Shown here piece after piece: positions 1-63,710 of a stretch of 63,710 bases of DNA (position 1 is the first letter of the stretch; each line of letters opens with the position of its first letter). The position numbers were made by a program, and so were the translations under genes. Source of the stretch: Deinococci bacterium (lineage in GTDB: Bacteria; Deinococcota; Deinococci; Deinococcales; Trueperaceae); NCBI GenBank assembly GCA_030149325.1, contig JASBRS010000003.1, positions 1 to 63,710 on the forward strand, in the 5' to 3' direction. The notes below the pieces were generated by a model, which was given only the letters and a program-made list of their open reading frames with translations, was not told where the DNA came from and did no database searches.

Positions 1-3000
1 CTGGTGGGGTTGTCGGTGGCGCGCTACGTGCTGGCCATCGGCATCTTCATCGGCGTGGTGGTCTTCGGCCTGATCGAGACCAACAACCTCGGGGTGGATC
101 TGCTGCCCACCACCAACATCCCGGTGGTGATGATCGCGACCAGCTATCCCGGGGCGTCGCCCGCCGTGGTCGACCAGCAGGTGACCCAGGTGGTCGAGTC
201 GGCGGTGTCGACGGTCGGGGGCATCACCAGCATCAGCTCGAACAGCGGCACGGGCTCGAGCCGGGTCGTCCTGCAGTTCGGGCCCGACACCAACCAGGCC
301 GCCATCGCCAACGCCGTCGCCGCACAGGTGGCGTCGCTGCGGGGGCTCCCCGGCGACGCCGGCACGCCCATCGTTCGCACCTTCGACCCCAACGCGCAAC
401 CCATCCTGGAGATGGGCGTGACGGCGCCGGGCGCCAACATGGACGACGTCTACGCCTACGCCAACAACATCCTGGTGCCGGCCCTGCAACTGGTGCCGGG
501 GGTGGCGAACGTGAGCGTGTCCGGGGGCTCGCAGCTCCAGTACCAGGTCCTGCTCGATCCCGCCAAGCTCGCGTACTACAACCTCTCTCCGCAGCAGGTC
601 AGCTCGGCCATCGGCTCGTCGATCGTCAACCAGCCCATCGGGTCGATCACGCGCCAGAACGACGTGCTGACGTTCGCCACGACCAGCCAGCCGTCGAACG
701 TGGCCGACATCGCCGGCATGGTCGTCGACAGCAGCCGCAACATCCGCGTGCAGGACCTGGGCCGCGTGCAGACCGCCTCGATCGCCAGCAACTACACGCG
801 CGTCAACGGCCAGCCTGCGGTGCTGCTGTCGGTCCAGCAGGCGGCGGGCAGCAACGCCGTCGCGGTGGCCGACGGCGTGCGCAGCTACCTGGCGTCGACC
901 ACGCTGCCGACGGGCTACCGCGTCACCATCAGCAACGACACCACCGGTCCCATCGTGGCGTCGGTCCACTCGACCTTCCACGAGCTGTGGATCACCGCCA
1001 TCGTGGTGGCCGTGATCGTGCTGCTGTTCCTCGGCCGGCTGAACACCGCGTTCACGGTGATCCTGGCCATCCCCATCGCCCTGTCCGCGGCGCCCGTCCT
1101 CTACGGGCTCCTGGGCTTCACCTTCAACGAGGTGTCGCTGCTGGCGTTGATCGTGGCGATCGGCATCGTGGTGGACGATTCCATCGTGGTCGCCGAGAAC
1201 GTCGAGCGCTACCGGGCGCTGGGCATGGACCGGCGCACCGCCGTGTTGCGCGGCGCCAGCCAGGTGTTCGGCGCGGTCACGGCAGCCTCGTTGTCGCTTC
1301 TGGCGGTGCTCATCCCGGTGAGCTTCATGGGCGGCTTCGCCGGCAACTACCTGCGGCAGTTCGGGCTCGGGCTCGCCGCCGCCGTGTTCCTCTCCTGGCT
1401 CGAGGCCCTGCTGTTCCTCACGGTACGCATGGCGTACATCGGCGACGCGGCGCCGCAGACCTGGCGCGACGCGGGCCGGCATCTGCTCGGCCTCGGGGCG
1501 GCGGTGCGTTGGGGCTGGCGGAACTGGCGGCGCGCCTGGGGTCTGATCGTGCTGGTCGGCACGGCCTACGCGATGTGGCGCTTCCTGCCCCACCTCGCCC
1601 TGATCGCCCTGGTGGCGTACCCGATCGTCTGGATGGTCCTCGCCTACCTGGTGCGCGCCGGCTTCGCTCTCCTCGAAGCCCTCACCGGCACCCTCCACGG
1701 CTGGACCGAGGCGGGACTGACCCGGGTGCGCGATGGCTACGCCGCGCTGCTGTCTCGCATGCTCCCCTTCAGCGGCTGGGTCCTGCTCGGCGCGGCGGCC
1801 TTCCTCGCCCTCACCCTGTTCGTGGTCGGCCCGCGCGTCACGCTGAACTTCGTGCCCCAGACCGACTCCGGGTTGATGCAGATCGGCGCCCGCCTGCCTT
1901 CGGGCACGACGCTGGCCCAGGCCAACCAGGTGGCGGGCAAGGTCGAGGACTACCTGATGGCGCAGCCCGACGTCCGGACGGTGCAGACCAGCGTCAGCAG
2001 CAACGACATCAACGTCCAGGCCCAGCTCGTCCCGGTGACGAAGCGGCCCAGCATCTACGCCCTGGGCGCCGAGTACCAGCGCTCCCTGCAGCAGGCCGTG
2101 AGCAGCATCCCCGACGCCCGCGTGTTCGTGCGCACCGGTGGCGGGTTCCGAGGGCAAGGGTCGGGCGTCAGCTTCAACCTGCTCTCGACCGACTACGCGC
2201 TGCTGAGCCAGCGCCTCCAGCAGATCCCGACCGCCCTGGCCGACGACCCCAACGTGCTGAGCGCCGATGTCGGCAACCAACAGGCGTCGCCGGAGTTCGA
2301 TTTCGTGCCGAACCCCAACCTGTTGGCCGGGACCGGCATCACCGCCTCCACCGTGGCGCAGGTCCTGCGCAGCTACACCGGCGGCTCGACGGCCGGCACG
2401 GTACAGGTCGGTGGCGTGAGCGACAACATCGTCGTGCAGCTCGACCCCGGCTACCTCCAGGACGCGCAATCGCTGCTGTCGCTGCCGATCTACTCGCCCA
2501 CCCTCAAGACCAACCTGCAGGTGAGCCAGCTCGGCTCCATCATCGAGAAGCAGGCGCCCATCAGCATCAGCCGCAGCAACCGCCTCTACAGCGGGTCGTT
2601 CACGCTCACACCCAGCGCCACGGCACCCAGCCCCATCCAGTTCCAGCGGCAGGTCGCCCAGGAGCTCACGCGGGCAGGCGTGCTCGACGGCAAGGTGACC
2701 ATGGGCGCAGGCGACACCTTCGGGAGGGCCGGACTGTCCAGGCAGCTGGGGACGCTCGGGCCTCGCGTTTTCGCACTCGCCGTTCTGCTGGCCTACCTGG
2801 TGATGGGGGCGCAGTTCAACTCCTTCCGCTACCCCATCTACCTGTTGCTGCCGGTGCCGCTGGCCGTCGCCGGCGCGGTGTGGTTCCTCGTGCTCCAGGG
2901 CCAGTCGCTCGACATCTTCAGCCTCATGGGGATGCTGCTGCTGATCGGTCTCTCCGCCAAGAACGCCATCCTCTACCTGGAGTTCGTGGTCGAGAGGATG

Positions 3001-3363
3001 GGCAAGATGCCCTTCAAGGCGGCGATGGTCGAGTCGGCGCGGCTGCGCTTCCGCCCCATCGTCATGACCACCCTCACGGTCCTGGTGATCAGCTTCCCGC
3101 TGCTGTTCGGGCGTGGCGCCGGCTCCGAGTTCAACCATGGCATCGCGCTGGTCATGCTCGGCGGGATCCTGGTCTCCGCGCTGCTCACCTTCTTCGTGGT
3201 TCCGGCCGCCTTCTACCAGTTCGAGCGTTCCAGCCGGGCGGCGCGCCCGGCGATGGTACCGGCCACCGTCGGGCAGGGGCCGGCGCAGGTCGTCGCGGGA
3301 GGGGAACGGCCGCGCGAGGACGGCGGTCCCGAAGCGTGGCGCGCGTCCGACGACCGCGGTTGA
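1..3363 (+). CDS. RND-family efflux permease (AcrB/HAE1-like), 5' truncated
   Basis: Inner-membrane proton-driven exporter subunit of the resistance-nodulation-division superfamily. The reading frame is open to the window edge, and the usual first residues before the opening transmembrane helix are missing, so the start lies upstream. About 1,120 residues are visible. They include the PGASP motif of the first periplasmic loop (about residue 50) and the TM4 motif VVDDSIVV (about 395) with its proton-relay aspartates, followed by a second RND half. Odd feature: about residues 513-563 hold extra hydrophobic segments between the two halves, where most family members have only a loop. Which substrate it exports cannot be told. 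No adaptor or outer-membrane partner is visible downstream. Confidence 0.93.
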
Positions 3364-3426
3364 GCCCTCGCGGGCGACGGACGGGACCGCCGGCAGCGCT
3401 GGCATCCCGTCCGTCGCCCCGGGCGC

Positions 3427-3455
3427 TTGCGTGAGCGCCGGCGCCCGCCTATAAT
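3427..3455 (+). promoter_or_regulatory. Sigma70-type promoter of rplU-rpmA
   Basis: A -35 TTGCGT (3427-3432) and a perfect -10 TATAAT (3450-3455) are separated by 17 bp. The predicted transcript starts near 3462 and carries a leader of about 150 nt before rplU. This is the best -10 match seen in the window, as expected for ribosomal protein genes. Confidence 0.85.
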
Positions 3456-3469
3456 GTCCATTCTGGTGG

Positions 3470-3612
3470 TAGCACCCTCCTGGGTGCCCAGCCACGAACG
3501 CGAGCGCAGATGGGCGCCGGGCGGTCCTCCGAGGACGGTTCAGGCGCTCGTTGGTGGCGGATGAAGGCACGGTGGCCAGCCCTGCGAGGCTGACCGCCGC
3601 TGGAGGTCAGAG
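3470..3612 (+). promoter_or_regulatory. Structured 5' leader of rplU, candidate L21 autoregulatory RNA
   Basis: The leader can fold into several helices: GCACCC/GGGTGC with a 4-nt loop (3472-3487); CGAGCGC (3501-3507) with GCGCTCG (3544-3550), extended by AA/TT across a bulge; an inner GTCCT/AGGAC hairpin (3524-3536); and CAGCC/GGCTG (3577-3592) just before the ribosome-binding site GGAGGT (3602-3607). L21 leaders are known in other phyla, but I cannot match this one to a described family. The regulatory role is inferred from position and pairing. Confidence 0.5.
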
Positions 3613-3613
3613 G

Positions 3614-3919
3614 ATGTTCGCAATCGTGAAGACCGGCGGCAAGCAGTACCGCGTAGCGGAGGGTGACGTGCTGCGCGTGGAGAAGCTGGCTGCCGAGGCC
3701 GGTGAGACGGTGGAGCTGCCGGTGCTCCTGCTCGGCGGAGACGACGTCAAGGTCGGCACTCCGAACGTCGAGGGCGCCAGCGTCCAGGCCGAGGTCCTCG
3801 GTCACGGGCGCGGCGACAAGATCGAGATCTACAAGTTCAAGGCCAAGAGCAACTACCGCCGCCACCGCGGCCACCGCCAGCCCTACACCGACGTGCGCGT
3901 CACCAAGATCCAGGGCTGA
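3614..3919 (+). CDS. rplU: 50S ribosomal protein L21
   Basis: Structural protein of the large ribosomal subunit, 101 residues, the usual size. The start [13 protein letters not shown] is the L21 hallmark, and the C-terminal basic stretch with [12 protein letters not shown] is the rRNA-binding segment. The ATG at 3614 is chosen because GGAGGT lies 6 nt upstream and the family begins exactly here; an earlier in-frame start would add unrelated residues. First gene of rplU-rpmA, with obgE next, a common bacterial order. Confidence 0.98.
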
Positions 3920-3944
3920 GGGCGGTTCGAAGGAGTTCGACGAG

Positions 3945-4223
3945 ATGGCTCACAAGAAAGGCGTAGGCAGCTCCAAGAACGGGCGCGACAGCCAGTCCAA
4001 GCGCCTCGGCGTCAAGCGCTTCGACGGTCAGGTCGTCAACGCCGGCAGCATCCTGGTCCGGCAGCGCGGCAGCAAGTTCAAGCCGGGCGCCAACGTGGGG
4101 CTCGGCAAGGACTGGACGCTCTTCGCTCTCAAGACCGGCGTCGTGCGCTTCGCCGACAAGGGTCGGCGCGGCCGCTTCATCAGCATCGAGGCGCCGTCCG
4201 GCGAGGCGATCGGCGCCGACTGA
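3945..4223 (+). CDS. rpmA: 50S ribosomal protein L27
   Basis: Large-subunit protein near the peptidyl-transferase centre, 92 residues. It begins [16 protein letters not shown], the conserved L27 N-terminus, so there is no cleavable extension of the kind found in some Firmicutes. The motif [12 protein letters not shown] follows. It lies 25 bp after rplU with its own AAGGAG ribosome-binding site (3930-3935) and is presumably co-transcribed with it. Confidence 0.98.
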
Positions 4224-4263
4224 CCGCGCCGGGCACCGGCGCCCACAGGGAACGTAGGTTCGT

Positions 4264-4289
4264 GAGCGCGGCCCCAACGGGCCGCGCTC
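4264..4289 (+). terminator. 11-bp GC-rich hairpin between rpmA and obgE
   Basis: A perfect 11-bp inverted repeat (4264-4274 with 4279-4289) closes a CAAC tetraloop. No T-run follows, and the obgE ribosome-binding site GGAGG begins only about 5 nt later. It may be a weak terminator or attenuator, or an mRNA stabiliser or processing site that sets the ratio of ribosomal protein to Obg. Confidence 0.55.
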
Positions 4290-4302
4290 GTCATGGAGGC
4301 AC

Positions 4303-5658
4303 ATGGGATTCCGAGACGTCGTGGACATCACGGTGGAGGGCGGCAAGGGCGGCGACGGCGGCCTCTCCTTCCTGCGCCTGAAGTACATCCCCAAGGGCGG
4401 CCCGGACGGCGGCCACGGGGGTGACGGCGGCAGCGTGTACCTGCGCGCCGTCGACGACGTCACGGTCCTCGACCGCCTGGCGCCGCGTCGCCGCTACCGG
4501 GCGGGCACCGGGCAGCAGGGTGAGGGGCGTAACCGGGCGGGCTCCGGCGGCGCCGACCTGGAGCTCGAGGTCCCGGTGGGCACCGCCGCGCGCGACCTCG
4601 ACAGCGGCGAGCTCGTCGCCGACCTGATCGAGGAGGGCGAGCGGGTGCTCGTCGCGCGCGGCGGCAAGGGGGGGCGAGGCAACGCTTCGTTCGCCAGCTC
4701 GCAGCGGCGCACGCCGCGCTTCGCCGAGTTCGGGACCCGCGGCGAGCGTCGCCACCTGCGCTTGGAGCTCATGACCCTCGCCGACGTCGGCCTGGTGGGC
4801 TACCCCAACGCCGGCAAGTCGAGCCTGCTGGCCGCGCTGTCCAACGCCCGGCCGGTCATCGCCGACTACCCCTTCACCACCCTCACGCCCAACCTCGGGG
4901 TGGTCGAGCGCGACCTGAAGCGCTTCACCATCGCCGACATCCCGGGCATCATCGAGGACGCCCACCTGGGCCGCGGCCTGGGGCTCGACTTCCTGCGCCA
5001 CATCTCCCGCACGCGCCTGTTGGTGTACGTGCTGGACATCGCCGAGGATCCCGAGGCCACCCTGGAGGCGCTGCGCACCGAGCTGCGCAACCACGACCCG
5101 GGGTTGCTCGAGCGGCCCGCCCTGCTGGTCCTGAACAAGATCGACCTGGCCTCCCCGGACGAGGTGGCGGCGGCCGAGCAGCGGTTGAGCGCCGCCGGCC
5201 TGCCGGTGGTGAGCGTGTCGGCGCTCGAGAGGGCGGGCCTTGCGTCGCTCATCGACACGCTCTTCGCGGTGTTGCCGGAGCCGCCCAAGGCGGTGCGACG
5301 GGAGGCGGCGGAGCGGCGCCTCGAGGTGCGCCCGCTGGAGGTCGTGCGCGATGCCAGTGGGCTGGGTTGGCTGGTGCACGGCAGTGAGATCGAGGAGCTG
5401 GTCGGCCGCTTCGACCCCTCGAACGCCGACGCGGTGGCCTACCTGCAGCGCTTCTTCAAGACCTACGGCATCGACCGCCTGCTCGAACGGGCGGGCGCGC
5501 GTGACGGCGACGAGGTCCGCATCGGCGAGGCGGTGTTCGACTACTTCAGCGAGCGCACCGTCGACGAGGAGAGCGAGGACGCGTCCGAGGACGACGGTGA
5601 CGACGCAGACGAAGGCGAGGACGTCGTCGACGACGTCGAGGTGGGGGATCGGAGCTAG
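4303..5658 (+). CDS. obgE: GTPase Obg (CgtA), ribosome assembly
   Basis: Essential GTPase that monitors late 50S assembly; 451 residues. The domain order is a glycine-rich Obg fold (1-158), then a G domain with the P-loop GYPNAGKSS near residue 165, switch II DIPGII, and NKID. A C-terminal OCT domain (about 330-415) is followed by a strongly acidic tail. The ATG at 4303 has GGAGG just upstream. Neighbours rplU-rpmA and yqeK-LCP-rsfS are consistent with a ribosome and growth-control cluster. Confidence 0.97.
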
Positions 5659-5794
5659 CGCGCTCGGTCGGCCGGCCGACCGGGCCTTCTCACCATGGTG
5701 TGGTTCAATGGGCGTCGCCGCCCCGCGGCGGACCGCCGCTGTCGGCGTCCCCCTCCGGGCAGCGACGGCCGGTGCGACGACGGACCGAGGAGCG

Positions 5795-6391
5795 ATGGAC
5801 CAGAGCGTGACCCTGCCCGACATGGACCCCTGCGACCGCCCGGAGCTGGCCCGCTACTGCGGCCGGGTCCGTGAGCGGGTATCGGCCGAGCGCTTCGACC
5901 ACATCCGGCGCGTGGTGCGCCTGGCCGAAGCCATCGCCGTCGCCAATGCCTTCGACGCCGCGGAGCGCCGCGCGACCCGCCTGGCGGCACTGCTGCACGA
6001 CGTCGCGCGCGATCTGCCCTCCGAGGAGCTGCTGCGCCTCGCCCCGCCCGAGAACGTGGTGGAGCAGGGTCACCCGCTCGCGGTCCACGGCCGTGCCGGT
6101 CGCGCCATCGCGGTGGGCTGGGGCGTCGACGACGAGCAGGTCCTGGAAGCCATCGAGGGGCATGTCTTCGGGGTGAGCCCCGACAACCGGGTCGGTGTGG
6201 CGGTCTACGTCGCCGACGTGTGCGAGCCGGGGCGCGGCGTGAACGACGACATCCGCGAGCTGGCGATGCGCGACCTGAGGGCCGCCTACGAGCTGGCGGT
6301 GGCCTCGAAGGTGCGCTACCTGCGGTCCAAGGGCACGTCGATCCACCCGGCCACCCTGAGGGTCTATGAGCAGATTGCTCACGGTACGTAA
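5795..6391 (+). CDS. yqeK: YqeK-type HD hydrolase (symmetrical Ap4A hydrolase family)
   Basis: Probable metal-dependent diadenosine tetraphosphate hydrolase, 198 residues. It has the HD signature (LLHDVARDL), an upstream His in the first helix (FDHIRRV), and a later GHVFGVSP where the family usually has GH.xGA. The ATG at 5795 has GAGGAG upstream; longer in-frame starts would run back into obgE. Its 3' end overlaps the LCP gene by 26 bp, so translation is probably coupled. The obg-yqeK-rsfS neighbourhood is conserved in many bacteria. Confidence 0.9.
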   Translation: MDQSVTLPDMDPCDRPELARYCGRVRERVSAERFDHIRRVVRLAEAIAVANAFDAAERRATRLAALLHDVARDLPSEELLRLAPPENVVEQGHPLAVHGRAGRAIAVGWGVDDEQVLEAIEGHVFGVSPDNRVGVAVYVADVCEPGRGVNDDIRELAMRDLRAAYELAVASKVRYLRSKGTSIHPATLRVYEQIAHGT

Positions 6392-7679
6392 CACCCGCAT
6401 CCTGATGCTGGCCGGGGTGCTGCTGGCGCTCGTCGGCCTGGCGGGCTACTGGCTCACGCGCGACGTGCACCGTTCGCCGCTGAGCCGGGAGCAGCGCCAG
6501 TTGCTGGGCATCAAGGGCAACGCCTTCCACGTCAGCTTCGTGGTGGCGGGACGCGACATCTTCTACTCCGCGGCGGAGTCCGACCCCATCTACGGCAAGG
6601 GCGGCGCCATCGTGGGCTGGAACTACAAGGGCACCACCAGCACCGCCGGCGTCAACACCGACACCATCCTCTACGTCGACATCACCGGCGACAACATCAC
6701 CATGATCGCGCTGCCGCGTGACATCTGGCTCCAGGACGCCGGCTACCGCATCAACGGGGTGTTCGCGCGCGAGGGGCCCGACGCGCTGCGGCGGCGGGTG
6801 TCGGCGATCCTCGGGGTCCCCGTCGACTACTACGCCATCATCAAGCTCGACATCTTCAAGCACCTCGTCGACGCCCTGGGCGGCGTGACGGTGAACGTGC
6901 CCTACGCCATGAACTACGACGACAACGTCGGCAACCTGCACATCCACTTCCAGCCCGGCCCGCAGCACCTCGACGGTCAGCAGGCGGCCGACTTCGTGCG
7001 CTACCGCCACACCCTGCGTGGCGACATCGACCGCCTCGACAACGTCAAGCGCCTCGCCTACGCCCTGATGGCCAAGGTCAAGGAGCTCAACGTGCGGGCG
7101 GTCACGAAGGTACCCGGACTGGTCGACACCTTCTTCCAGGACGTGCAGACCAACGCCAGCCCCACGCTGGTGCGGCAGCTCGCCTCGCGCGTGGGCAGCC
7201 TCCAGCTCAAGGAGACGGCCACCTTGCCGACGCAGGAGATCCAGGTCCCCGACGTGGGGACGGTGCTGACCGTCGACCCCCAGGAGGTCAACCGCTTCCT
7301 GGCCGACACCTTCGGGGGCACGCCCCGCGCCTTCGCCAAGGTCCCGAACGCCACGCTCCTGATCACCAACCGCAGCGGCCAGCACGGCCTGGGGCGTTGG
7401 TTCGAGCAGCGCCTGGTGGCCATGGGCGTGCCGGCCAAGGCTATCCTGGTGAGGGACGAGGTCACCGTCGACCCGACGCCGAGCCGGCTGCTGGCGACCC
7501 TGCCGGCCTGGCAGGACGCCGAGTTCTACGCTTCGTTGCTGCACACCAGCAAGCAGCAGGTCGATCACCTCGACCCCTACGACGGCCGCTCGATCGACCT
7601 CGAGCTCGTGCTCGGCAGCGACGCGACGGCCATGGTGCCGACCGGCGTCGACGTGACGCGGGCGGCGAGCGCTCGATGA
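6366..7679 (+). CDS. LytR-CpsA-Psr (LCP) family protein with LytR_C domain
   Basis: Membrane-anchored enzyme family that transfers lipid-linked glycopolymers to peptidoglycan. 437 residues: a short cytoplasmic start, one transmembrane helix (about 11-29), an extracytoplasmic LCP domain (about 85-260) with LPRDIW and the Arg-rich RYRHTLRGDIDRLDNVKR, and a C-terminal LytR_C domain (about 320-410). It overlaps yqeK at its start and shares an ATGA overlap with rsfS, so it belongs to the same operon. The acceptor polymer in this Gram-negative-like envelope is unknown. Confidence 0.9.
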   Translation: MSRLLTVRNTRILMLAGVLLALVGLAGYWLTRDVHRSPLSREQRQLLGIKGNAFHVSFVVAGRDIFYSAAESDPIYGKGGAIVGWNYKGTTSTAGVNTDTILYVDITGDNITMIALPRDIWLQDAGYRINGVFAREGPDALRRRVSAILGVPVDYYAIIKLDIFKHLVDALGGVTVNVPYAMNYDDNVGNLHIHFQPGPQHLDGQQAADFVRYRHTLRGDIDRLDNVKRLAYALMAKVKELNVRAVTKVPGLVDTFFQDVQTNASPTLVRQLASRVGSLQLKETATLPTQEIQVPDVGTVLTVDPQEVNRFLADTFGGTPRAFAKVPNATLLITNRSGQHGLGRWFEQRLVAMGVPAKAILVRDEVTVDPTPSRLLATLPAWQDAEFYASLLHTSKQQVDHLDPYDGRSIDLELVLGSDATAMVPTGVDVTRAASAR

Positions 7680-8062
7680 CGGTGTCGGAACCCGAGGGAG
7701 GGACGTTGCAGCCCAGCTCGAGCATGCCGGAAGAGGTCCAGCTCATCGTGGACGCTCTCGACGACAAGCGTGGCAAGGACATCGTGGTCCTCGACCTGAC
7801 CGAGGTGTCCTCCACGCTCGACTACTTCGTGATCGCCACCGGCGAGTCCCACCTGCAGCTCCGCGCCCTCGAGGACGGCGTCCGTGAACACCTCAAGGAG
7901 CACGGGTTCCGGGCGCGCAGCGTCGAGGGCCCGAGCGAGCGCTGGGTGCTGCTCGACTACGGCGGCATCGTGGCGCACATCATGAGCTCCGAAGCGCGCG
8001 CCTTCTACGATCTCGAGGGCCTCTGGGCCGACGCGCGGCGCGTTCAGGTCGAACCGGCCTGA
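7676..8062 (+). CDS. rsfS: Ribosomal silencing factor RsfS
   Basis: Binds L14 on the 50S subunit and blocks subunit joining when nutrients are scarce. 128 residues, with LDYFVIATG, the LDYGGIVAHIM core and the C-terminal YDLEGLWADA, all typical of the family. The ATG at 7676 overlaps the LCP stop (ATGA), indicating coupled translation. The first 17 residues are a non-conserved extension, so the downstream Met at 7724 is a possible alternative start. Confidence 0.95.
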   Translation: MTVSEPEGGTLQPSSSMPEEVQLIVDALDDKRGKDIVVLDLTEVSSTLDYFVIATGESHLQLRALEDGVREHLKEHGFRARSVEGPSERWVLLDYGGIVAHIMSSEARAFYDLEGLWADARRVQVEPA

Positions 8063-8069
8063 GCCCGAC

Positions 8070-8429
8070 ATGGCAGGCGCGACGGGACAGCCCCGGCACT
8101 GGGCCGAGGTGCTGGCGCGCCGTCACCTCGAGGGCCTGGGCTGGGACGTGGTGGCGACCAACTACGCGGTCCGCGGCGGCGAGATCGACCTGATCGCGCG
8201 GGACGGCGACACCTGGGTGTTCGTGGAGGTCCGGCAGCGGCGCAGCCTGCGCTTCGGTCACCCGGCCGAGACGCTCGACCGCCGCAAGCTGGCGCGGCTC
8301 CGGCACACCGCCCGCTACTTCCTGGCCGAGCACGGCGGCGACGCCGATGCGCCCGCGCGCTTCGACGTGGTGCTGGTCGTGGGCGACGCCGACCGGGCCG
8401 AGCTCACCCACCTGAGCGACGTGCTGTAG
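8070..8429 (+). CDS. YraN family (UPF0102) endonuclease-like protein
   Basis: 119-residue restriction-endonuclease-fold protein of unresolved function. Conserved core GGEIDLIARDGDTWVFVEVRQR: the D and the ExK-like pair match the nuclease active site, but the usual Lys of EVK is Gln or Arg here (EVRQR), as in some family members. It lies 7 bp after rsfS and probably ends that transcript. The start ATG at 8070 is the first in frame. Confidence 0.88.
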   Translation: MAGATGQPRHWAEVLARRHLEGLGWDVVATNYAVRGGEIDLIARDGDTWVFVEVRQRRSLRFGHPAETLDRRKLARLRHTARYFLAEHGGDADAPARFDVVLVVGDADRAELTHLSDVL

Positions 8430-8487
8430 CGCCGTGGGGTAGGCAAGCGGGGCCGGCCGCCGGCGTCGCCCGTGGCATACTGCCCTC

Positions 8488-10002
8488 GTGCGGAGCGTGG
8501 GGATCATCGACCTGGGCAGCAACACCGCCCGCCTGGTGGTCCTGCTGTACCGCCCCGACTACCGCTACCAGTTGCTCGACGAGCTGCGCGAGGTGGTGCG
8601 GCTGTCGGAGGGCATGGGCGAGGAGCGCATCCTGAGGGCGGCGCCCTTCCGCCGGGGCCTGGAGGCGCTGGCGACGTTCCGGAGCTACTGCGATGCCGCC
8701 GGCATCGACGACCTCCGGGCCACGGCCACCAGCGCCGTGCGCGCCGCGGCCAACGGCGCGAGCTTCGTGGCGGCAGCGCGCGAGCGGGCGGGCATCGAGC
8801 TGGAGGTCCTGGAAGGCGAGCAGGAGGCGCGCTACGGGGCGCTGGCCGTCGCCAACAGCCTCGAAGTGCGCGACGCGGTGGTGCTCGACCTGGGCGGCGG
8901 GAGCATGCAGCTCAGCCTGCTGCGCGAGCGTCGCTTCCAGGGGGGCGGAGCGTTGCCGCTCGGCGCCGTGCGCACGACCGAGGCCTTCCTCGGGAGCGAT
9001 CCACCTCGGGGCCGCGACCTGAAGGCGCTGCGCAAGCACGTGCGCGCGCTGCTGAGGCCGCGCGTCGCCGAGCTCGGCGCGGGCCTGCCCGTCGTCGGCA
9101 TGGGCGGGACGGTGCGCAACCTCGCCAACGTGGTGCAGGCGCGGACGGACTACCAGCCGGCGCTGCTGCACAACTACGTGCTGCGGCGCGAGGCGCTCGA
9201 CGAGCTGCTGGCCGAGCTCGCCGCCCTGCCGCTCGAGAAGCGGCGCGACGTGCGCGGCCTCAACCGCGACCGCGCCGACATCATCGTGGCCGGCGGCGTG
9301 GTCATCGCCGAGACGCTGGCGGCGCTCGGTGCCGACGAGGTGCGCATCAGCGGCCAGGGGCTGCGCGAGGGCCTGTTCTACCCCTACCTCTTCCCGGACG
9401 ATGATCACCTCGCCCCGGACGTCCGCGAGTTCAGCGCCTTGAACCTGATGCGCGAGTACTACGACAACCCAGCGCACAACCTCCACGTCCGCAAGCTGGC
9501 GCTGCAGCTCTTCGACCAGCTCGAGGCGCTCCACGGGCTCGGCGCGGCGGAGCGTTCGCTCCTGTCCGCCGCCGCGCTGGTCCACGACATCGGCATGGCG
9601 GTGGACTACTACGCCCACCACAAGCACGGCATGTACCTGGTGATGGGACGGGCGCTGCCCGGCTTCAGCCACCGCGAGCAGGTGTTGATCGCGTTGCTGG
9701 TGCGCTACCACCGTCGCGGGACCCCGGGCGACCAGGGCTACGCCCAGGCGTTGGAAGCGGGCGATATCGACCGGCTCACGACCCTGGCCGGCCTGCTGCG
9801 GCTGGCGGAGTACCTGGAGCGCAGCAAGGCGCAACGCGTCGACGAGGTGCGCTGCCACACCGCCGACGGCTTCCTGCAGGTCGAGGCGATCGCCCGCGGC
9901 GACGCCGACATCGAGGTGCGGGAGGCGGGCGCGCGGTCGGGGCTGCTGGCGTCGGCGTTGGGGGTACGCGTCGAGGTGGTGGCCGGGTACCCCGGGCCGT
10001 GA
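8488..10002 (+). CDS. Ppx/GppA phosphatase with C-terminal HD domain
   Basis: Exopolyphosphatase or pppGpp phosphohydrolase of the sugar-kinase/Hsp70 fold, 504 residues. The N-terminal domain (1-300) has IIDLGSNTARL and the phosphate loop VVLDLGGGSMQL. The HD-like domain (about 310-500) has VHDIGMAVDYYAHHKHG. Start GTG 8488 lies 6 nt after a CATACT -10-like box (8476-8481), so the mRNA may be leaderless. Polyphosphate and pppGpp activity cannot be separated from sequence. Confidence 0.93.
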   Translation: MRSVGIIDLGSNTARLVVLLYRPDYRYQLLDELREVVRLSEGMGEERILRAAPFRRGLEALATFRSYCDAAGIDDLRATATSAVRAAANGASFVAAARERAGIELEVLEGEQEARYGALAVANSLEVRDAVVLDLGGGSMQLSLLRERRFQGGGALPLGAVRTTEAFLGSDPPRGRDLKALRKHVRALLRPRVAELGAGLPVVGMGGTVRNLANVVQARTDYQPALLHNYVLRREALDELLAELAALPLEKRRDVRGLNRDRADIIVAGGVVIAETLAALGADEVRISGQGLREGLFYPYLFPDDDHLAPDVREFSALNLMREYYDNPAHNLHVRKLALQLFDQLEALHGLGAAERSLLSAAALVHDIGMAVDYYAHHKHGMYLVMGRALPGFSHREQVLIALLVRYHRRGTPGDQGYAQALEAGDIDRLTTLAGLLRLAEYLERSKAQRVDEVRCHTADGFLQVEAIARGDADIEVREAGARSGLLASALGVRVEVVAGYPGP

Positions 10003-10034
10003 CCGTGACGGCGGTCGGGCGCGATAATGGCGCC

Positions 10035-10649
10035 ATGGACCCCCGAGCGCGCGTCAAGATCTGCGGCATCACCCGGCCGCAGGACGCCGTCGCGGCGGAG
10101 CGCGCCGGGGCCGATGCCATCGGCCTGATCTTCGCGCCGCGCTCGCAGCGGCGGGTCGACCTCGAAGCGGCGTCCCGCGTGGTGGCCGCGGTCGGCCCCT
10201 TCGTCACGCGGGTGGGGGTGTTCGTCGACGCTCCGGCCGCCGAGGTGCACGAGGCGATCGACCGCCTCGATCTCGACGCCGTCCAGTTGCACGGCGACGA
10301 GAGCGCCGACTACGCCGAGGGGCTGCGGGCGCACGCCCGGGTGATCCGGGCCGTGGCGTTCGCGAGAGCGGTGACCCCGGAGGCCCTCGCCGACTACCCC
10401 GCCGACGCGGTGCTGCTCGACGCGCCCACCCCGGGCTCGGGGGTCGCCTTCGATTGGAGCGCCGCCGAGGCCTGGCGGGGACACCCCCGGTTGATCGTGG
10501 CCGGCGGGCTCACGGCCGCCACGGTCGGAGCCGCGGTGGCCGCCTTGCGGCCGTACGCCGTCGACACCGCCAGCGGGGTCGAGTCGGCGCCCGGCATCAA
10601 GGACGCGGCGCGCGTCCTGGCCTTCGTTCAGGCCGCGAGGGCGGCGTGA
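10035..10649 (+). CDS. trpF: Phosphoribosylanthranilate isomerase
   Basis: Tryptophan biosynthesis step PRA to CdRP; 204-residue TIM barrel. It has VKICGITRPQDA with the catalytic Cys, VQLHGDE, the central Asp (LLDAPTPGSG) and the phosphate-binding DTASGVESAPGIKD. The ATG at 10035 is chosen over the earlier GTG because GATAAT (10023-10028) lies 6 nt upstream and the protein family begins just after it. No other trp gene is in the window. Confidence 0.95.
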   Translation: MDPRARVKICGITRPQDAVAAERAGADAIGLIFAPRSQRRVDLEAASRVVAAVGPFVTRVGVFVDAPAAEVHEAIDRLDLDAVQLHGDESADYAEGLRAHARVIRAVAFARAVTPEALADYPADAVLLDAPTPGSGVAFDWSAAEAWRGHPRLIVAGGLTAATVGAAVAALRPYAVDTASGVESAPGIKDAARVLAFVQAARAA

Positions 10650-10659
10650 CGGCAGCAAG

Positions 10660-10865
10660 TTGTCCACAGTCGCGACCGGTTCTCCACAGGACTGTGGAGA
10701 ACCCTCGCGAGCGCGCCCTGGAGCGCATGAACGCCGTTTCATGTCCCAGAAAGCGCGTCCAGGACGGAACAAACTCGAAAGGTGCGCGAGGCGCCCCGCC
10801 TAACAGAAAGCGCCCGCCCTTGTCAAGGGGCGCGAGTTATCCACAGATTGCATCGGTTATCCACA
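10660..10865. promoter_or_regulatory. Cluster of five DnaA-box-like sites in a 307-bp intergenic region
   Basis: The gap 10650-10956 holds TTGTCCACA (10660-10668), TTCTCCACA (10680-10688), its inverted copy TGTGGAGAA (10693-10701), and two perfect TTATCCACA boxes (10837-10845, 10857-10865). Both direct pairs are spaced exactly 20 bp start to start, about two helical turns. The second and third sites form a 10-bp inverted repeat with a 2-bp centre. A further inverted repeat CATGAA/TTCATG lies at 10726-10743. No dnaA or dnaN is adjacent, so this could be an origin, a DnaA-titration site or a DnaA-regulated promoter. Confidence 0.75.
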
Positions 10866-10876
10866 CGTCGCACAAT
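10848..10876 (+). promoter_or_regulatory. Putative promoter of the cupin/carboxylase pair, overlapping a DnaA box
   Basis: TTGCAT (10848-10853), a 17-bp spacer and CACAAT (10871-10876). The perfect DnaA box at 10857-10865 lies inside the spacer and another ends 2 bp before the -35 element. If the promoter is real, DnaA binding should block it. The leader would be about 75 nt. Confidence 0.45.
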
Positions 10877-10956
10877 GGGCGTCGGCGAAGGCCCGCACCG
10901 CGCGCACCTGGCGCCGGTCGGGACCCGGCCGCAAGGACCTAGGGAGGATCCGTATC

Positions 10957-11265
10957 GTGAAGATCGTGACCATCTCCGAAGCTCGCCGCTTCTCGCTCGC
11001 CGAGGTGCAGCAGTCCGAACTCGTGGCCGAGGGGGACCTGAGCGTCACGCTGCTGTGCTTCGAGGCCGGACAGAAGGACGCCGACCACAGCTTCGACAGC
11101 AGCTGCCTCTACCAGGTGCTCGAGGGCGAGGTCTTGCTGCGCTACGACGGGGGCGTCGAACGCGTGGGCACGGGGAGGCTGGTCAGCGTGCCCGCCGGTA
11201 CCCGTCACCACCTCGAGAACGCCGGTGGCGGCCTGCTGGTGGTGCTCGCCACCCACGCCCGCTGA
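10957..11265 (+). CDS. Small cupin-domain protein
   Basis: 102-residue single-domain cupin. The first motif (FEAGQKDADHSFDSSCLYQVLEG) and the second (VPAGTRHHLEN) are visible. In motif 1 the usual paired histidines are reduced to one His with a nearby Asp, so metal binding is uncertain. GTG start with AGGGAGGA about 10 nt upstream. It lies 1 bp before the carboxylase gene, suggesting co-expression. Family members range from enzymes to ligand sensors, and the role here is unknown. Confidence 0.85.
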   Translation: MKIVTISEARRFSLAEVQQSELVAEGDLSVTLLCFEAGQKDADHSFDSSCLYQVLEGEVLLRYDGGVERVGTGRLVSVPAGTRHHLENAGGGLLVVLATHAR

Positions 11266-11266
11266 G

Positions 11267-12955
11267 GTGGCACGCAAGGGCGGCCCTGCGCGGCTCGACA
11301 GCAGCGTGACGTTGGAGCAGCGGCGGCGCGCTCCCTTCTCGACCCAACGCAAGGCCTGGAAGGCGGAGCTCGCGCGGCTCGCCGAGGAGCGCGAGCGCAT
11401 CGCCGAGGGGGGCGGCGCCCGGGCCCGCAAGCGCCAGCACGAGAAGGGGCGGATGACCGCCCGCGAGCGGATCGATGCCCTCACCGATGCCGGAACGCCG
11501 TTCGATGAGGTGATGGCCTTCGCCGGCTGGGAGATGTACCCCGAGGCCGGCGGTGCACCGGCCGGAGGCGTCGTGACCGGCGTCGGCGTCATCGCCGGCC
11601 GCCCCTGGATGGTGATCGCGAACGACGCCACCGTCAAGGCCGGCGCGTTCTTCCCGATCACCGCCAAGAAGGTCATCCGGGCCCAGACGATCGCCTACGA
11701 GAACCGCCTGCCCACCGTCTACCTGGTCGACTCGGCGGGCGTGTACCTGCCCATGCAGGACGAGATCTTCCCGGATCAGGACGACTTCGGCCGGGTGTTC
11801 TACCTCAACGCCCGCATGAGCGCCGAAGGCATCCCGCAGATGGCGGCCATCATGGGCAACTGCGTGGCCGGCGGCGCCTACCTGCCGGTGATGTGCGACA
11901 CCCTGGTGATGACCGAAGGATCGGGGCTCTACCTGGCGGGTCCGGCGCTGGTGAAGGCCGCCATCGGTCAGACCGTGGACAGCGAGGACCTCGGCGGCGC
12001 CGTGATGCACGCCGAGGTGTCCGGCACCGTCGACTACCTCGAGCCCGACGACGCCCACGCCCTGGAGCGCCTGCGGCGTCTGGCCGCCACCTACGCTCCG
12101 CGACCGGGTGCCGCCTGGGCGTCCGAGCGGCGCGCCACGGTGCCCCCCGCGCAGCGCGTCGAGGACCTGGAGGGGCTTCTCCCCGTCGACGGCGGCACCC
12201 AGCCGTACGAGGTGCGCGAGGTCATCGCCCGCCTGGTCGACGGTTCGGAGTTCGACGAGTACAAGGCCGACTACGGCCGCACCCTGGTGTGCGGCAGCGC
12301 CCACCTCGGCGGCTTCCCCGTCGGCATCGTGGCCAACCAGAAGCGCGTGGTGAAGAACCGCGGGCGGCTGGAGGTCGGCGGCGTCATCTACGCCGAGGCC
12401 GCCGACAAGGCGGCGCGCTTCGTGCTGAACTGCAACCAGGCCGGCATCCCCATCCTCTTCCTCCACGACGTCAACGGCTTCATGGTGGGGGTCGACAGCG
12501 AGCAGGAGGGCATCATCCGCCGTGGCGCCAAGCTCGTCAACGCGGTCAGCAACAGCGTGGTGCCGCGCCTCAGCGTGATCCTCGGAGGCTCGTACGGTGC
12601 CGGCCACTACGCCATGAGCGGCAAGGCCTACGCGCCGCGCTTCCTGTTCGCCCTGCCCAGCGCACGCTACGCGGTGATGGGTGGCCAGCAGGCGGCCAAG
12701 ACCATCCTCGACATCCAGGCGGCGCAACTGCGCCGTTCCGGGGCCGAGGCCGACGAGGAGACCCTGGCCGAGCTCTACCGGCAGGTGCACGCCGACTACG
12801 AGCGCGCCCTCGACATCCGCTACGGGGCGGCGCGGCTGTGGGTCGACGCCGTGGTGGCGCCCCTGGAGCTCCGCGACCGCCTCATCCGCGCGCTCGAGGT
12901 GTGCGCCCACGACGACGAACGTCGGCCGCTCAAGCTGGGTGTGTTCCAGGTCTGA
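11267..12955 (+). CDS. Acyl-CoA carboxylase carboxyltransferase (beta) subunit
   Basis: Crotonase-fold carboxyltransferase of the propionyl-/methylcrotonyl-CoA carboxylase type, about 562 residues. The N-lobe has the RMTARERIDALTD motif, VIANDATVKAG and GNCVAGGAYLPVM. The C-lobe has VGIVANQKRV, LHDVNGFMVG and GGSYGAGHYAMSGKAY. These glycine-rich oxyanion loops fit methylcrotonyl-CoA carboxylase best. The start is uncertain: GTG 11267, just after the cupin stop, is assumed. No biotin carboxylase or biotin carrier gene is nearby, so the partner must be elsewhere. Confidence 0.9.
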   Translation: MARKGGPARLDSSVTLEQRRRAPFSTQRKAWKAELARLAEERERIAEGGGARARKRQHEKGRMTARERIDALTDAGTPFDEVMAFAGWEMYPEAGGAPAGGVVTGVGVIAGRPWMVIANDATVKAGAFFPITAKKVIRAQTIAYENRLPTVYLVDSAGVYLPMQDEIFPDQDDFGRVFYLNARMSAEGIPQMAAIMGNCVAGGAYLPVMCDTLVMTEGSGLYLAGPALVKAAIGQTVDSEDLGGAVMHAEVSGTVDYLEPDDAHALERLRRLAATYAPRPGAAWASERRATVPPAQRVEDLEGLLPVDGGTQPYEVREVIARLVDGSEFDEYKADYGRTLVCGSAHLGGFPVGIVANQKRVVKNRGRLEVGGVIYAEAADKAARFVLNCNQAGIPILFLHDVNGFMVGVDSEQEGIIRRGAKLVNAVSNSVVPRLSVILGGSYGAGHYAMSGKAYAPRFLFALPSARYAVMGGQQAAKTILDIQAAQLRRSGAEADEETLAELYRQVHADYERALDIRYGAARLWVDAVVAPLELRDRLIRALEVCAHDDERRPLKLGVFQV

Positions 12956-12958
12956 CGC

Positions 12959-13438
12959 TCACCCCGGCGGCCACGCCCCCAGGGCCCTCCGCACGTCGAC
13001 GATCTGGCCGACGTGGTAGGCGTCGTGGTCGCCGAGCAGCATGAGCTGCCGCAGCAGGTTGTGCTGCGGCGCATGGGGCAGCGGTGCGGTGAGGTCGCGC
13101 TGCCGGTCGCGCACGAGGGCGAGCGCCTCCCGACGGTCGCGACGCAGCGCCTCCAGGCTGGCCTCCCAGGCCGCCGGCGACGGCGGCTCCGGGGTGTCGG
13201 GCCAGTATCCCTCGGGCCACGACGGCGAGCGCCAGTCGGGATCCAGGCTGTAGCGCAGCAGGTCCTCCTGGGCCAGGCGCAGGTGCTCGAGCAGCTCCCA
13301 GGGGCTGTGCTCGAGCCCCGGCGGACGCTGCCCGCGCAGCTCCTCCGGGAGCCCCTCCAAGGCGCGTTCCAGCGAGACGTGCGCCCCCTCCCCGAGGACG
13401 AGCGCGGCGAGTCGTTCGCGGACGATGGCGTCATCCAT
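12959..13438 (-). CDS. DinB-like four-helix-bundle protein
   Basis: About 159 residues. DinB/YfiT-type proteins are metal-binding helical bundles, some acting as thiol-dependent transferases. The metal-ligand pattern is partly visible: H in HSPWELLEHL and the C-terminal DHDAYHVGQIVDVRR, which is typical of the family. Deinococcota often carry many copies. ATG 13438 is preferred, with a purine-rich site upstream; GTG 13450 would add four residues. It converges on the carboxylase gene with only 3 bp between stops. Confidence 0.85.
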   Translation of the reverse strand: MDDAIVRERLAALVLGEGAHVSLERALEGLPEELRGQRPPGLEHSPWELLEHLRLAQEDLLRYSLDPDWRSPSWPEGYWPDTPEPPSPAAWEASLEALRRDRREALALVRDRQRDLTAPLPHAPQHNLLRQLMLLGDHDAYHVGQIVDVRRALGAWPPG

Positions 13439-13509
13439 GGCCGGATCCACCCCTTCCCGGTGCCGCTCCGGCGGCCCTGGCGGCGCCGCGCAGGCCGGTA
13501 CACTCCAGC

Positions 13510-14067
13510 ATGACCGCGCGCCGCATCTCCATGCTGCCCCACGATCCGATCTGGGCCCGTCGCTTCGCGTCCGAGGCGGCGCGCCTGCTGGCGGTCTTCG
13601 CGGGCGGCGCGCTGTCGGTCCACCACGTCGGCAGCACCGCGGTCCCCGAGCTGGAGGCCAAGCCGATCCTCGACGTGCTTCTGGTGGCGCGTGCGCTGGC
13701 CGACCTCGACGGCGCGCGGGCGGCGGCCGAGGCCGCCGACTACACCTGGCTGGGGCCGTACGGCATCGACGGCCGTCGCTTCCTCACGGCGCAGCGGCAC
13801 GAAGAGGATGCCGACGCCTACCGCGTGCACGTGCATGCCTTCGCAGCCGGCGACCCCAACGTCGAGCGGCACGTGGACTTCCGCGACTACCTGCTGGCGC
13901 ACCCCCGGCGAGCGGCCGCCTACGGCAGGCTCAAGCGCGAGCTGGCCGAGCGCTTCGCCGACGACCGGGCCAGCTACACCGAGGCCAAGACGCCGTTCGT
14001 CCAGGAGACGGAGGAGCTGGCGCGGGCCTGGCGACGTGCGACGGCTCGGGCTCGGGACCGGCGCTAG
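13510..14067 (+). CDS. GrpB/UPF0157 family protein
   Basis: 185-residue nucleotidyltransferase-fold protein of unknown substrate, named for resemblance to GrpB. It shows HHVGSTAVPELEAKPILDVLL, the family's conserved GST and D motif, and a later RVHVHAF. Start ATG 13510 lies 5 nt after a TACACT -10 box (13499-13504), so the mRNA is probably leaderless. Its stop codon is part of the next -10 element (TAGACT 14065-14070). Confidence 0.88.
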   Translation: MTARRISMLPHDPIWARRFASEAARLLAVFAGGALSVHHVGSTAVPELEAKPILDVLLVARALADLDGARAAAEAADYTWLGPYGIDGRRFLTAQRHEEDADAYRVHVHAFAAGDPNVERHVDFRDYLLAHPRRAAAYGRLKRELAERFADDRASYTEAKTPFVQETEELARAWRRATARARDRR

Positions 14068-14078
14068 ACTGGCCCTAC

Positions 14079-14138
14079 ATGACGTACGACCGCACGACCC
14101 CCAGCGGGCGTGACCGCGACGGCGGGGGATACCGCTGA
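14079..14138 (+). CDS. 19-codon leader ORF upstream of the VWA protein
   Basis: ATG 14079 starts 8 nt after the box TAGACT (14065-14070) and reads MTYDRTTPSGRDRDGGGYR, ending in TGA at 14136-14138. The stop overlaps the CTG that most plausibly starts the next gene (CTGA, like the ATGA overlaps elsewhere). The peptide resembles no family I know. Position suggests that its translation delivers ribosomes to the downstream non-standard start. It could also be chance. Confidence 0.45.
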   Translation: MTYDRTTPSGRDRDGGGYR

Positions 14139-15859
14139 GCCTCGCCGCGCCGCAGTTCCTGTGGGCCCTGCTGGCGGTACCGCTGGTGGTCCTCCTGCAC
14201 TTCGTGCGCTCGCGGAGGCGGCGCCAGCAGGTGTCGGCGCTGTTCCTGTGGCAGCGCGCGCGCCGCGTGACCGAGCGGCGCAAGCGCATCGCGCCGACCT
14301 GGCTGCTGGTGGCCAAGGTGCTGTTCGTGACGCTGGCCGCCCTGGCCCTGGCCAGGCCGGTGATCGGCGGCGCGGCGCGGCCCGATCTGATCCTCGTGGT
14401 CGACGCCTCGGCGAGCATGACCGCCCGCGACAGCGACGGCGTGCGCCTCGACAAGGCACGTGCCCAGGCCGAGCGTCTGCTGCGCGGCGCCGGCCGCGTG
14501 GCGCTGATCCGCGCGGGTCTCGACGCCCGCGTGGTCGTCCCGCTCACCTCCGACCGCGCCCTGGTGCGTCGCGGCCTCCAGCAGCTCCGAGCCGGCGACC
14601 GCAGCGGCGATCTCGATCGCGCCATCGCCGTGGCCCAGGCCATCGAGCCGGGAGCTCGGGTGGAGGTGTTCACCGACCAGCCGCACGCCGGCGGCGGCAC
14701 CGTCCGCGGCCACGACGTGGCGGGGGACGGGGTCAACGTGGGCATCAGCGCCTTCGATCTGGGGCTCCAGCAGGCCTACGTCGGGGTGGTGTCGAACAGC
14801 CGACGCCCGATCGAGGTGCGGGTCGACCTGACCCGGGACGGCGCCCCCGTGGCCAGCGGCACCGTGCTGGTGCCCGCCGACGGCACCGGCAGCATCACCT
14901 TCCCGCTGGCGGACGTGCGCGGCATCTACCGCGCCGCCATCACCCCGCAGGCGGACGGCGCCGACGCCCTGACGCTCGACGACGTCGCCTACGCCGGCGC
15001 GCGCCCCATCTCGGCCGCCGTGGAGGTGCCCGACGACGCCGTCATGAAGGCGCTGGCGGCGGTGCCCGGGGTCACCGTGCGCACCAACCCGCGGGCGGCC
15101 GACATCGCGGCGGACCTGCGCGTGCTCACCCGAGCGGACGCCGCCGGGCTCGCCCCCGGCAGCTACCTGCTGTTCGCGCCCGCCAGCTCCGACCCCGTCT
15201 ACCGCGTCATCGCCGAGTCCGACCGCGGGTCGCCGCTCCTGCGCTTCGTGGACCTGAACGACGTGGTGGTCGGGCTCGATCCGCGGAGGCCGGCGTGGAG
15301 CGCCGGTGAAGGCTGGCACCTGCTGGCCTCGACGGCCGAGCTCGAGCCGGTGCTTCGCTACCGCGACCGCGGTGGCGTGCAGGTGCTGCAGGCGGCCTTC
15401 AGCCCGCGCCAGACCGACCTGGTGCTGCGCGCCGCCTTCCCGGCCCTCATCGCCAACTACGTACGCGAGGTGCGCGGCGATGCCCGCGTCGCCCTCGGCA
15501 GCGCCCTGCCCGGCGGAACGACGCTCGACGGCGCCGCCGTCGACGTCGCCCTGACGCCCGGCATCTACCTCGAGCCCGGCGGCACCACGGTGCTGGCGAG
15601 CCTCGACAGCGACGCCGAGTCGCGCCTGGCGGGGCCCGCCGCCCCGGCCTCGGGACCGCCCGGCCCCGCCGCCGCCGAGCGCAGGAACGGCGTCCTGGGG
15701 AACGCGCCGCTGCGGCCCCTGGCCTGGCTGCTGCTGGCGTTGGCGGTGCTGGCGTTGACGGTCGAGTGGTGGCTGTGGTCGGGCGCGCCGCGACCGCGGC
15801 TGCCGCGGCTCCGAGCGCGGAGCGGAGCGGGCGCGGGCCGTCCGCCACGCGCCCCCTGA
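14135..15859 (+). CDS. BatA-type membrane protein with von Willebrand factor A domain
   Basis: 574 residues if started at CTG 14135. The N-terminal BatA segment (LSLAAPQFLWALLAVPLVVLLHF) supplies the first transmembrane helix and is followed by a basic loop and a second helix. The VWA domain begins about residue 85 with DLILVVDASASM, an intact MIDAS DxSxS. A C-terminal helix (LAWLLLALAVLALTVEWWLW) ends the protein. No ATG, GTG or TTG lies between the upstream stop and this segment; GTG 14186 would delete the first helix. A site GGGGGAT lies 4 nt before CTG. Function: probably a membrane-associated complex or chaperone scaffold. Confidence 0.85.
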   Translation: MSLAAPQFLWALLAVPLVVLLHFVRSRRRRQQVSALFLWQRARRVTERRKRIAPTWLLVAKVLFVTLAALALARPVIGGAARPDLILVVDASASMTARDSDGVRLDKARAQAERLLRGAGRVALIRAGLDARVVVPLTSDRALVRRGLQQLRAGDRSGDLDRAIAVAQAIEPGARVEVFTDQPHAGGGTVRGHDVAGDGVNVGISAFDLGLQQAYVGVVSNSRRPIEVRVDLTRDGAPVASGTVLVPADGTGSITFPLADVRGIYRAAITPQADGADALTLDDVAYAGARPISAAVEVPDDAVMKALAAVPGVTVRTNPRAADIAADLRVLTRADAAGLAPGSYLLFAPASSDPVYRVIAESDRGSPLLRFVDLNDVVVGLDPRRPAWSAGEGWHLLASTAELEPVLRYRDRGGVQVLQAAFSPRQTDLVLRAAFPALIANYVREVRGDARVALGSALPGGTTLDGAAVDVALTPGIYLEPGGTTVLASLDSDAESRLAGPAAPASGPPGPAAAERRNGVLGNAPLRPLAWLLLALAVLALTVEWWLWSGAPRPRLPRLRARSGAGAGRPPRAP

Positions 15860-15977
15860 ACCTGCGGCCGATCGGCTCCGGGAGCGTGACGTCGCCACCC
15901 CACGCAGCGACGGGCGGGGTTGGTAGGCTGGGCTGCGCGAGCGGAGGCGAGCTCGCCGAGGAAAGGGAGAGGCCGCG

Positions 15978-17039
15978 GTGGCGCGCGTCGATCTGAGTCT
16001 TCCGGCGGTGGTGGTGCTGATCCTGGCGGCCGGTCTGGCCACCCTGAGCAGTGCCGCGCCCGCCCACGAGCTGATCCGCCAGGGGGTGTTCCTGGTGGCC
16101 GGCCTGGCGCTGTCGGGCAGCGTGCTGTGGCTGGGGTGGCGGCGCATCTCGCGCAGCATCCCCTACCTGTACGTGCTCTCGCTGTTGTTGCTGGTGGCGG
16201 TGCAGGCCGTCGGCACCACCGTCAACGGGGCGCGCTCCTGGCTCTACCTGGGACCGCTTCCCGGCTTCCAGCCCTCGGAGTTCGCCAAGCTGGCGCTCAT
16301 CCTCAGCCTGGCCACGGTCATGCACGAGCGGCCGCTGCGCGGGCCGCTGGGCTACGTGCGGCCGGTGGCCCTGCTGTTGCCGCCGTTGGCGCTGGTGGTG
16401 CTCGAGCCCGACCTCGGCACCGCCCTGGTGATCGCCGCCATCGGCGCCGGCATGATGCTGGTGCGCGGCGTGCCCTGGCGCCACCTGGCGGTGTTCGCGG
16501 TGCTCCTCGGGGTGGCCCTCCCCACCGTGGTGCTGCCGCACCTCGACCCCTACCAGCGGGCGCGGCTGGTGTCGTTCCTCAACCCCTCGGCCGACCCGCA
16601 GGGCAGCGGCTACCAGGTGATCCAGTCGACCATCGCGGTGGGCTCGGGCGGTCTCTTCGGCAAGGGCTACAAGCAGGGCACGCAGTCGCAGCTCGGCTTC
16701 ATCCCCTTCCGCCAGACCGACTTCATCTTCCCGGTGCTGGCCGAGGAGGGCGGCTTCGTGGCGTCGGTGACGCTGCTGGCGCTGTACGGGCTGCTCTTCT
16801 GGCGGCTGGTGGCGATGGCCAGCGAGTGTCCGAACGATCGCGACAAGCTCGTCATCATGGGTGTCATGACGCTCATCAGCTTCCAGGTGCTGGTGAACAT
16901 CGGCGTGACGCTGGGGCTGGCGCCGGTCACGGGCATCACGCTGCCGCTGGTGTCGTACGGCGGCACCAGCCTGATCTCGACGTTGCTGGCGCTGTCGTTG
17001 GCCCTGGTGGTGCACCGCGACCGCTACGCCGAGTGGTGA
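15978..17039 (+). CDS. rodA: RodA/FtsW-family SEDS peptidoglycan glycosyltransferase
   Basis: Polytopic SEDS polymerase, 353 residues with about ten transmembrane segments. Family motifs: NGARSWLYLGP, FQPSEFAKLAL, VVLEPDLGTA (with the essential Asp), AVGSGGLFGKG, FRQTDFIF and LPLVSYGGTSL. It is closer to RodA than to FtsW by length and lack of extensions. GTG start behind a GAAAGGGAGAGG site. No PBP2 gene is adjacent, but the following LapA-like gene is a membrane protein. A TAGGCT box (15924-15929) may be its -10. Confidence 0.93.
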   Translation: MARVDLSLPAVVVLILAAGLATLSSAAPAHELIRQGVFLVAGLALSGSVLWLGWRRISRSIPYLYVLSLLLLVAVQAVGTTVNGARSWLYLGPLPGFQPSEFAKLALILSLATVMHERPLRGPLGYVRPVALLLPPLALVVLEPDLGTALVIAAIGAGMMLVRGVPWRHLAVFAVLLGVALPTVVLPHLDPYQRARLVSFLNPSADPQGSGYQVIQSTIAVGSGGLFGKGYKQGTQSQLGFIPFRQTDFIFPVLAEEGGFVASVTLLALYGLLFWRLVAMASECPNDRDKLVIMGVMTLISFQVLVNIGVTLGLAPVTGITLPLVSYGGTSLISTLLALSLALVVHRDRYAEW

Positions 17040-17105
17040 TGGCCCTTCACGGCGTGGGAGATTTCCCGGCCGCCGGCGCTCCGGGTTGCTAGAGTCGGGG
17101 CCACG

Positions 17106-17711
17106 ATGCGATTCCGTGGGATCCTCCTCACCGTGGTGGTGCTGCTGGCCGGCCTGACGGCCGCGCTGAACTGGGGGGCGCTGACGCAGCCCGTGCCGAT
17201 CTCGCTGCTGGTCGCGACCTGGAGCGGGCCGCTGGGCCTGGTGCTGCTGCTGGCGATCGTGGCGATCACGTTGCTCTTCTTCCTGGGGGCGCTGATCGAC
17301 CGTGCGGCGCAGCTCCGGCAGGTCACGCAGCTCGACCGCCAGCTCGCGCAGGTGCGCTCGCAGCTCGGCTCCCGCGACAAGGAGGCGGCCGGCCGCATGG
17401 AGGCCCGCCTCGACGCCGCCATCGCCGACCTCAAGGGGCAGCTCAGCGCCCTCAAGGAGACGCTCGACTCGAAGGTCGGGACCTCCGCCCTGACGTTGGA
17501 GAGCCGCGTCGCCGAGCGCTTCGAGGCGTTGGAGGGCTCGCTGCGCACGCAGCTGGCGGCGCTGGAGTCGCGCGCCAAGGGCCGCGACGACGCCCTGCTG
17601 GAGCGCGTCGCGCGGGTGCGCGACGAGCTCGCCGCCGACGTGGCCCAGGCCGAGGACGCCCTCGCCCGCCGGCTCGGCGGGTCGGGGGCCGACAGCGCCG
17701 ACGACGCCTGA
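17106..17711 (+). CDS. LapA/DUF1049-like membrane protein with coiled coil
   Basis: 201 residues. Two transmembrane helices (about 5-22 and 40-62) flank the short LNWGAL segment typical of LapA-domain proteins. A long charged helical region (65-190) with heptad-like spacing is predicted to be a coiled coil in the cytoplasm. In other bacteria LapA-type proteins assist lipopolysaccharide or envelope assembly; the role here is unknown. ATG 17106 follows TAGAGT (17090-17095) by 10 nt. Confidence 0.75.
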   Translation: MRFRGILLTVVVLLAGLTAALNWGALTQPVPISLLVATWSGPLGLVLLLAIVAITLLFFLGALIDRAAQLRQVTQLDRQLAQVRSQLGSRDKEAAGRMEARLDAAIADLKGQLSALKETLDSKVGTSALTLESRVAERFEALEGSLRTQLAALESRAKGRDDALLERVARVRDELAADVAQAEDALARRLGGSGADSADDA

Positions 17712-17753
17712 GCGCTACCTGCCCCGGCGGGCGCGTCTGCTAGCTTGGGGGGC

Positions 17754-18089
17754 ATGGACGACGGCCTCGACAAGGAGAAGTTGAAGGGGGAGATCCTCGA
17801 AGCGCTGAAGGTGGTTCGGGATCCCGAGATCCCCGTCAACGTGGTCGACCTCGGGCTGGTCTACAAGCTCGACGTCGACGACGAGGGGCACGTGGCCATC
17901 GACATGACCCTGACCAGCATGGGCTGCCCCGTGCAGGACCTGATCCAGTCCGACGCCGAGCTGGCCGTCATGAAGGTGGACGGCGTCAGCCGCGTGACCG
18001 TCGACTTCGTGTGGTCGCCGCCCTGGACCCCCCAGAAGATGACCGAGGACGGCAAGAAGCAGATGCGCATGTTCGGCTTCAACATCTGA
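17754..18089 (+). CDS. MIP18/DUF59 metal-sulfur cluster assembly factor
   Basis: 111-residue protein of the SufT/PaaD/MIP18 family, which helps mature Fe-S proteins. It has VRDPEIPVNVVDLGLVY and the conserved cysteine motif TSMGCPVQD, with WSPPWTPQKMTEDGKKQM at the end. ATG 17754 lies 7 nt after TAGCTT (17741-17746). It is far from the sufCBD operon of this window (56816-60762) but probably feeds the same pathway. Confidence 0.9.
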   Translation: MDDGLDKEKLKGEILEALKVVRDPEIPVNVVDLGLVYKLDVDDEGHVAIDMTLTSMGCPVQDLIQSDAELAVMKVDGVSRVTVDFVWSPPWTPQKMTEDGKKQMRMFGFNI

Positions 18090-18126
18090 GAGCCAGAGCC
18101 GCGGCCGCCTGTGGTTGAATGGCGCC

Positions 18127-18804
18127 ATGCTGTTCCGGGCGCGCAAGCGCACCCCGACGCGGCTCGAGCAGTGGCGCGACTTCGCCCGACGGCTCGAGCT
18201 GGTCGATGCCTCCCAGCAGGAGGCGCGCCTGCGCGACTGGTTCGATCTCGGCGAGCCCCCGCTCACGCCCCTCTACGGGCTCCGCCGCCAGGGGCAACCC
18301 ACCCTCTTCCTGTTCGATCAGCAACGCGCCCGTAGCGGCCCCGCCGGCACCGTCACCAGCCTGGTGACGGGCGCCATCCTGCGGGCGCCGACGCCGCTGT
18401 CCGCGACGTCGCTGCGTGCGCAGGCGCGCGGCAATCCGGTGATGGAGGCGATCGCGGCGGGGCGCACCGGCAGCCAGCGCCTCGACCTCGCCGACCTCGA
18501 CGCCTTCGACGGGGCCGTGAGCGTGTTCGCGCGCGACGAGGCGGCCGCCCGCGCGTGGTTGACGGGGCCGGTGCAGACGGTGATGGCGCGCATGCTGGCA
18601 CGGCCGGGCGTGACCCCGGTGCTGGTGGTCGGGCACCGCAACCTGCTGGTGCTGTGCGAGGGCGCCGAAGCGGCGCCCTTCGAGGCGCTCGAGGCCTTGG
18701 CCACCGACCTCTTCACGCTCTACGCCATGGTCGAGGGCGCGTCCGCGTCGGGCGCCGACCGCACCGCGCCGCCCGACGGCGACGCGGCCCAGACCGGTAC
18801 CTGA
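18127..18804 (+). CDS. Conserved protein of unknown function
   Basis: 225 residues with no family I recognise. It is soluble, with no signal peptide or transmembrane helix. The first 40 residues are basic and helical, a central alpha/beta part ends in VLVVGHRNLLVLCEGAE, and the last 20 are low complexity. ATG 18127 lies 6 nt after TTGAAT (18115-18120), matching the leaderless pattern of its neighbours. It lies 37 bp after the DUF59 gene on the same strand. Confidence 0.7.
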   Translation: MLFRARKRTPTRLEQWRDFARRLELVDASQQEARLRDWFDLGEPPLTPLYGLRRQGQPTLFLFDQQRARSGPAGTVTSLVTGAILRAPTPLSATSLRAQARGNPVMEAIAAGRTGSQRLDLADLDAFDGAVSVFARDEAAARAWLTGPVQTVMARMLARPGVTPVLVVGHRNLLVLCEGAEAAPFEALEALATDLFTLYAMVEGASASGADRTAPPDGDAAQTGT

Positions 18805-18831
18805 GGGAGGGGGCCCGACCGCCGCCGGCCG

Positions 18832-19293
18832 TCACCCGTCGCGGTGGTAGGGGTGGCCGGCGCGTACCGTCTCCACCCGGTAGAGCTGCTCCAGCAGCAC
18901 CAGCCGCGCCAGCTCGTGGGGCAGCGTCAGCGGCGACAGACTCCACACCTCGTCGGCGCGCTCGCGCAGCCAGGGCGCGTGGCCCTCGGCGCCGCCGACC
19001 AACAGGCTGAGCTGACTGGTGCCGCGCAGCTCGAGGTCATCGAGGTGGGCGGCGAGTCCGCGGGTGTCGAAGCTGCGGCCGGCCTCGTCGAGGCACACCG
19101 TGCGGCCCTCGGCGGCCGCCAGCAGCGCGGTGCTGTCGGCCTCGCGGACGGCGGCCGCGTCGGGACCCCGCCCCTCCTTGAGCTCCACCACCTCGAGACG
19201 GCCGAAGGGGCGCGTGCGTTCCTGGTAGTGGCGGCAGGCGTCGGCGTAGAAGCCGCGCTTGAGGCGGCCGATGGCCACGACGCGGTAGCGCAC
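18832..19293 (-). CDS. rlmH: 23S rRNA pseudouridine-1915 N3-methyltransferase
   Basis: SPOUT-class methyltransferase that modifies helix 69 of 23S rRNA, 153 residues. The AdoMet knot is visible as LLVGGAEGH followed by SLSPLTLPHELARLVLLEQLYRVETVRAGHPYHRDG, the full RlmH C-terminus. It lies 13 bp after thyX on the same strand and is probably co-transcribed; no separate promoter is evident. Confidence 0.97.
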   Translation of the reverse strand: MRYRVVAIGRLKRGFYADACRHYQERTRPFGRLEVVELKEGRGPDAAAVREADSTALLAAAEGRTVCLDEAGRSFDTRGLAAHLDDLELRGTSQLSLLVGGAEGHAPWLRERADEVWSLSPLTLPHELARLVLLEQLYRVETVRAGHPYHRDG

Positions 19294-19306
19294 GGTCGGC
19301 GCCTCG

Positions 19307-20206
19307 TCAGCCTTCGCGGGGCGTCGAGGCCCCGTCGGCGTCGTCCTCGGACGACGGCGCGGGCAGACCCAGCGTGTCGAGCAGCTCGCGGCGGCGGCTC
19401 GAGCGCAGGGAGCTGCGCTCGAGGGCCTGGTCCAGCGCAGCGGGATCCAGGGCCTGGCGGAGCACCTCGAGCTCGCTGCCGGAGAGCGTGCGCGCGGTCA
19501 GCACGTGCTCCTCGAAGGCCTCGTAGGCCAGCGGGCAGACGGCCCGCACCATCGGCGCGATGGCGTCGCCGTAGGCGCGGATCTCGTACTGGGCGTGCCA
19601 GTCCATGCGCAGGCGCAGGAAGTGGAAGAGGTTGTTGAGGTCGATCTGCCAGTACATCTCGGTGTACAGGCTCAGCGGCAGGTTGATGCGTGCCAGCTCA
19701 CGGGCGATGCCGTCCTCGAGGAGGTCTTCGTAGTGCCGGTAGGTCGCGGCCTGATCGGCCGCCAGCCCTGCGATGACGCGCTCGCGGAGGGCGTCGGGGA
19801 CCTCGTCGTCGCTGCCGCCCTGACGGTTGCGGCGGCTCTGGAGCCGCACCTCGTGGGGGCGCGGCAGGTAGAACTCGTCGCGCATCACCGAGTAGCGGCC
19901 GCTGATCTCGTTGAGCCGGGCCGTGCGGTGCCGGATCCACTGCCGGGCGACGAAGATGGGCATCTTGACGTGGAAGGTGAAGATGACCTGCTCGAAGGGG
20001 CTGGTGTGACGGTTGCGCAGGAGGTAGTCGATCAGGGCGCGGTCCTCGCGGACCGACTTGGTGCCCTCGCCGTACGACACGCGGGCGGCCTGCACGATAC
20101 GGGCGTCACCGCCCAGGTAGTCCACCAGCCGCACGAAGCCGTGGTCGAGGACCTCGAAGGTCTCGTCCAACAGGGCGTCGGCCTCGGGTACGGAGATGCG
20201 CGCCAT
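19307..20206 (-). CDS. thyX: FAD-dependent thymidylate synthase
   Basis: Makes dTMP from dUMP using flavin and methylene-folate. 299 residues. The ThyX signature RHRTARLNEISGRYS is intact, preceded by FEQVIFTFHVKMPIFVARQW. The C-terminal 60 residues are a helical extension ending in an acidic low-complexity tail. ATG 20206 (MARISVPEAD) is preferred because TAGGAT (20214-20219, minus strand) lies 7 nt upstream; ATG 20215 falls inside that box. Confidence 0.96.
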   Translation of the reverse strand: MARISVPEADALLDETFEVLDHGFVRLVDYLGGDARIVQAARVSYGEGTKSVREDRALIDYLLRNRHTSPFEQVIFTFHVKMPIFVARQWIRHRTARLNEISGRYSVMRDEFYLPRPHEVRLQSRRNRQGGSDDEVPDALRERVIAGLAADQAATYRHYEDLLEDGIARELARINLPLSLYTEMYWQIDLNNLFHFLRLRMDWHAQYEIRAYGDAIAPMVRAVCPLAYEAFEEHVLTARTLSGSELEVLRQALDPAALDQALERSSLRSSRRRELLDTLGLPAPSSEDDADGASTPREG

Positions 20207-20242
20207 GCCCGGCATCCTACCCCAAGGGGCGCGTTCATCTTC

Positions 20243-20269
20243 GCGGGCGCCGTCGTGAAGGGCGCCCGC
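20243..20269. repeat. Perfect 9-bp inverted repeat in the thyX/SLH-porin spacer
   Basis: GCGGGCGCC (20243-20251) and GGCGCCCGC (20261-20269) are separated by 9 nt. It lies between the thyX start and the SLH-porin promoter. No T-run follows on either strand, so a terminator is unlikely. It may be an operator or a cruciform-forming site. The surrounding 20275-20365 is clearly AT-richer than the rest of the window. Confidence 0.5.
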
Positions 20270-20365
20270 GCATTCTCATGAGAGGACCATGAGTGCGCGA
20301 CTTCACAAAGTCGATTTCTTCGATGCAGACCGCAGAATCTCGCTCTCATAAACGCTTCATTCGCC

Positions 20366-20394
20366 TTGACACCCCCTCATGGTTGTGGGATACT
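20366..20394 (+). promoter_or_regulatory. Strong promoter of the SLH-porin gene
   Basis: Consensus -35 TTGACA (20366-20371), a 17-bp spacer and -10 GATACT (20389-20394), with AT-rich DNA upstream that could act as an UP element. The predicted start near 20401 gives a leader of about 200 nt before the ATG at 20603. A near-consensus promoter fits a very abundant surface protein. Confidence 0.85.
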
Positions 20395-20444
20395 TGGACG
20401 GATTTGTCCTCGACCTGGGGCCGCACCGGAAGGAGGTGCACACC

Positions 20445-20531
20445 TTGAACCGGTCTCGAGGTGAGGCGAGTCTCGACGGGGACGAGAAAACGGCCAGCAG
20501 GGGCGGCGAGGAAACAAGGACACTCCCGTGA
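20445..20531 (+). CDS. 28-codon upstream ORF in the SLH-porin leader
   Basis: AAGGAGGTG (20430-20438), a near-perfect ribosome-binding site, is placed for the TTG at 20445-20447. The frame runs 28 codons (charged, rich in Glu, Arg and Thr) and ends TGA at 20529-20531. That stop overlaps a GTG at 20528 which opens a 25-codon in-frame extension of the porin gene. The peptide has no recognisable family. It may be a leader peptide that tunes porin translation or protects the mRNA. It is a prediction only. Confidence 0.4.
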   Translation: MNRSRGEASLDGDEKTASRGGEETRTLP

Positions 20532-20602
20532 CCCTGCGACGGTGCTTCTCCTATCCCGTCGCGAACGGTTCCGACTTCCTACAGTTCAAGGGGTACCCAA
20601 GC

Positions 20603-23464
20603 ATGAAAAGACTCATCCTAACGCTCCTGGCGGCAACGCTGGTGGGCGGCGCCTTCGCGCAGAACACGTCGTTCCCGGACATCCCGGCGAACCACTGGGC
20701 TGCCGACGCCGTCTCCCGCATCGCCAACCTGGGCATCGTCATCGGCTTCCCCGACGGTACCTTCCGCGGCAACGAAGCCTTCACCCGTTACCAGGCCGCC
20801 CTCGTCATCAGCCGCATGCTGGACGTCGTCAACCAGAACGTCAACAGCTCGCTGGCCATGACGAAGTCGGACATCGAGTCGCTGCGTAACGCGGTGCAGG
20901 GCCTCGCTTCGGACGTCGCCTCCCAGGGCGTGCGTCTGTCGTCGGCGGAGAGCGCCATCGCCAGCCTCTCGGACGATGTGACGGCCAACAAGTCGTCGAT
21001 CGCCTCCAACGCTTCGCGCCTCGACGCCCTCGAGCAGAAGCTCAACAACATGCCGAGCGGCAGCGATCCTGCGGTCCTCCGCGACCTGCAGAACCAGATC
21101 GCTTCGCAGCGCGTCGCCATCGACACCGCGCAGGCCCAGGCCGACGCCGCGGCCAAGCGCGCCAACGACGCCCACGACCTCGCCACTCAGGCCATGTCGC
21201 AGGCCCAGCAGAACGCCTCCGACATCGCTGCGGCGAACAAGGTCCTGCAGGCGTTGGCCGACAAGGTCAACAGCATGCCCTCGACCCCGGCTGCCTCCAC
21301 GGGCGGCACGGTGGACCTGTCGGGCGTGCAGGGTGACATCCAGCGCAACTCGAGCGACATCGCGAACATCCGCGAGTTCGTCATCCTGCTGCGCCGGGAT
21401 CAGGTCGCCCTCCGTGATCGCGTGTCCGCCCTCGAAGCCGGCAGCACCAAGCAGGCCGCCGACATCGCGGCGCTCGACAAGCGCGTCACGGCGCTCGAGA
21501 GCAACCCGCTGGCGATCTCCGGTTCGATCGACCTGAGCTACTACGTCGGTCGCATCCAGGGCAGCCCGTTCGACGTCGACCGTGCCTACGGCATCGGCCA
21601 GAGCCGCGACATGGGCGCCTCGATCTTCAGCACGGGCACCGAGGACTACGACGGCAGCGACGCCATCGATGCCGCCGGTGAGTACGCGCAGGACCGCCAG
21701 GACATCACCCAGACCCCTGGGAACGTCACGGCCTCCCTGACGCTCAACATCGGCTACGGCAACAGCTTCGACGGCGCCGGCAGCCCCAACGCGCTGAACA
21801 GCTTCAGCGCCGTGGTGGACCTCAGCCTGCAGCAGCTGGCGACGGCCCCGACGTGGAATGACGGCAACACCGGTGCGGGCTACATGTTCCGCCTCGATGG
21901 CTTCACCTCCACGTTCGACGGCATCGGCGGCTCCCCGCTGACCTTCTCGTTCGGCACTGCGGTCACCACCCAGTTCACCGACTACGTCGTGAACCTCGAG
22001 GATCCGGGCTTCGTGGCCACGCTCACCTCGCCCGACTTCCTGAAGTTCCTCAACCCCAACCTGACGGTGGCCTACGCGGCTCCGCAGCTCGCTCAGGACG
22101 GCACGACGGCGCTCTCGAACGTCTACGTGCGCGGCGCCCACCTGACGGTGAACCCCTTCAAGGGCATCACCCTCGGTGGCAGCTTCGCGCAGTCGGCCGC
22201 CAACGCCGGCGACAAGAACAACGTCAACGCTGACAACGTCACCGATACCGTCTACGGTGTCGATGCCAACGCCAGCGTCAGCATGTTCACGCTGGGCTTC
22301 GAGTGGGCCAACGGCAGCAAGACCGATCAGGTCACGCCGGCCAACGACACCAGCAACTCGCTGCTGTACGCGACGCTGCACGTCGACGGCTCGAGCCTGC
22401 CGATCCTCAACAGCCTGGACGCCAACTACCGCGACATCCCGGGCAGCTGGGATAGCAACGGCTTCAACCTGGCGTTCAACGCGGGCAGCAACGACAGCAA
22501 CTACCCGTTCGCGCTCGACCAGCGCGGCTTCGGCGTCAAGGGTGACCTCGGTCTGTTCATCCTCGACGTCTCGGCGTACTTCGACAACTTCAACGTCGAT
22601 CTGACCGGTGCCAACAACGCCATCATGGCGTACGGCGCCGACGCCACCGCCAAGCTGTTCGCCGGCTTCAGCCTCACCGGCTTCTTCCACAACGTCACCG
22701 TGGACGGCACGCAGGTGGGCGACCTGGCCAGCAACCTCCAGGCCAACGGTGTGGCTCTCGTGGGCAGCGACCTGTCGACGATGTCGCCCGAGAACTACGA
22801 CACGGGCTTCGGCGTCACGCTGAAGCACGACGGCTCGGCCGACAACGCCCTCATCAAGAACCTCAACCTCGAGGCCACCTACGAGATGACGGGCGCCAGC
22901 TACAACACCACGACCATGGACTTCAAGGGTGACTACACCCTGAACGTCTCGATCGTGACCCTGACCCCGTACGCCGAGTACAAGAGCACTACCCATACGT
23001 ACACGGCGGACGATACGGCCACGATCATGGCGGGCGCCGGTCTCACGACCAAGCCGCTCGACGTGGTGCTGAAGCCCAGCCTGATGGGCGCGGTCAACTA
23101 CCGCACCACCAGCCACACCAACGCCGATACGTACACCGCCGATGAGCTGCAGTGGAGCGTGGGCCTGGTCCTGAACCAGTTCGTCTTCGACCACAGCACC
23201 CTCACGGCCAAGTACGGCTCGTGGAGTGGCAACAACATCACCACCGTCACCAACAGCGGTAGCAGCACCGGTGACAACGCCACCGACATCTCCGCCGGTG
23301 ACGTGAACAACGGTTCGGCGCAGAGCACGAGCGGCTACGAGGTCATCTGGAACTACTACGACCTCTCCTTCTCGTACGGCGTCTACACGAACCACAACAC
23401 GGCGAAGACCCCGGCCGACTCGTCGGCCCAGGCCTTCCAGATCAGCTACACCGTCGACTTCTGA
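20603..23464 (+). CDS. SLH-domain outer-envelope porin/S-layer protein (SlpA-like)
   Basis: 953 residues. Signal peptide 1-19 (cleavage after AFA). One SLH domain (about 24-72: FPDIPANHWAADAV ... GFPDGTFRG) should bind peptidoglycan-linked polymer. A long Ala/Asp/Ser-rich coiled coil (about 80-310) should span the periplasm, and a C-terminal beta-barrel (about 315-953) ends in Phe as in outer-membrane proteins. This order matches the major envelope proteins of Deinococcus and Thermus. ATG 20603 is chosen because it begins a perfect signal peptide. Base composition is lower in GC at third positions than in neighbouring genes, consistent with high expression. Confidence 0.92.
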   Translation: MKRLILTLLAATLVGGAFAQNTSFPDIPANHWAADAVSRIANLGIVIGFPDGTFRGNEAFTRYQAALVISRMLDVVNQNVNSSLAMTKSDIESLRNAVQGLASDVASQGVRLSSAESAIASLSDDVTANKSSIASNASRLDALEQKLNNMPSGSDPAVLRDLQNQIASQRVAIDTAQAQADAAAKRANDAHDLATQAMSQAQQNASDIAAANKVLQALADKVNSMPSTPAASTGGTVDLSGVQGDIQRNSSDIANIREFVILLRRDQVALRDRVSALEAGSTKQAADIAALDKRVTALESNPLAISGSIDLSYYVGRIQGSPFDVDRAYGIGQSRDMGASIFSTGTEDYDGSDAIDAAGEYAQDRQDITQTPGNVTASLTLNIGYGNSFDGAGSPNALNSFSAVVDLSLQQLATAPTWNDGNTGAGYMFRLDGFTSTFDGIGGSPLTFSFGTAVTTQFTDYVVNLEDPGFVATLTSPDFLKFLNPNLTVAYAAPQLAQDGTTALSNVYVRGAHLTVNPFKGITLGGSFAQSAANAGDKNNVNADNVTDTVYGVDANASVSMFTLGFEWANGSKTDQVTPANDTSNSLLYATLHVDGSSLPILNSLDANYRDIPGSWDSNGFNLAFNAGSNDSNYPFALDQRGFGVKGDLGLFILDVSAYFDNFNVDLTGANNAIMAYGADATAKLFAGFSLTGFFHNVTVDGTQVGDLASNLQANGVALVGSDLSTMSPENYDTGFGVTLKHDGSADNALIKNLNLEATYEMTGASYNTTTMDFKGDYTLNVSIVTLTPYAEYKSTTHTYTADDTATIMAGAGLTTKPLDVVLKPSLMGAVNYRTTSHTNADTYTADELQWSVGLVLNQFVFDHSTLTAKYGSWSGNNITTVTNSGSSTGDNATDISAGDVNNGSAQSTSGYEVIWNYYDLSFSYGVYTNHNTAKTPADSSAQAFQISYTVDF

Positions 23465-23498
23465 TCACGGCTGTAGGCTGACGGCGTAGACACGCCAA

Positions 23499-23530
23499 GC
23501 GAGGCCCCGCGCAAGCGGGGCCTCGCTCTT
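23499..23530 (+). terminator. Rho-independent terminator of the SLH-porin gene
   Basis: A perfect 12-bp stem (23499-23510 with 23515-23526) closes a GCAA tetraloop and is followed by TCTTGGTT. It begins 34 bp after the stop codon. It is the clearest terminator in the window. Confidence 0.88.
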
Positions 23531-23608
23531 GGTTGGGCCGCGACGCCGCAGGCGTCGGTCGGGGCGCAGGCCGGGGGTGCCCGGCCTCGGCCCCCGCACG
23601 AGCGAGCG

Positions 23609-24478
23609 CTAGCTGAGGACGCGCAGCGACGTCGGGTTCAGGGTGAGGTCGAAGCTGGTGGCGGGGGTCAGCCGCTCGCCGTCGACGTGCCCCGGCTGGG
23701 CGCGTTCCCAGCTCAGGCGCACACGCTGGCCGCGGAAGGCGTGGACCTTGGGGTGGCCCAGGTGGGCGCCCCGCATCACCTTGGGCAGGAGCGCCAGCGT
23801 GCCGGCGCGACCCAGGTCGCCGGCCACCAGCACGTCGAAGGTGCCGTCGTCCAGCGAGGCCGCCGGCGCGAACAGGAAGCTTCCGCCGGTGCGCGGTCCG
23901 AGCTGCGTCGACACCAGCAGCGAGCGTCCACGGTAGACGGTCTGCCCGTCCACCGAGACCTCCACGGGGGCGGGGTCGAGGGCGCCGAGGGCGGCCATCA
24001 CCCCCCACAGGTAGGCGGCCAGCCCCCGCAGCGGTCTCGGGGCGTCGACCACCCGTCGCGCCACGTCCGCGTCGAAGCCGACGCCGGCGGCGTTGATGAA
24101 GGGCTCGCCGTTGACGGTGCCGGTATCGACCCGACGGGTGTCCCCGTGGAGGAGCCGGTCCAGGGCGCCGGCCAGGTCGCCGCGCTGGATCCCGAGGGCG
24201 AACGCGAAGTCGTCGCCCGAGCCGACCGGCAACAGGCCCAGGGTGCGGGGAGCGTTGATGCAGGCCTTGGCCACCTCGTGGGTGGTGCCGTCGCCGCCGA
24301 CGGCGACCACCACCGCTTCCTCGGGCGTGGAGGCGGCCAGCTCGGTGGCGTGGCCGGGCCCCTCGGTCGTCAGCACGCGGTAGGCCACGCCCTGCGCGTC
24401 CAGGTAGGTCCGGGCCTGCGCCAGCGCCGCCGCGGCACGACCGCGGCCGGCGATCGGGTTGAAGATCAGGTTCAGCAC
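23609..24478 (-). CDS. Diacylglycerol/lipid kinase family protein (YegS/DAGK catalytic domain)
   Basis: 289 residues. The DAGK catalytic fold begins at once with LNLIFNPIAGRGR. GGDGTTHEVAKA is the nucleotide-binding loop, and LPVGSGDDFAFALG replaces the usual GTxNDFA with GSGDDFA. The C-terminal lobe contains the FDV motif and HVDGE. Substrate could be diacylglycerol, a sphingoid base or another lipid alcohol. GTG 24478 is chosen: it starts the conserved strand and TAGAAT (24489-24494, minus strand) lies 10 nt upstream. Longer in-frame starts run into the divergent promoter. Confidence 0.9.
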   Translation of the reverse strand: MLNLIFNPIAGRGRAAAALAQARTYLDAQGVAYRVLTTEGPGHATELAASTPEEAVVVAVGGDGTTHEVAKACINAPRTLGLLPVGSGDDFAFALGIQRGDLAGALDRLLHGDTRRVDTGTVNGEPFINAAGVGFDADVARRVVDAPRPLRGLAAYLWGVMAALGALDPAPVEVSVDGQTVYRGRSLLVSTQLGPRTGGSFLFAPAASLDDGTFDVLVAGDLGRAGTLALLPKVMRGAHLGHPKVHAFRGQRVRLSWERAQPGHVDGERLTPATSFDLTLNPTSLRVLS

Positions 24479-24488
24479 GACCGCGCCG

Positions 24489-24547
24489 ATTCTATCGTGT
24501 GGGTGTACGGAACGTCGCGCCGAGCGCGCGCGGAGGGGCGCTAGACT
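24489..24547. promoter_or_regulatory. Divergent promoter pair, lipid kinase / hexapeptide protein
   Basis: Minus-strand -10 TAGAAT (24489-24494) and plus-strand TAGACT (24542-24547) point away from each other, 47 bp apart, inside a 76-bp gap between the start codons. The two upstream regions must overlap, so binding at one promoter should affect the other. Confidence 0.65.
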
Positions 24548-24554
24548 GGAGCGT

Positions 24555-25232
24555 ATGCAGGCTCCGGAAGAGCTGTTCGACCTCACGAGGGTCCCCGAGG
24601 CCCTGCGCTGGCTGCTCCAGGTCGACCTCCCCTGGGAGGTCCTGGCGCGGCTCGACGCCTTCGGAGCCGAGCTGGTCGCCGGTGGGACCGGGAGCGTTCA
24701 CCCCACCGCCATCGTGGAGGGACCGCTCTACGTGGGCGAGGGCGCCAGCGTCGGGCCCTACGCCTACCTCCAGGGGCCGGTGTACCTGGCCCCCGGCGCG
24801 CAGGTCGGCCACACCGCCTACCTGCGCGGGCCGGTGGTCCTCGGGCCCGACGCGCGCGTCATGCACGCCTCCGAGGTCAAGCGCTCCGTGATGCTGGGTG
24901 GCGCCCGTGCGCCCCACTTCAACTACGTCGGCGACAGCGTGGTCGGGCACGACGTCAACCTGGGGGCGGGCGTGAAGCTCGCCAACTTCAAGACCACCGG
25001 CGACGAGGTCAAGGTAGGTGGCGTCGGCATCGGCCTGCGCAAGTTCGGGGCGGCCCTCGGGGACGGCGTGTCGATCGGCTGCAATGCGGTGCTGGCCCCC
25101 GGGACCGTGGTCGGCCGTGAGACGGTGATCTACAACGGTGCCATGGTCCGAGGCGTGGTCCCCGCCCGGCGGGTGATCAAGCTGCGCCAGACCCAGGAGC
25201 AGGTCGAAGCGCTGGCCCGCGGCTCCGGCTAG
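24555..25232 (+). CDS. Left-handed beta-helix (hexapeptide-repeat) acyltransferase-like protein
   Basis: 225 residues. After a helical N-terminus (1-45), hexapeptide turns run from about 50 to 205 (for example VHPTAIVEGPLYVGEGASVGPYAYLQG). It resembles the C-terminal acetyltransferase half of sugar nucleotidylyltransferases (GlmU and archaeal-type), with HFNYVGDSVVG and GAGVKLANFK. No nucleotidyltransferase domain is fused. Probable O- or N-acetylation of a sugar nucleotide. ATG 24555 lies 7 nt after TAGACT, the textbook leaderless spacing of this genome. Confidence 0.85.
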   Translation: MQAPEELFDLTRVPEALRWLLQVDLPWEVLARLDAFGAELVAGGTGSVHPTAIVEGPLYVGEGASVGPYAYLQGPVYLAPGAQVGHTAYLRGPVVLGPDARVMHASEVKRSVMLGGARAPHFNYVGDSVVGHDVNLGAGVKLANFKTTGDEVKVGGVGIGLRKFGAALGDGVSIGCNAVLAPGTVVGRETVIYNGAMVRGVVPARRVIKLRQTQEQVEALARGSG

Positions 25233-25262
25233 CGGACCCGGCGGCGCGGCCCGGGAGGCGCG

Positions 25263-25979
25263 ATGCTGCCTCTGCGCGACCTCAACCCTCGCAGCTCGCG
25301 GCCCTGGGTCACCTACGCCATCGCGGCGCTGTGCGTCGGCGTCTACCTCTACCAGGCGTACCTCGGCACCAGCCTGCAGGGGTTCCTGTTCACCCTGCGC
25401 TTCGGCTTCATCCCCGAACGCCTCCTCGCCCTGCCCCTTGCCGGTGCCCCCAGCCTCGTCACCAGCCTCTTCCTGCACGGCGGCCTGCTGCACCTCGCCG
25501 GCAACCTGCTGTTCCTGATCGTGTTCGGGGACAACATCGAGGACCGCATGGGGCACCTCGGGTTCGCCGTCTTCTACCTCGTCGGCGGCGCCCTCGCCAA
25601 CCTCGTCTACGCCTTCGCCACCGACGCCCCGCGGATCCCGCTGGTCGGCGCGTCCGGCGCGGTCAGTGCGGTGTTGGGTGCCTACCTGCTGCTGTTCCCA
25701 CGGCTCAAGGTACTGACCTTCCTGCCGCCGCTCTTGCTGCCGTGGTTGGTAGCGTCGCTGTTCGCCCGGGTGCCCCGCTTTTTCCTATTGTGGTTCCCGG
25801 CGTGGCTGTTCATCGGCTACTGGTTCCTGATCCAGGTGGTCGAGGCCACGGCCGGCGCCGCCCTGGCGCCCGCGGGAGCGACCTCGATCGCCTGGTGGGC
25901 GCACGTCGGGGGCTTCGCCTTCGGCGTGGCCGGGGTGCGCGCGTTCGCGCGACGCGGGAGCGCGTCGCCATGGAGGTGA
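25263..25979 (+). CDS. Rhomboid-family intramembrane serine protease
   Basis: 238 residues, six or seven transmembrane helices. The catalytic motif GASGAVSAVLGAY (Ser of GxSG) and the His of WWAHVGGFAFG are both present, with the loop-1 region HGGLLHLAGNLLFL and its asparagine. It should therefore be active and cleave substrates within the membrane. It is preceded by the hexapeptide protein (30 bp) and followed closely by a secreted matrixin-like protein. Confidence 0.93.
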   Translation: MLPLRDLNPRSSRPWVTYAIAALCVGVYLYQAYLGTSLQGFLFTLRFGFIPERLLALPLAGAPSLVTSLFLHGGLLHLAGNLLFLIVFGDNIEDRMGHLGFAVFYLVGGALANLVYAFATDAPRIPLVGASGAVSAVLGAYLLLFPRLKVLTFLPPLLLPWLVASLFARVPRFFLLWFPAWLFIGYWFLIQVVEATAGAALAPAGATSIAWWAHVGGFAFGVAGVRAFARRGSASPWR

Positions 25980-25984
25980 CGACC

Positions 25985-26599
25985 ATGGAGGTGACGATCC
26001 AGCGGCGAGCCCTCGCCCTGCTCACCGTCCTGACGCTGGCGGCTACGGCGTGGGCCCAGCAGACGCCGAAGACCTACCTGGCCGACGTGGCCACCGACCC
26101 CGCCACCACCGGCGGGCACGCGCGGTTGCTCCACTACCTGTCGCAGGACCTGCCGATCGCGGTGTACGTGCCGCCGGCGCCGACACCCGAGGGCCAGGCC
26201 CAGCGCGCCGCGGTGGTGCGGGCCATCGATGCCTGGCAACAGGCGGCACCGGACGTCCTGCGCTTCCTGGTGGTGGGGCAGCCCTCCGCCGACGCCATCA
26301 CGGTGACCTGGCGCGAGCTCTCCGGCAAGGTCGCCAGCTACCGCTACGCCTACACCGTCCTGCCCAACAACCAGGTGCGCTACCGCGCGACCGAGGTGCT
26401 GCTCGACCCGCGCTTCGACGCCGAGGCCACCTACCGCTACGCCCTGCTCGCCTTCGGGCAGGCCGTGGGCCTGCTCGGTCGCAGCCCCTACCCGGGCGAC
26501 GCCCTCAGCGCCACCCCGGCGGGCAAGATCTCGATGCGCGACGTGGCCACCCTGCGGGCCCTCTACGCGCTCCCCAGCGGGACGGTGCTCCAGCGCTAG
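25985..26599 (+). CDS. Secreted matrixin-like protein lacking the zinc site (pseudopeptidase)
   Basis: 204 residues with a signal peptide (about 1-24, ending AWA). The fold follows M10 metalloproteases: PIAVYVPP, an AIDAWQQA helix, ITVTWREL, then the helix where HExxHxxGxxH should be. Here it reads L155-A-F-G-Q159-A-V-G-L-L-G-R, so the first and second His and the catalytic Glu are gone and the third is Gly or Arg. The tail MRDVATLRALYALPSG matches the matrixin end. ATG 25985 has GGAGGT 8 nt upstream, created by a 15-bp tandem copy of its own start (25970-25984). Probably a binding or structural protein. Confidence 0.8.
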   Translation: MEVTIQRRALALLTVLTLAATAWAQQTPKTYLADVATDPATTGGHARLLHYLSQDLPIAVYVPPAPTPEGQAQRAAVVRAIDAWQQAAPDVLRFLVVGQPSADAITVTWRELSGKVASYRYAYTVLPNNQVRYRATEVLLDPRFDAEATYRYALLAFGQAVGLLGRSPYPGDALSATPAGKISMRDVATLRALYALPSGTVLQR

Positions 26600-26609
26600 G
26601 GCAGCGGGC

Positions 26610-27152
26610 TCAGCCGGCCGGCTCGATCAGGCCGTAGTCGCCGTCGCTGCGAAGGTAGATGACGTTGATCTCGTCGGTATCGGCGTTGCGGAACATGAAG
26701 AAGCTGTGCCCCAGCGCCTCCATCTGCAGGGCCGCGTCCTCGGGCGCCATGGGCCTGAGCACGTGCCGCTTGACGCGCACGATGGCGGGCTCGGTCTCGG
26801 CGGGCTCGGGCGGCGCCGGTTGGGGCTTGTCCTCGCCGCGCTTGGCGATGAAGCGGCCCTTGAACTTCTTGAGCTGCCGCTCGAGCTTGTCGACCACCAG
26901 ATCGATGGCGGCGTAGGTGTCCTGGCCTCGTTCCTCGGCGCGCACGATGCCGTTGGGGACGTTGACCTGCACCTCGACGCGAGCGGGCGCGGCGCTGGCT
27001 GCGCCGCTGCCCTTGACGTCGTAGGACATCACGACGCGGGCGTCGACGATCTGATCGGAGAAACGGTCGAGCTTCTGCAGCTTGTCCTCGGCGTACTGGC
27101 GCATGGAGTCGGTGACGTCGATGTTGCGACCGATGAGCTTGTAGATGTTCAT
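26610..27152 (-). CDS. hpf: Long-form ribosome hibernation promoting factor
   Basis: 180 residues. The N-terminal S30AE domain (1-100: MNIYKLIGRNIDVTDSMRQYAEDKL) binds the decoding centre. After a Pro-rich linker the C-terminal dimerisation domain (about 125-180: VRVKRHVLRPMAPEDAALQMEALGHSFFMFRNADT) makes 100S ribosomes. ATG 27152 has GGGAG upstream and starts at the conserved residue. It converges on the matrixin-like gene with 10 bp between stops. Confidence 0.96.
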   Translation of the reverse strand: MNIYKLIGRNIDVTDSMRQYAEDKLQKLDRFSDQIVDARVVMSYDVKGSGAASAAPARVEVQVNVPNGIVRAEERGQDTYAAIDLVVDKLERQLKKFKGRFIAKRGEDKPQPAPPEPAETEPAIVRVKRHVLRPMAPEDAALQMEALGHSFFMFRNADTDEINVIYLRSDGDYGLIEPAG

Positions 27153-27336
27153 GCTGCTCCCTTCGGGCCCTTCGCCTGAGGTCGCGAGGTCGCCTTGTGG
27201 AGGCCAGTGTAGCACCGCCGATGGGGCCTTCAGGAGGGCGGTACGTCCCCGACCACGACGGCGTTGCGGGCGGCTCGCAGGATGTCGGCTGGCGAGCGGG
27301 GACGCCGACGGGCGCGTGCTAGATTCGAACCACGCC

Positions 27337-27693
27337 ATGAGCGAGCGATGCCAGTCCCACCACGACGTGCGCAACTGTCCGGCCGGCGAGGCCATCGACA
27401 TCCTGCAGGAGAAGTGGATGCTCCACATCGTGCACTCGCTGTTGGCGGGCCCCAAGGGCTTCAACGAGATCGGGCGCGAGGTCGGGGGCTGCAACCCCAC
27501 GACGTTGACGCAGCGTCTGGGGCGGCTCGAGCACCTCGGCCTGGTGGAGAAGACGGTGCACTCGGTGACGCCGCCGCGGTGCAGCTACGACCTCACCAAC
27601 TCCGGCCGGGAGCTCGAGAACGTGATCGCGTCGATCCGTAGCTGGGCCCAGAACCACCTGCCGAACTCGGTGACGGAAGCTGCCGAGCGCTAG
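27337..27693 (+). CDS. HxlR-type winged-helix regulator
   Basis: 118 residues, single wHTH domain: GEAIDILQEKWMLHIVHSLLAGPKGFNEIGREVGGCNPTTLTQRLGRLEHLGLVEK. The conserved N-terminal Cys of HxlR proteins is present (C14 in NCPAG), and C5 with two histidines (CQSHH) sits just before it, which might make a redox or metal sensor. ATG 27337 follows TAGATT (27320-27325) by 11 nt. No obvious target enzyme lies next to it; hpf is divergent. Confidence 0.88.
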   Translation: MSERCQSHHDVRNCPAGEAIDILQEKWMLHIVHSLLAGPKGFNEIGREVGGCNPTTLTQRLGRLEHLGLVEKTVHSVTPPRCSYDLTNSGRELENVIASIRSWAQNHLPNSVTEAAER

Positions 27694-27722
27694 CCCCACC
27701 TGATCCACGGATGATGCATTTC

Positions 27723-27743
27723 GGTGCCGCGATCCGCGGCACC
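27723..27743. terminator. 9-bp hairpin between convergent genes
   Basis: GGTGCCGCG (27723-27731) and CGCGGCACC (27735-27743) with a 3-nt loop lie between the HxlR stop and the stop of the pseudo-receiver gene on the other strand. The symmetrical stem could end both transcripts, though T-runs are poor. Confidence 0.5.
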
Positions 27744-27761
27744 GTGGTCGTTGTGACCCCC

Positions 27762-28655
27762 TCAGCGACGGCGGCGGCCGAACAACCCGCGCGGCGTGCT
27801 CTCGAGCTCGGCCTTGGCCTCCTCCAGCGCCGCCAGCAACGCCTTGTTGCGCCGCTCCAGGTCGCGGATGCGGCTCTCCGCGTCGGCCGTGGGGGCGGCC
27901 TCCGTGGCGGCCTTCTCGGGGGTGGCCTTCTCGGGGGTGGCCCTCTCGGGGGTGGCCTTCGCGGCGGCCCCGTCGGGGCCCGGCGCACCCGCGGCAGCGG
28001 CGACCGGCGCCTGCGGCGAGGCAGGTTCCTTGCCCCGAACGATGCCTTCGGGGCCGCCGTCCCGTCCGCTCGCGCCCGCCTCGGCGCGCGCCAGGCGGCG
28101 CTTGAGCGAAGCCACCTCGCGGCGTAGCTCCTCGTTCTCCTGGTAGAGCGTGGCCGTCATGGCATCGGAGGGCGCGCCGTCGGGCGAGCCGGCCTCGAGC
28201 TCGACCAGCGCCTCCTCCAGGATGACGGTGTTCTTCATCGAGGTACGGGGCGGGGCCTGCGGCCTGTCCCAGCGCCGCAGCAGGTCGCGCGTGCGCTCGC
28301 GCAGGTTCTTGTCGCCGAGCGGCTTGGGCAGGTAGAGATCGGCGTGCACGGCGCGGGCGACGTCCTTGAGGTCGGTGGAGGTGCCGGCGCGGGTGGTGGC
28401 CTGGGAGGTGAGGATGACCGGGACGCCCGAGAGCCGGCTGACGCTCTTGAGCTTGCGGCACACCACATCGCCGCCGATGTCGGGCAGCCCGATCTCCATG
28501 AGCACCAGGTGCAGGGTGTTCTCCTTGAGGAACTCGAGCGCCTCGCGGCCGGTGCCCGCGTTGACGATGCGGTAGCCGTCTTCGGCGAGCAACATGTCGA
28601 CGAGCTGGCGCTGGAGCGGGTCGCGGTCCACCAGGAGGATGGTTCGGTCGGCCAT
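27762..28655 (-). CDS. Pseudo-receiver protein with coiled-coil C-terminus
   Basis: 297 residues. CheY-like receiver at 1-120: ILLVDRDP, then LVLMEIGLPDIGG in which the phosphoacceptor Asp is Glu (E54), with Thr83 and Lys111 kept. One residue of the acidic pair is Arg11. After it come a Met/Glu-rich helix, two coiled-coil stretches (about 165-190 and 250-280) and between them three 15-bp repeats encoding ATPEKATPER-type motifs. The tail ends GLFGRRRR. There is no DNA-binding domain or partner kinase. ATG 28655 has GGGGGAG upstream. Possibly a constitutively 'on' scaffold. Confidence 0.85.
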   Translation of the reverse strand: MADRTILLVDRDPLQRQLVDMLLAEDGYRIVNAGTGREALEFLKENTLHLVLMEIGLPDIGGDVVCRKLKSVSRLSGVPVILTSQATTRAGTSTDLKDVARAVHADLYLPKPLGDKNLRERTRDLLRRWDRPQAPPRTSMKNTVILEEALVELEAGSPDGAPSDAMTATLYQENEELRREVASLKRRLARAEAGASGRDGGPEGIVRGKEPASPQAPVAAAAGAPGPDGAAAKATPERATPEKATPEKAATEAAPTADAESRIRDLERRNKALLAALEEAKAELESTPRGLFGRRRR

Positions 28656-28701
28656 AGGCTCCCCCGACGATAGCACGAGGGTGCGCGGTACCATGACCCG
28701 C

Positions 28702-29454
28702 ATGGCGTGGAGAGGGCTCGTCCTGGGGCTGGTTGCGGGCGTCTTCGGGGGGATCGGCGGCCTCGGTGGCGGCGTCGTGATGGTACCGCTCCTGGGCGCG
28801 TGGTTGCACCTGCCGCAGCATCGGGCGCACGGCACCAGCCTCGCCGCGGTCGTGCTGACGGGCGTGGTGGGGGTGGTCCCGTACGCGTTGGGCGGCGCGG
28901 TGGCGGTGCGCCTGGCGTTGGCGCTGGCCGGCGCCTCGGTCGTGGGATCGTCGCTGGCGGCGGGCTTCAGCCCGCGCGTGCCGGCGCCCGCGCTCAGGCG
29001 GGTGTTCGGCGGGCTGGTCATCGTCACCGGCGCCAGCCTGCCGTTCGATGCGTTGGTGCCCGCCCACGCCATCTCCGGGGCCTGGGTGCTGCCCGCGGGG
29101 CTGATCGCCGGGCTCGTGGCCGGTGCGGTGGCGGGGCTCCTGGGTGTGGGCGGCGGCTCGGTGATGGTGCCGATGCTGGTCCTGCTGTACGGCTTCGGGC
29201 AGCACCTCGCCCAGGGCACGAGCCTGGCGGTGATGATCCCGGCGGCGCTGGCGGGGACCGTGCAGCACGCCCGTCACGGGCACATCGAGACGAGGGTGGC
29301 GCCGTGGCTGGCCCTCGGCGTGGCGGTCGGGGCCTACGCCGGGGGGCGGGCAGCGCTGGCGCTGCCCAACGGCACCCTGCGCTGGGTGTTCGCGGTGTTG
29401 CTGGTGGGAACGGGACTCCGCTACCTGATCGGCCGCCGCAAGCCGGCCGTGTGA
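28702..29454 (+). CDS. TauE/SafE family permease
   Basis: 250 residues with about eight hydrophobic segments in two halves, each opening with the glycine-rich signature (GGIGGLGGGVVMVPLL and GLLGVGGGSVMVPMLV). Family members export or import small organic anions such as sulfoacetate or sulfite. The substrate here is unknown. ATG 28702 lies 7 nt after TACCAT (28689-28694); the earlier ATG 28693 falls inside that box. Confidence 0.9.
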   Translation: MAWRGLVLGLVAGVFGGIGGLGGGVVMVPLLGAWLHLPQHRAHGTSLAAVVLTGVVGVVPYALGGAVAVRLALALAGASVVGSSLAAGFSPRVPAPALRRVFGGLVIVTGASLPFDALVPAHAISGAWVLPAGLIAGLVAGAVAGLLGVGGGSVMVPMLVLLYGFGQHLAQGTSLAVMIPAALAGTVQHARHGHIETRVAPWLALGVAVGAYAGGRAALALPNGTLRWVFAVLLVGTGLRYLIGRRKPAV

Positions 29455-29505
29455 GGTCCCGAGTGGCCCGGGGCCGCTCCGGCCCTCGGGCGTCGGGCGG
29501 GGGGG

Positions 29506-29751
29506 TTAGGCGTCCGCCTGGGACATCGGCAGGTTGGCGACGAACACCATGCGGTCGCCGTGCTGCTCGAGCTTCACGTCGTAGTCGGACTCGGCGGCCG
29601 GGAAGTACTTGACGATCACGCCCATCAGCTCCTGCTTGAGCTGCTCCATGCGGCCCGGCGAGAGCTTGGCGCGGTCGTAGGAGAGCACCAGCTTGAGCCG
29701 CTCCTTGACGTGGTCCTTGCTGCGCTTGCGACCGAACAGGCCGAACATCAA
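29506..29751 (-). CDS. minE: Cell division topological specificity factor MinE
   Basis: 81 residues. It stimulates the MinD ATPase and drives pole-to-pole or standing patterns. The N-terminal amphipathic membrane segment (MMFGLFGR) precedes the contact helix (KERLKLVLSYDRAKLSPGRMEQLKQEL) and the beta dimer domain. Its ATG overlaps the minD stop (ATGA), so the two are translationally coupled. Confidence 0.95.
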   Translation of the reverse strand: MMFGLFGRKRSKDHVKERLKLVLSYDRAKLSPGRMEQLKQELMGVIVKYFPAAESDYDVKLEQHGDRMVFVANLPMSQADA

Positions 29752-30557
29752 CTGCCTCCAAACAGCCGCCGCAACCCTGTCAGGAACCCGGACGACGCCT
29801 GCAGCGAGGCGTAGGGGACGTCCTCGCCGCGCAGCCTCTTGGCGATGTCGCGGAAGGCGCCGCCGGCGCCGTTGCGGCTGCTCTCGTCGAGGGCGGCAGG
29901 GCTGCCCACGTTGGTCGAGACCAGGATGCGTTCGTCCTCCGGCACGATGCCGATCAGCTTCACGCCGAGGATGTCGAGCACGTCCTCGACCTCGAGCATG
30001 TCGCCGCGCTTGACCATCTCGGGCCGGATGCGGTTGACGACCAGGCGCACCTCCTGGATCTCGCGCGCCTCGAGCAGGCCGATGATGCGGTCGGCGTCGC
30101 GGACGCTGGAGACCTCGGGGTTGACCACCACCAGGGCCCCCTCAGCGGCGCTGGCCGCGGTCTGGAAGCCGGACTCGATGCCGGCGGGGCTGTCGATGAG
30201 GACGCGGTCGAAGCCCTCCTCGTCGACGAGGAGGCGGACCGTCTCCTTCATGCGCGCCTCGGACAGCGCGCTCTTGTCCTTGGTCTGGGAGGCGGGGAGC
30301 AGGTGGAGGGTCTCCACGCGCTTGTCGCGCACCAGCGCCTGCCGGAGCTTGCAGCGCCCCTCGAAGACGTCGATCAGGTCGAACACCACGCGCCCCTCGA
30401 GCCCCATCACCACGTCCAGGTTGCGCAGGCCCACGTCGGTGTCGATGACACAGACCTTCTCCCCCTGCCGTGCCAGCGCGGCCCCCACGTTGGCCGTGGT
30501 GGTCGTCTTGCCGACCCCGCCCTTGCCGGACGTCACGACGATGGCTCTTGCGTTCAC
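29748..30557 (-). CDS. minD: Septum site-determining ATPase MinD
   Basis: 269-residue deviant Walker-A ATPase: VVTSGKGGVGKTTTTANVG, switch I VIDTDVGLRNLD and DSPAGIE. The C-terminal amphipathic membrane-targeting helix is present (FLTGLRRLFGG). GTG 30557 is chosen because GAGGAGG lies just upstream and the protein family starts there. MinC is not next to it: pcrA lies upstream on the same strand and TauE is convergent downstream. Confidence 0.97.
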   Translation of the reverse strand: MNARAIVVTSGKGGVGKTTTTANVGAALARQGEKVCVIDTDVGLRNLDVVMGLEGRVVFDLIDVFEGRCKLRQALVRDKRVETLHLLPASQTKDKSALSEARMKETVRLLVDEEGFDRVLIDSPAGIESGFQTAASAAEGALVVVNPEVSSVRDADRIIGLLEAREIQEVRLVVNRIRPEMVKRGDMLEVEDVLDILGVKLIGIVPEDERILVSTNVGSPAALDESSRNGAGGAFRDIAKRLRGEDVPYASLQASSGFLTGLRRLFGGS

Positions 30558-30717
30558 AGTCTCGGTTCCTCCTCGGCACACGCCCCAGCCGGGCGCAGGT
30601 ACGTCGTGATGGACGACGGGCTTGGAGAACTATACCACCGGCAGGAGGGCCCCTCGCCGCTCGTGAAGGCGCCCGCCGCGGCAACGAGAACGGCCCGCAG
30701 GCGCGTTCAGGCGGCGC

Positions 30718-32967
30718 TCAGGCGGCGCTCAGGTTGGCGTACTTGACGAGCAGTCGCTTGGCGCCCGCGGTATCGAAGACCACCGTGACCTCGGCCCGCG
30801 CCCCCTCGCCGCTGATGCCGACCACGGTGCCAAGCCCGAACTTGGGGTGGCGCACCTTCTCGCCGCCACGGTACGCGGCCGCCGGACGCCCTGCCGCACC
30901 GCCGGCCGAGGCGGCGGGTGCGGCTCCCGTCGGCGGGCGCCAGCGTGACGCCCGCTGCCTGGCCAGGTGCCGGGGATCCCCGAGGTCCTGCCCGAAGACG
31001 TCGACCTCGCGCAGCAGCGCGCTCGGGATGTCCTCGAGGAAGCGGCTGGGCCGCGCCATCTCGGTGCGTCCGAAGGTCATGCGCGCCTCGCAGTGCACCA
31101 ACGTCAACGCCTCCTGGGCGCGGGTGATGCCGACGTAGAGCAGGCGCCGCTCCTCCTCGATCTCCTGCAGGCTGCCGGTCGACGAGCGGTGCGGCAGCAG
31201 GTTCTCCTCCATGCCCACCAGGAACACGGCCGGGAACTCGAGCCCCTTGGCGTTGTGCAGCGTCATCAGCGTGACCGCGTCGTCGTCGACGTCGCCGTTG
31301 ACGGCCTCCACCGCCAGGTCGTCGACGCTCGCCATCAGGGCAGCCTCGTCGAGGAACTCGGCGATCGAGCCGCCCGCCTCCTCCTGCCACTCGGCGACGG
31401 CGTTGAGCAGCTCCTCGAGATTCTCCAGGCGCCCCTGGGCGTCGAAGCTCCCCTCCTCCTTGAGCGAGCGCATGAGCCCCGACTGGTCCATCACCGCTTT
31501 CAGGAAGTTGGCGGCGGGCAGCTCCTCGGCCTCGCGCGCGAGGTCGGCCATCAGCTCCAGGAAGTCCTGGACGCGCTTGACGGCGGGCGTGCCGGGGAGC
31601 ACCTGGTCGACGTGCTTGAGAGCCTCGGAGAAGGGGACGCGCCGGCGCGCCGCCCAGGCCAGCAGCTTCTCCTCGGAGGTCTTGCCGATGCCGCGCTTGG
31701 GGCGGTTCAAGATGCGACGCCAGGAGACGTCGTCGGAGGGGTTGAGGGCGGCGCGGGCGTAGCTCAGCACGTCCTTGACCTCCCGGCGCTCGTAGAAGCC
31801 CACCCCGCCGACGATGCGCGCTTCGAGGCCGGCGCGCCGCAGCGCCTCCTCCAGCACCCGCGATTGCGCGTTGGTGCGGTAGAGGATGGCGACGTCGCCG
31901 AGCCGCAGCCCGTTCTCGGCCTGCAGGCGCTCGATCGAGCGGGCCACGAAGTCGGCCTCGGCGCGATGGTCGGCCGCGCGGTAGAGGGCCACCTTGGGGC
32001 CCGCGCCCTTGACCGGTCGCAGGTCCTTCTCCAAGCGGCCCTGGTTGTGCAGGATGACGGCGTTGGCGACGTCGAGCACGCTGCCCACCGAGCGGTAGTT
32101 GAGCTCGAGGCGGTAGACGGCGGCGTCGTCGTAGTCCTGCTGGAAATCGAGGATGTTGCGCACGTCGGCGCCGCGGAAGGCGTAGATGCTCTGGTCGGGA
32201 TCGCCGACCACCATCAGGTTGCGGTAGGTGTCGGCCAGCAGGTGGGTGAGCCGGTACTGCGCCTGGTTGGTGTCCTGGTACTCGTCGACGTGGATGAACA
32301 CGGCGCGCTGCTGCACGCGCTCGAGCACGTCGGGGTGGTCCTCGAAGAGCTGGACGGTGCGCCCCAGGATGTCGTTGAAGTCGACGGCGTTGGCGCGCTC
32401 CAGGCGCTCCTGGTAGCGCCGGTAGACCTCCACCGCCAGCTCCAGGTCGACGCCGGCCACCACCCGCCCGAACGCCTGCTCGCCCTCCTCGGCGAGGCCG
32501 GAGGGGGACCACAGGTGCGACTTGGCGCGGTCGATGACGCTGCGCAGCGCACGAGGGTTGGCCTCCTGCAGCCCCTGCACCTGCTGCATCAGCTCCTTGA
32601 GCAGGTCGAGCTGGTCGCCGTCGTCGTAGATGGCGAAGCCGGGCTGCAGGCCGATGCGCTCGCCGTAGCTGCGCAGCACCCGCAGGCAGGCGGAGTGGAA
32701 GGTCGACACCCACAGGTCCCGAGCCGGGTCGCCGATGAGGCTGTGGACGCGCTCCTTGAGCTCGCCGGCCGCCTTGTTGGTGAAGGTCACCGCCAGGATC
32801 TGCTGCGGGTAGACGCCGTGCTCCTGCATGAGGTAGGCGATGCGGTGCACCACCGTGCGCGTCTTGCCGGAGCCGGCCCCCGCCAGGACCAGCGCGGGGC
32901 CCTGGAAGTGGCGTACGGCGGCACGTTGTTCGTCGTTCAGGGGAGCGAGGAGTTCATGATCCGGCAC
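30718..32967 (-). CDS. pcrA: UvrD/PcrA-type superfamily I DNA helicase
   Basis: 749 residues, 3'-5' helicase for repair and replication restart. Motif I AGAGSGKT (29-36), Ia TFTNKAA, II VDEYQDTN, III VVGDPDQSIYAFRGAD, IV, V TLMTLHNAKGLEF and VI LLYVGITRA are all intact. The C-terminal 40 residues form the Tudor-like domain that contacts RNA polymerase in UvrD/PcrA. GTG 32967 lies 8 nt after TAAGAT (32976-32981, minus strand). The stop region carries an 11-bp tandem duplication (about 30711-30732). Confidence 0.97.
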   Translation of the reverse strand: MPDHELLAPLNDEQRAAVRHFQGPALVLAGAGSGKTRTVVHRIAYLMQEHGVYPQQILAVTFTNKAAGELKERVHSLIGDPARDLWVSTFHSACLRVLRSYGERIGLQPGFAIYDDGDQLDLLKELMQQVQGLQEANPRALRSVIDRAKSHLWSPSGLAEEGEQAFGRVVAGVDLELAVEVYRRYQERLERANAVDFNDILGRTVQLFEDHPDVLERVQQRAVFIHVDEYQDTNQAQYRLTHLLADTYRNLMVVGDPDQSIYAFRGADVRNILDFQQDYDDAAVYRLELNYRSVGSVLDVANAVILHNQGRLEKDLRPVKGAGPKVALYRAADHRAEADFVARSIERLQAENGLRLGDVAILYRTNAQSRVLEEALRRAGLEARIVGGVGFYERREVKDVLSYARAALNPSDDVSWRRILNRPKRGIGKTSEEKLLAWAARRRVPFSEALKHVDQVLPGTPAVKRVQDFLELMADLAREAEELPAANFLKAVMDQSGLMRSLKEEGSFDAQGRLENLEELLNAVAEWQEEAGGSIAEFLDEAALMASVDDLAVEAVNGDVDDDAVTLMTLHNAKGLEFPAVFLVGMEENLLPHRSSTGSLQEIEEERRLLYVGITRAQEALTLVHCEARMTFGRTEMARPSRFLEDIPSALLREVDVFGQDLGDPRHLARQRASRWRPPTGAAPAASAGGAAGRPAAAYRGGEKVRHPKFGLGTVVGISGEGARAEVTVVFDTAGAKRLLVKYANLSAA

Positions 32968-32975
32968 AGCGTGTC

Positions 32976-33028
32976 ATCTTACCGCGGAGCTCGCGGCGCC
33001 CCCGACGCCGGGGAGCGCAAGGTACGCT
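32976..33028. promoter_or_regulatory. Divergent promoter pair, pcrA / HAD phosphatase
   Basis: Minus-strand TAAGAT (32976-32981) and plus-strand TACGCT (33023-33028) face outward, 41 bp apart, in a 67-bp gap between start codons. Both genes should yield leaderless or nearly leaderless mRNAs. Confidence 0.6.
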
Positions 33029-33034
33029 GGGGCC

Positions 33035-33706
33035 GTGGTACGCGCGCTCTGCTTCGATCTCGATGGGACCCTGGGGGGCTACGCCGGCGGCTTCGGATCG
33101 TTCCTGGCCTGGCTGCGGCAGGAGGTGGCGCCGGACGGCGAGCCCGGGCGCTTCGTCGAGGTGATGCAGGAGGAGCTGCGTCGCGACGGTCCGGTGACGC
33201 TGGAGACGGCTCTGAAGCGCACCCTGCTCCGCCTCGGGCAGCGGCCGCCCCTCGACCTGGGCGCTACCGCCCGCGCCTTCGTGCGCGCCTACGCCGAGGA
33301 CGTGCGGCCGGCTCCGGGCGCCGCCGAGCTGCTCGCGCGGCTGCGCGGCGCCGGCGTTCCGCTGGCACTGGTGAGCAACGGGCCGGCCGACATGCAGCGC
33401 TCGGCGCTGCGCGCCCTCGGCTTCGAGGGACTGTTCGACGCCGTGCTGGTCTCCGGCGATCCCGAGGTGGGCGCGCGCAAGCCCGCGGCACGCATCTTCT
33501 CGCTCGCCTGCTCGGGGCTGGCGGCGCTGCCCGGCGAGACGCTGATGGTCGGCGACTCGCCGGCGAGCGACGTGCAGGGCGCGCGCGGTTACGGCATGCA
33601 GGCGGTCCTGCTGGGCCCGCAGGCCGAGGGGGAGCGGTTGGGGGTGCCGGCGGTCGCCGACGTTCCGGAGCTCGACGCGCTGTTGCGCCGGCGTTTCGGC
33701 CTGTAA
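33035..33706 (+). CDS. HAD-superfamily hydrolase
   Basis: 223 residues, Rossmann-fold phosphatase. Motif I FDLDGTLGG with both catalytic Asp residues, motif II LVSNGPAD, motif III Lys in GARKPAARIF, and motif IV MVGDSPASDVQGARGYGM. The helical cap (about 20-95) is the C1 type seen in phosphoglycolate phosphatase-like and haloacid-dehalogenase-like enzymes. Substrate unknown. GTG 33035 lies 6 nt after TACGCT. Confidence 0.9.
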   Translation: MVRALCFDLDGTLGGYAGGFGSFLAWLRQEVAPDGEPGRFVEVMQEELRRDGPVTLETALKRTLLRLGQRPPLDLGATARAFVRAYAEDVRPAPGAAELLARLRGAGVPLALVSNGPADMQRSALRALGFEGLFDAVLVSGDPEVGARKPAARIFSLACSGLAALPGETLMVGDSPASDVQGARGYGMQAVLLGPQAEGERLGVPAVADVPELDALLRRRFGL

Positions 33707-33744
33707 CGGACCGCGGGCGGCCGTCGGTGCCGTAGACTAGGGGC

Positions 33745-34143
33745 ATGAACGAGAAGGACGCGGCATTCTATCGGGCCTGGGCGAGCCTGCTCCAATGGAT
33801 GCGGGACTACGCTGCGGAGAAGACGGGCGCGACGTTCGTGAAGGAAGCCGACTTCCCCGACTACATCTACCGCATGGAGCGTCCCTACGACCTCCCCACC
33901 ACGGTGATGTCGGCCAGCCTCTCCGGCGCCAGCGGTAAGCCGGTGCTGCTCGTGAACGCCAGCCCGCGCAAGGCGGTGTTCAAGGAGGTGGTGCTCCACC
34001 CCTTCGAGTCGCACACCTACCGCAAGCTGAAGCTCGCGGACGACGGCGAGAACCTCGCCGAGGGCAAGCGCGTGTTCACCAGGGCGATGCTCTACCACCT
34101 GGCCGACGAGCTGTACGGCGTCGGCGAGGCCGCTCCGGCCTGA
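33745..34143 (+). CDS. Conserved protein of unknown function
   Basis: 132 residues, family not recognised. Soluble alpha/beta protein, no signal peptide. It has a helical start (FYRAWASLLQWMRDYA), an aromatic-rich strand region (DFPDYIYRMERPYDLPTTV) and conserved-looking charged tail helices. ATG 33745 is 6 nt after TAGACT (33733-33738), which supports expression. A strong hairpin follows at 34169. Confidence 0.75.
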   Translation: MNEKDAAFYRAWASLLQWMRDYAAEKTGATFVKEADFPDYIYRMERPYDLPTTVMSASLSGASGKPVLLVNASPRKAVFKEVVLHPFESHTYRKLKLADDGENLAEGKRVFTRAMLYHLADELYGVGEAAPA

Positions 34144-34168
34144 TCCGACCCTCCCGATGGCTCCCTAC

Positions 34169-34197
34169 GAGGGCGGCGCCTAGCTGGCGCCGCCCTC
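34169..34197. terminator. 12-bp hairpin between convergent genes
   Basis: A perfect 12-bp stem (34169-34180 with 34186-34197) closes a 5-nt loop. The minus-strand stop codon TAG of the oxidoreductase gene (34180-34182) lies at the loop. It can serve as a bidirectional terminator for the unknown gene at 33745 and the mnmD-oxidoreductase pair. Confidence 0.7.
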
Positions 34198-35187
34198 GTT
34201 CAGCCTGGCCGCCAGCCGCGACGTGACGTCGGCCGCGCACAGGAAGCCGCGACCGCTCATGGCGCCCACGAAGGTCACGTGCGGCGCGACCTCGCGCACC
34301 ACCGGCCGGGGCGTAGCCCCCCGGGCGCGCACCCCGCTCCACAGGGCCGTCCCGGGGAGCTCCGCCGCGCCCGGCAACCAGCGTCCGAGATCGTGCAGCA
34401 GGCGCGCCGGCGCCTCCGGCTCGGGAACGTCGGGATCGCGGTGGTTGCCGCCGACGTAGCCGTGGGTGCCGTCGAAGGCAGCGTAGACCGAGCCCCCCAG
34501 GGGCAGGCGCGGGCGGCCGAGCTCCGCCGTCGAGAAGGTCACGACGTCGCCGGCCACGGCGGTCGTGGCCGGCAGCTCGAGCCCCGGTGACGGGTCGGCC
34601 CCGATGCACAGCAGCAACTGCGGCGTCACCAGCGTGCCCGCGCTGGTGACGAGCCGGACGCCGTCGGCCATAGGCTCGGCGGCGAGCAGGCGCACGCCCT
34701 CGCGCACCTCCACCCCCGAGGCCTCGGCGGCGCTGCGCAGCGCCGCCAGCAGCCGTCGCGGTCGCAGCCAGCCGGCGTCCTCGGCCAGCAGGGCCCCGAA
34801 CGGGGCCCGGTAGGGGGCGGGGACGCGCTCGGGCTCGAGCCAGTGCACCCCCTCCAGGCGCCGCCAGGCGCGGGCGCGGCGTTCGCTCGGCGCGATGCGC
34901 AGCACGCCGCTGCGCTCGGCCCCGGGGTCCAGGCCCTGGGCGCGCAGCTCCTCGACCACCCGCCAGAACGCCCTCGCCCCGGCCAGGTCGTCGGGGTGGG
35001 CGCGGGCGCTGCTGCCGCGCTGCGGGTTGATCAGCGCGGCCGGTCCCGAGGAGGCTCCCTGGCGTCCGATGCGGCCGCGCTCGAGCAGCAGCGCCGGGAG
35101 GGCGCGGCGGCCCAGCGCGTAGGCCAGGCTCATCCCGACCACGCCGCCGCCGACGATCACCGGGCGCGGCTCGACGGCTCCGTTCAT
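34180..35187 (-). CDS. FAD-dependent oxidase, MnmC oxidase-half homologue
   Basis: 335 residues of the DAO (glycine-oxidase-like) fold. The dinucleotide site is VIVGGGVVGMSLAYALG, and the C-terminal FAD contact is HVTFVGAMSGRGFLCAAD. It resembles the C-terminal half of bifunctional MnmC, which removes the carboxymethyl group from cmnm5(s2)U34 of tRNA. Its ATG overlaps the mnmD stop (ATGA), so the two halves of MnmC are separate but coupled proteins in the same order as the fusion. An unrelated amino-acid oxidase is less likely given the context. Confidence 0.85.
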   Translation of the reverse strand: MNGAVEPRPVIVGGGVVGMSLAYALGRRALPALLLERGRIGRQGASSGPAALINPQRGSSARAHPDDLAGARAFWRVVEELRAQGLDPGAERSGVLRIAPSERRARAWRRLEGVHWLEPERVPAPYRAPFGALLAEDAGWLRPRRLLAALRSAAEASGVEVREGVRLLAAEPMADGVRLVTSAGTLVTPQLLLCIGADPSPGLELPATTAVAGDVVTFSTAELGRPRLPLGGSVYAAFDGTHGYVGGNHRDPDVPEPEAPARLLHDLGRWLPGAAELPGTALWSGVRARGATPRPVVREVAPHVTFVGAMSGRGFLCAADVTSRLAARLNEGGAS

Positions 35188-35867
35188 CGGAGCTCCGGCC
35201 GCTGCGCCACCAGCACCTCGCGCTTGCCGCCGGGAGGCCCGGGGACCTTGCGCACCTCGAAGCCGACCGCCTCCAGGCGGCGGCGCACCGCGCCCTTCAC
35301 GGTGTAGCTGGCGAGCCGCCCGCCGGGCGCCAGCGCGGCGAAGAGCGTTGCCAGGAAGGCCTCGTCCCACAGCTCGGGGTTGACGTCGGGGCTGAAGGCG
35401 TCGTGGTAGACGGCGTGCACGCCGGTCGGCAGGACCGCGTCGCGGGCGTCGCCCAGCACCAGCTCGAGGTGGGCTCCCGCCAGCTCGTTGACGTGGCGGG
35501 CGGGAGCGGCCGCGCTCACCCCGGCGAGCCACGCCAGCAGCGCGTCGGCGGGCGCGGGGTCGGGGAGCAGGGAGCGGTAGTCGAGGGCGTACAGCGCCTC
35601 CGCCGGCAGCAGGTCGCGCTCGAGCGCGACGTACGCGAGCGGCGCGCGGCGGGGGGCGGCGAGCGTGACCAGGGCGTTCAGACCGGCTCCGAAGCCCACC
35701 TCCAGGACGGTGGTGGGCAGCCCCTCGGCCAGCCGTCGTGCCACGCCGCTCCCCTCCAGGAAGACGTGGCGAGCCTCGGTCAGCGCGCCGCGCTGGGAGT
35801 GGTAGCTCTCGCCGTAGCGGGGGGCCATCAGCGTCCGGCTGCCGTCGTCGGTGACGCGGATCTCCAC
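35184..35867 (-). CDS. mnmD: tRNA (mnm5s2U34)-methyltransferase, MnmD (DUF752)
   Basis: 227 residues, class I AdoMet methyltransferase that methylates nm5U34 in the tRNA wobble position. The start TDDGSRTLMAPRYGESYHSQRGA is the DUF752 hallmark. The AdoMet motif is LEVGFGAGLNAL, and YHDAFSPDVNPELWDE is the family-specific catalytic region. GTG 35867 lies 6 nt after TACATT (35874-35879, minus strand). It is followed immediately by the oxidase half. Confidence 0.93.
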   Translation of the reverse strand: MEIRVTDDGSRTLMAPRYGESYHSQRGALTEARHVFLEGSGVARRLAEGLPTTVLEVGFGAGLNALVTLAAPRRAPLAYVALERDLLPAEALYALDYRSLLPDPAPADALLAWLAGVSAAAPARHVNELAGAHLELVLGDARDAVLPTGVHAVYHDAFSPDVNPELWDEAFLATLFAALAPGGRLASYTVKGAVRRRLEAVGFEVRKVPGPPGGKREVLVAQRPELR

Positions 35868-35873
35868 GATCCC

Positions 35874-35924
35874 AATGTAGCCCCCGCGGGCGCTCCCCAG
35901 GCCGGGAGGGAAGCGCGGTATAAC
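35874..35924. promoter_or_regulatory. Divergent promoter pair, mnmD / HAD-IB protein
   Basis: Minus-strand TACATT (35874-35879) and plus-strand TATAAC (35919-35924) face outward, 39 bp apart. The start codons follow after 6 and 7 nt respectively. Confidence 0.65.
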
Positions 35925-35931
35925 GGGGACC

Positions 35932-36600
35932 GTGGCTGTCGCCGCCGACCTCGAGGGGACGCTGACCACCGGCCAGACGTGGCGTGCGTTGGGGGCGTAC
36001 CTGGCGTCGCACGGGCGCGGCGGAGCCTACCGCGGCATGTTCCTGCGCAACCTGCCGGGCGCGCTGCTGGCGCGCTCGGGCGTGATCGCCCTCGAGCCCT
36101 TCCGGGAGCGCTGGCTCGAGCGCATCGTGGCGCTGTTCGCCGGCACCCCCGTCGAGGAGTTCGAGGAGGTCGCGGCCTGGGTGGTCGACGAGGTGCTGTG
36201 GCCGCTGCGCCGCCCCGAGGTGGTGGCCGCGATGCGCGTCCACCAGGCCGCCGGCGAGCAGGTCGTGCTGGTGTCGGGGGCCTTCCAGCCGGTGGTCGAG
36301 GCGTTCGCCCGGCGCCTGCAGCGCGAGACCGGGTCGGACCTGCCGTTGGCGCTGGGAACGCCCTTGCGTTCGCGCGACGGGCGCCTCCAGGGGGGCCTGG
36401 CCGCTCCCCTCAACATCGGTGAACACAAGGCGCGGCGTCTGCACGACACCCTCGGCGACGAGCGCCTCTACGCCGCCTACGGCGACTCCGGCGACGACGT
36501 GCCGATGCTGCTGCTCAGCGACCGGCCCGTGGCCGTCTACCCCGACGCCGTGCTGCGGCGCACCGCGGGCGACCTGGGGTGGTCGGTGTTCGAACCCTGA
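35932..36600 (+). CDS. HAD-IB family phosphatase (SerB-like)
   Basis: 222 residues. Motif I is ADLEGTLT, with Glu in place of the second Asp, as in ThrH-type members. Motif II is LVSGAFQP, the Lys is in GEHKARRL, and motif IV is YGDSGDDVPML. The overall order matches phosphoserine phosphatase-like HAD-IB enzymes. The helical cap is long (about 15-95). Substrate unknown. GTG 35932 lies 7 nt after TATAAC. Confidence 0.88.
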   Translation: MAVAADLEGTLTTGQTWRALGAYLASHGRGGAYRGMFLRNLPGALLARSGVIALEPFRERWLERIVALFAGTPVEEFEEVAAWVVDEVLWPLRRPEVVAAMRVHQAAGEQVVLVSGAFQPVVEAFARRLQRETGSDLPLALGTPLRSRDGRLQGGLAAPLNIGEHKARRLHDTLGDERLYAAYGDSGDDVPMLLLSDRPVAVYPDAVLRRTAGDLGWSVFEP

Positions 36601-36691
36601 ACCGCGCCCGGCGGCCGCGACCGGAAACCGCTAAGCTGGGGGAGCCCACGCCGGGAGGCGCGGGTCCGCGCTGCGGGATCGAACGGCGACC

Positions 36692-38152
36692 ATGAGACGT
36701 CTGTTCACGATGATGTGGGACCAGGTGCAGGCGACGGGGCCACAGCTCCGCCACTGGTGGAGCACGCTGTCGCTCGATCCCAGCACCTGGCTGCCGTTCA
36801 CCTGGGTGCTGGTGGGCGCCGCGGGGGTGCTGCTGCTGGTCCTGCTGCTGCGTCCACGTCGCACCACGCGGCGCAGGCGCCCCGAGCTGCTGATCTCCCA
36901 CGGTGCGCTGTACGTGACCTCGGTCGAGGCGTCGCAGGCCGACCTGCGCGCGCCCGCCGGAGGCATCTACCGGCTGTCGATGACGGTGAGCAACCTCAGC
37001 GCCGTTCCGGTGCAGCTCCTGGAGCTGGCGGTCCGGACCAACGGCTCGACCGCCCCGTCGACCGCCGAGGTGCCCGCCCTGCTGCCGCCGCACGGCGCGG
37101 TCGAGGTGAGCGCCGAGTTGCGGGGCGCCGGAGGCGACCGGGGCACCATCGAGCTGTTCGTGTACGCCCCCGACCTGCCGCCCAAGACCTTCCGCGTGCG
37201 TGCGCGCTTGCAGTGGGAGCCGTGGAACGCCCGCTTCCGGGTGCTGGCGCTGGAACAGGACGTGACGCCGGCGCGCGGCGTTGGCGAGCGGCGGGCGCGT
37301 CGGCCGCAGCCGCCCAGCGGCCGGGGCGTGACCTCGTCCCGACGCGGCGGCGGGCGCAGCGGGCCGCGAGCCGTGGACTTCGAGGAGGACGTGCGCTTCG
37401 AGCCGCGCCCGGGATCGGCGCGACCGCGGACGTCGGATGCGCCGCGGCCGTCGCCGACCTCCGCGCCCACAGGGGCCCGGCCCCGCGATCGCCTGCCGCC
37501 GGACGCCGAGCCCACCCTGATCACCGACGAGGCCGAGCCCCCCGCCCGAGCGCGCGAGCCCCGCTCGGCGGCCGTCTGGCCGCCACGCCGCCCGCGAGCC
37601 GACGACGCCGCGGTGGAGCGCGAGGCGCCCGAGGACGCGGCGCCCGGTGCTCCCCCTGCCGGCATCGGACGCGCCTCGCGCGGACCCCGGCCGTTCCTGT
37701 CCACGGGCTCGCGCGGCCGCAGCGACGGGCCGGTCCCGGAGGGAAGGCCGGCTGGAGACGAGCCACGACCGTCGGCGCCCGCTGGCTTCCGCGCCGATCG
37801 CCAGGACGCCGCACCGGCGCAGGCGGAGCGGCGGCCCGCGGAGCGAGTGCGCCCGCCGGGAGCCCGGGTCGACGCTGCGGGCGCGGACCCCGGCGAGAGC
37901 CCGGCCGAGCCCCGCCGTGAGCGCCGACCTGGCCCGGCACCGGCGCCTGCGGGGCAGACCTCGGGCCGGACCGCGCGAACCACGCCCGAGCCGTCCCCGA
38001 GCTCGCCGCCCGACGCCGCGCGCCGCCCCGGCAAGGCTGCCGGTACGGACGAGTCGGAGGCCGCGACCGAGGAACCCTCCGGCGGAGCGGCCGACGATAC
38101 CGACGCCGAGGCCGGCGAGCGCCGCCGACTGACGTTCCCCGACGAGTTCTGA
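36692..38152 (+). CDS. Membrane-anchored protein with long disordered tail, function unknown
   Basis: 486 residues. One transmembrane helix (about 36-54) is followed by a basic stop-transfer sequence and a compact beta-rich domain (about 65-190: YRLSMTVSNLSAVPVQLLELAVRTNG) that could be Ig-like. Residues 200-486 are Pro/Ala/Arg/Asp-rich low complexity with no fold expected. The tail ends LTFPDEF, a short non-low-complexity motif that could be a docking peptide. I recognise no family. ATG 36692 is the first in frame. Confidence 0.75.
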   Translation: MRRLFTMMWDQVQATGPQLRHWWSTLSLDPSTWLPFTWVLVGAAGVLLLVLLLRPRRTTRRRRPELLISHGALYVTSVEASQADLRAPAGGIYRLSMTVSNLSAVPVQLLELAVRTNGSTAPSTAEVPALLPPHGAVEVSAELRGAGGDRGTIELFVYAPDLPPKTFRVRARLQWEPWNARFRVLALEQDVTPARGVGERRARRPQPPSGRGVTSSRRGGGRSGPRAVDFEEDVRFEPRPGSARPRTSDAPRPSPTSAPTGARPRDRLPPDAEPTLITDEAEPPARAREPRSAAVWPPRRPRADDAAVEREAPEDAAPGAPPAGIGRASRGPRPFLSTGSRGRSDGPVPEGRPAGDEPRPSAPAGFRADRQDAAPAQAERRPAERVRPPGARVDAAGADPGESPAEPRRERRPGPAPAPAGQTSGRTARTTPEPSPSSPPDAARRPGKAAGTDESEAATEEPSGGAADDTDAEAGERRRLTFPDEF

Positions 38153-38279
38153 GCCGACGCCGGCATCGCCCTCGCCGCCCGTCGCCGCAGGGCCACCCGG
38201 AACCTCGCCCGGAACGACGCCGGCGGGGCGCTGCCGCCGTCGCCACGGCGGCGGTATGCTGGGCAGCCTGGAGGTCCGA

Positions 38280-39395
38280 ATGAAGATCGAGCGCGTCGAG
38301 CTCCGGGAGCTGTCGGCCCGGTTGCGGTTCCGCTTCGAGACGAGCTTCGGGTCCGAGCAGGACCTGCGCAAGCTCATCCTCACGGTGCACGCCGAGGGCC
38401 TCGAGGGGTACGGCGAGGTCACCGCCGGCAACGAGCCCGGGTACAGCTACGAGACGGCGGACACCGCCTGGGCGGCGCTGGAGCACTACGTGCTGCCGCG
38501 GGTGGTGGGGCGCTCGTTCGCCACCGCCGCCGAGCTGCTGGCCGAGCTGGCCGGCATCCGCGGCCACAACATGGCGGTCGCGGCGCTCGAGACGGCCTTC
38601 TGGGACCTGCAGGCGAAGGCCGCCGGGGTGCCGCTGTGGACGCTCCTCGGCGGCGTCGGGCGCGACCTGCCGGTGGGGGCCTCGATCGGGATCCAGGCCA
38701 GCGTCGATGCCACCGTCGAGCAGGCGCTGCGCCACGCCGAGCAGGGTTACCAGCGCCTGAAGTTCAAGATCAAGCCCGGCTGGGACGTGGCGCCGCTGCG
38801 CGCGGTGCGTTCAGCGCTGCCCGACATGGCGCTGAGCGTCGACGCCAACAGCGCCTACCGGCTCACCGACGCGCGCACCTTCCAGCTCCTCGACGAGCTC
38901 GGGCTCGACTACATCGAGCAGCCGCTGGCCCACGACGACCTGGCCGACCACGTCAAGCTGCAAGCGATGCTGGCGACCCCTCTGTGCCTCGACGAATCGG
39001 TGCACTCCCCCGAGGACGCGCGCAAGGCGCTGGAGGCGGGGGCCGGGCGCGTCATCAACGTCAAGCTCGGCCGCGTGCGCGGCCACCTGCAGGCGCGTCG
39101 CGTCGCCGACGTGGCGCTGGCCTTCGGGGCGCCGGTGTGGTGCGGCGGCATGCTCGAGCTGGGCATCGGACGCGCGCACAACCTCCACATGACGGCGCAC
39201 GAGGCCTTCACGCTGCCGGGGGACACCTCGAGCGCCAGTCGCTACTGGGACGAGGACATCGTCGAGCCGCTGCTCGAGGCGGTGGACGGCTTCCAGCGTC
39301 TTCCGCAGGGACCGGGTCTGGGCGTGACCCTGAAGCGCGAGCTCATCGAGCGTGCGACGGTGCGCAGCCTGACGGTGGACGCCGGCGCGGCTTGA
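38280..39395 (+). CDS. menC: o-Succinylbenzoate synthase / N-acylamino-acid racemase (enolase superfamily)
   Basis: 371 residues, mandelate-racemase/muconate-lactonising subgroup. The KxK catalytic pair is in RLKFKIKPGW; metal ligands lie in LSVDANSAY, DYIEQPL and LCLDES; the second Lys is in VINVKLGR. Closest in type to the Deinococcus N-acylamino-acid racemases, which also have OSBS activity. Menaquinone synthesis is the likeliest role, fitting the NDH-2 nearby, but no other men gene is in the window. ATG 38280 has GGAGGT upstream; a TATGCT box lies at 38255-38260. Confidence 0.9.
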   Translation: MKIERVELRELSARLRFRFETSFGSEQDLRKLILTVHAEGLEGYGEVTAGNEPGYSYETADTAWAALEHYVLPRVVGRSFATAAELLAELAGIRGHNMAVAALETAFWDLQAKAAGVPLWTLLGGVGRDLPVGASIGIQASVDATVEQALRHAEQGYQRLKFKIKPGWDVAPLRAVRSALPDMALSVDANSAYRLTDARTFQLLDELGLDYIEQPLAHDDLADHVKLQAMLATPLCLDESVHSPEDARKALEAGAGRVINVKLGRVRGHLQARRVADVALAFGAPVWCGGMLELGIGRAHNLHMTAHEAFTLPGDTSSASRYWDEDIVEPLLEAVDGFQRLPQGPGLGVTLKRELIERATVRSLTVDAGAA

Positions 39396-40033
39396 CCGCG
39401 GAGCTGGTGCAGGTGCCCCTGCTGGTGCAGGTGCCCCTGCTGGTGCAGGGGGCGCTGTTGGGGCTGTCGGCGGCGATGCTGCCGGGGCCGTTCCAGGCGT
39501 TCGTGCTGTCGGAGGCCGCGCGGCGCGGCTGGCGGCGGACGCTGCCGGTGGCGACCGCGCCGCTGCTCTCCGACGGGCCGGTCCTGCTGGTGGTGTTCCT
39601 GGCGGTCAGCCGCCTGCCCGACGCCGCGCTGGAAGGCATGCGCGTCGCCGGGGGCCTGTTCATGGGCTACCTCGCCTACGGCGCGGTCCGCTGGCTGCGG
39701 CGCGGGCCCGAGCCTCGAGGGGCTGGCTACGGCGGCGTGCTGAGGGGCGCCGTGATGAACCTCCTCAACCCCAACCCCTGGCTCTTCTGGGGCCTGGTGG
39801 GCGCGCCCATCCTGGTGGCGGCCTGGCAGCGCGCGCCCGCGCAGGCCGTCGCCTTCCTGGTCGCCTTCTACCTGGCGCTGATGGCGGTGACCGCGGCCCT
39901 GATCGTGGTGTTCGGGGAGGCGGCGGACCGGGGGCCGAGGTTGCGGCGGGCGCTGCTGGGGATCGCCGCGCTGGCCCTGGCGGGCTTCGGCGTGCTGCAG
40001 GTCGTGACCGGGCTGCGTCGGCTGCTGGCGTGA
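39392..40033 (+). CDS. LysE-type amino-acid/metabolite exporter
   Basis: 213 residues, about six transmembrane helices. The family motif AMLPGPFQAFVLSEAARRGWRR in helix 1 and the NLLNPNPWLFW segment are present. The TTG 39392 start overlaps the menC stop (TTGA); GTG 39407 is an alternative. The first residues after the start are encoded by an 18-bp tandem repeat that lengthens the hydrophobic N-terminus (LVQVPL repeated). Probable co-transcription with menC. Confidence 0.82.
   Translation: MTAELVQVPLLVQVPLLVQGALLGLSAAMLPGPFQAFVLSEAARRGWRRTLPVATAPLLSDGPVLLVVFLAVSRLPDAALEGMRVAGGLFMGYLAYGAVRWLRRGPEPRGAGYGGVLRGAVMNLLNPNPWLFWGLVGAPILVAAWQRAPAQAVAFLVAFYLALMAVTAALIVVFGEAADRGPRLRRALLGIAALALAGFGVLQVVTGLRRLLA
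39403..39448 (+). repeat. 18-bp in-frame tandem repeat, 2.6 copies
   Basis: The unit GCTGGTGCAGGTGCCCCT occurs at 39403-39420 and 39421-39438, and its first 10 bp again at 39439-39448. It lies in the 5' end of the LysE gene and adds six residues per copy to the N-terminal hydrophobic segment, so copy-number change would keep the frame. Confidence 0.85.
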
Positions 40034-40108
40034 GCGTGCCCGCCCCGCGCCGGTCCGATGGCGGCGGACCCTACCGTTCGGAACGGGATCGGGTCGTAGC
40101 ATGACGCC

Positions 40109-41002
40109 ATGAACGAGGATCTGGTAGGCAAGGTCGCGGTCGTCACGGGCGCCAGTTCGGGCATCGGCCGAGAGCTGGCGCGCGGGCTGGCGGAGCGCGG
40201 GGCCACGGTGCTGGCGGTGTCGCGGGGCTCGGGCTCGGGCCAGCGGGTGGTCGACGAGCTGCGCCTGAGCACCGGCAACGAGCGGGTGCGGTTCCTGCCC
40301 GCCGACCTGTCGTCGCTCGCGGAGGTGCGCTCGGTGGCCGCGTTGATCACCGCCGAGGAGCCGCGGATCGACCTGCTGGTGAACAACGCCGGTGCCTACT
40401 TCGCGCGCCGCACCACCACCGTCGACGGCTACGAGGCGACCTTCGCGCTCAACCACCTGGCGCCGTTCCTGCTCACGCACCTGCTGGCGGAGGGACTCGC
40501 CCGCGCTCCACAGGCGCGCGTGGTGGGGACCGCCTCGGCGGCGTCGCGGGCCGGGCGGCTGCGCCTCGACGACCCCATGCTGGAGCGCCGCTACGACGGC
40601 TGGGCGGCCTACAGCCAGTCGAAGCTGGCCAACGTGGCCTTCACCGTCGAGCTGGCGCGGCGGTTGGAGGGCACCCCCACGTCCGCGTACGCCTTCCATC
40701 CCGGCTTCGTCGACTCCGGCTTCGGTGCGGGCAGCACCGTGATGAACCGGCTCCTGCGCCTGGCCGCGCGGCTGTTCGCGCGCACGCCGGAGCAGGGCGC
40801 CGACACCGGCATCTACCTGGCCACCTCGGCCGAGGTCGCCGGCGCGTCCGGCGGCTACTTCGCCGACAGGAAGCGCATCCAGCCCAAGGCGGCCGCGCTC
40901 GATCGCGGCCTGGGCGAGCGCTTCTGGCGGCTCAGCGAGGAGCTGGTGGGGCTGACCCCCCAGGAGCGCGCCGCTCTGCAACGGGCGCAGCGCGCCGCCT
41001 GA
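40109..41002 (+). CDS. Short-chain dehydrogenase/reductase
   Basis: 297 residues, NAD(P)-binding Rossmann protein close to retinol-dehydrogenase-like SDRs. Cofactor motif TGASSGIG (about 13-20), NNAG, catalytic Ser in TASAAS and YSQSK with the Tyr and Lys. Substrate unknown. ATG 40109 lies 6 nt after TAGCAT (40097-40102). The stop is followed by short tandem repeats. Confidence 0.93.
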   Translation: MNEDLVGKVAVVTGASSGIGRELARGLAERGATVLAVSRGSGSGQRVVDELRLSTGNERVRFLPADLSSLAEVRSVAALITAEEPRIDLLVNNAGAYFARRTTTVDGYEATFALNHLAPFLLTHLLAEGLARAPQARVVGTASAASRAGRLRLDDPMLERRYDGWAAYSQSKLANVAFTVELARRLEGTPTSAYAFHPGFVDSGFGAGSTVMNRLLRLAARLFARTPEQGADTGIYLATSAEVAGASGGYFADRKRIQPKAAALDRGLGERFWRLSEELVGLTPQERAALQRAQRAA

Positions 41003-41003
41003 G

Positions 41004-41057
41004 GGCGCCGCCCTCGCCTGACGGCGCCGCCCTCGCTTGACGGCGCCGCCTCACCTG
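41004..41057. repeat. 19-bp tandem repeat downstream of the SDR gene
   Basis: Units GGCGCCGCCCTCGCCTGAC (41004-41022) and the same with one change (41023-41041) are followed by a degenerate third copy (41042-41057). Each unit carries the palindrome GGCGCC, and GAGGGC/GCCCTC can pair at its start. It lies between convergent genes and might end transcription from both sides. Confidence 0.7.
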
Positions 41058-41068
41058 CGGGCGCGGCC

Positions 41069-41371
41069 TCAGGCGTCGGCGAGCGGCCGGCGACAGCGCA
41101 CGCACGACGCCTGGTCGGGGACGCGGGCGCCGCAGTGCGGGCAGCGGAGGCTGCCGCGGACAACGGCACGGGCGCCGAGCGCGGTGAGCTCGCCGGCGAT
41201 GAGCACGGCGTCCTCCTCGGTGATGTCGCTGATGGTCAGTTCGAGGTCGCCGGCGCAAGCGTCGACCAGGAAGGTGCCGCGCCGGTAGGGGTGCGGGGCG
41301 AGGCCGTCGTTGCCGCGCGCCACGGCGCGCCGCAGGTCGCCGAAGAAGCGCCACAGGGCGGCCTCGTTCAT
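41069..41371 (-). CDS. Small zinc-ribbon protein of unknown function
   Basis: 100 residues. The N-terminal 70 residues are a compact alpha/beta part (WRFFGDLRRAV ... LELTISDITEEDAVLIAGELTALGA) and the tail is a CxxC-CxxC zinc ribbon (CPHC and CVRC). Family not recognised. ATG 41371 lies 7 nt after TACCCT (41379-41384, minus strand). cysK is divergent. Confidence 0.75.
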   Translation of the reverse strand: MNEAALWRFFGDLRRAVARGNDGLAPHPYRRGTFLVDACAGDLELTISDITEEDAVLIAGELTALGARAVVRGSLRCPHCGARVPDQASCVRCRRPLADA

Positions 41372-41378
41372 CGCCTCC

Positions 41379-41427
41379 AGGGTAGCAGAGCGATACGACA
41401 CCGCCCCGGCGCGCACGCACGTAGACT
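41379..41427. promoter_or_regulatory. Divergent promoter pair, zinc-ribbon protein / cysK
   Basis: Minus-strand TACCCT (41379-41384) and plus-strand TAGACT (41422-41427) face outward, 37 bp apart. Starts follow after 7 and 6 nt. Confidence 0.65.
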
Positions 41428-41433
41428 TCGACC

Positions 41434-42396
<963 letters not shown>

Positions 42397-42429
42397 GGGC
42401 GGCTGCCGACGGCGGGGTCGACGCGGGCG

Positions 42430-42654
42430 TCAGCCGAACAGCGGGTCGCTGGAGGGCAGCTCGACGGCGTCCGTCACCAGCTCAAGCCGGAAGCGCAGCA
42501 CGCCACGCTCCAGATCGGCGCCGGTGACGGTGCCGCGCGCGAACCCCAGGACGTCGACGACGTACGTCGCGCTGCCGTAGTGCAGCCGCACCCGCCCGCG
42601 CCGGCGGGCGGCCCGTTCGAACAGGGCGTCCAGCTCCTGCCGGGTCGCGGCCAC
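42430..42654 (-). CDS. Small conserved protein of unknown function
   Basis: 74 residues. A helical start (TRQELDALFERAARRRGR) is followed by a beta-rich region (VRLHYGSATYVVDVLGFARGTVTG ... LRFRLELVTDAVEL) that vaguely resembles an SH3- or WYL-like barrel. I would not assign it. GTG 42654 is 4 bp after the IMPase stop on the same strand, so it is probably the second gene of that transcript. Confidence 0.65.
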   Translation of the reverse strand: MAATRQELDALFERAARRRGRVRLHYGSATYVVDVLGFARGTVTGADLERGVLRFRLELVTDAVELPSSDPLFG

Positions 42655-42658
42655 GGGG

Positions 42659-43474
42659 TCAGCCGGCCAGCACCGACCCGAGGTCGAGGAGGCGCAGCAG
42701 CTTGCCGTGCAGGTGGCCGTTGCTGGCGACCAGCGAGGGCTCGCCCAGGCGGTAGGGGCTGCCGTCGGCCAGCGTCACCGTGCCGCCGGCCTCCTGGATC
42801 AGCAGGATGCCGGCGGCCACGTCCCAGGGGTTGAGGCCGAGCTCCCAGAAGCCGTCGAGGCGACCGGCAGCCACCGAGCACAGGTCGAGGGCGGCCGACC
42901 CCGGCCGGCGGATCGAGCGCACCTGCGGCAACACCCGCCCGAACACCTCGACGTTGCGGTGGATGGTGTCGTCGACGTAGGCGAAGCCGGTGCCCAACAG
43001 CGCGCGCTTGGGCACGGTCTCGTCGCTCACCCGCAAGGGGCGGCCGTTGAGGAGGGCACCGCGGCCCGCCACGGCGCTGAACAGCTCGTCGCGCAATCCG
43101 TCGTAGACGACGCCGACCTCGACCCGGCCATCGATCTCGAGGGCGATGGAGACGCAGAAGAAGGGGAAGCCGTGGGCGTAGTTGACCGTCCCGTCGAGGG
43201 GGTCGACGATCCAGCGGTAGCGGGCGTCGGCCGTGCCCGCCGAGCCGGTCCCCTGCTCCTCGCCCAGCACCACGTGGTCGGGATAGGCCGCCAGGACGAT
43301 CTCGCGGATCGCCGTCTCGCACAGCCGGTCGACCTGCGTGACGATGTCGACGTCGCTGGACTTGGTGTCCACCTCGAGCTCGCCGCCGAGGTGGGTGAGC
43401 TGGATCCGGGCCGCCTCCCGGGCGGCGCGGATGGCGGTGTGCAGGAAGGGCGTACGGGGGTCGGCGTCGGCCAT
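42659..43474 (-). CDS. Inositol monophosphatase family protein
   Basis: 271 residues, Mg-dependent Li-sensitive phosphatase fold. Metal motifs: GEEQG, DPLDGTVNYAHGFPFF and the C-terminal WDVAAGILLIQEAGG. May act on inositol phosphate, PAP or histidinol phosphate. ATG 43474 is 6 nt after TACGAT (43481-43486, minus strand); longer starts run into the next gene's 3' end. Followed by a small unknown gene 4 bp away. Confidence 0.93.
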   Translation of the reverse strand: MADADPRTPFLHTAIRAAREAARIQLTHLGGELEVDTKSSDVDIVTQVDRLCETAIREIVLAAYPDHVVLGEEQGTGSAGTADARYRWIVDPLDGTVNYAHGFPFFCVSIALEIDGRVEVGVVYDGLRDELFSAVAGRGALLNGRPLRVSDETVPKRALLGTGFAYVDDTIHRNVEVFGRVLPQVRSIRRPGSAALDLCSVAAGRLDGFWELGLNPWDVAAGILLIQEAGGTVTLADGSPYRLGEPSLVASNGHLHGKLLRLLDLGSVLAG

Positions 43475-43508
43475 GGCGTCATCGTACCAGCGGCCGCGAC
43501 GCTGTCCG

Positions 43509-44894
43509 TCAGCGCTCCGTGGGATCGTCGTCCGCGTCCGATCCGGGGCCCCGCGCGCCGTGGAGCTTCGGTGTGGCAGCGGCCTCATCGTGGCTGGCGA
43601 GCTCGCCGCGACGGTCGGCCAGCTCGGCGGGGGAGGGCGCCGATTCCAGGATGAGCCGGGCGTGACGCTCGTACGTCAGGTAGTTGTACACCCAGCTGAA
43701 GAGGGTGCTCACGCGGTTCTTGAAGCCTGGGAGGTAGAGCAGGTGCAGGAACAGCCAGCCCAGCCACCCCACGAAGCCGCGGAGCCTCAGCCCCCCGAGG
43801 CGCCGCGAGAGCTCGGCGATGCCGGCGTTGCGGCCGACGATCGCCATCATCCCGCGATCGCGGTAGCGGAAGGCCGTGCGGGTACCGCCCTCCACGGAAC
43901 GGCGCACCATGCGGGCGGCGTGGCGTCCCTGCTGGATCGCGACCTGCGCGACCTGCGGGTACGGCCGCCCGTCCGCGTCGACGGCACCCGAGAGGTCGCC
44001 GGCGACGAAGGCCTCGGGGTGACCGGGAACGCTGAGGTCGGCCTCGGTGCGGACGCGGAAGCCCTTCGTGAGCTCGAGCCCGAGCGCCTCCGCGAGGGGA
44101 TGGCCGCGAACGCCGGCGACCCAGATCAGCGTCTGGGTCGCGAGCGTCTCGCCGGAGTCGAGCACCACCTCCCGCTCGCGCACCTCGGCGACCTTGGCGT
44201 TCAGCCGCACCTCGACCCCGCGCCGGCGCAGCACGCGCTCGGCGTAGCGTTGCGACCGCGGGGCGAAGGGCCCCAGCACCGCGCCCGTCATCTCGAGCAG
44301 CACCACGCGGGTTGCGGCCGGGTCGAGCTCCGGGAAGTCGAGCGGGACGGCGCGGTCGATCAGCTCGACCAGCGCGCCGGCCATCTCGACGCCGGTGGGT
44401 CCGGCGCCGACCAGCACGAAGGTGAGGGCGCCGTCGTCGACGCTCGACGGGTCGGTGCTGGCGCGTTCGAAGCGGCGCAGGATGTGACTGCGCAGCGTGT
44501 TCGCCTCGCTGACGCTCTTGAGCATGTGGCCGTAGCGCTTCACGCCCGGGATCCCGAAGTCGTTGTAGACGGCGCCGGGCGCCAGGATGAGGTGATCGAA
44601 GGGGAGGCGCGCGCCGTCCGCAAGCTCCAAGCTGTGCTGCTGCCAGTCGACCCCGGTGACGGTGCCCTGCCGGAAGCGCAGGTTGCGCTGGCGCCGGAAG
44701 ATGCCGCGGACCTGGTGGGCCACGTCCCCGACGTCCAGACCGGCGGTCGCCACCTGGTAGAGCAGGGGCTGGAAGGTGTGGTAGTTGTGCTGATCGACCA
44801 GGAGCACCTCGACCGGGGCGTCCTTCAGCTCCTTGGCCGCGTTCAGACCGGCGAACCCGGTGCCTACGACGATCACGCGTGGGGGATCGGCGAT
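43509..44894 (-). CDS. Type II NADH dehydrogenase (NDH-2), probable ATC start
   Basis: 461 residues, membrane-associated FAD enzyme passing electrons from NADH to quinone without pumping. FAD motif VIVVGTGFAGLNAAKEL, NADH motif VLVGAGPTGVEMAGALVEL, and a C-terminal amphipathic or hydrophobic membrane anchor (about 380-420: LHLLYLPGFKNRV). The nearest standard start (GTG 44876) cuts into the first strand and is 24 nt from any ribosome-binding site. AAGGAGGT (44901-44908) sits 6 nt before ATC 44894, which would give the expected MADPPRVIVVG start. Confidence 0.92.
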   Translation of the reverse strand: MADPPRVIVVGTGFAGLNAAKELKDAPVEVLLVDQHNYHTFQPLLYQVATAGLDVGDVAHQVRGIFRRQRNLRFRQGTVTGVDWQQHSLELADGARLPFDHLILAPGAVYNDFGIPGVKRYGHMLKSVSEANTLRSHILRRFERASTDPSSVDDGALTFVLVGAGPTGVEMAGALVELIDRAVPLDFPELDPAATRVVLLEMTGAVLGPFAPRSQRYAERVLRRRGVEVRLNAKVAEVREREVVLDSGETLATQTLIWVAGVRGHPLAEALGLELTKGFRVRTEADLSVPGHPEAFVAGDLSGAVDADGRPYPQVAQVAIQQGRHAARMVRRSVEGGTRTAFRYRDRGMMAIVGRNAGIAELSRRLGGLRLRGFVGWLGWLFLHLLYLPGFKNRVSTLFSWVYNYLTYERHARLILESAPSPAELADRRGELASHDEAAATPKLHGARGPGSDADDDPTER

Positions 44895-45035
44895 GGTTCC
44901 ACCTCCTTGCCTGCCGCGGCCCGCGCGGCGGCGATGCGGGTGCCGTTCGGCCCCCGCAGGGGCCGAGGGTAGGGGAGGCCACGCCGCCGGGGCGTTCCGT
45001 GGCCGACACGACGACCAGGGGCACCCGGCGGGCGC

Positions 45036-45740
45036 TCAGGCAGCTCCAACGGTGGTGTCGGGCCGGCGCCGCGCCACGCACGTGACCACCCGTTTGCGGA
45101 TGCCGAAGTGCTCGATCTCGCGCTCCTCGCAGGTCACCACCTCGAAGGCGTCCTCCAGCATCCTGCGTGCCCGATCGGGCGTGTAGAAGAGGTAGCGACG
45201 ATCGAGACCGGGGAGGTACCAGGTGTCGGGGGCGACCTCCACGGCCCCGCGGTAGTCGTACTGGAGACCCAGCTCCCGGTGGCTGGCGGCGTTGACGGCG
45301 AAGGCCAGCACCCCGCCCGGTTCCAGGACGCGGGCGATCTGGGCGAAGGTGCGGGCGGCCGCGTCGGGGTCCAGGACATGCAGGGCGAGACGCGAGGTCA
45401 CCAGCCCGAAGTGGGCGTCGGGCCACGGCAGCGCGTCGTGCAGGTCGGCGACGGTCACCGGGATGCCGTAGCGCGAGGTCACGAACTCGGCGGCGGCGGT
45501 CTCGCCGTCGAGGCCTTCGGCGCACCAGCCGGCCTCCGTCAGGCGCAGGAGATCGCTGCCGAGCCCGCAGCCGAGGTCGACGGCGCGGCGCCCTTCGGGC
45601 GGGTCCGCCAGCTCCAGCGCCGACTCGAGCCAGTCGTCGGGCGTTCGGTGCGCTCGCAGGTCGCGTCCGCTGGCGATCAGGTCCCGGTAGATCTCGCGCC
45701 AGCCGCCCCGTACGGGGGGCGGCGCGTCGTCGCCGGCCAC
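45036..45740 (-). CDS. Class I SAM-dependent methyltransferase
   Basis: 234 residues. AdoMet motif AVDLGCGLGSDLLRL, with LALHVLDPDAA and a promoter-proximal helix. Similar to UbiE/Methyltransf_11 small-molecule enzymes; the substrate is unknown. It lies between sdaAA (4 bp upstream, same strand) and NDH-2. GTG 45740 is assumed. Confidence 0.85.
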   Translation of the reverse strand: MAGDDAPPPVRGGWREIYRDLIASGRDLRAHRTPDDWLESALELADPPEGRRAVDLGCGLGSDLLRLTEAGWCAEGLDGETAAAEFVTSRYGIPVTVADLHDALPWPDAHFGLVTSRLALHVLDPDAAARTFAQIARVLEPGGVLAFAVNAASHRELGLQYDYRGAVEVAPDTWYLPGLDRRYLFYTPDRARRMLEDAFEVVTCEEREIEHFGIRKRVVTCVARRRPDTTVGAA

Positions 45741-45744
45741 CGTG

Positions 45745-46587
45745 TCAGCGTGCCATCTTCAGGGCGATGCGGCGCCCCGTCTCGGTGGCGGCGATGCCGC
45801 CCTCGCCGGTCTCGCGCAGCTCGGGGGGGAGCAGGCGTCCCACCGAGGCCATGGCCTGCACGACCTCGTCGGGGGGGATGACCGACTCCAGCCCGGCCAG
45901 CGCCAGCTGCGCGGAGCTGACGGCGTGGACGCTGTAGAAGGCGTTCCGGGACACGCAGGGGACCTCGACGTAGCCGCCCACCGGGTCGCACACCAGGCCG
46001 ATGGTGTTCATCAGGGCCATGGTGGCGGCGTGCACGCAGGCGTGGGCGCTGCCACCGAGAAGTTCGGTGACGGCCGCGGCCGCCATCGCCGCGGAGGCGC
46101 CGATCTCGGCCTGACAGCCGCCGGTCGAGCCGGCGATGAACATCTTGGCCTGGATGGCGTCGCCGACGGCGGCGGCGAGCACCAGCGGCATCACCAGGGC
46201 GTCGTCGTCGAGCCCGAGGTGGTCGGCGACGCCCAGCAGGGCTCCCGGCAGGGTGCCGGCGCTGCCGGCGGTGGGCGCGGCGACGATGCGCCCCATGCGG
46301 GCGTTCTCCTCGTTGACCGCCATGGCGTACGCCTGCACGCGCCTGAGCAGAGCGGCCCCGAGCACGTCGTCGGCCTTCCACAGGCGCTTGGCGTTCCAAC
46401 CCACCATGCCGGTGCGGCTGGGGGCGTCGGTGGCGAGGCCGCGTTCGATCGAGGCGCGCATCTCGCGCAGCCGCTCGCGCATGGTGCGCAGCAGGCGTTC
46501 GCGTGCCGACCGGTCGTCGCCGACCTCGTCGGCGAGGGCCAGCTCGGAGGCGCGGCCCGGGGCGGCCGCCAGCTCGGCGAGCGTCAC
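45745..46587 (-). CDS. sdaAA: L-serine dehydratase, iron-sulfur-dependent, alpha subunit
   Basis: 280 residues. Converts serine to pyruvate and ammonia with a 4Fe-4S cluster. Cysteines for the cluster are in [27 protein letters not shown] and [12 protein letters not shown] 46587 overlaps the sdaAB stop (GTGA). Two-subunit form as in clostridia and bacilli. Confidence 0.94.
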
Positions 46588-47294
46588 GCCGACCCCTCCG
46601 TCCCGGACGTCGAGGCCTCGTCGGGGGCTTCGCCGCTGAGGACCTCGGGGAGCATGCGCAGCCAGTGGATGTAGGGCACGTGCGTGAGGTAGTCGAGCGC
46701 GTACTGCGCCAGGCGCCGGTCGATCTCGATCGACATCATCGCCAGCCCACCGCGCTTGCGGCGAGCAGAGTGGAGGGTGGCCACGTTGCCTTCGTCGTCG
46801 GCGATGACGCGCGCCACGCGCGCGATGACGCCAGGCTTGTCGTCGTGGAGCACCAGCAACGAGTGGTAGGCGCCCGAGAGGTTCACCTCGAAGCCGCGCA
46901 CGCTGAACACCCGCACCAGGCCGCCGCCGAGGCTGGAGCCGGTCACCTCGAGGGTCTCGTCGTCGTTCTCGAGTTCGATGCGGACGCTGTTGGGGTGGAC
47001 GTCGCCGAGATCGGCCATGCCGAAGTCGAGCTCGAGCCCGGCGGCGCGAGCCTCGTCGAACGCCACCGGGATGCGCGGATCGTCGGGGGCGAAGCCCAGC
47101 AGGCCGGCCGCGAGGGCGACGTCGGTGCCGTGGCCGTGCGCGGTCTTGGCGAAGGAGCCGTGGAGCGTCAGGCGTGCGCGTGTCGGCGGCGCCAGCAGGG
47201 TGTGGCGCGCCAGCAGCGCCAGGCGACAGGCACCCGCCGTGTGCGAGCTGGAGGGGCCCACCATGACGGGGCCGACCATATCGAGGAGACCCAC
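46584..47294 (-). CDS. sdaAB: L-serine dehydratase, iron-sulfur-dependent, beta subunit
   Basis: 236 residues. The N-terminal part has [21 protein letters not shown], the family signature, and the C-terminal part is an ACT domain (about 145-220: [19 protein letters not shown]) that may sense amino acids. GTG 47294 lies 6 nt after TATCCT (47301-47306, minus strand). Heads the sdaAB-sdaAA-methyltransferase transcript. Confidence 0.94.
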
Positions 47295-47346
47295 GGGGCC
47301 AGGATACGCCTCGGAACGGACGGGGGAGGGGCGAAGGGCGACGCGA

Positions 47347-47397
47347 TGTCAACGAAACTTGACACCCCGGCCCTGGCCATGTAAAGTAAATTTGACA
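47347..47397 (+). promoter_or_regulatory. Promoter and candidate operator of the Xre/DUF2178 pair
   Basis: -35 TTGACA (47359-47364), 17 bp, -10 TAAAGT (47382-47387). The -35 is the right half of an inverted repeat TGTCAA-6-TTGACA (47347-47364), and a third TTGACA copy overlaps the start codon (47392-47397). Placement over -35 and start suggests autorepression by the encoded Xre protein. The transcript start would be at or just before the ATG. Confidence 0.75.
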
Positions 47398-47648
47398 TGA
47401 GCGCCCGCCCTGCCCGGACCCCTGCCGCGCGGACCCTCGGCAACGCCGTCCGCGAACGGCGGATGGCGGCGGCGTGGACGCAGGCCGATCTGGCCGAGGC
47501 CACGGGGGTCACGCGGCAGACGATCATCGCCATCGAGCGCGGCGGCTACGCCCCCTCGGTGGCGCTGGCGCTGGCGCTGGCCGAGGTGCTGGCCACGCCG
47601 CTCGAGCGACTGTTCTGGCTCGAGCCGTTCCCGGGAGGCGAAGCATGA
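47397..47648 (+). CDS. Xre-family HTH regulator
   Basis: 83 residues, one HTH_3 domain: [46 protein letters not shown]. Similar in size and partner to the YozG-like regulators that sit next to DUF2178 membrane proteins. Shares an ATGA overlap with the next gene. ATG 47397 is at most 9 nt from the -10 box. Confidence 0.93.
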
Positions 47649-48028
47649 AGGCATCGATCCCCTATCTGCTGACGCGCTGGACGGCCGCCGCCGTGCTGGG
47701 GTTGCTGGCGGGCCTCGCGACCGGGTCCTGGTACCTGGGCGGCCTGTTCGGAGGCGTCGCCTTCGTGGCGCTGCTCGTCCTCCGCCGCAGCGGCCGCTAC
47801 CTCGGGACGCCGCAGGGCGCCGTCCTGGCCCGCGACGAGCGCGGGCGCACCATCGCCGATCGTGCGGCACGCAACGGTTTCGCGGTGATGATGCTGACCC
47901 TGGCTGCCGTCGCCGTGGCGTGGCACGCCCTGGGACGCAGCGCCGTGCCGTTGCCGTGGATCGACGCGCTGCTGGCCCTGGCCGGCGTCACCTGGCTGGC
48001 GAGCGACCTCTGGCAGCGCCGCGGCTGA
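47645..48028 (+). CDS. DUF2178-like membrane protein
   Basis: 127 residues with four hydrophobic segments. The cytoplasmic loop DERGRTIADRAARNGF matches the DERxxxIxxxA motif of DUF2178 and related regulators' partner proteins. Function unknown. The ATGA overlap with the Xre gene makes the pair a strict two-gene operon, which suggests that the membrane protein modulates the repressor or is its target. Confidence 0.8.
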   Translation: MKASIPYLLTRWTAAAVLGLLAGLATGSWYLGGLFGGVAFVALLVLRRSGRYLGTPQGAVLARDERGRTIADRAARNGFAVMMLTLAAVAVAWHALGRSAVPLPWIDALLALAGVTWLASDLWQRRG

Positions 48029-48114
48029 GCAGGGGGCTCGGTGCGCGGCGCCGCCTCCTAGGCGGCCTTCGGTTGCGAGGTCGCGATCAGGCCCGGGCGT
48101 TGCGCCACGTGAAC

Positions 48115-48136
48115 GGGGCGGCCCGAAGGCCGCCCC
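48115..48136 (-). terminator. Terminator hairpin of hup
   Basis: A perfect 9-bp stem (48115-48123 with 48128-48136) closes a 4-nt loop, 25 bp past the hup stop on its strand. It could also end the Xre operon from the other side. Confidence 0.75.
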
Positions 48137-48160
48137 GAGATCGACAGGATGTCGTTCGCC

Positions 48161-48454
48161 CTACTGGCGCACGCGCTCCTTGAGGCTCTTGCCGGGCTTG
48201 AAGGCCGGGTACTTGCTGGCCGGGATCTTGATCTTCTCGGTGGTCCCGGGCTTCACACCGGTGCGGGCCTTGCGACGACGGACCTCGAAGGTACCGAAGC
48301 CGGTCAGCTGCACCTTGAAGTTGTTGTCCAGGTGCGTGCTGATCTTGCCCAGCATGGTGTCCATGACTTCCTTGACGTCCTTCTTCTTCATACCGGTCTC
48401 GTCCGCAACCATATCGACGAGGTCCGCCTTGGACACGGTCTTTGCCTTGGCCAT
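48161..48454 (-). CDS. hup: HU-family DNA-binding protein
   Basis: 97 residues, nucleoid protein. Helical dimer half, then GFGTFEVRRRKARTGVKPGT with the beta arm, IKIPASKYPAFKPGKSLKERVR. The short N-terminal extension MAKAKTVS is basic. ATG 48454 has AGGAGGAGG upstream. Confidence 0.97.
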   Translation of the reverse strand: MAKAKTVSKADLVDMVADETGMKKKDVKEVMDTMLGKISTHLDNNFKVQLTGFGTFEVRRRKARTGVKPGTTEKIKIPASKYPAFKPGKSLKERVRQ

Positions 48455-48490
48455 CCGACTCCTCCTCCTCGAATCCTTGTGCTTGGCTGC

Positions 48491-48519
48491 ACTGTAGCAG
48501 ACGAGGCCCCCGAGAGCAA
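48491..48519 (-). promoter_or_regulatory. Promoter of hup
   Basis: On the minus strand, TTGCTC (48514-48519), a 17-bp spacer and TACAGT (48491-48496). The leader is about 30 nt with a strong ribosome-binding site, a contrast to the leaderless genes around it. Confidence 0.7.
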
Positions 48520-48573
48520 GTCTGTCACGGGGTTTATCGGATTTTTCACGTGGCGAGCGCGTCCTCGACGCGA

Positions 48574-49224
48574 CTAATCGGCTACCGTCTCGCGCGCTTC
48601 GGTCGGGGACGCGTCTCCGCCCAGATGGGGTGTCCTGGAGGGCAACATCGCGTTCACCCGGAGCATCAGCTCGTGGGTCATGGCGCGGGCCTCGTCGCGC
48701 GAGCGCCCGGTGGGCTCGATGGGATCGCCGAAGCGCACGTGGAAGCGCCGGCCCTCCCGCCACACCGCCGCAGGCTGCAGCGGGACGCCCGCCCGTTGGG
48801 CCAGGAAGGCGGCGCCGTCGAGCGCCGCCTTGTCGCCCTCGTTGCGGGTGCCCTGCGCGAAGATGCCGATCGCCCGACCCGCCGCCAGGCGGCGCAGGGC
48901 GTTCTTGATGGCGCCCACGTCGTTGCCGGCACGGTCGACGGGGAAGGCACGCAGGCCGTGCATCAGCAGCCGGGTCCAGGGCGACTCGAACAGCTCCTTC
49001 TTGGCCATGAAGTGGATCTCGCGCGGCACCGAGACCCCGACGACGGGGGGATCCCAGGCGCTGATGTGGTTCGACGCCACCACCAGGCCGCGACCGTCGC
49101 GGGGCACCTTGTGGGCGTCCTCCACGCGCAGGCCGTACACCAGGCGAGCGAAGGTACGGAACGTCACCACCGCCGTCCAGTAGAACCAGGCACGCCGGAC
49201 GAGCGAATCGAGGAAGCGCATCAC
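48574..49224 (-). CDS. 1-acyl-glycerol-3-phosphate acyltransferase (PlsC-like)
   Basis: 216 residues, phospholipid acyltransferase. NHISAWDP is the HxxxxD catalytic motif, and FAQGTRNEG occupies the FPEGTR position with Ala-Gln instead of Pro-Glu. One N-terminal hydrophobic segment. GTG 49224 lies 6 nt after TACAAT (49231-49236, minus strand); ATG 49221 is the next codon and equally possible. Confidence 0.9.
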   Translation of the reverse strand: MMRFLDSLVRRAWFYWTAVVTFRTFARLVYGLRVEDAHKVPRDGRGLVVASNHISAWDPPVVGVSVPREIHFMAKKELFESPWTRLLMHGLRAFPVDRAGNDVGAIKNALRRLAAGRAIGIFAQGTRNEGDKAALDGAAFLAQRAGVPLQPAAVWREGRRFHVRFGDPIEPTGRSRDEARAMTHELMLRVNAMLPSRTPHLGGDASPTEARETVAD

Positions 49225-49276
49225 ACGACGATTGTAGTGGCTGGCCGCGGCAGGCGGCGTCGCCGCCCCGGCGGCC

Positions 49277-50206
49277 TCACCCCGGGCTGTCGCTGAGGTC
49301 GGGCGGGGGTCCCCCCGCGCGGTTCCAGGCACTGATCTCGGCGGCGAGCAGCGCCCCCACCAGGAATAGAAGCAGCGCCAGGTAGAGCCACAGGAGCAGC
49401 GCCACCAGGCTGGTGATGAAGCCGTACACGAGGTTGAAGCGTTCGGCGTTGAAGGTCAGCAGCAGCGCCCAGCGCACGACCAGGATGCCGACCGCGCTGA
49501 GGACCGCGCCGCTCAGGGCGCCGGTCCAGCTGCTCTTGTCGCGAGGCAGGTAGCGGAACGTCAAGGTGAACGCCACGATCGCCAGGCCCCCACGGATCCA
49601 CGGCAGACCGATCCCCGGTCGGGTGGCCAGGGGCAGCAACGGAACGTGGATGCTGAAGGTGGCGAGCCACCGGGTGAGCGCCGTCGAGAGCTCCCCGAGT
49701 GCGGACATCAGGGCGCCACCCACGACCTCGACGCCGATCACCAGCGCGACGCTGATCACCAACAGCACGGCGATCAGGCGCTTGCGCCAGAACCCGCGCA
49801 CGTGGGGGACGTCGAACACCACCTCCAGCGCCTGCTGCAGCGAGGTGAAGAAGTTGCCGCTGGCCCACACCAGCACGACGAACGACAGCAGGCTGCTCAG
49901 CAGCGCGCCGCGGTTCAACTGCTGGATGACGGTGTCGAAGCTGTGCGATACCAGTCCGGCGGTGTTCTGCTGGAGGGGCAGGAGCTCGTTGAGGAGATCG
50001 TCGAGGGCGACACGGTACTGCGACGCGAGCTCGGGGTTGGCGTTGAGCAGCACCGCCAGCCAGCCGGCCAGCAGCAGCAGCAACGGACCGAGCGAGAAGG
50101 CCGCGTAGTACGCCAGGGCCGCCGCCAGCATCTGCAGGCGGGCCTCCTGGAAGCGACGTACGAGGCGGCGACCGAACAGGAACGAGTGCCGCGTCGCCTC
50201 ACGCAT
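49277..50206 (-). CDS. YihY/BrkB family inner-membrane protein
   Basis: 309 residues, six transmembrane helices. The family start LAAALAYYAAFSLGPLLLLL, the WASGNFFTSLQQALEVVF segment and the C-terminal LVALLLWLYLALLLFLVGA are all visible. Once called RNase BN; now regarded as a membrane transporter or envelope factor of unknown substrate. Lies 10 bp after the next upstream gene. Confidence 0.9.
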   Translation of the reverse strand: MREATRHSFLFGRRLVRRFQEARLQMLAAALAYYAAFSLGPLLLLLAGWLAVLLNANPELASQYRVALDDLLNELLPLQQNTAGLVSHSFDTVIQQLNRGALLSSLLSFVVLVWASGNFFTSLQQALEVVFDVPHVRGFWRKRLIAVLLVISVALVIGVEVVGGALMSALGELSTALTRWLATFSIHVPLLPLATRPGIGLPWIRGGLAIVAFTLTFRYLPRDKSSWTGALSGAVLSAVGILVVRWALLLTFNAERFNLVYGFITSLVALLLWLYLALLLFLVGALLAAEISAWNRAGGPPPDLSDSPG

Positions 50207-50216
50207 GGCGCGAAGG

Positions 50217-50747
50217 TCAGGGGGTCCGCGAGCGTCGGCGGTGGAGGTAGATGGCCACGAGCACGCCGGCGAACGCCACCAGCCCGTGGAGCACGATCCA
50301 GGTGCTCTCTTCGCCCGCCCACGGCAGCGTCACCAGGAACAGGGCCTTCTTCGACGCCGCCGCCACGAACAGCATGGGCGCCACGTTCAGGGCCGGCGAC
50401 AGCACGAGGGCCAGGTAGGGCCACCCGTACTCGAGCGCCAGCATCGCCAGCAGGTTGGTGCTCATGACGATCGGGAGCATCGTCAACCAACCGGGATCGC
50501 CGCTCACCAGCCCCGCCAGCGGCGCCAGCAGCGCCGTCAGGTAGGCGGCGGGGAGCCCCGCCTCGGCGAAGGCCAGGTACGAGAACAGCAGCACGCCGAG
50601 GCTGCGGAACAGCAGCGGCATCGGCGAGACCGCGCTCACGACCGCCGCCAGGAACAGGAACACCCCGACGATGACGCTACGCGGCGCGCTCTCGGTGCGG
50701 ATCACAGCGGCGCCCCCGTCACTCCGACGACCTCTCCACACCCGCAT
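50217..50747 (-). CDS. Small polytopic membrane protein of unknown function
   Basis: Up to 176 residues with five hydrophobic segments; no family recognised. The start is uncertain. ATG 50747 lies inside a TACGAT box (50746-50751, minus strand), so GTG 50741 or GTG 50705 may be the real one. Same strand as yihY, 10 bp before it. Confidence 0.65.
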
Positions 50748-50789
50748 CGTACCGGGCGAGCCGATGAGAGCGTCAAGCGCAGGGCCGGC

Positions 50790-53657
<2,868 letters not shown>

Positions 53658-53899
53658 GGTGCCTCCTGCTTCGCGCCGTCCACAGGCGGAGGGGACGACA
53701 GGCATGCCGTGCGGGTCCGGCGGGACGTCTGTTGATCGACCGCGGCGCCGGGCCGGCCGCCGCGGGTGCAATAAAGGATTCTACCAGACCCTCCCACGGC
53801 AGCGGGGTGCCGGGGACTGCCGAGGCACGACGATGCCCCTGCCGGCGGCGGAACCGTCGGACGGCATCCGCCCCGACAGGGGCGCAGTTCGAGGCTGGC

Positions 53900-54181
53900 T
53901 TAGGCCCGGTCGACGAGCGACCAGCGGCCGCGCAGGACCAGGGCCAGGACCCCCAGCAGCAGCAACAGCGGCAGCGCCCGCCACAGCAGGAGCAGGCCCA
54001 GCAGCGCCACCACGGTCAGGGGCAGGCGCAGGAGCACACCGCCGTGCCCGTCGTGAACGGTGAACTGACGTCGGTTGCCCTCCGCCAGCAGGCGTGCGAG
54101 GGTGCGCCCGAGCCCTGCCAGGACGGCGCTGAGGTCGTCCCAGAGGTCGTGGGTGGTGGTGCGAGGTTCGTGGTCGGTCAT
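53900..54181 (-). CDS. DUF4342-like small membrane protein
   Basis: 93 residues. It shares the order of its upstream neighbour: an acidic/polar start, a helix ending EGNRRQFTVHDGHGGVLLRLPLTV, then two hydrophobic segments (about 52-85). The conserved NVRRITIKDEHG motif is degenerate here. ATG 54181 has GGAAGG upstream. It appears to be a diverged duplicate of the next gene. Confidence 0.75.
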   Translation of the reverse strand: MTDHEPRTTTHDLWDDLSAVLAGLGRTLARLLAEGNRRQFTVHDGHGGVLLRLPLTVVALLGLLLLWRALPLLLLLGVLALVLRGRWSLVDRA

Positions 54182-54214
54182 GGTCGTCCTTCCTGAAGGG
54201 TGCGCCGCGGCGAG

Positions 54215-54571
54215 CTAGCGGTCGGCGCCGCCTTCGGAGCCGGCGGTGCCCGGCGCCGCTGCGTCGGCTTCGTCCGCGGCCGCGCCCTCGGGGACGGCGG
54301 GCCCGCGCCGCTCCACGGCGATGGTGAGGTTCGCGACCAGGGCGGCGATGGCGCCGATGGCCGCCCACACCGGCAGCAGCAGCGAGCCGATGACGCCGAG
54401 CGTCAGGGGTACCTCGATGAGCGTGCTGCCGTGCTCGTCCTTGATGGTGATGCGACGGACGTTGCCCTCGCGGACCAGCTCCTTGATCTTGGCGACGACG
54501 GCCTCGCCGCTGACGCGGAACTCCTCGGTGGTGCTGCGGCCTGTGCCGTGGGTGTCGTGCGTGTCGGTCAT
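54215..54571 (-). CDS. DUF4342-domain protein
   Basis: 118 residues. The core EEFRVSGEAVVAKIKELVREGNVRRITIKDEHGSTLIEVPLTLGV is a standard DUF4342 domain. It is followed by two hydrophobic segments and an Ala/Glu-rich acidic tail. Function unknown. ATG 54571 has AGGAGGG upstream. Followed by its degenerate copy 33 bp away. Confidence 0.85.
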   Translation of the reverse strand: MTDTHDTHGTGRSTTEEFRVSGEAVVAKIKELVREGNVRRITIKDEHGSTLIEVPLTLGVIGSLLLPVWAAIGAIAALVANLTIAVERRGPAVPEGAAADEADAAAPGTAGSEGGADR

Positions 54572-54827
54572 GGTCGTGCCCTCCTGAGCGGGGCGCGGCC
54601 CCCAGGGCCGGTCCCGACACTCGAGGGTAGGGCGGTGCCGACGCGCGCGCATCGTACGAACGGTGGAGCGCGGCGTGCGCCGAAGGGAGGAGCCCGCGGC
54701 CGTACCCCACGCGTCTCGCGGCCGCTGGCGCGCCTGCTATCCTCGCCCCAGACACGTTCATGTGGCGTGCGCTCCGGGCCCGCATCGCCGGGTCCCGCGG
54801 CCACGCCGAGGCGCAAGGGGAGGTGCC

Positions 54828-55502
54828 ATGAAGCTCCGTTACCTCGGACATTCCGGTTTCCAGTTGCAGGACGGCGGTCATGAGATCGCCATCGATCCCT
54901 TCCTGGCTCAGAACCCGTCGACCCCGGTGGACGTCTCGGAGGTGGCGCCCAGCCACATCGTGTTGAGCCACGCCCACTTCGACCACTACGCCGACACGCC
55001 CGCGATCGCCGAGCGAACCGGGGCGACCGTGGTGGCCGCCGTCGAGATCGCCAGCTACGTGTCGCAGCGGGGGATGACCGGTCACGGCATGAACATCGGC
55101 GGGGGCTTCGCGTTCCCCTTCGGCCGTCTCCGCTTCACCCCGGCCTGGCACTCGAGCTCGTTCCCCGATGGGACCTACGGCGGCATGCCGACGGGCATCG
55201 TGCTGGAGATGGGCGGGAAGCGCATCTACCACGCCGGGGACACGGCGCTCTTCAGCGACATGAGCTTGATCGGGCGAAAGCCCCTCGACCTGGTGATGCT
55301 CCCCATCGGCGACTTCTACACCATGGGACCGGACGACGCCCTCGAGGCCGTGAAGCTGCTGGAGCCGAAGGCCGTCATCCCCATCCACTACAACACCTTC
55401 GACGCCATCCGCCAGGACGGCCGAGCCTTCAAGGAGCGCGTCGAGGGGGAGACCGGCGCGCGGTGTCTGGTGCTGGAGCCCGGCGACAGCCTCGACGTCT
55501 GA
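54828..55502 (+). CDS. UPF0173 metallo-beta-lactamase-fold hydrolase
   Basis: 224 residues. The metal motif SHAHFDHYADT (HxHxDH), WHSSSF, YHAGDTALFSD and IPIHYNTF are intact, the set typical of UPF0173. Substrate unknown. ATG 54828 has AAGGGGAGG upstream and begins the conserved KLRYLGHSGF. A TATCCT box lies at 54738-54743, 85 nt upstream. Confidence 0.9.
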   Translation: MKLRYLGHSGFQLQDGGHEIAIDPFLAQNPSTPVDVSEVAPSHIVLSHAHFDHYADTPAIAERTGATVVAAVEIASYVSQRGMTGHGMNIGGGFAFPFGRLRFTPAWHSSSFPDGTYGGMPTGIVLEMGGKRIYHAGDTALFSDMSLIGRKPLDLVMLPIGDFYTMGPDDALEAVKLLEPKAVIPIHYNTFDAIRQDGRAFKERVEGETGARCLVLEPGDSLDV

Positions 55503-55644
55503 CGCTCGGCCGGCCGCCCGGCGCCGTGCGGGATGCTTCGCTCCGGCGGGCTCCGCCGGACGGTAGAGTGGTCGCAGACTGGGAGCCGACGGCCGGAGAC
55601 GAACGCCGCGCGCCGTGGCGGGCGTGTCCGACGGAGGGGATGGG

Positions 55645-56631
55645 ATGAGCGCCGAACAGGAGCAGCCCCCCTTCGTACCTGGGGGGTACGAGATCGTACA
55701 GAAGCTGGGGTCGGGCCAGACCTCGCATGTCTACCTGGCCCGGCACAGCGAGTTCGGCCGTGTGGCGCTGAAGTTGCCGCGTTCCGAGCTCCACCAGCGC
55801 CCCGTGCTGCGCCGCATGTTCGAGAACGAGGTGCAGATCACGGTCAAGCTCCGTCACCCCAACGTGGTGTCGGCGTTCGACGGCTTCCCCACGGGCGCCC
55901 GGGCCTACCTGGCGTTGGAGCTGTGCGGTGGCGGCACGCTCGACCAGTTGCTGCTGGAGAAGGGCAAGCTCACGCTCGATCGCGCCTACGCGCTGGTCGA
56001 GGGGGTGGCGCTGGGCCTGGCCTACACCCACGGCCGCAGCGTGCTGCATCGCGACGTCAAGCCGGCCAACGTCTTCCTCACCGAGGTGGGGGTGGCGAAG
56101 CTCGGCGACTTCGGGACGGGCATCTTCCAGGCGGAGGAGTCGACCGACCGCGTGGGAACGGCGTTCTACATGGCCCCCGAGGTCTTCGAGGGGAGACAGG
56201 CCTCGACGCGCGGCGACATCTACAGCCTCGGGGTGCTCGCCTACGAGGTGCTGGCGGGGGAGCGGCCCTTCGTGGGGGACAGCTACGACAGCCTCATGCT
56301 GGCCCACCTCTCCGGCATCCCGCGCGACCTGGCGGTGCTGCGTCCCGACCTGCCACGCGCGGTGGTGCGGGTCGTGACCCGCGCCATGGCGCGCGACCCC
56401 GACCGGCGCTTCGCCACCGTCGACGATTTCGTCACCGCCTTCCGCGCCGCCACGGGCCGCTTGGTGAGCGAGCACAAGGCCATGGACGCGGCGCCGGTGC
56501 AGCAGCGCACCGGGCGCTCGAGCCGGCTGCCCAGGTCCCGCGAGGACGAGCCCCCGTCCGACGCCGCCGACGACCGCCGCGAGGGCGAGCGCGGCGGCCT
56601 GCTGGGGTGGTTCCGCAAGCGCAAGGAGTGA
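55645..56631 (+). CDS. Soluble Ser/Thr protein kinase (Hanks type)
   Basis: 328 residues. Glycine loop LGSGQTSHV, catalytic Lys43 in VALK, HRDVKPAN with Asp137, DFG at about 155 and APE. The kinase domain (15-275) is followed by a polar, Arg/Asp-rich tail ending GLLGWFRKRKE, an amphipathic basic segment that may touch membrane. There is no transmembrane helix or PASTA domain. ATG 55645 follows GGAGGGG; an earlier GTG 55615 is less likely. Targets unknown. Confidence 0.92.
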   Translation: MSAEQEQPPFVPGGYEIVQKLGSGQTSHVYLARHSEFGRVALKLPRSELHQRPVLRRMFENEVQITVKLRHPNVVSAFDGFPTGARAYLALELCGGGTLDQLLLEKGKLTLDRAYALVEGVALGLAYTHGRSVLHRDVKPANVFLTEVGVAKLGDFGTGIFQAEESTDRVGTAFYMAPEVFEGRQASTRGDIYSLGVLAYEVLAGERPFVGDSYDSLMLAHLSGIPRDLAVLRPDLPRAVVRVVTRAMARDPDRRFATVDDFVTAFRAATGRLVSEHKAMDAAPVQQRTGRSSRLPRSREDEPPSDAADDRREGERGGLLGWFRKRKE

Positions 56632-56700
56632 CACCACGGTGTCCGTGGCGAGCGTCGCCGCCGACGTCGCAGAGGGCGTCTGCGCGGTAGATTGAATCTT

Positions 56701-56768
56701 GAGTCCGCGACTCGACATTGACCGTCGACGTGGCTATACTGAAAATCGGAACGAGTCCTAGATAGGAC
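56701..56768 (+). promoter_or_regulatory. suf operon promoter with two inverted repeats
   Basis: TCGACA (56712-56717), 17 bp, TATACT (56735-56740). GAGTC-3-GACTC (56701-56713) lies against the -35, and GTCCTA-2-TAGGAC (56755-56768) lies just downstream of the predicted start. Either could bind an Fe-S-responsive repressor such as a SufR- or IscR-like protein; neither gene is in the window. Confidence 0.65.
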
Positions 56769-56815
56769 CGACCGTCCCCCGATCGACCCATCCACGGACC
56801 TGACGAGGTGCCTGC

Positions 56816-57577
56816 ATGAGCGACACGACCCTGGAAATCCGTAACCTCCACGCCCGTATCGCGGGTGGCGAGACCATCCTGCGCGGCGTCGACCTGGTGG
56901 TCCCGCGCGGTGAGGTGCACGCGCTGATGGGCCCCAACGGCTCCGGCAAGTCGACGCTGGCCAAGATCATCGCCGGCGACCCCGCCTACGAGGTCACCGA
57001 CGGGGAGATCCTGCTGGAAGGCGAGGACGTGCTGGCCCTCGAGCCCGACGAGCGCGCCCGCGCCGGCCTCTACCTGGCCTTCCAGTACCCGGTCGAGGTG
57101 CCCGGCGTGTCGATCGCCAACTTCCTGCGCCTGGCGCTCAACGCCCGCCGCGACGAGGACGACGAGATCGGCGTGATGGAGTTCTACCAGAAGCTCCAGC
57201 GCGCCGTGGCGGCGCTCGACTGGGACGAGTCGATCCTCGAGCGCAACCTGCACGAGGGCTTCTCCGGCGGGGAGAAGAAGCGCAGCGAGATCCTGCAGTT
57301 GCTGGTACTCGAGCCCAAGTACGCCATCCTCGACGAGACCGACTCCGGCCTCGACGTCGACGCCCTCAAGGTGGTCGCCAAGGGCGTCAACGCCGCCCGC
57401 GGCCCCGAGTTCGGGGCGCTGCTGATCACCCACTACCAGCGCCTGCTGAACTACATCGTGCCCGACCGCGTCCACGTCATGGTGCAGGGCCGGGTCGTCA
57501 CCGAGGGCCCCAAGGAGCTCGCGATGGAGCTCGACCAGAAGGGCTACGACTGGGTACGCGAGCAGGTCGGCGCGTGA
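56816..57577 (+). CDS. sufC: Fe-S assembly ATPase SufC
   Basis: 253 residues, ABC-type ATPase of the SufBCD scaffold. Walker [10 protein letters not shown], signature [13 protein letters not shown], Walker B and D-loop [15 protein letters not shown], plus the family's H in [13 protein letters not shown] 56816 has GAGG 9 nt upstream. First gene of sufC-sufB-sufD-Rieske. Confidence 0.98.
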
Positions 57578-57605
57578 GCGCCGCCCGCTCCGAAGGGAGG
57601 GACGC

Positions 57606-59039
57606 ATGTCGGACCTGACCGAAGGCCATCCCGATGCCGAGAAGCTCGAGGGCATGGAGCACACCAAGCAGTACGACTTCCGCCTCCCCGAGACCTACTT
57701 CTACCGCTCCGAGAAGGGGCTGGACCGCCGCGTCGTCGAGAAGATCAGCTACTTCAAGGGCGAGCCGGAGTGGATGCTCCAGTTCCGCCTGCGCGCCCTC
57801 GAGATCGCCGAGAAGAAGGGACCTCCCAAGTGGGGGCCCGACCTCAGCGGCCTCGACTTCGACGACATCTACTTCTACATCCGCCCCAACGAGCGTCAGG
57901 GGACCGTCGACGACTGGAACGAGATCCCCGAGGAGGTCCGCGAGACCTACCGGCGACTGGGCGTGCCCGAGGCCGAGCAGCGCGTGCTGGCCGGCGTCGG
58001 CGCTCAGTACGAGTCGGAGATGGTGTACCACAAGCTCAAGGAGGAGTGGGAGAAGAAGGGCGTCATCTTCCTCGACACCGACACCGGGCTCAAGGAGCAC
58101 CCCGAGCTGTTCAGGGAGTACTTCTCCACCGTCGTGCCCCCCGAGGACAACTACTACGCCGCCGTCAACAGCGCGGTGTGGTCGGGTGGCTCCTTCGTGT
58201 ACGTGCCCGAGGGCGTCGACGTGGAGGTGCCGCTGCAGGCCTACTTCCTGCTCAACGCCCAGAGCATCGGGCAGTTCGAGCGCACCCTGATCATCGGAGC
58301 GCCCGGCTCGAAGTTCCACTACATCGAGGGCTGCACGGCGCCCGCCTACACCACCAACAGCTTCCACTCCGGCGTGATCGAGATCATCGTCCAGGACAAC
58401 GCTCAGGTGCGCTACTCGACCATCCAGAACTGGTCGCACAACGTCTACAACCTGGTCACCCAGCGCGCCCTGGTGCACGCCGGCGCCTCGATGGGGTGGC
58501 TCGACGGCAACCTCGGCTCCAAGGTCACCATGAAGTACCCGAGCTGCTACCTGGTGGGCGAGCGTGCCCACGGCGAGGTGCTCTCGATCGCCTTCGCGGG
58601 CGACGGCCAGCACCAGGACGCCGGCTCGAAGATGATCCACGCCGCGCCGCACACCACCAGCAGCGTCGTCAGCAAGTCGATCTCCAAGGGCAGCGGCCGC
58701 AGCAGCTACCGCGGCCTGGTGCAGATCCACGAGGGCGCCGAGTACGCCCGCTCCAACGTCGAGTGCGACGCCCTGCTGCTCGACGAGGTCGCCAAGACCG
58801 ACACCTACCCCTACATCGAGATCAACGAGAAGACCGCCCACGTCGGCCACGAGGCCACCGTGAGCAAGCTCGACGACGAGCAGATCTTCTACTTGATGTC
58901 GCGCGGCCTGGCCGAGGACGAGGCGATGGCCCTCATCGTCCGCGGCTTCCTCGATCCGGTGGCGAAGGAGCTCCCGCTGGAGTACGCGGTCGAGCTCAAC
59001 CGCCTCATCGAGCTGGAGATGGAAGGGAGCGTGGGCTGA
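57606..59039 (+). CDS. sufB: Fe-S assembly scaffold protein SufB
   Basis: 477 residues, beta-helix scaffold. HYIEGCTAPAYTTNSFHSGVIEI, with the conserved Cys, and HVGHEATVSKLDDEQIFYLMSRG near the end are typical of SufB. ATG 57606 has GAAGGGAGG upstream. 28 bp after sufC. Confidence 0.98.
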   Translation: MSDLTEGHPDAEKLEGMEHTKQYDFRLPETYFYRSEKGLDRRVVEKISYFKGEPEWMLQFRLRALEIAEKKGPPKWGPDLSGLDFDDIYFYIRPNERQGTVDDWNEIPEEVRETYRRLGVPEAEQRVLAGVGAQYESEMVYHKLKEEWEKKGVIFLDTDTGLKEHPELFREYFSTVVPPEDNYYAAVNSAVWSGGSFVYVPEGVDVEVPLQAYFLLNAQSIGQFERTLIIGAPGSKFHYIEGCTAPAYTTNSFHSGVIEIIVQDNAQVRYSTIQNWSHNVYNLVTQRALVHAGASMGWLDGNLGSKVTMKYPSCYLVGERAHGEVLSIAFAGDGQHQDAGSKMIHAAPHTTSSVVSKSISKGSGRSSYRGLVQIHEGAEYARSNVECDALLLDEVAKTDTYPYIEINEKTAHVGHEATVSKLDDEQIFYLMSRGLAEDEAMALIVRGFLDPVAKELPLEYAVELNRLIELEMEGSVG

Positions 59040-59105
59040 GCAGCCGCGGGCCCTGGGAACGCGACGGCCGTCGCGTTCCCGGCCGAAGGCTGCCGCCGTA
59101 GGAGC

Positions 59106-60428
<1,323 letters not shown>

Positions 60429-60438
60429 GGCGCCGGGC

Positions 60439-60762
60439 GTGAGCGCGGCGACCACGCGCACCGACGTGGGCGCGGTCGACGACTTCGCCGAAGGGTCCAT
60501 CACCGCGCTCGAGGTGGGCGGGGTGGAGGTGGTGCTGATCCGCCAGGACGGGATCTTCTACGCGCTTCCCGACCGCTGCACCCACGCGCGCTACCCACTG
60601 AACGACGGCGAGCTGCTGCCCGGCAAGATCAAGTGCGCTCACCACGGCGCTACCTACGATCTGGCGACGGGGCGGCCCGGGCTTCCGGCGGTGAAGAAGA
60701 TCCAGCTCTACCAGGCGTTCGAGGTGGACGGTCGCGTGCTGGTGGAGGTGCAGGAGGCCTGA
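60439..60762 (+). CDS. Rieske-type [2Fe-2S] ferredoxin
   Basis: 107 residues. RCTHARYPLNDGELLPGKIKCAHHGATYD supplies CxH and CxxH ligands. It is soluble. Fourth gene of the suf operon, GTG start 10 bp after sufD, and likely donates electrons for cluster assembly or to a downstream oxygenase. sufS and sufU/E are missing from the operon. Confidence 0.93.
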   Translation: MSAATTRTDVGAVDDFAEGSITALEVGGVEVVLIRQDGIFYALPDRCTHARYPLNDGELLPGKIKCAHHGATYDLATGRPGLPAVKKIQLYQAFEVDGRVLVEVQEA

Positions 60763-60780
60763 ACCGGGCTCGGCCGCGCG

Positions 60781-61260
60781 CTACTCGGTCTGCAGCAGCA
60801 CCGTCACGCGCGACTGGATGAAATCGGGGGCCATGCCCTCGCTGGTCTTGAAGGTCACGCCCACGCGGGAGGCGTCGATACCCAGCTCGCCCGCGAGCTG
60901 ACGCTGGATGTCGCGACGGGTGGGGCCGAGACGCGGTTGATCGAGCACCACCACCGCCGACAGGTTCACGATGCGGTAGGCGCCGACCTGGTCGGCGACG
61001 CGCTGGAGCACCGTCTGAAGGATCACGCGGCTGTCGAGCCCGCGGTAGTTCGGGTTCGAGGGCGGGAAGTACTGCCCGATGTCGCCCATGGCGAAGGCGG
61101 CCAGCAACGCGTCGGACAGGGCGTGCAGCAGGACGTCCCCGTCGCTGTGGGCGACCGTGCCCACGGGGCTGCCGTCGATCGTCAGCGCGCCGATGACCAA
61201 CGGGCGACCCGGCGCCAGGGCGTGCGCGTCCTCGCCGTAGCCGATGCGGTAGCTGTCCAT
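60781..61260 (-). CDS. ispF: 2-C-methyl-D-erythritol 2,4-cyclodiphosphate synthase
   Basis: 159 residues, MEP isoprenoid pathway, trimer. Metal ligands D11 and H13 (GEDAHAL), then HSDGDVLLHALSDALLAA, GDIGQYFPP and FKTSEGM. ATG 61260 lies 6 nt after TAGAAT (61267-61272, minus strand). No fused IspD. Confidence 0.97.
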   Translation of the reverse strand: MDSYRIGYGEDAHALAPGRPLVIGALTIDGSPVGTVAHSDGDVLLHALSDALLAAFAMGDIGQYFPPSNPNYRGLDSRVILQTVLQRVADQVGAYRIVNLSAVVVLDQPRLGPTRRDIQRQLAGELGIDASRVGVTFKTSEGMAPDFIQSRVTVLLQTE

Positions 61261-61266
61261 CGCGCC

Positions 61267-61308
61267 ATTCTATGCCGCAGCGCGCGTGGTGACGGGCCGT
61301 GCGAGAAT
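61267..61308. promoter_or_regulatory. Divergent promoter pair, ispF / EamA transporter
   Basis: Minus-strand TAGAAT (61267-61272) and plus-strand GAGAAT (61303-61308) face outward, 30 bp apart, in a gap of only 55 bp between start codons. The starts follow after 6 and 7 nt. Confidence 0.6.
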
Positions 61309-61315
61309 GGCGGTC

Positions 61316-62233
61316 ATGCCGCCCGCCGTAGGTGCCGCCGCCCTCGTGGGCATCACCCTGATCTGGGGCACCACCTTCGTCGTGGTCAAGCAGGCGCTCG
61401 CCACCATCCCGGTGCCGCTGCTGCTGGCGCTGCGCTTCACCCTGGCCGGGCTGCTACTGAGCTGGGCACGCTTCGACCGGCGCGCGGTGCGGCCGGCCCT
61501 GATCCTGGGGCTGCTGGCGTTCGCCGGGTTCGCGACCCAGACGCTGGGGCTGTCGCTGACCTCGGCGTCCAAGGCCGCCTTCATCACCGGGCTCAGCGTC
61601 ATCCTGACGCCGCTGGTGGCCGCGCTGTGGTTGCGCCGGCGCGTCGTGGGCCGCGCCTACCTGGCAGCGCTGGTGGCCCTGGCCGGGCTGGGCCTCATGA
61701 CGCTCCGGGGCGGCGTCGGCTCGGTCAACGGCGGCGACCTGTGGGTGGTGGCGACCGCCCTGGCCTACGCGCTGTTCATCGTCTTCCTGGGCGAGGTGGC
61801 GGGCAAAGTCTCGGCCACCTCGCTGGCGGCCCTGCAGCACGTGCCGATGGCGCTGCTGGCGTGGCTATGGGCGTTGCCGCAGATCGGCGAGCTCCGACAC
61901 GTGCCTGCCACGACCTTCCTGGCGATCCTCTACCTGGCCGCGGTCGCGACCGCGCTGGTGGCGGTGGTGCAGACCTACGCCCAGCGCGTGGTGCCGGCGC
62001 ACGTGGCGGCGCTGATCTTCGTGCTCGAGCCGGTGTTCGCGGCGCTCTTCGCCTTCGTGCTGCTGGGCGAGCGCTTAGGGGCCTGGGGTTGGCTGGGCGG
62101 GGCGCTGGTGGTGGCCGCCATGTTCGTCAGCGAGCTGCGACCCCGACGCCCGCAGCCGGCCGGCCATCCGATGGCCAGCGCCCGCAGCGCTGCCGTCCCG
62201 GACGACGACGAGCCGGACCCGGGGGGCGTCTGA
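61316..62233 (+). CDS. EamA-family (DMT) transporter
   Basis: 305 residues, ten transmembrane helices in two EamA halves: IWGTTFVVVKQAL ... and the second beginning about residue 140 (WVVATALAYALFIVFL). Drug/metabolite exporter of unknown substrate. The C-terminal 25 residues are polar and acidic. ATG 61316 lies 7 nt after GAGAAT. Confidence 0.92.
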   Translation: MPPAVGAAALVGITLIWGTTFVVVKQALATIPVPLLLALRFTLAGLLLSWARFDRRAVRPALILGLLAFAGFATQTLGLSLTSASKAAFITGLSVILTPLVAALWLRRRVVGRAYLAALVALAGLGLMTLRGGVGSVNGGDLWVVATALAYALFIVFLGEVAGKVSATSLAALQHVPMALLAWLWALPQIGELRHVPATTFLAILYLAAVATALVAVVQTYAQRVVPAHVAALIFVLEPVFAALFAFVLLGERLGAWGWLGGALVVAAMFVSELRPRRPQPAGHPMASARSAAVPDDDEPDPGGV

Positions 62234-62264
62234 ACGGCCGCCGCCGCGCCTCGGGGGCCCCGGT

Positions 62265-63710
<1,446 letters not shown>

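Follow-up and report, generated by a model that had tools for sequence, protein, structure and literature searches.

In the stretch of Trueperaceae DNA analyzed here (63,710 nucleotides; hereafter, the window), DnaA boxes are clustered between trpF (positions 9999–10649, plus strand) and a small cupin gene (10957–11265, plus strand). The genes identified in the surrounding region, at about 4–17 kb of the window, encode Obg, an LCP-family protein, Ppx, TrpF, the cupin, a carboxyltransferase, GrpB, and RodA, and the question is what DnaA boxes would do among such genes. A first-pass annotation offered four options: namely, a displaced oriC, a datA-type titration locus, a DARS-type reactivation site, and a promoter controlled by DnaA.

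The box cluster and its conservation in Trueperaceae

All of the five DnaA-box-like sites described in that annotation were found again as matches to TTNTCCACA within a span of 206 bp (10660–10865). Box 1 (TTGTCCACA, 10660–10668) and box 2 (TTCTCCACA, 10680–10688) are on the plus strand and precede box 3 (TTCTCCACA, 10693–10701) by 33 and 13 bp, respectively; box 3 is on the minus strand, i.e., inverted against box 2 as had been claimed, and forms a palindrome with it. Box 4 (10837–10845) and box 5 (10857–10865), both on the plus strand, are perfect TTATCCACA boxes and are indeed the sole exact copies of this sequence in the window. Also, the offset in both of the direct pairs (boxes 1/2 and boxes 4/5) is exactly 20 bp. 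In the 3.04-Mb draft genome, TTNTCCACA occurs 15 times (five in the cluster, five in the gap between dnaA and dnaN, and five as singletons), and TTATCCACA occurs five times. Given the genome density of TTNTCCACA, the chance of finding five copies in 206 bp is about 1e-17 for any one interval of this size and about 1e-13 genome-wide.

In 17 genomes, one of them that of the window, the cluster was found upstream of the carboxyltransferase gene, and a sequence-only profile of 211 positions was built from these. This profile matched all of the 39 Trueperaceae genomes (E ≤ 3e-14 in 37 cases), with the weakest matches in G003 (2.8e-9) and G010 (8.4e-7; a genome 67% complete); these E-values are rough, and the 17 building genomes match by construction, so that the independent evidence is provided by the other 22. 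The boxes are thus conserved in relatives, a check that the first-pass annotation had suggested, and their layout is nearly the same throughout the family. In the other 72 genomes of Deinococcota, which belong to four other families, matches were weak, partial, or absent, with the best E-value of 3.8e-8, the next of 7e-6, and none in most genomes. The best of these extra-family matches (G048:C80:51319-51470) is shorter than the family element and could be its distant relative. In the alignment of the 17 genomes, the boxes are the best-conserved part of the element, and the TGTGGA-AA core of box 3 is invariant.

The anatomy of the element was read in 30 copies. Direct boxes precede the inverted box by 13, 23, or 33 bp (34 bp in one case), which corresponds to a 10-bp lattice; the position of box 1 is conserved, and several genera lack the 13-bp convergent pair, their nearest direct box standing 23 or 33 bp away. 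The inverted box is separated from box 4 by 142–145 bp in 22 of the 30 copies and by 130, 140, and 152 bp in one copy each; in genus g8, five of the six genomes have a separation of 155–156 bp, or about one additional helical turn. Box 4 is nearly invariant in the family; box 5 is missing from some genera and, where present, follows box 4 by 20–22 bp.

As to the neighboring genes, trpF is found upstream in 26 and the cupin gene downstream in 29 of the 30 loci. The closest relatives of the cupin are annotated as Trueperaceae, Truepera, Deinococcales, Deinococcota, or the Thermus/Deinococcus group, and the cupin was detected in 34 of the 39 Trueperaceae genomes. All cupin-bearing genomes among those searched also have the element, which is nevertheless kept without a detectable cupin in G013, G024, and G003 (95–99% complete). 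The element can hence do without the cupin, and regulation of the cupin only was rejected for this reason. At the carboxyltransferase loci of the other families, furthermore, neither boxes nor cupin were seen. Family membership therefore predicts the element better than any single neighboring gene does, while the strong synteny with the cupin makes a local gene-regulatory role, or some link to the cupin, possible. In G013, the interval that separates the element from the carboxyltransferase gene holds a possible short cupin remnant (TEVLEGQGAVVG, compared with YQVLEGEVLL; L247, around 1760–1815).

Relation to the replication origin

When dnaA was located, as the first-pass annotation had suggested, it was found together with dnaN on another contig, and the gap between the two genes carries a box cluster of its own with five copies of TTNTCCACA. 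A box cluster also accompanies dnaA–dnaN in most of the relatives checked, and the dnaA–dnaN gap of G013 has 12 boxes. GC skew was sampled in relatives and is read here from G013 and G019; G016 and G007, which were sampled as well, contain N gaps (scaffolded) and were set aside, and their distances between dnaA and the cluster were not used. In G013, which is ungapped (3,260,398 bp) and is presumably Truepera radiovictrix, the samples show positive skew from the contig start onward, where dnaA is at 190 bp, and negative skew in the run-up to the contig end; the turn is thus near dnaA. The cluster is at 31.15 kb in this genome, about 31 kb from dnaA, which is too near for the skew sampling alone to separate the two. 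The description of the cluster as far from any replication gene accordingly suits the window but does not extend to G013. In G019, dnaA is not on the 638-kb contig that carries the cluster (at 520 kb), and the mean skew is positive on both sides with no flip at the cluster.

Clustered DnaA boxes and a locally AT-richer stretch (the maximum AT over 40 bp is 0.55 in the element of both the window's genome and G013) would be in line with a displaced or second origin of replication. The dnaA–dnaN gap, however, provides a better candidate in both of these genomes with its own box cluster, and its maximum AT over 40 bp, which is 0.475 in the window's genome, reaches 0.775 in G013; moreover, the skew turns near dnaA in G013 and has the same sign on either side of the cluster in G019. 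An origin at the cluster is hence very improbable, and the displaced oriC proposed among the four options is contradicted by the separate dnaA–dnaN cluster and by the skew in relatives.

A predicted promoter and a palindrome between the boxes

While the boxes and their spacing had been described correctly in the first-pass annotation, a leftward promoter signature and a palindrome, in addition to the family-wide spread, had been missed. On the minus strand between the two box groups, a −35 element (TTGACA, 10820–10825) and an extended −10 element (TG-T-TAGGCG, 10797–10802; a hexamer without the last T) are predicted with a separation of 17 bp, and the predicted start is near 10790. The leftward TTGACA-N14-16-TGnTA signature, for which five further −35 variants were admitted, was counted in 27 of the 30 copies, as compared with a mean of 0.045 and a maximum of 1 in 200 mononucleotide shuffles. 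It is at a fixed distance from box 4, and boxes 4 and 5 are near −51 and −71 of the predicted start in the window. A leftward promoter between the box groups is likely from these sequences, even with predicted −10 hexamers that have no final T, and promoter sequence would be within reach of DnaA boxes in those 27 elements. No conserved open reading frame was seen in the predicted leftward transcript. A known RNA family was rejected after a comparison with Rfam gave no match up to an E-value of 5, and so was a conserved RNA structure; RNAalifold gave just five invariant pairs, which are formed between the DnaA boxes and show no covariation.

About 28 nt past the predicted start, a palindrome of CGTCC-n-GGACG is conserved. 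In the window, it reads CGTCCAGGACGG (10756–10767) and is probably a site for a second regulator; a sequence resembling a weaker second copy, GCGCCCTGGAGCGC, is possibly present at 10713–10726. The exact palindrome CGTCCWGGACGG occurs 27 times in the genome (per-strand count) versus three times for the reversed pattern, and a crude gene call puts seven of the 19 other genomic places that were looked at (L155–L173) in intergenic DNA. Being over-represented and at times intergenic, CGTCCWGGACGG resembles the operator of a regulator with many targets.

Candidate roles of the element

Clusters of DnaA boxes away from the origin are already a known kind, and the present one, an improbable cluster outside oriC that is conserved in relatives, belongs to it in a general sense. 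Detailed knowledge of datA and DARS comes from E. coli and its relatives. In the E. coli DARS cores, opposed boxes I and II are in head-to-head contact (PMC10380432, PMC8682772); in DARS1 of MG1655 and DARS2 of another E. coli record, we found a convergent pair at 14 bp and a box 12 bp further, where the assignment of these boxes as I–III is our own. The Trueperaceae element resembles DARS1 and DARS2 in being an intergenic cluster outside oriC with a convergent pair and a direct third box. The offsets in the window are, however, 13 and 20 bp instead of 14 and 12 bp; the convergent offset is thus 1 bp shorter, the third box is farther, and some genera have no close pair but an offset of 23 or 33 bp, so that the DARS arrangement in the strict sense is not conserved. 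The element differs from DARS also in having a further box pair at a distance of about 143 bp, an internal promoter signature, and the palindrome. With datA, it shares separated groups of DnaA boxes, which are thought to meet via DNA bending (PMC10380432), but datA depends on an IHF site between its boxes, whereas the central segment in Trueperaceae has a different palindrome and a promoter signature of its own. Given that E. coli datA is governed by read-through transcription acting as a switch (PMC10950094), the internal leftward promoter might be a parallel to transcription through datA. The DnaA-box clusters (DBCs) of Bacillus subtilis are likewise located away from oriC in a non-proteobacterium, and removal of all six leads to early initiation (PMC5295017); several DBCs act together there, whereas a Trueperaceae genome usually has one element of fixed layout.

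TTATCCACA is a target of DnaA in the related Deinococcus radiodurans, where one-off boxes, e.g., TTTTCCACA, are bound about half as well (PMC7988490); binding of DnaA at the cluster is hence expected. We infer that DnaA would fill the box triad (10660–10701) and the box pair (10837–10865) on fixed faces of the helix, and the two groups might interact by looping across the intervening ~143 bp, which hold the leftward promoter and the palindromic operator. The net effect on initiation would most likely be exerted through the availability or the nucleotide state of DnaA, comparable to datA/DARS, and the internal promoter, if active, may send transcription across the triad and thereby reset the DnaA occupancy by analogy with the read-through at datA.

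The family-wide conservation, the rigid spacing, and the conserved promoter-like sequence strengthen both of the options that survive: namely, a datA/DARS-type site and a DnaA-controlled promoter. As a whole, we favor a datA/DARS-like control locus over a promoter region, a passive sink, and an origin, and a family-conserved DnaA-control locus of Trueperaceae to which DnaA binds has, in our judgment, an even chance of being the right description. A region whose main job is gene expression is somewhat less probable but a serious competitor; DnaA at boxes 4 and 5 would then activate, or both box groups would repress by looping, the leftward promoter and/or a rightward promoter of the cupin gene. 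Such regulation would account for the leftward signature kept at its distance from box 4, for the palindrome at a fixed +28, and for the cupin gene, which is directly downstream in nearly all loci and, among the searched genomes, always accompanied by the element. The predicted leftward transcript, however, offers no conserved open reading frame, Rfam match, or covarying structure, and the element survives both in genomes that have lost the cupin and at loci with no adjacent trpF. It is also conceivable, if improbable, that high-affinity boxes simply titrate DnaA with no need of a special geometry; no part of the element is better conserved than the boxes, E. coli is an established case of titration (PMC12371093), and B. 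subtilis initiates early after loss of its six clusters (PMC5295017). A pure sink would nonetheless have no need of the 10-bp phasing, the fixed 143-bp gap, the promoter signature, or the palindrome, and each element has just 3–6 boxes.

A bolder reading would be that Deinococcota have a replication-control locus of a new type, in which two helically phased groups of DnaA boxes flank an internal promoter and the palindrome of a second regulator; DnaA would be released or remodeled when the triad is transcribed, coupling initiation to the signal of that regulator. We regard this reading as rather unlikely, though less so than the passive sink. In the open-licence literature, we found neither a description of a DnaA-control locus outside oriC for Deinococcota nor the fixed two-group layout with an internal promoter signature and a palindrome in this phylum. 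A compact family-wide element, available in an apparently complete genome, would make it possible to test whether bacteria other than Proteobacteria have also evolved DnaA-control sites with an internal geometry.

Apart from the element, G013 has four near-identical triads of perfect boxes, TTATCCACAN8TGTGGATAAN23TGTGGATAA (L264–L267; G013:C1:111995-112052, 477142-477199, 2407360-2407417, and 2587613-2587670). None of the other 38 Trueperaceae genomes was found to have a triad with exactly this spacing, and these triads were rejected as copies of the Trueperaceae element because of the different spacing and the adjoining CRISPR-like arrays. Each triad adjoins an array of 36–37-bp repeats that recur about every 75 bp; the arrays are apparently CRISPR arrays, which would place the triads in or near their leaders.
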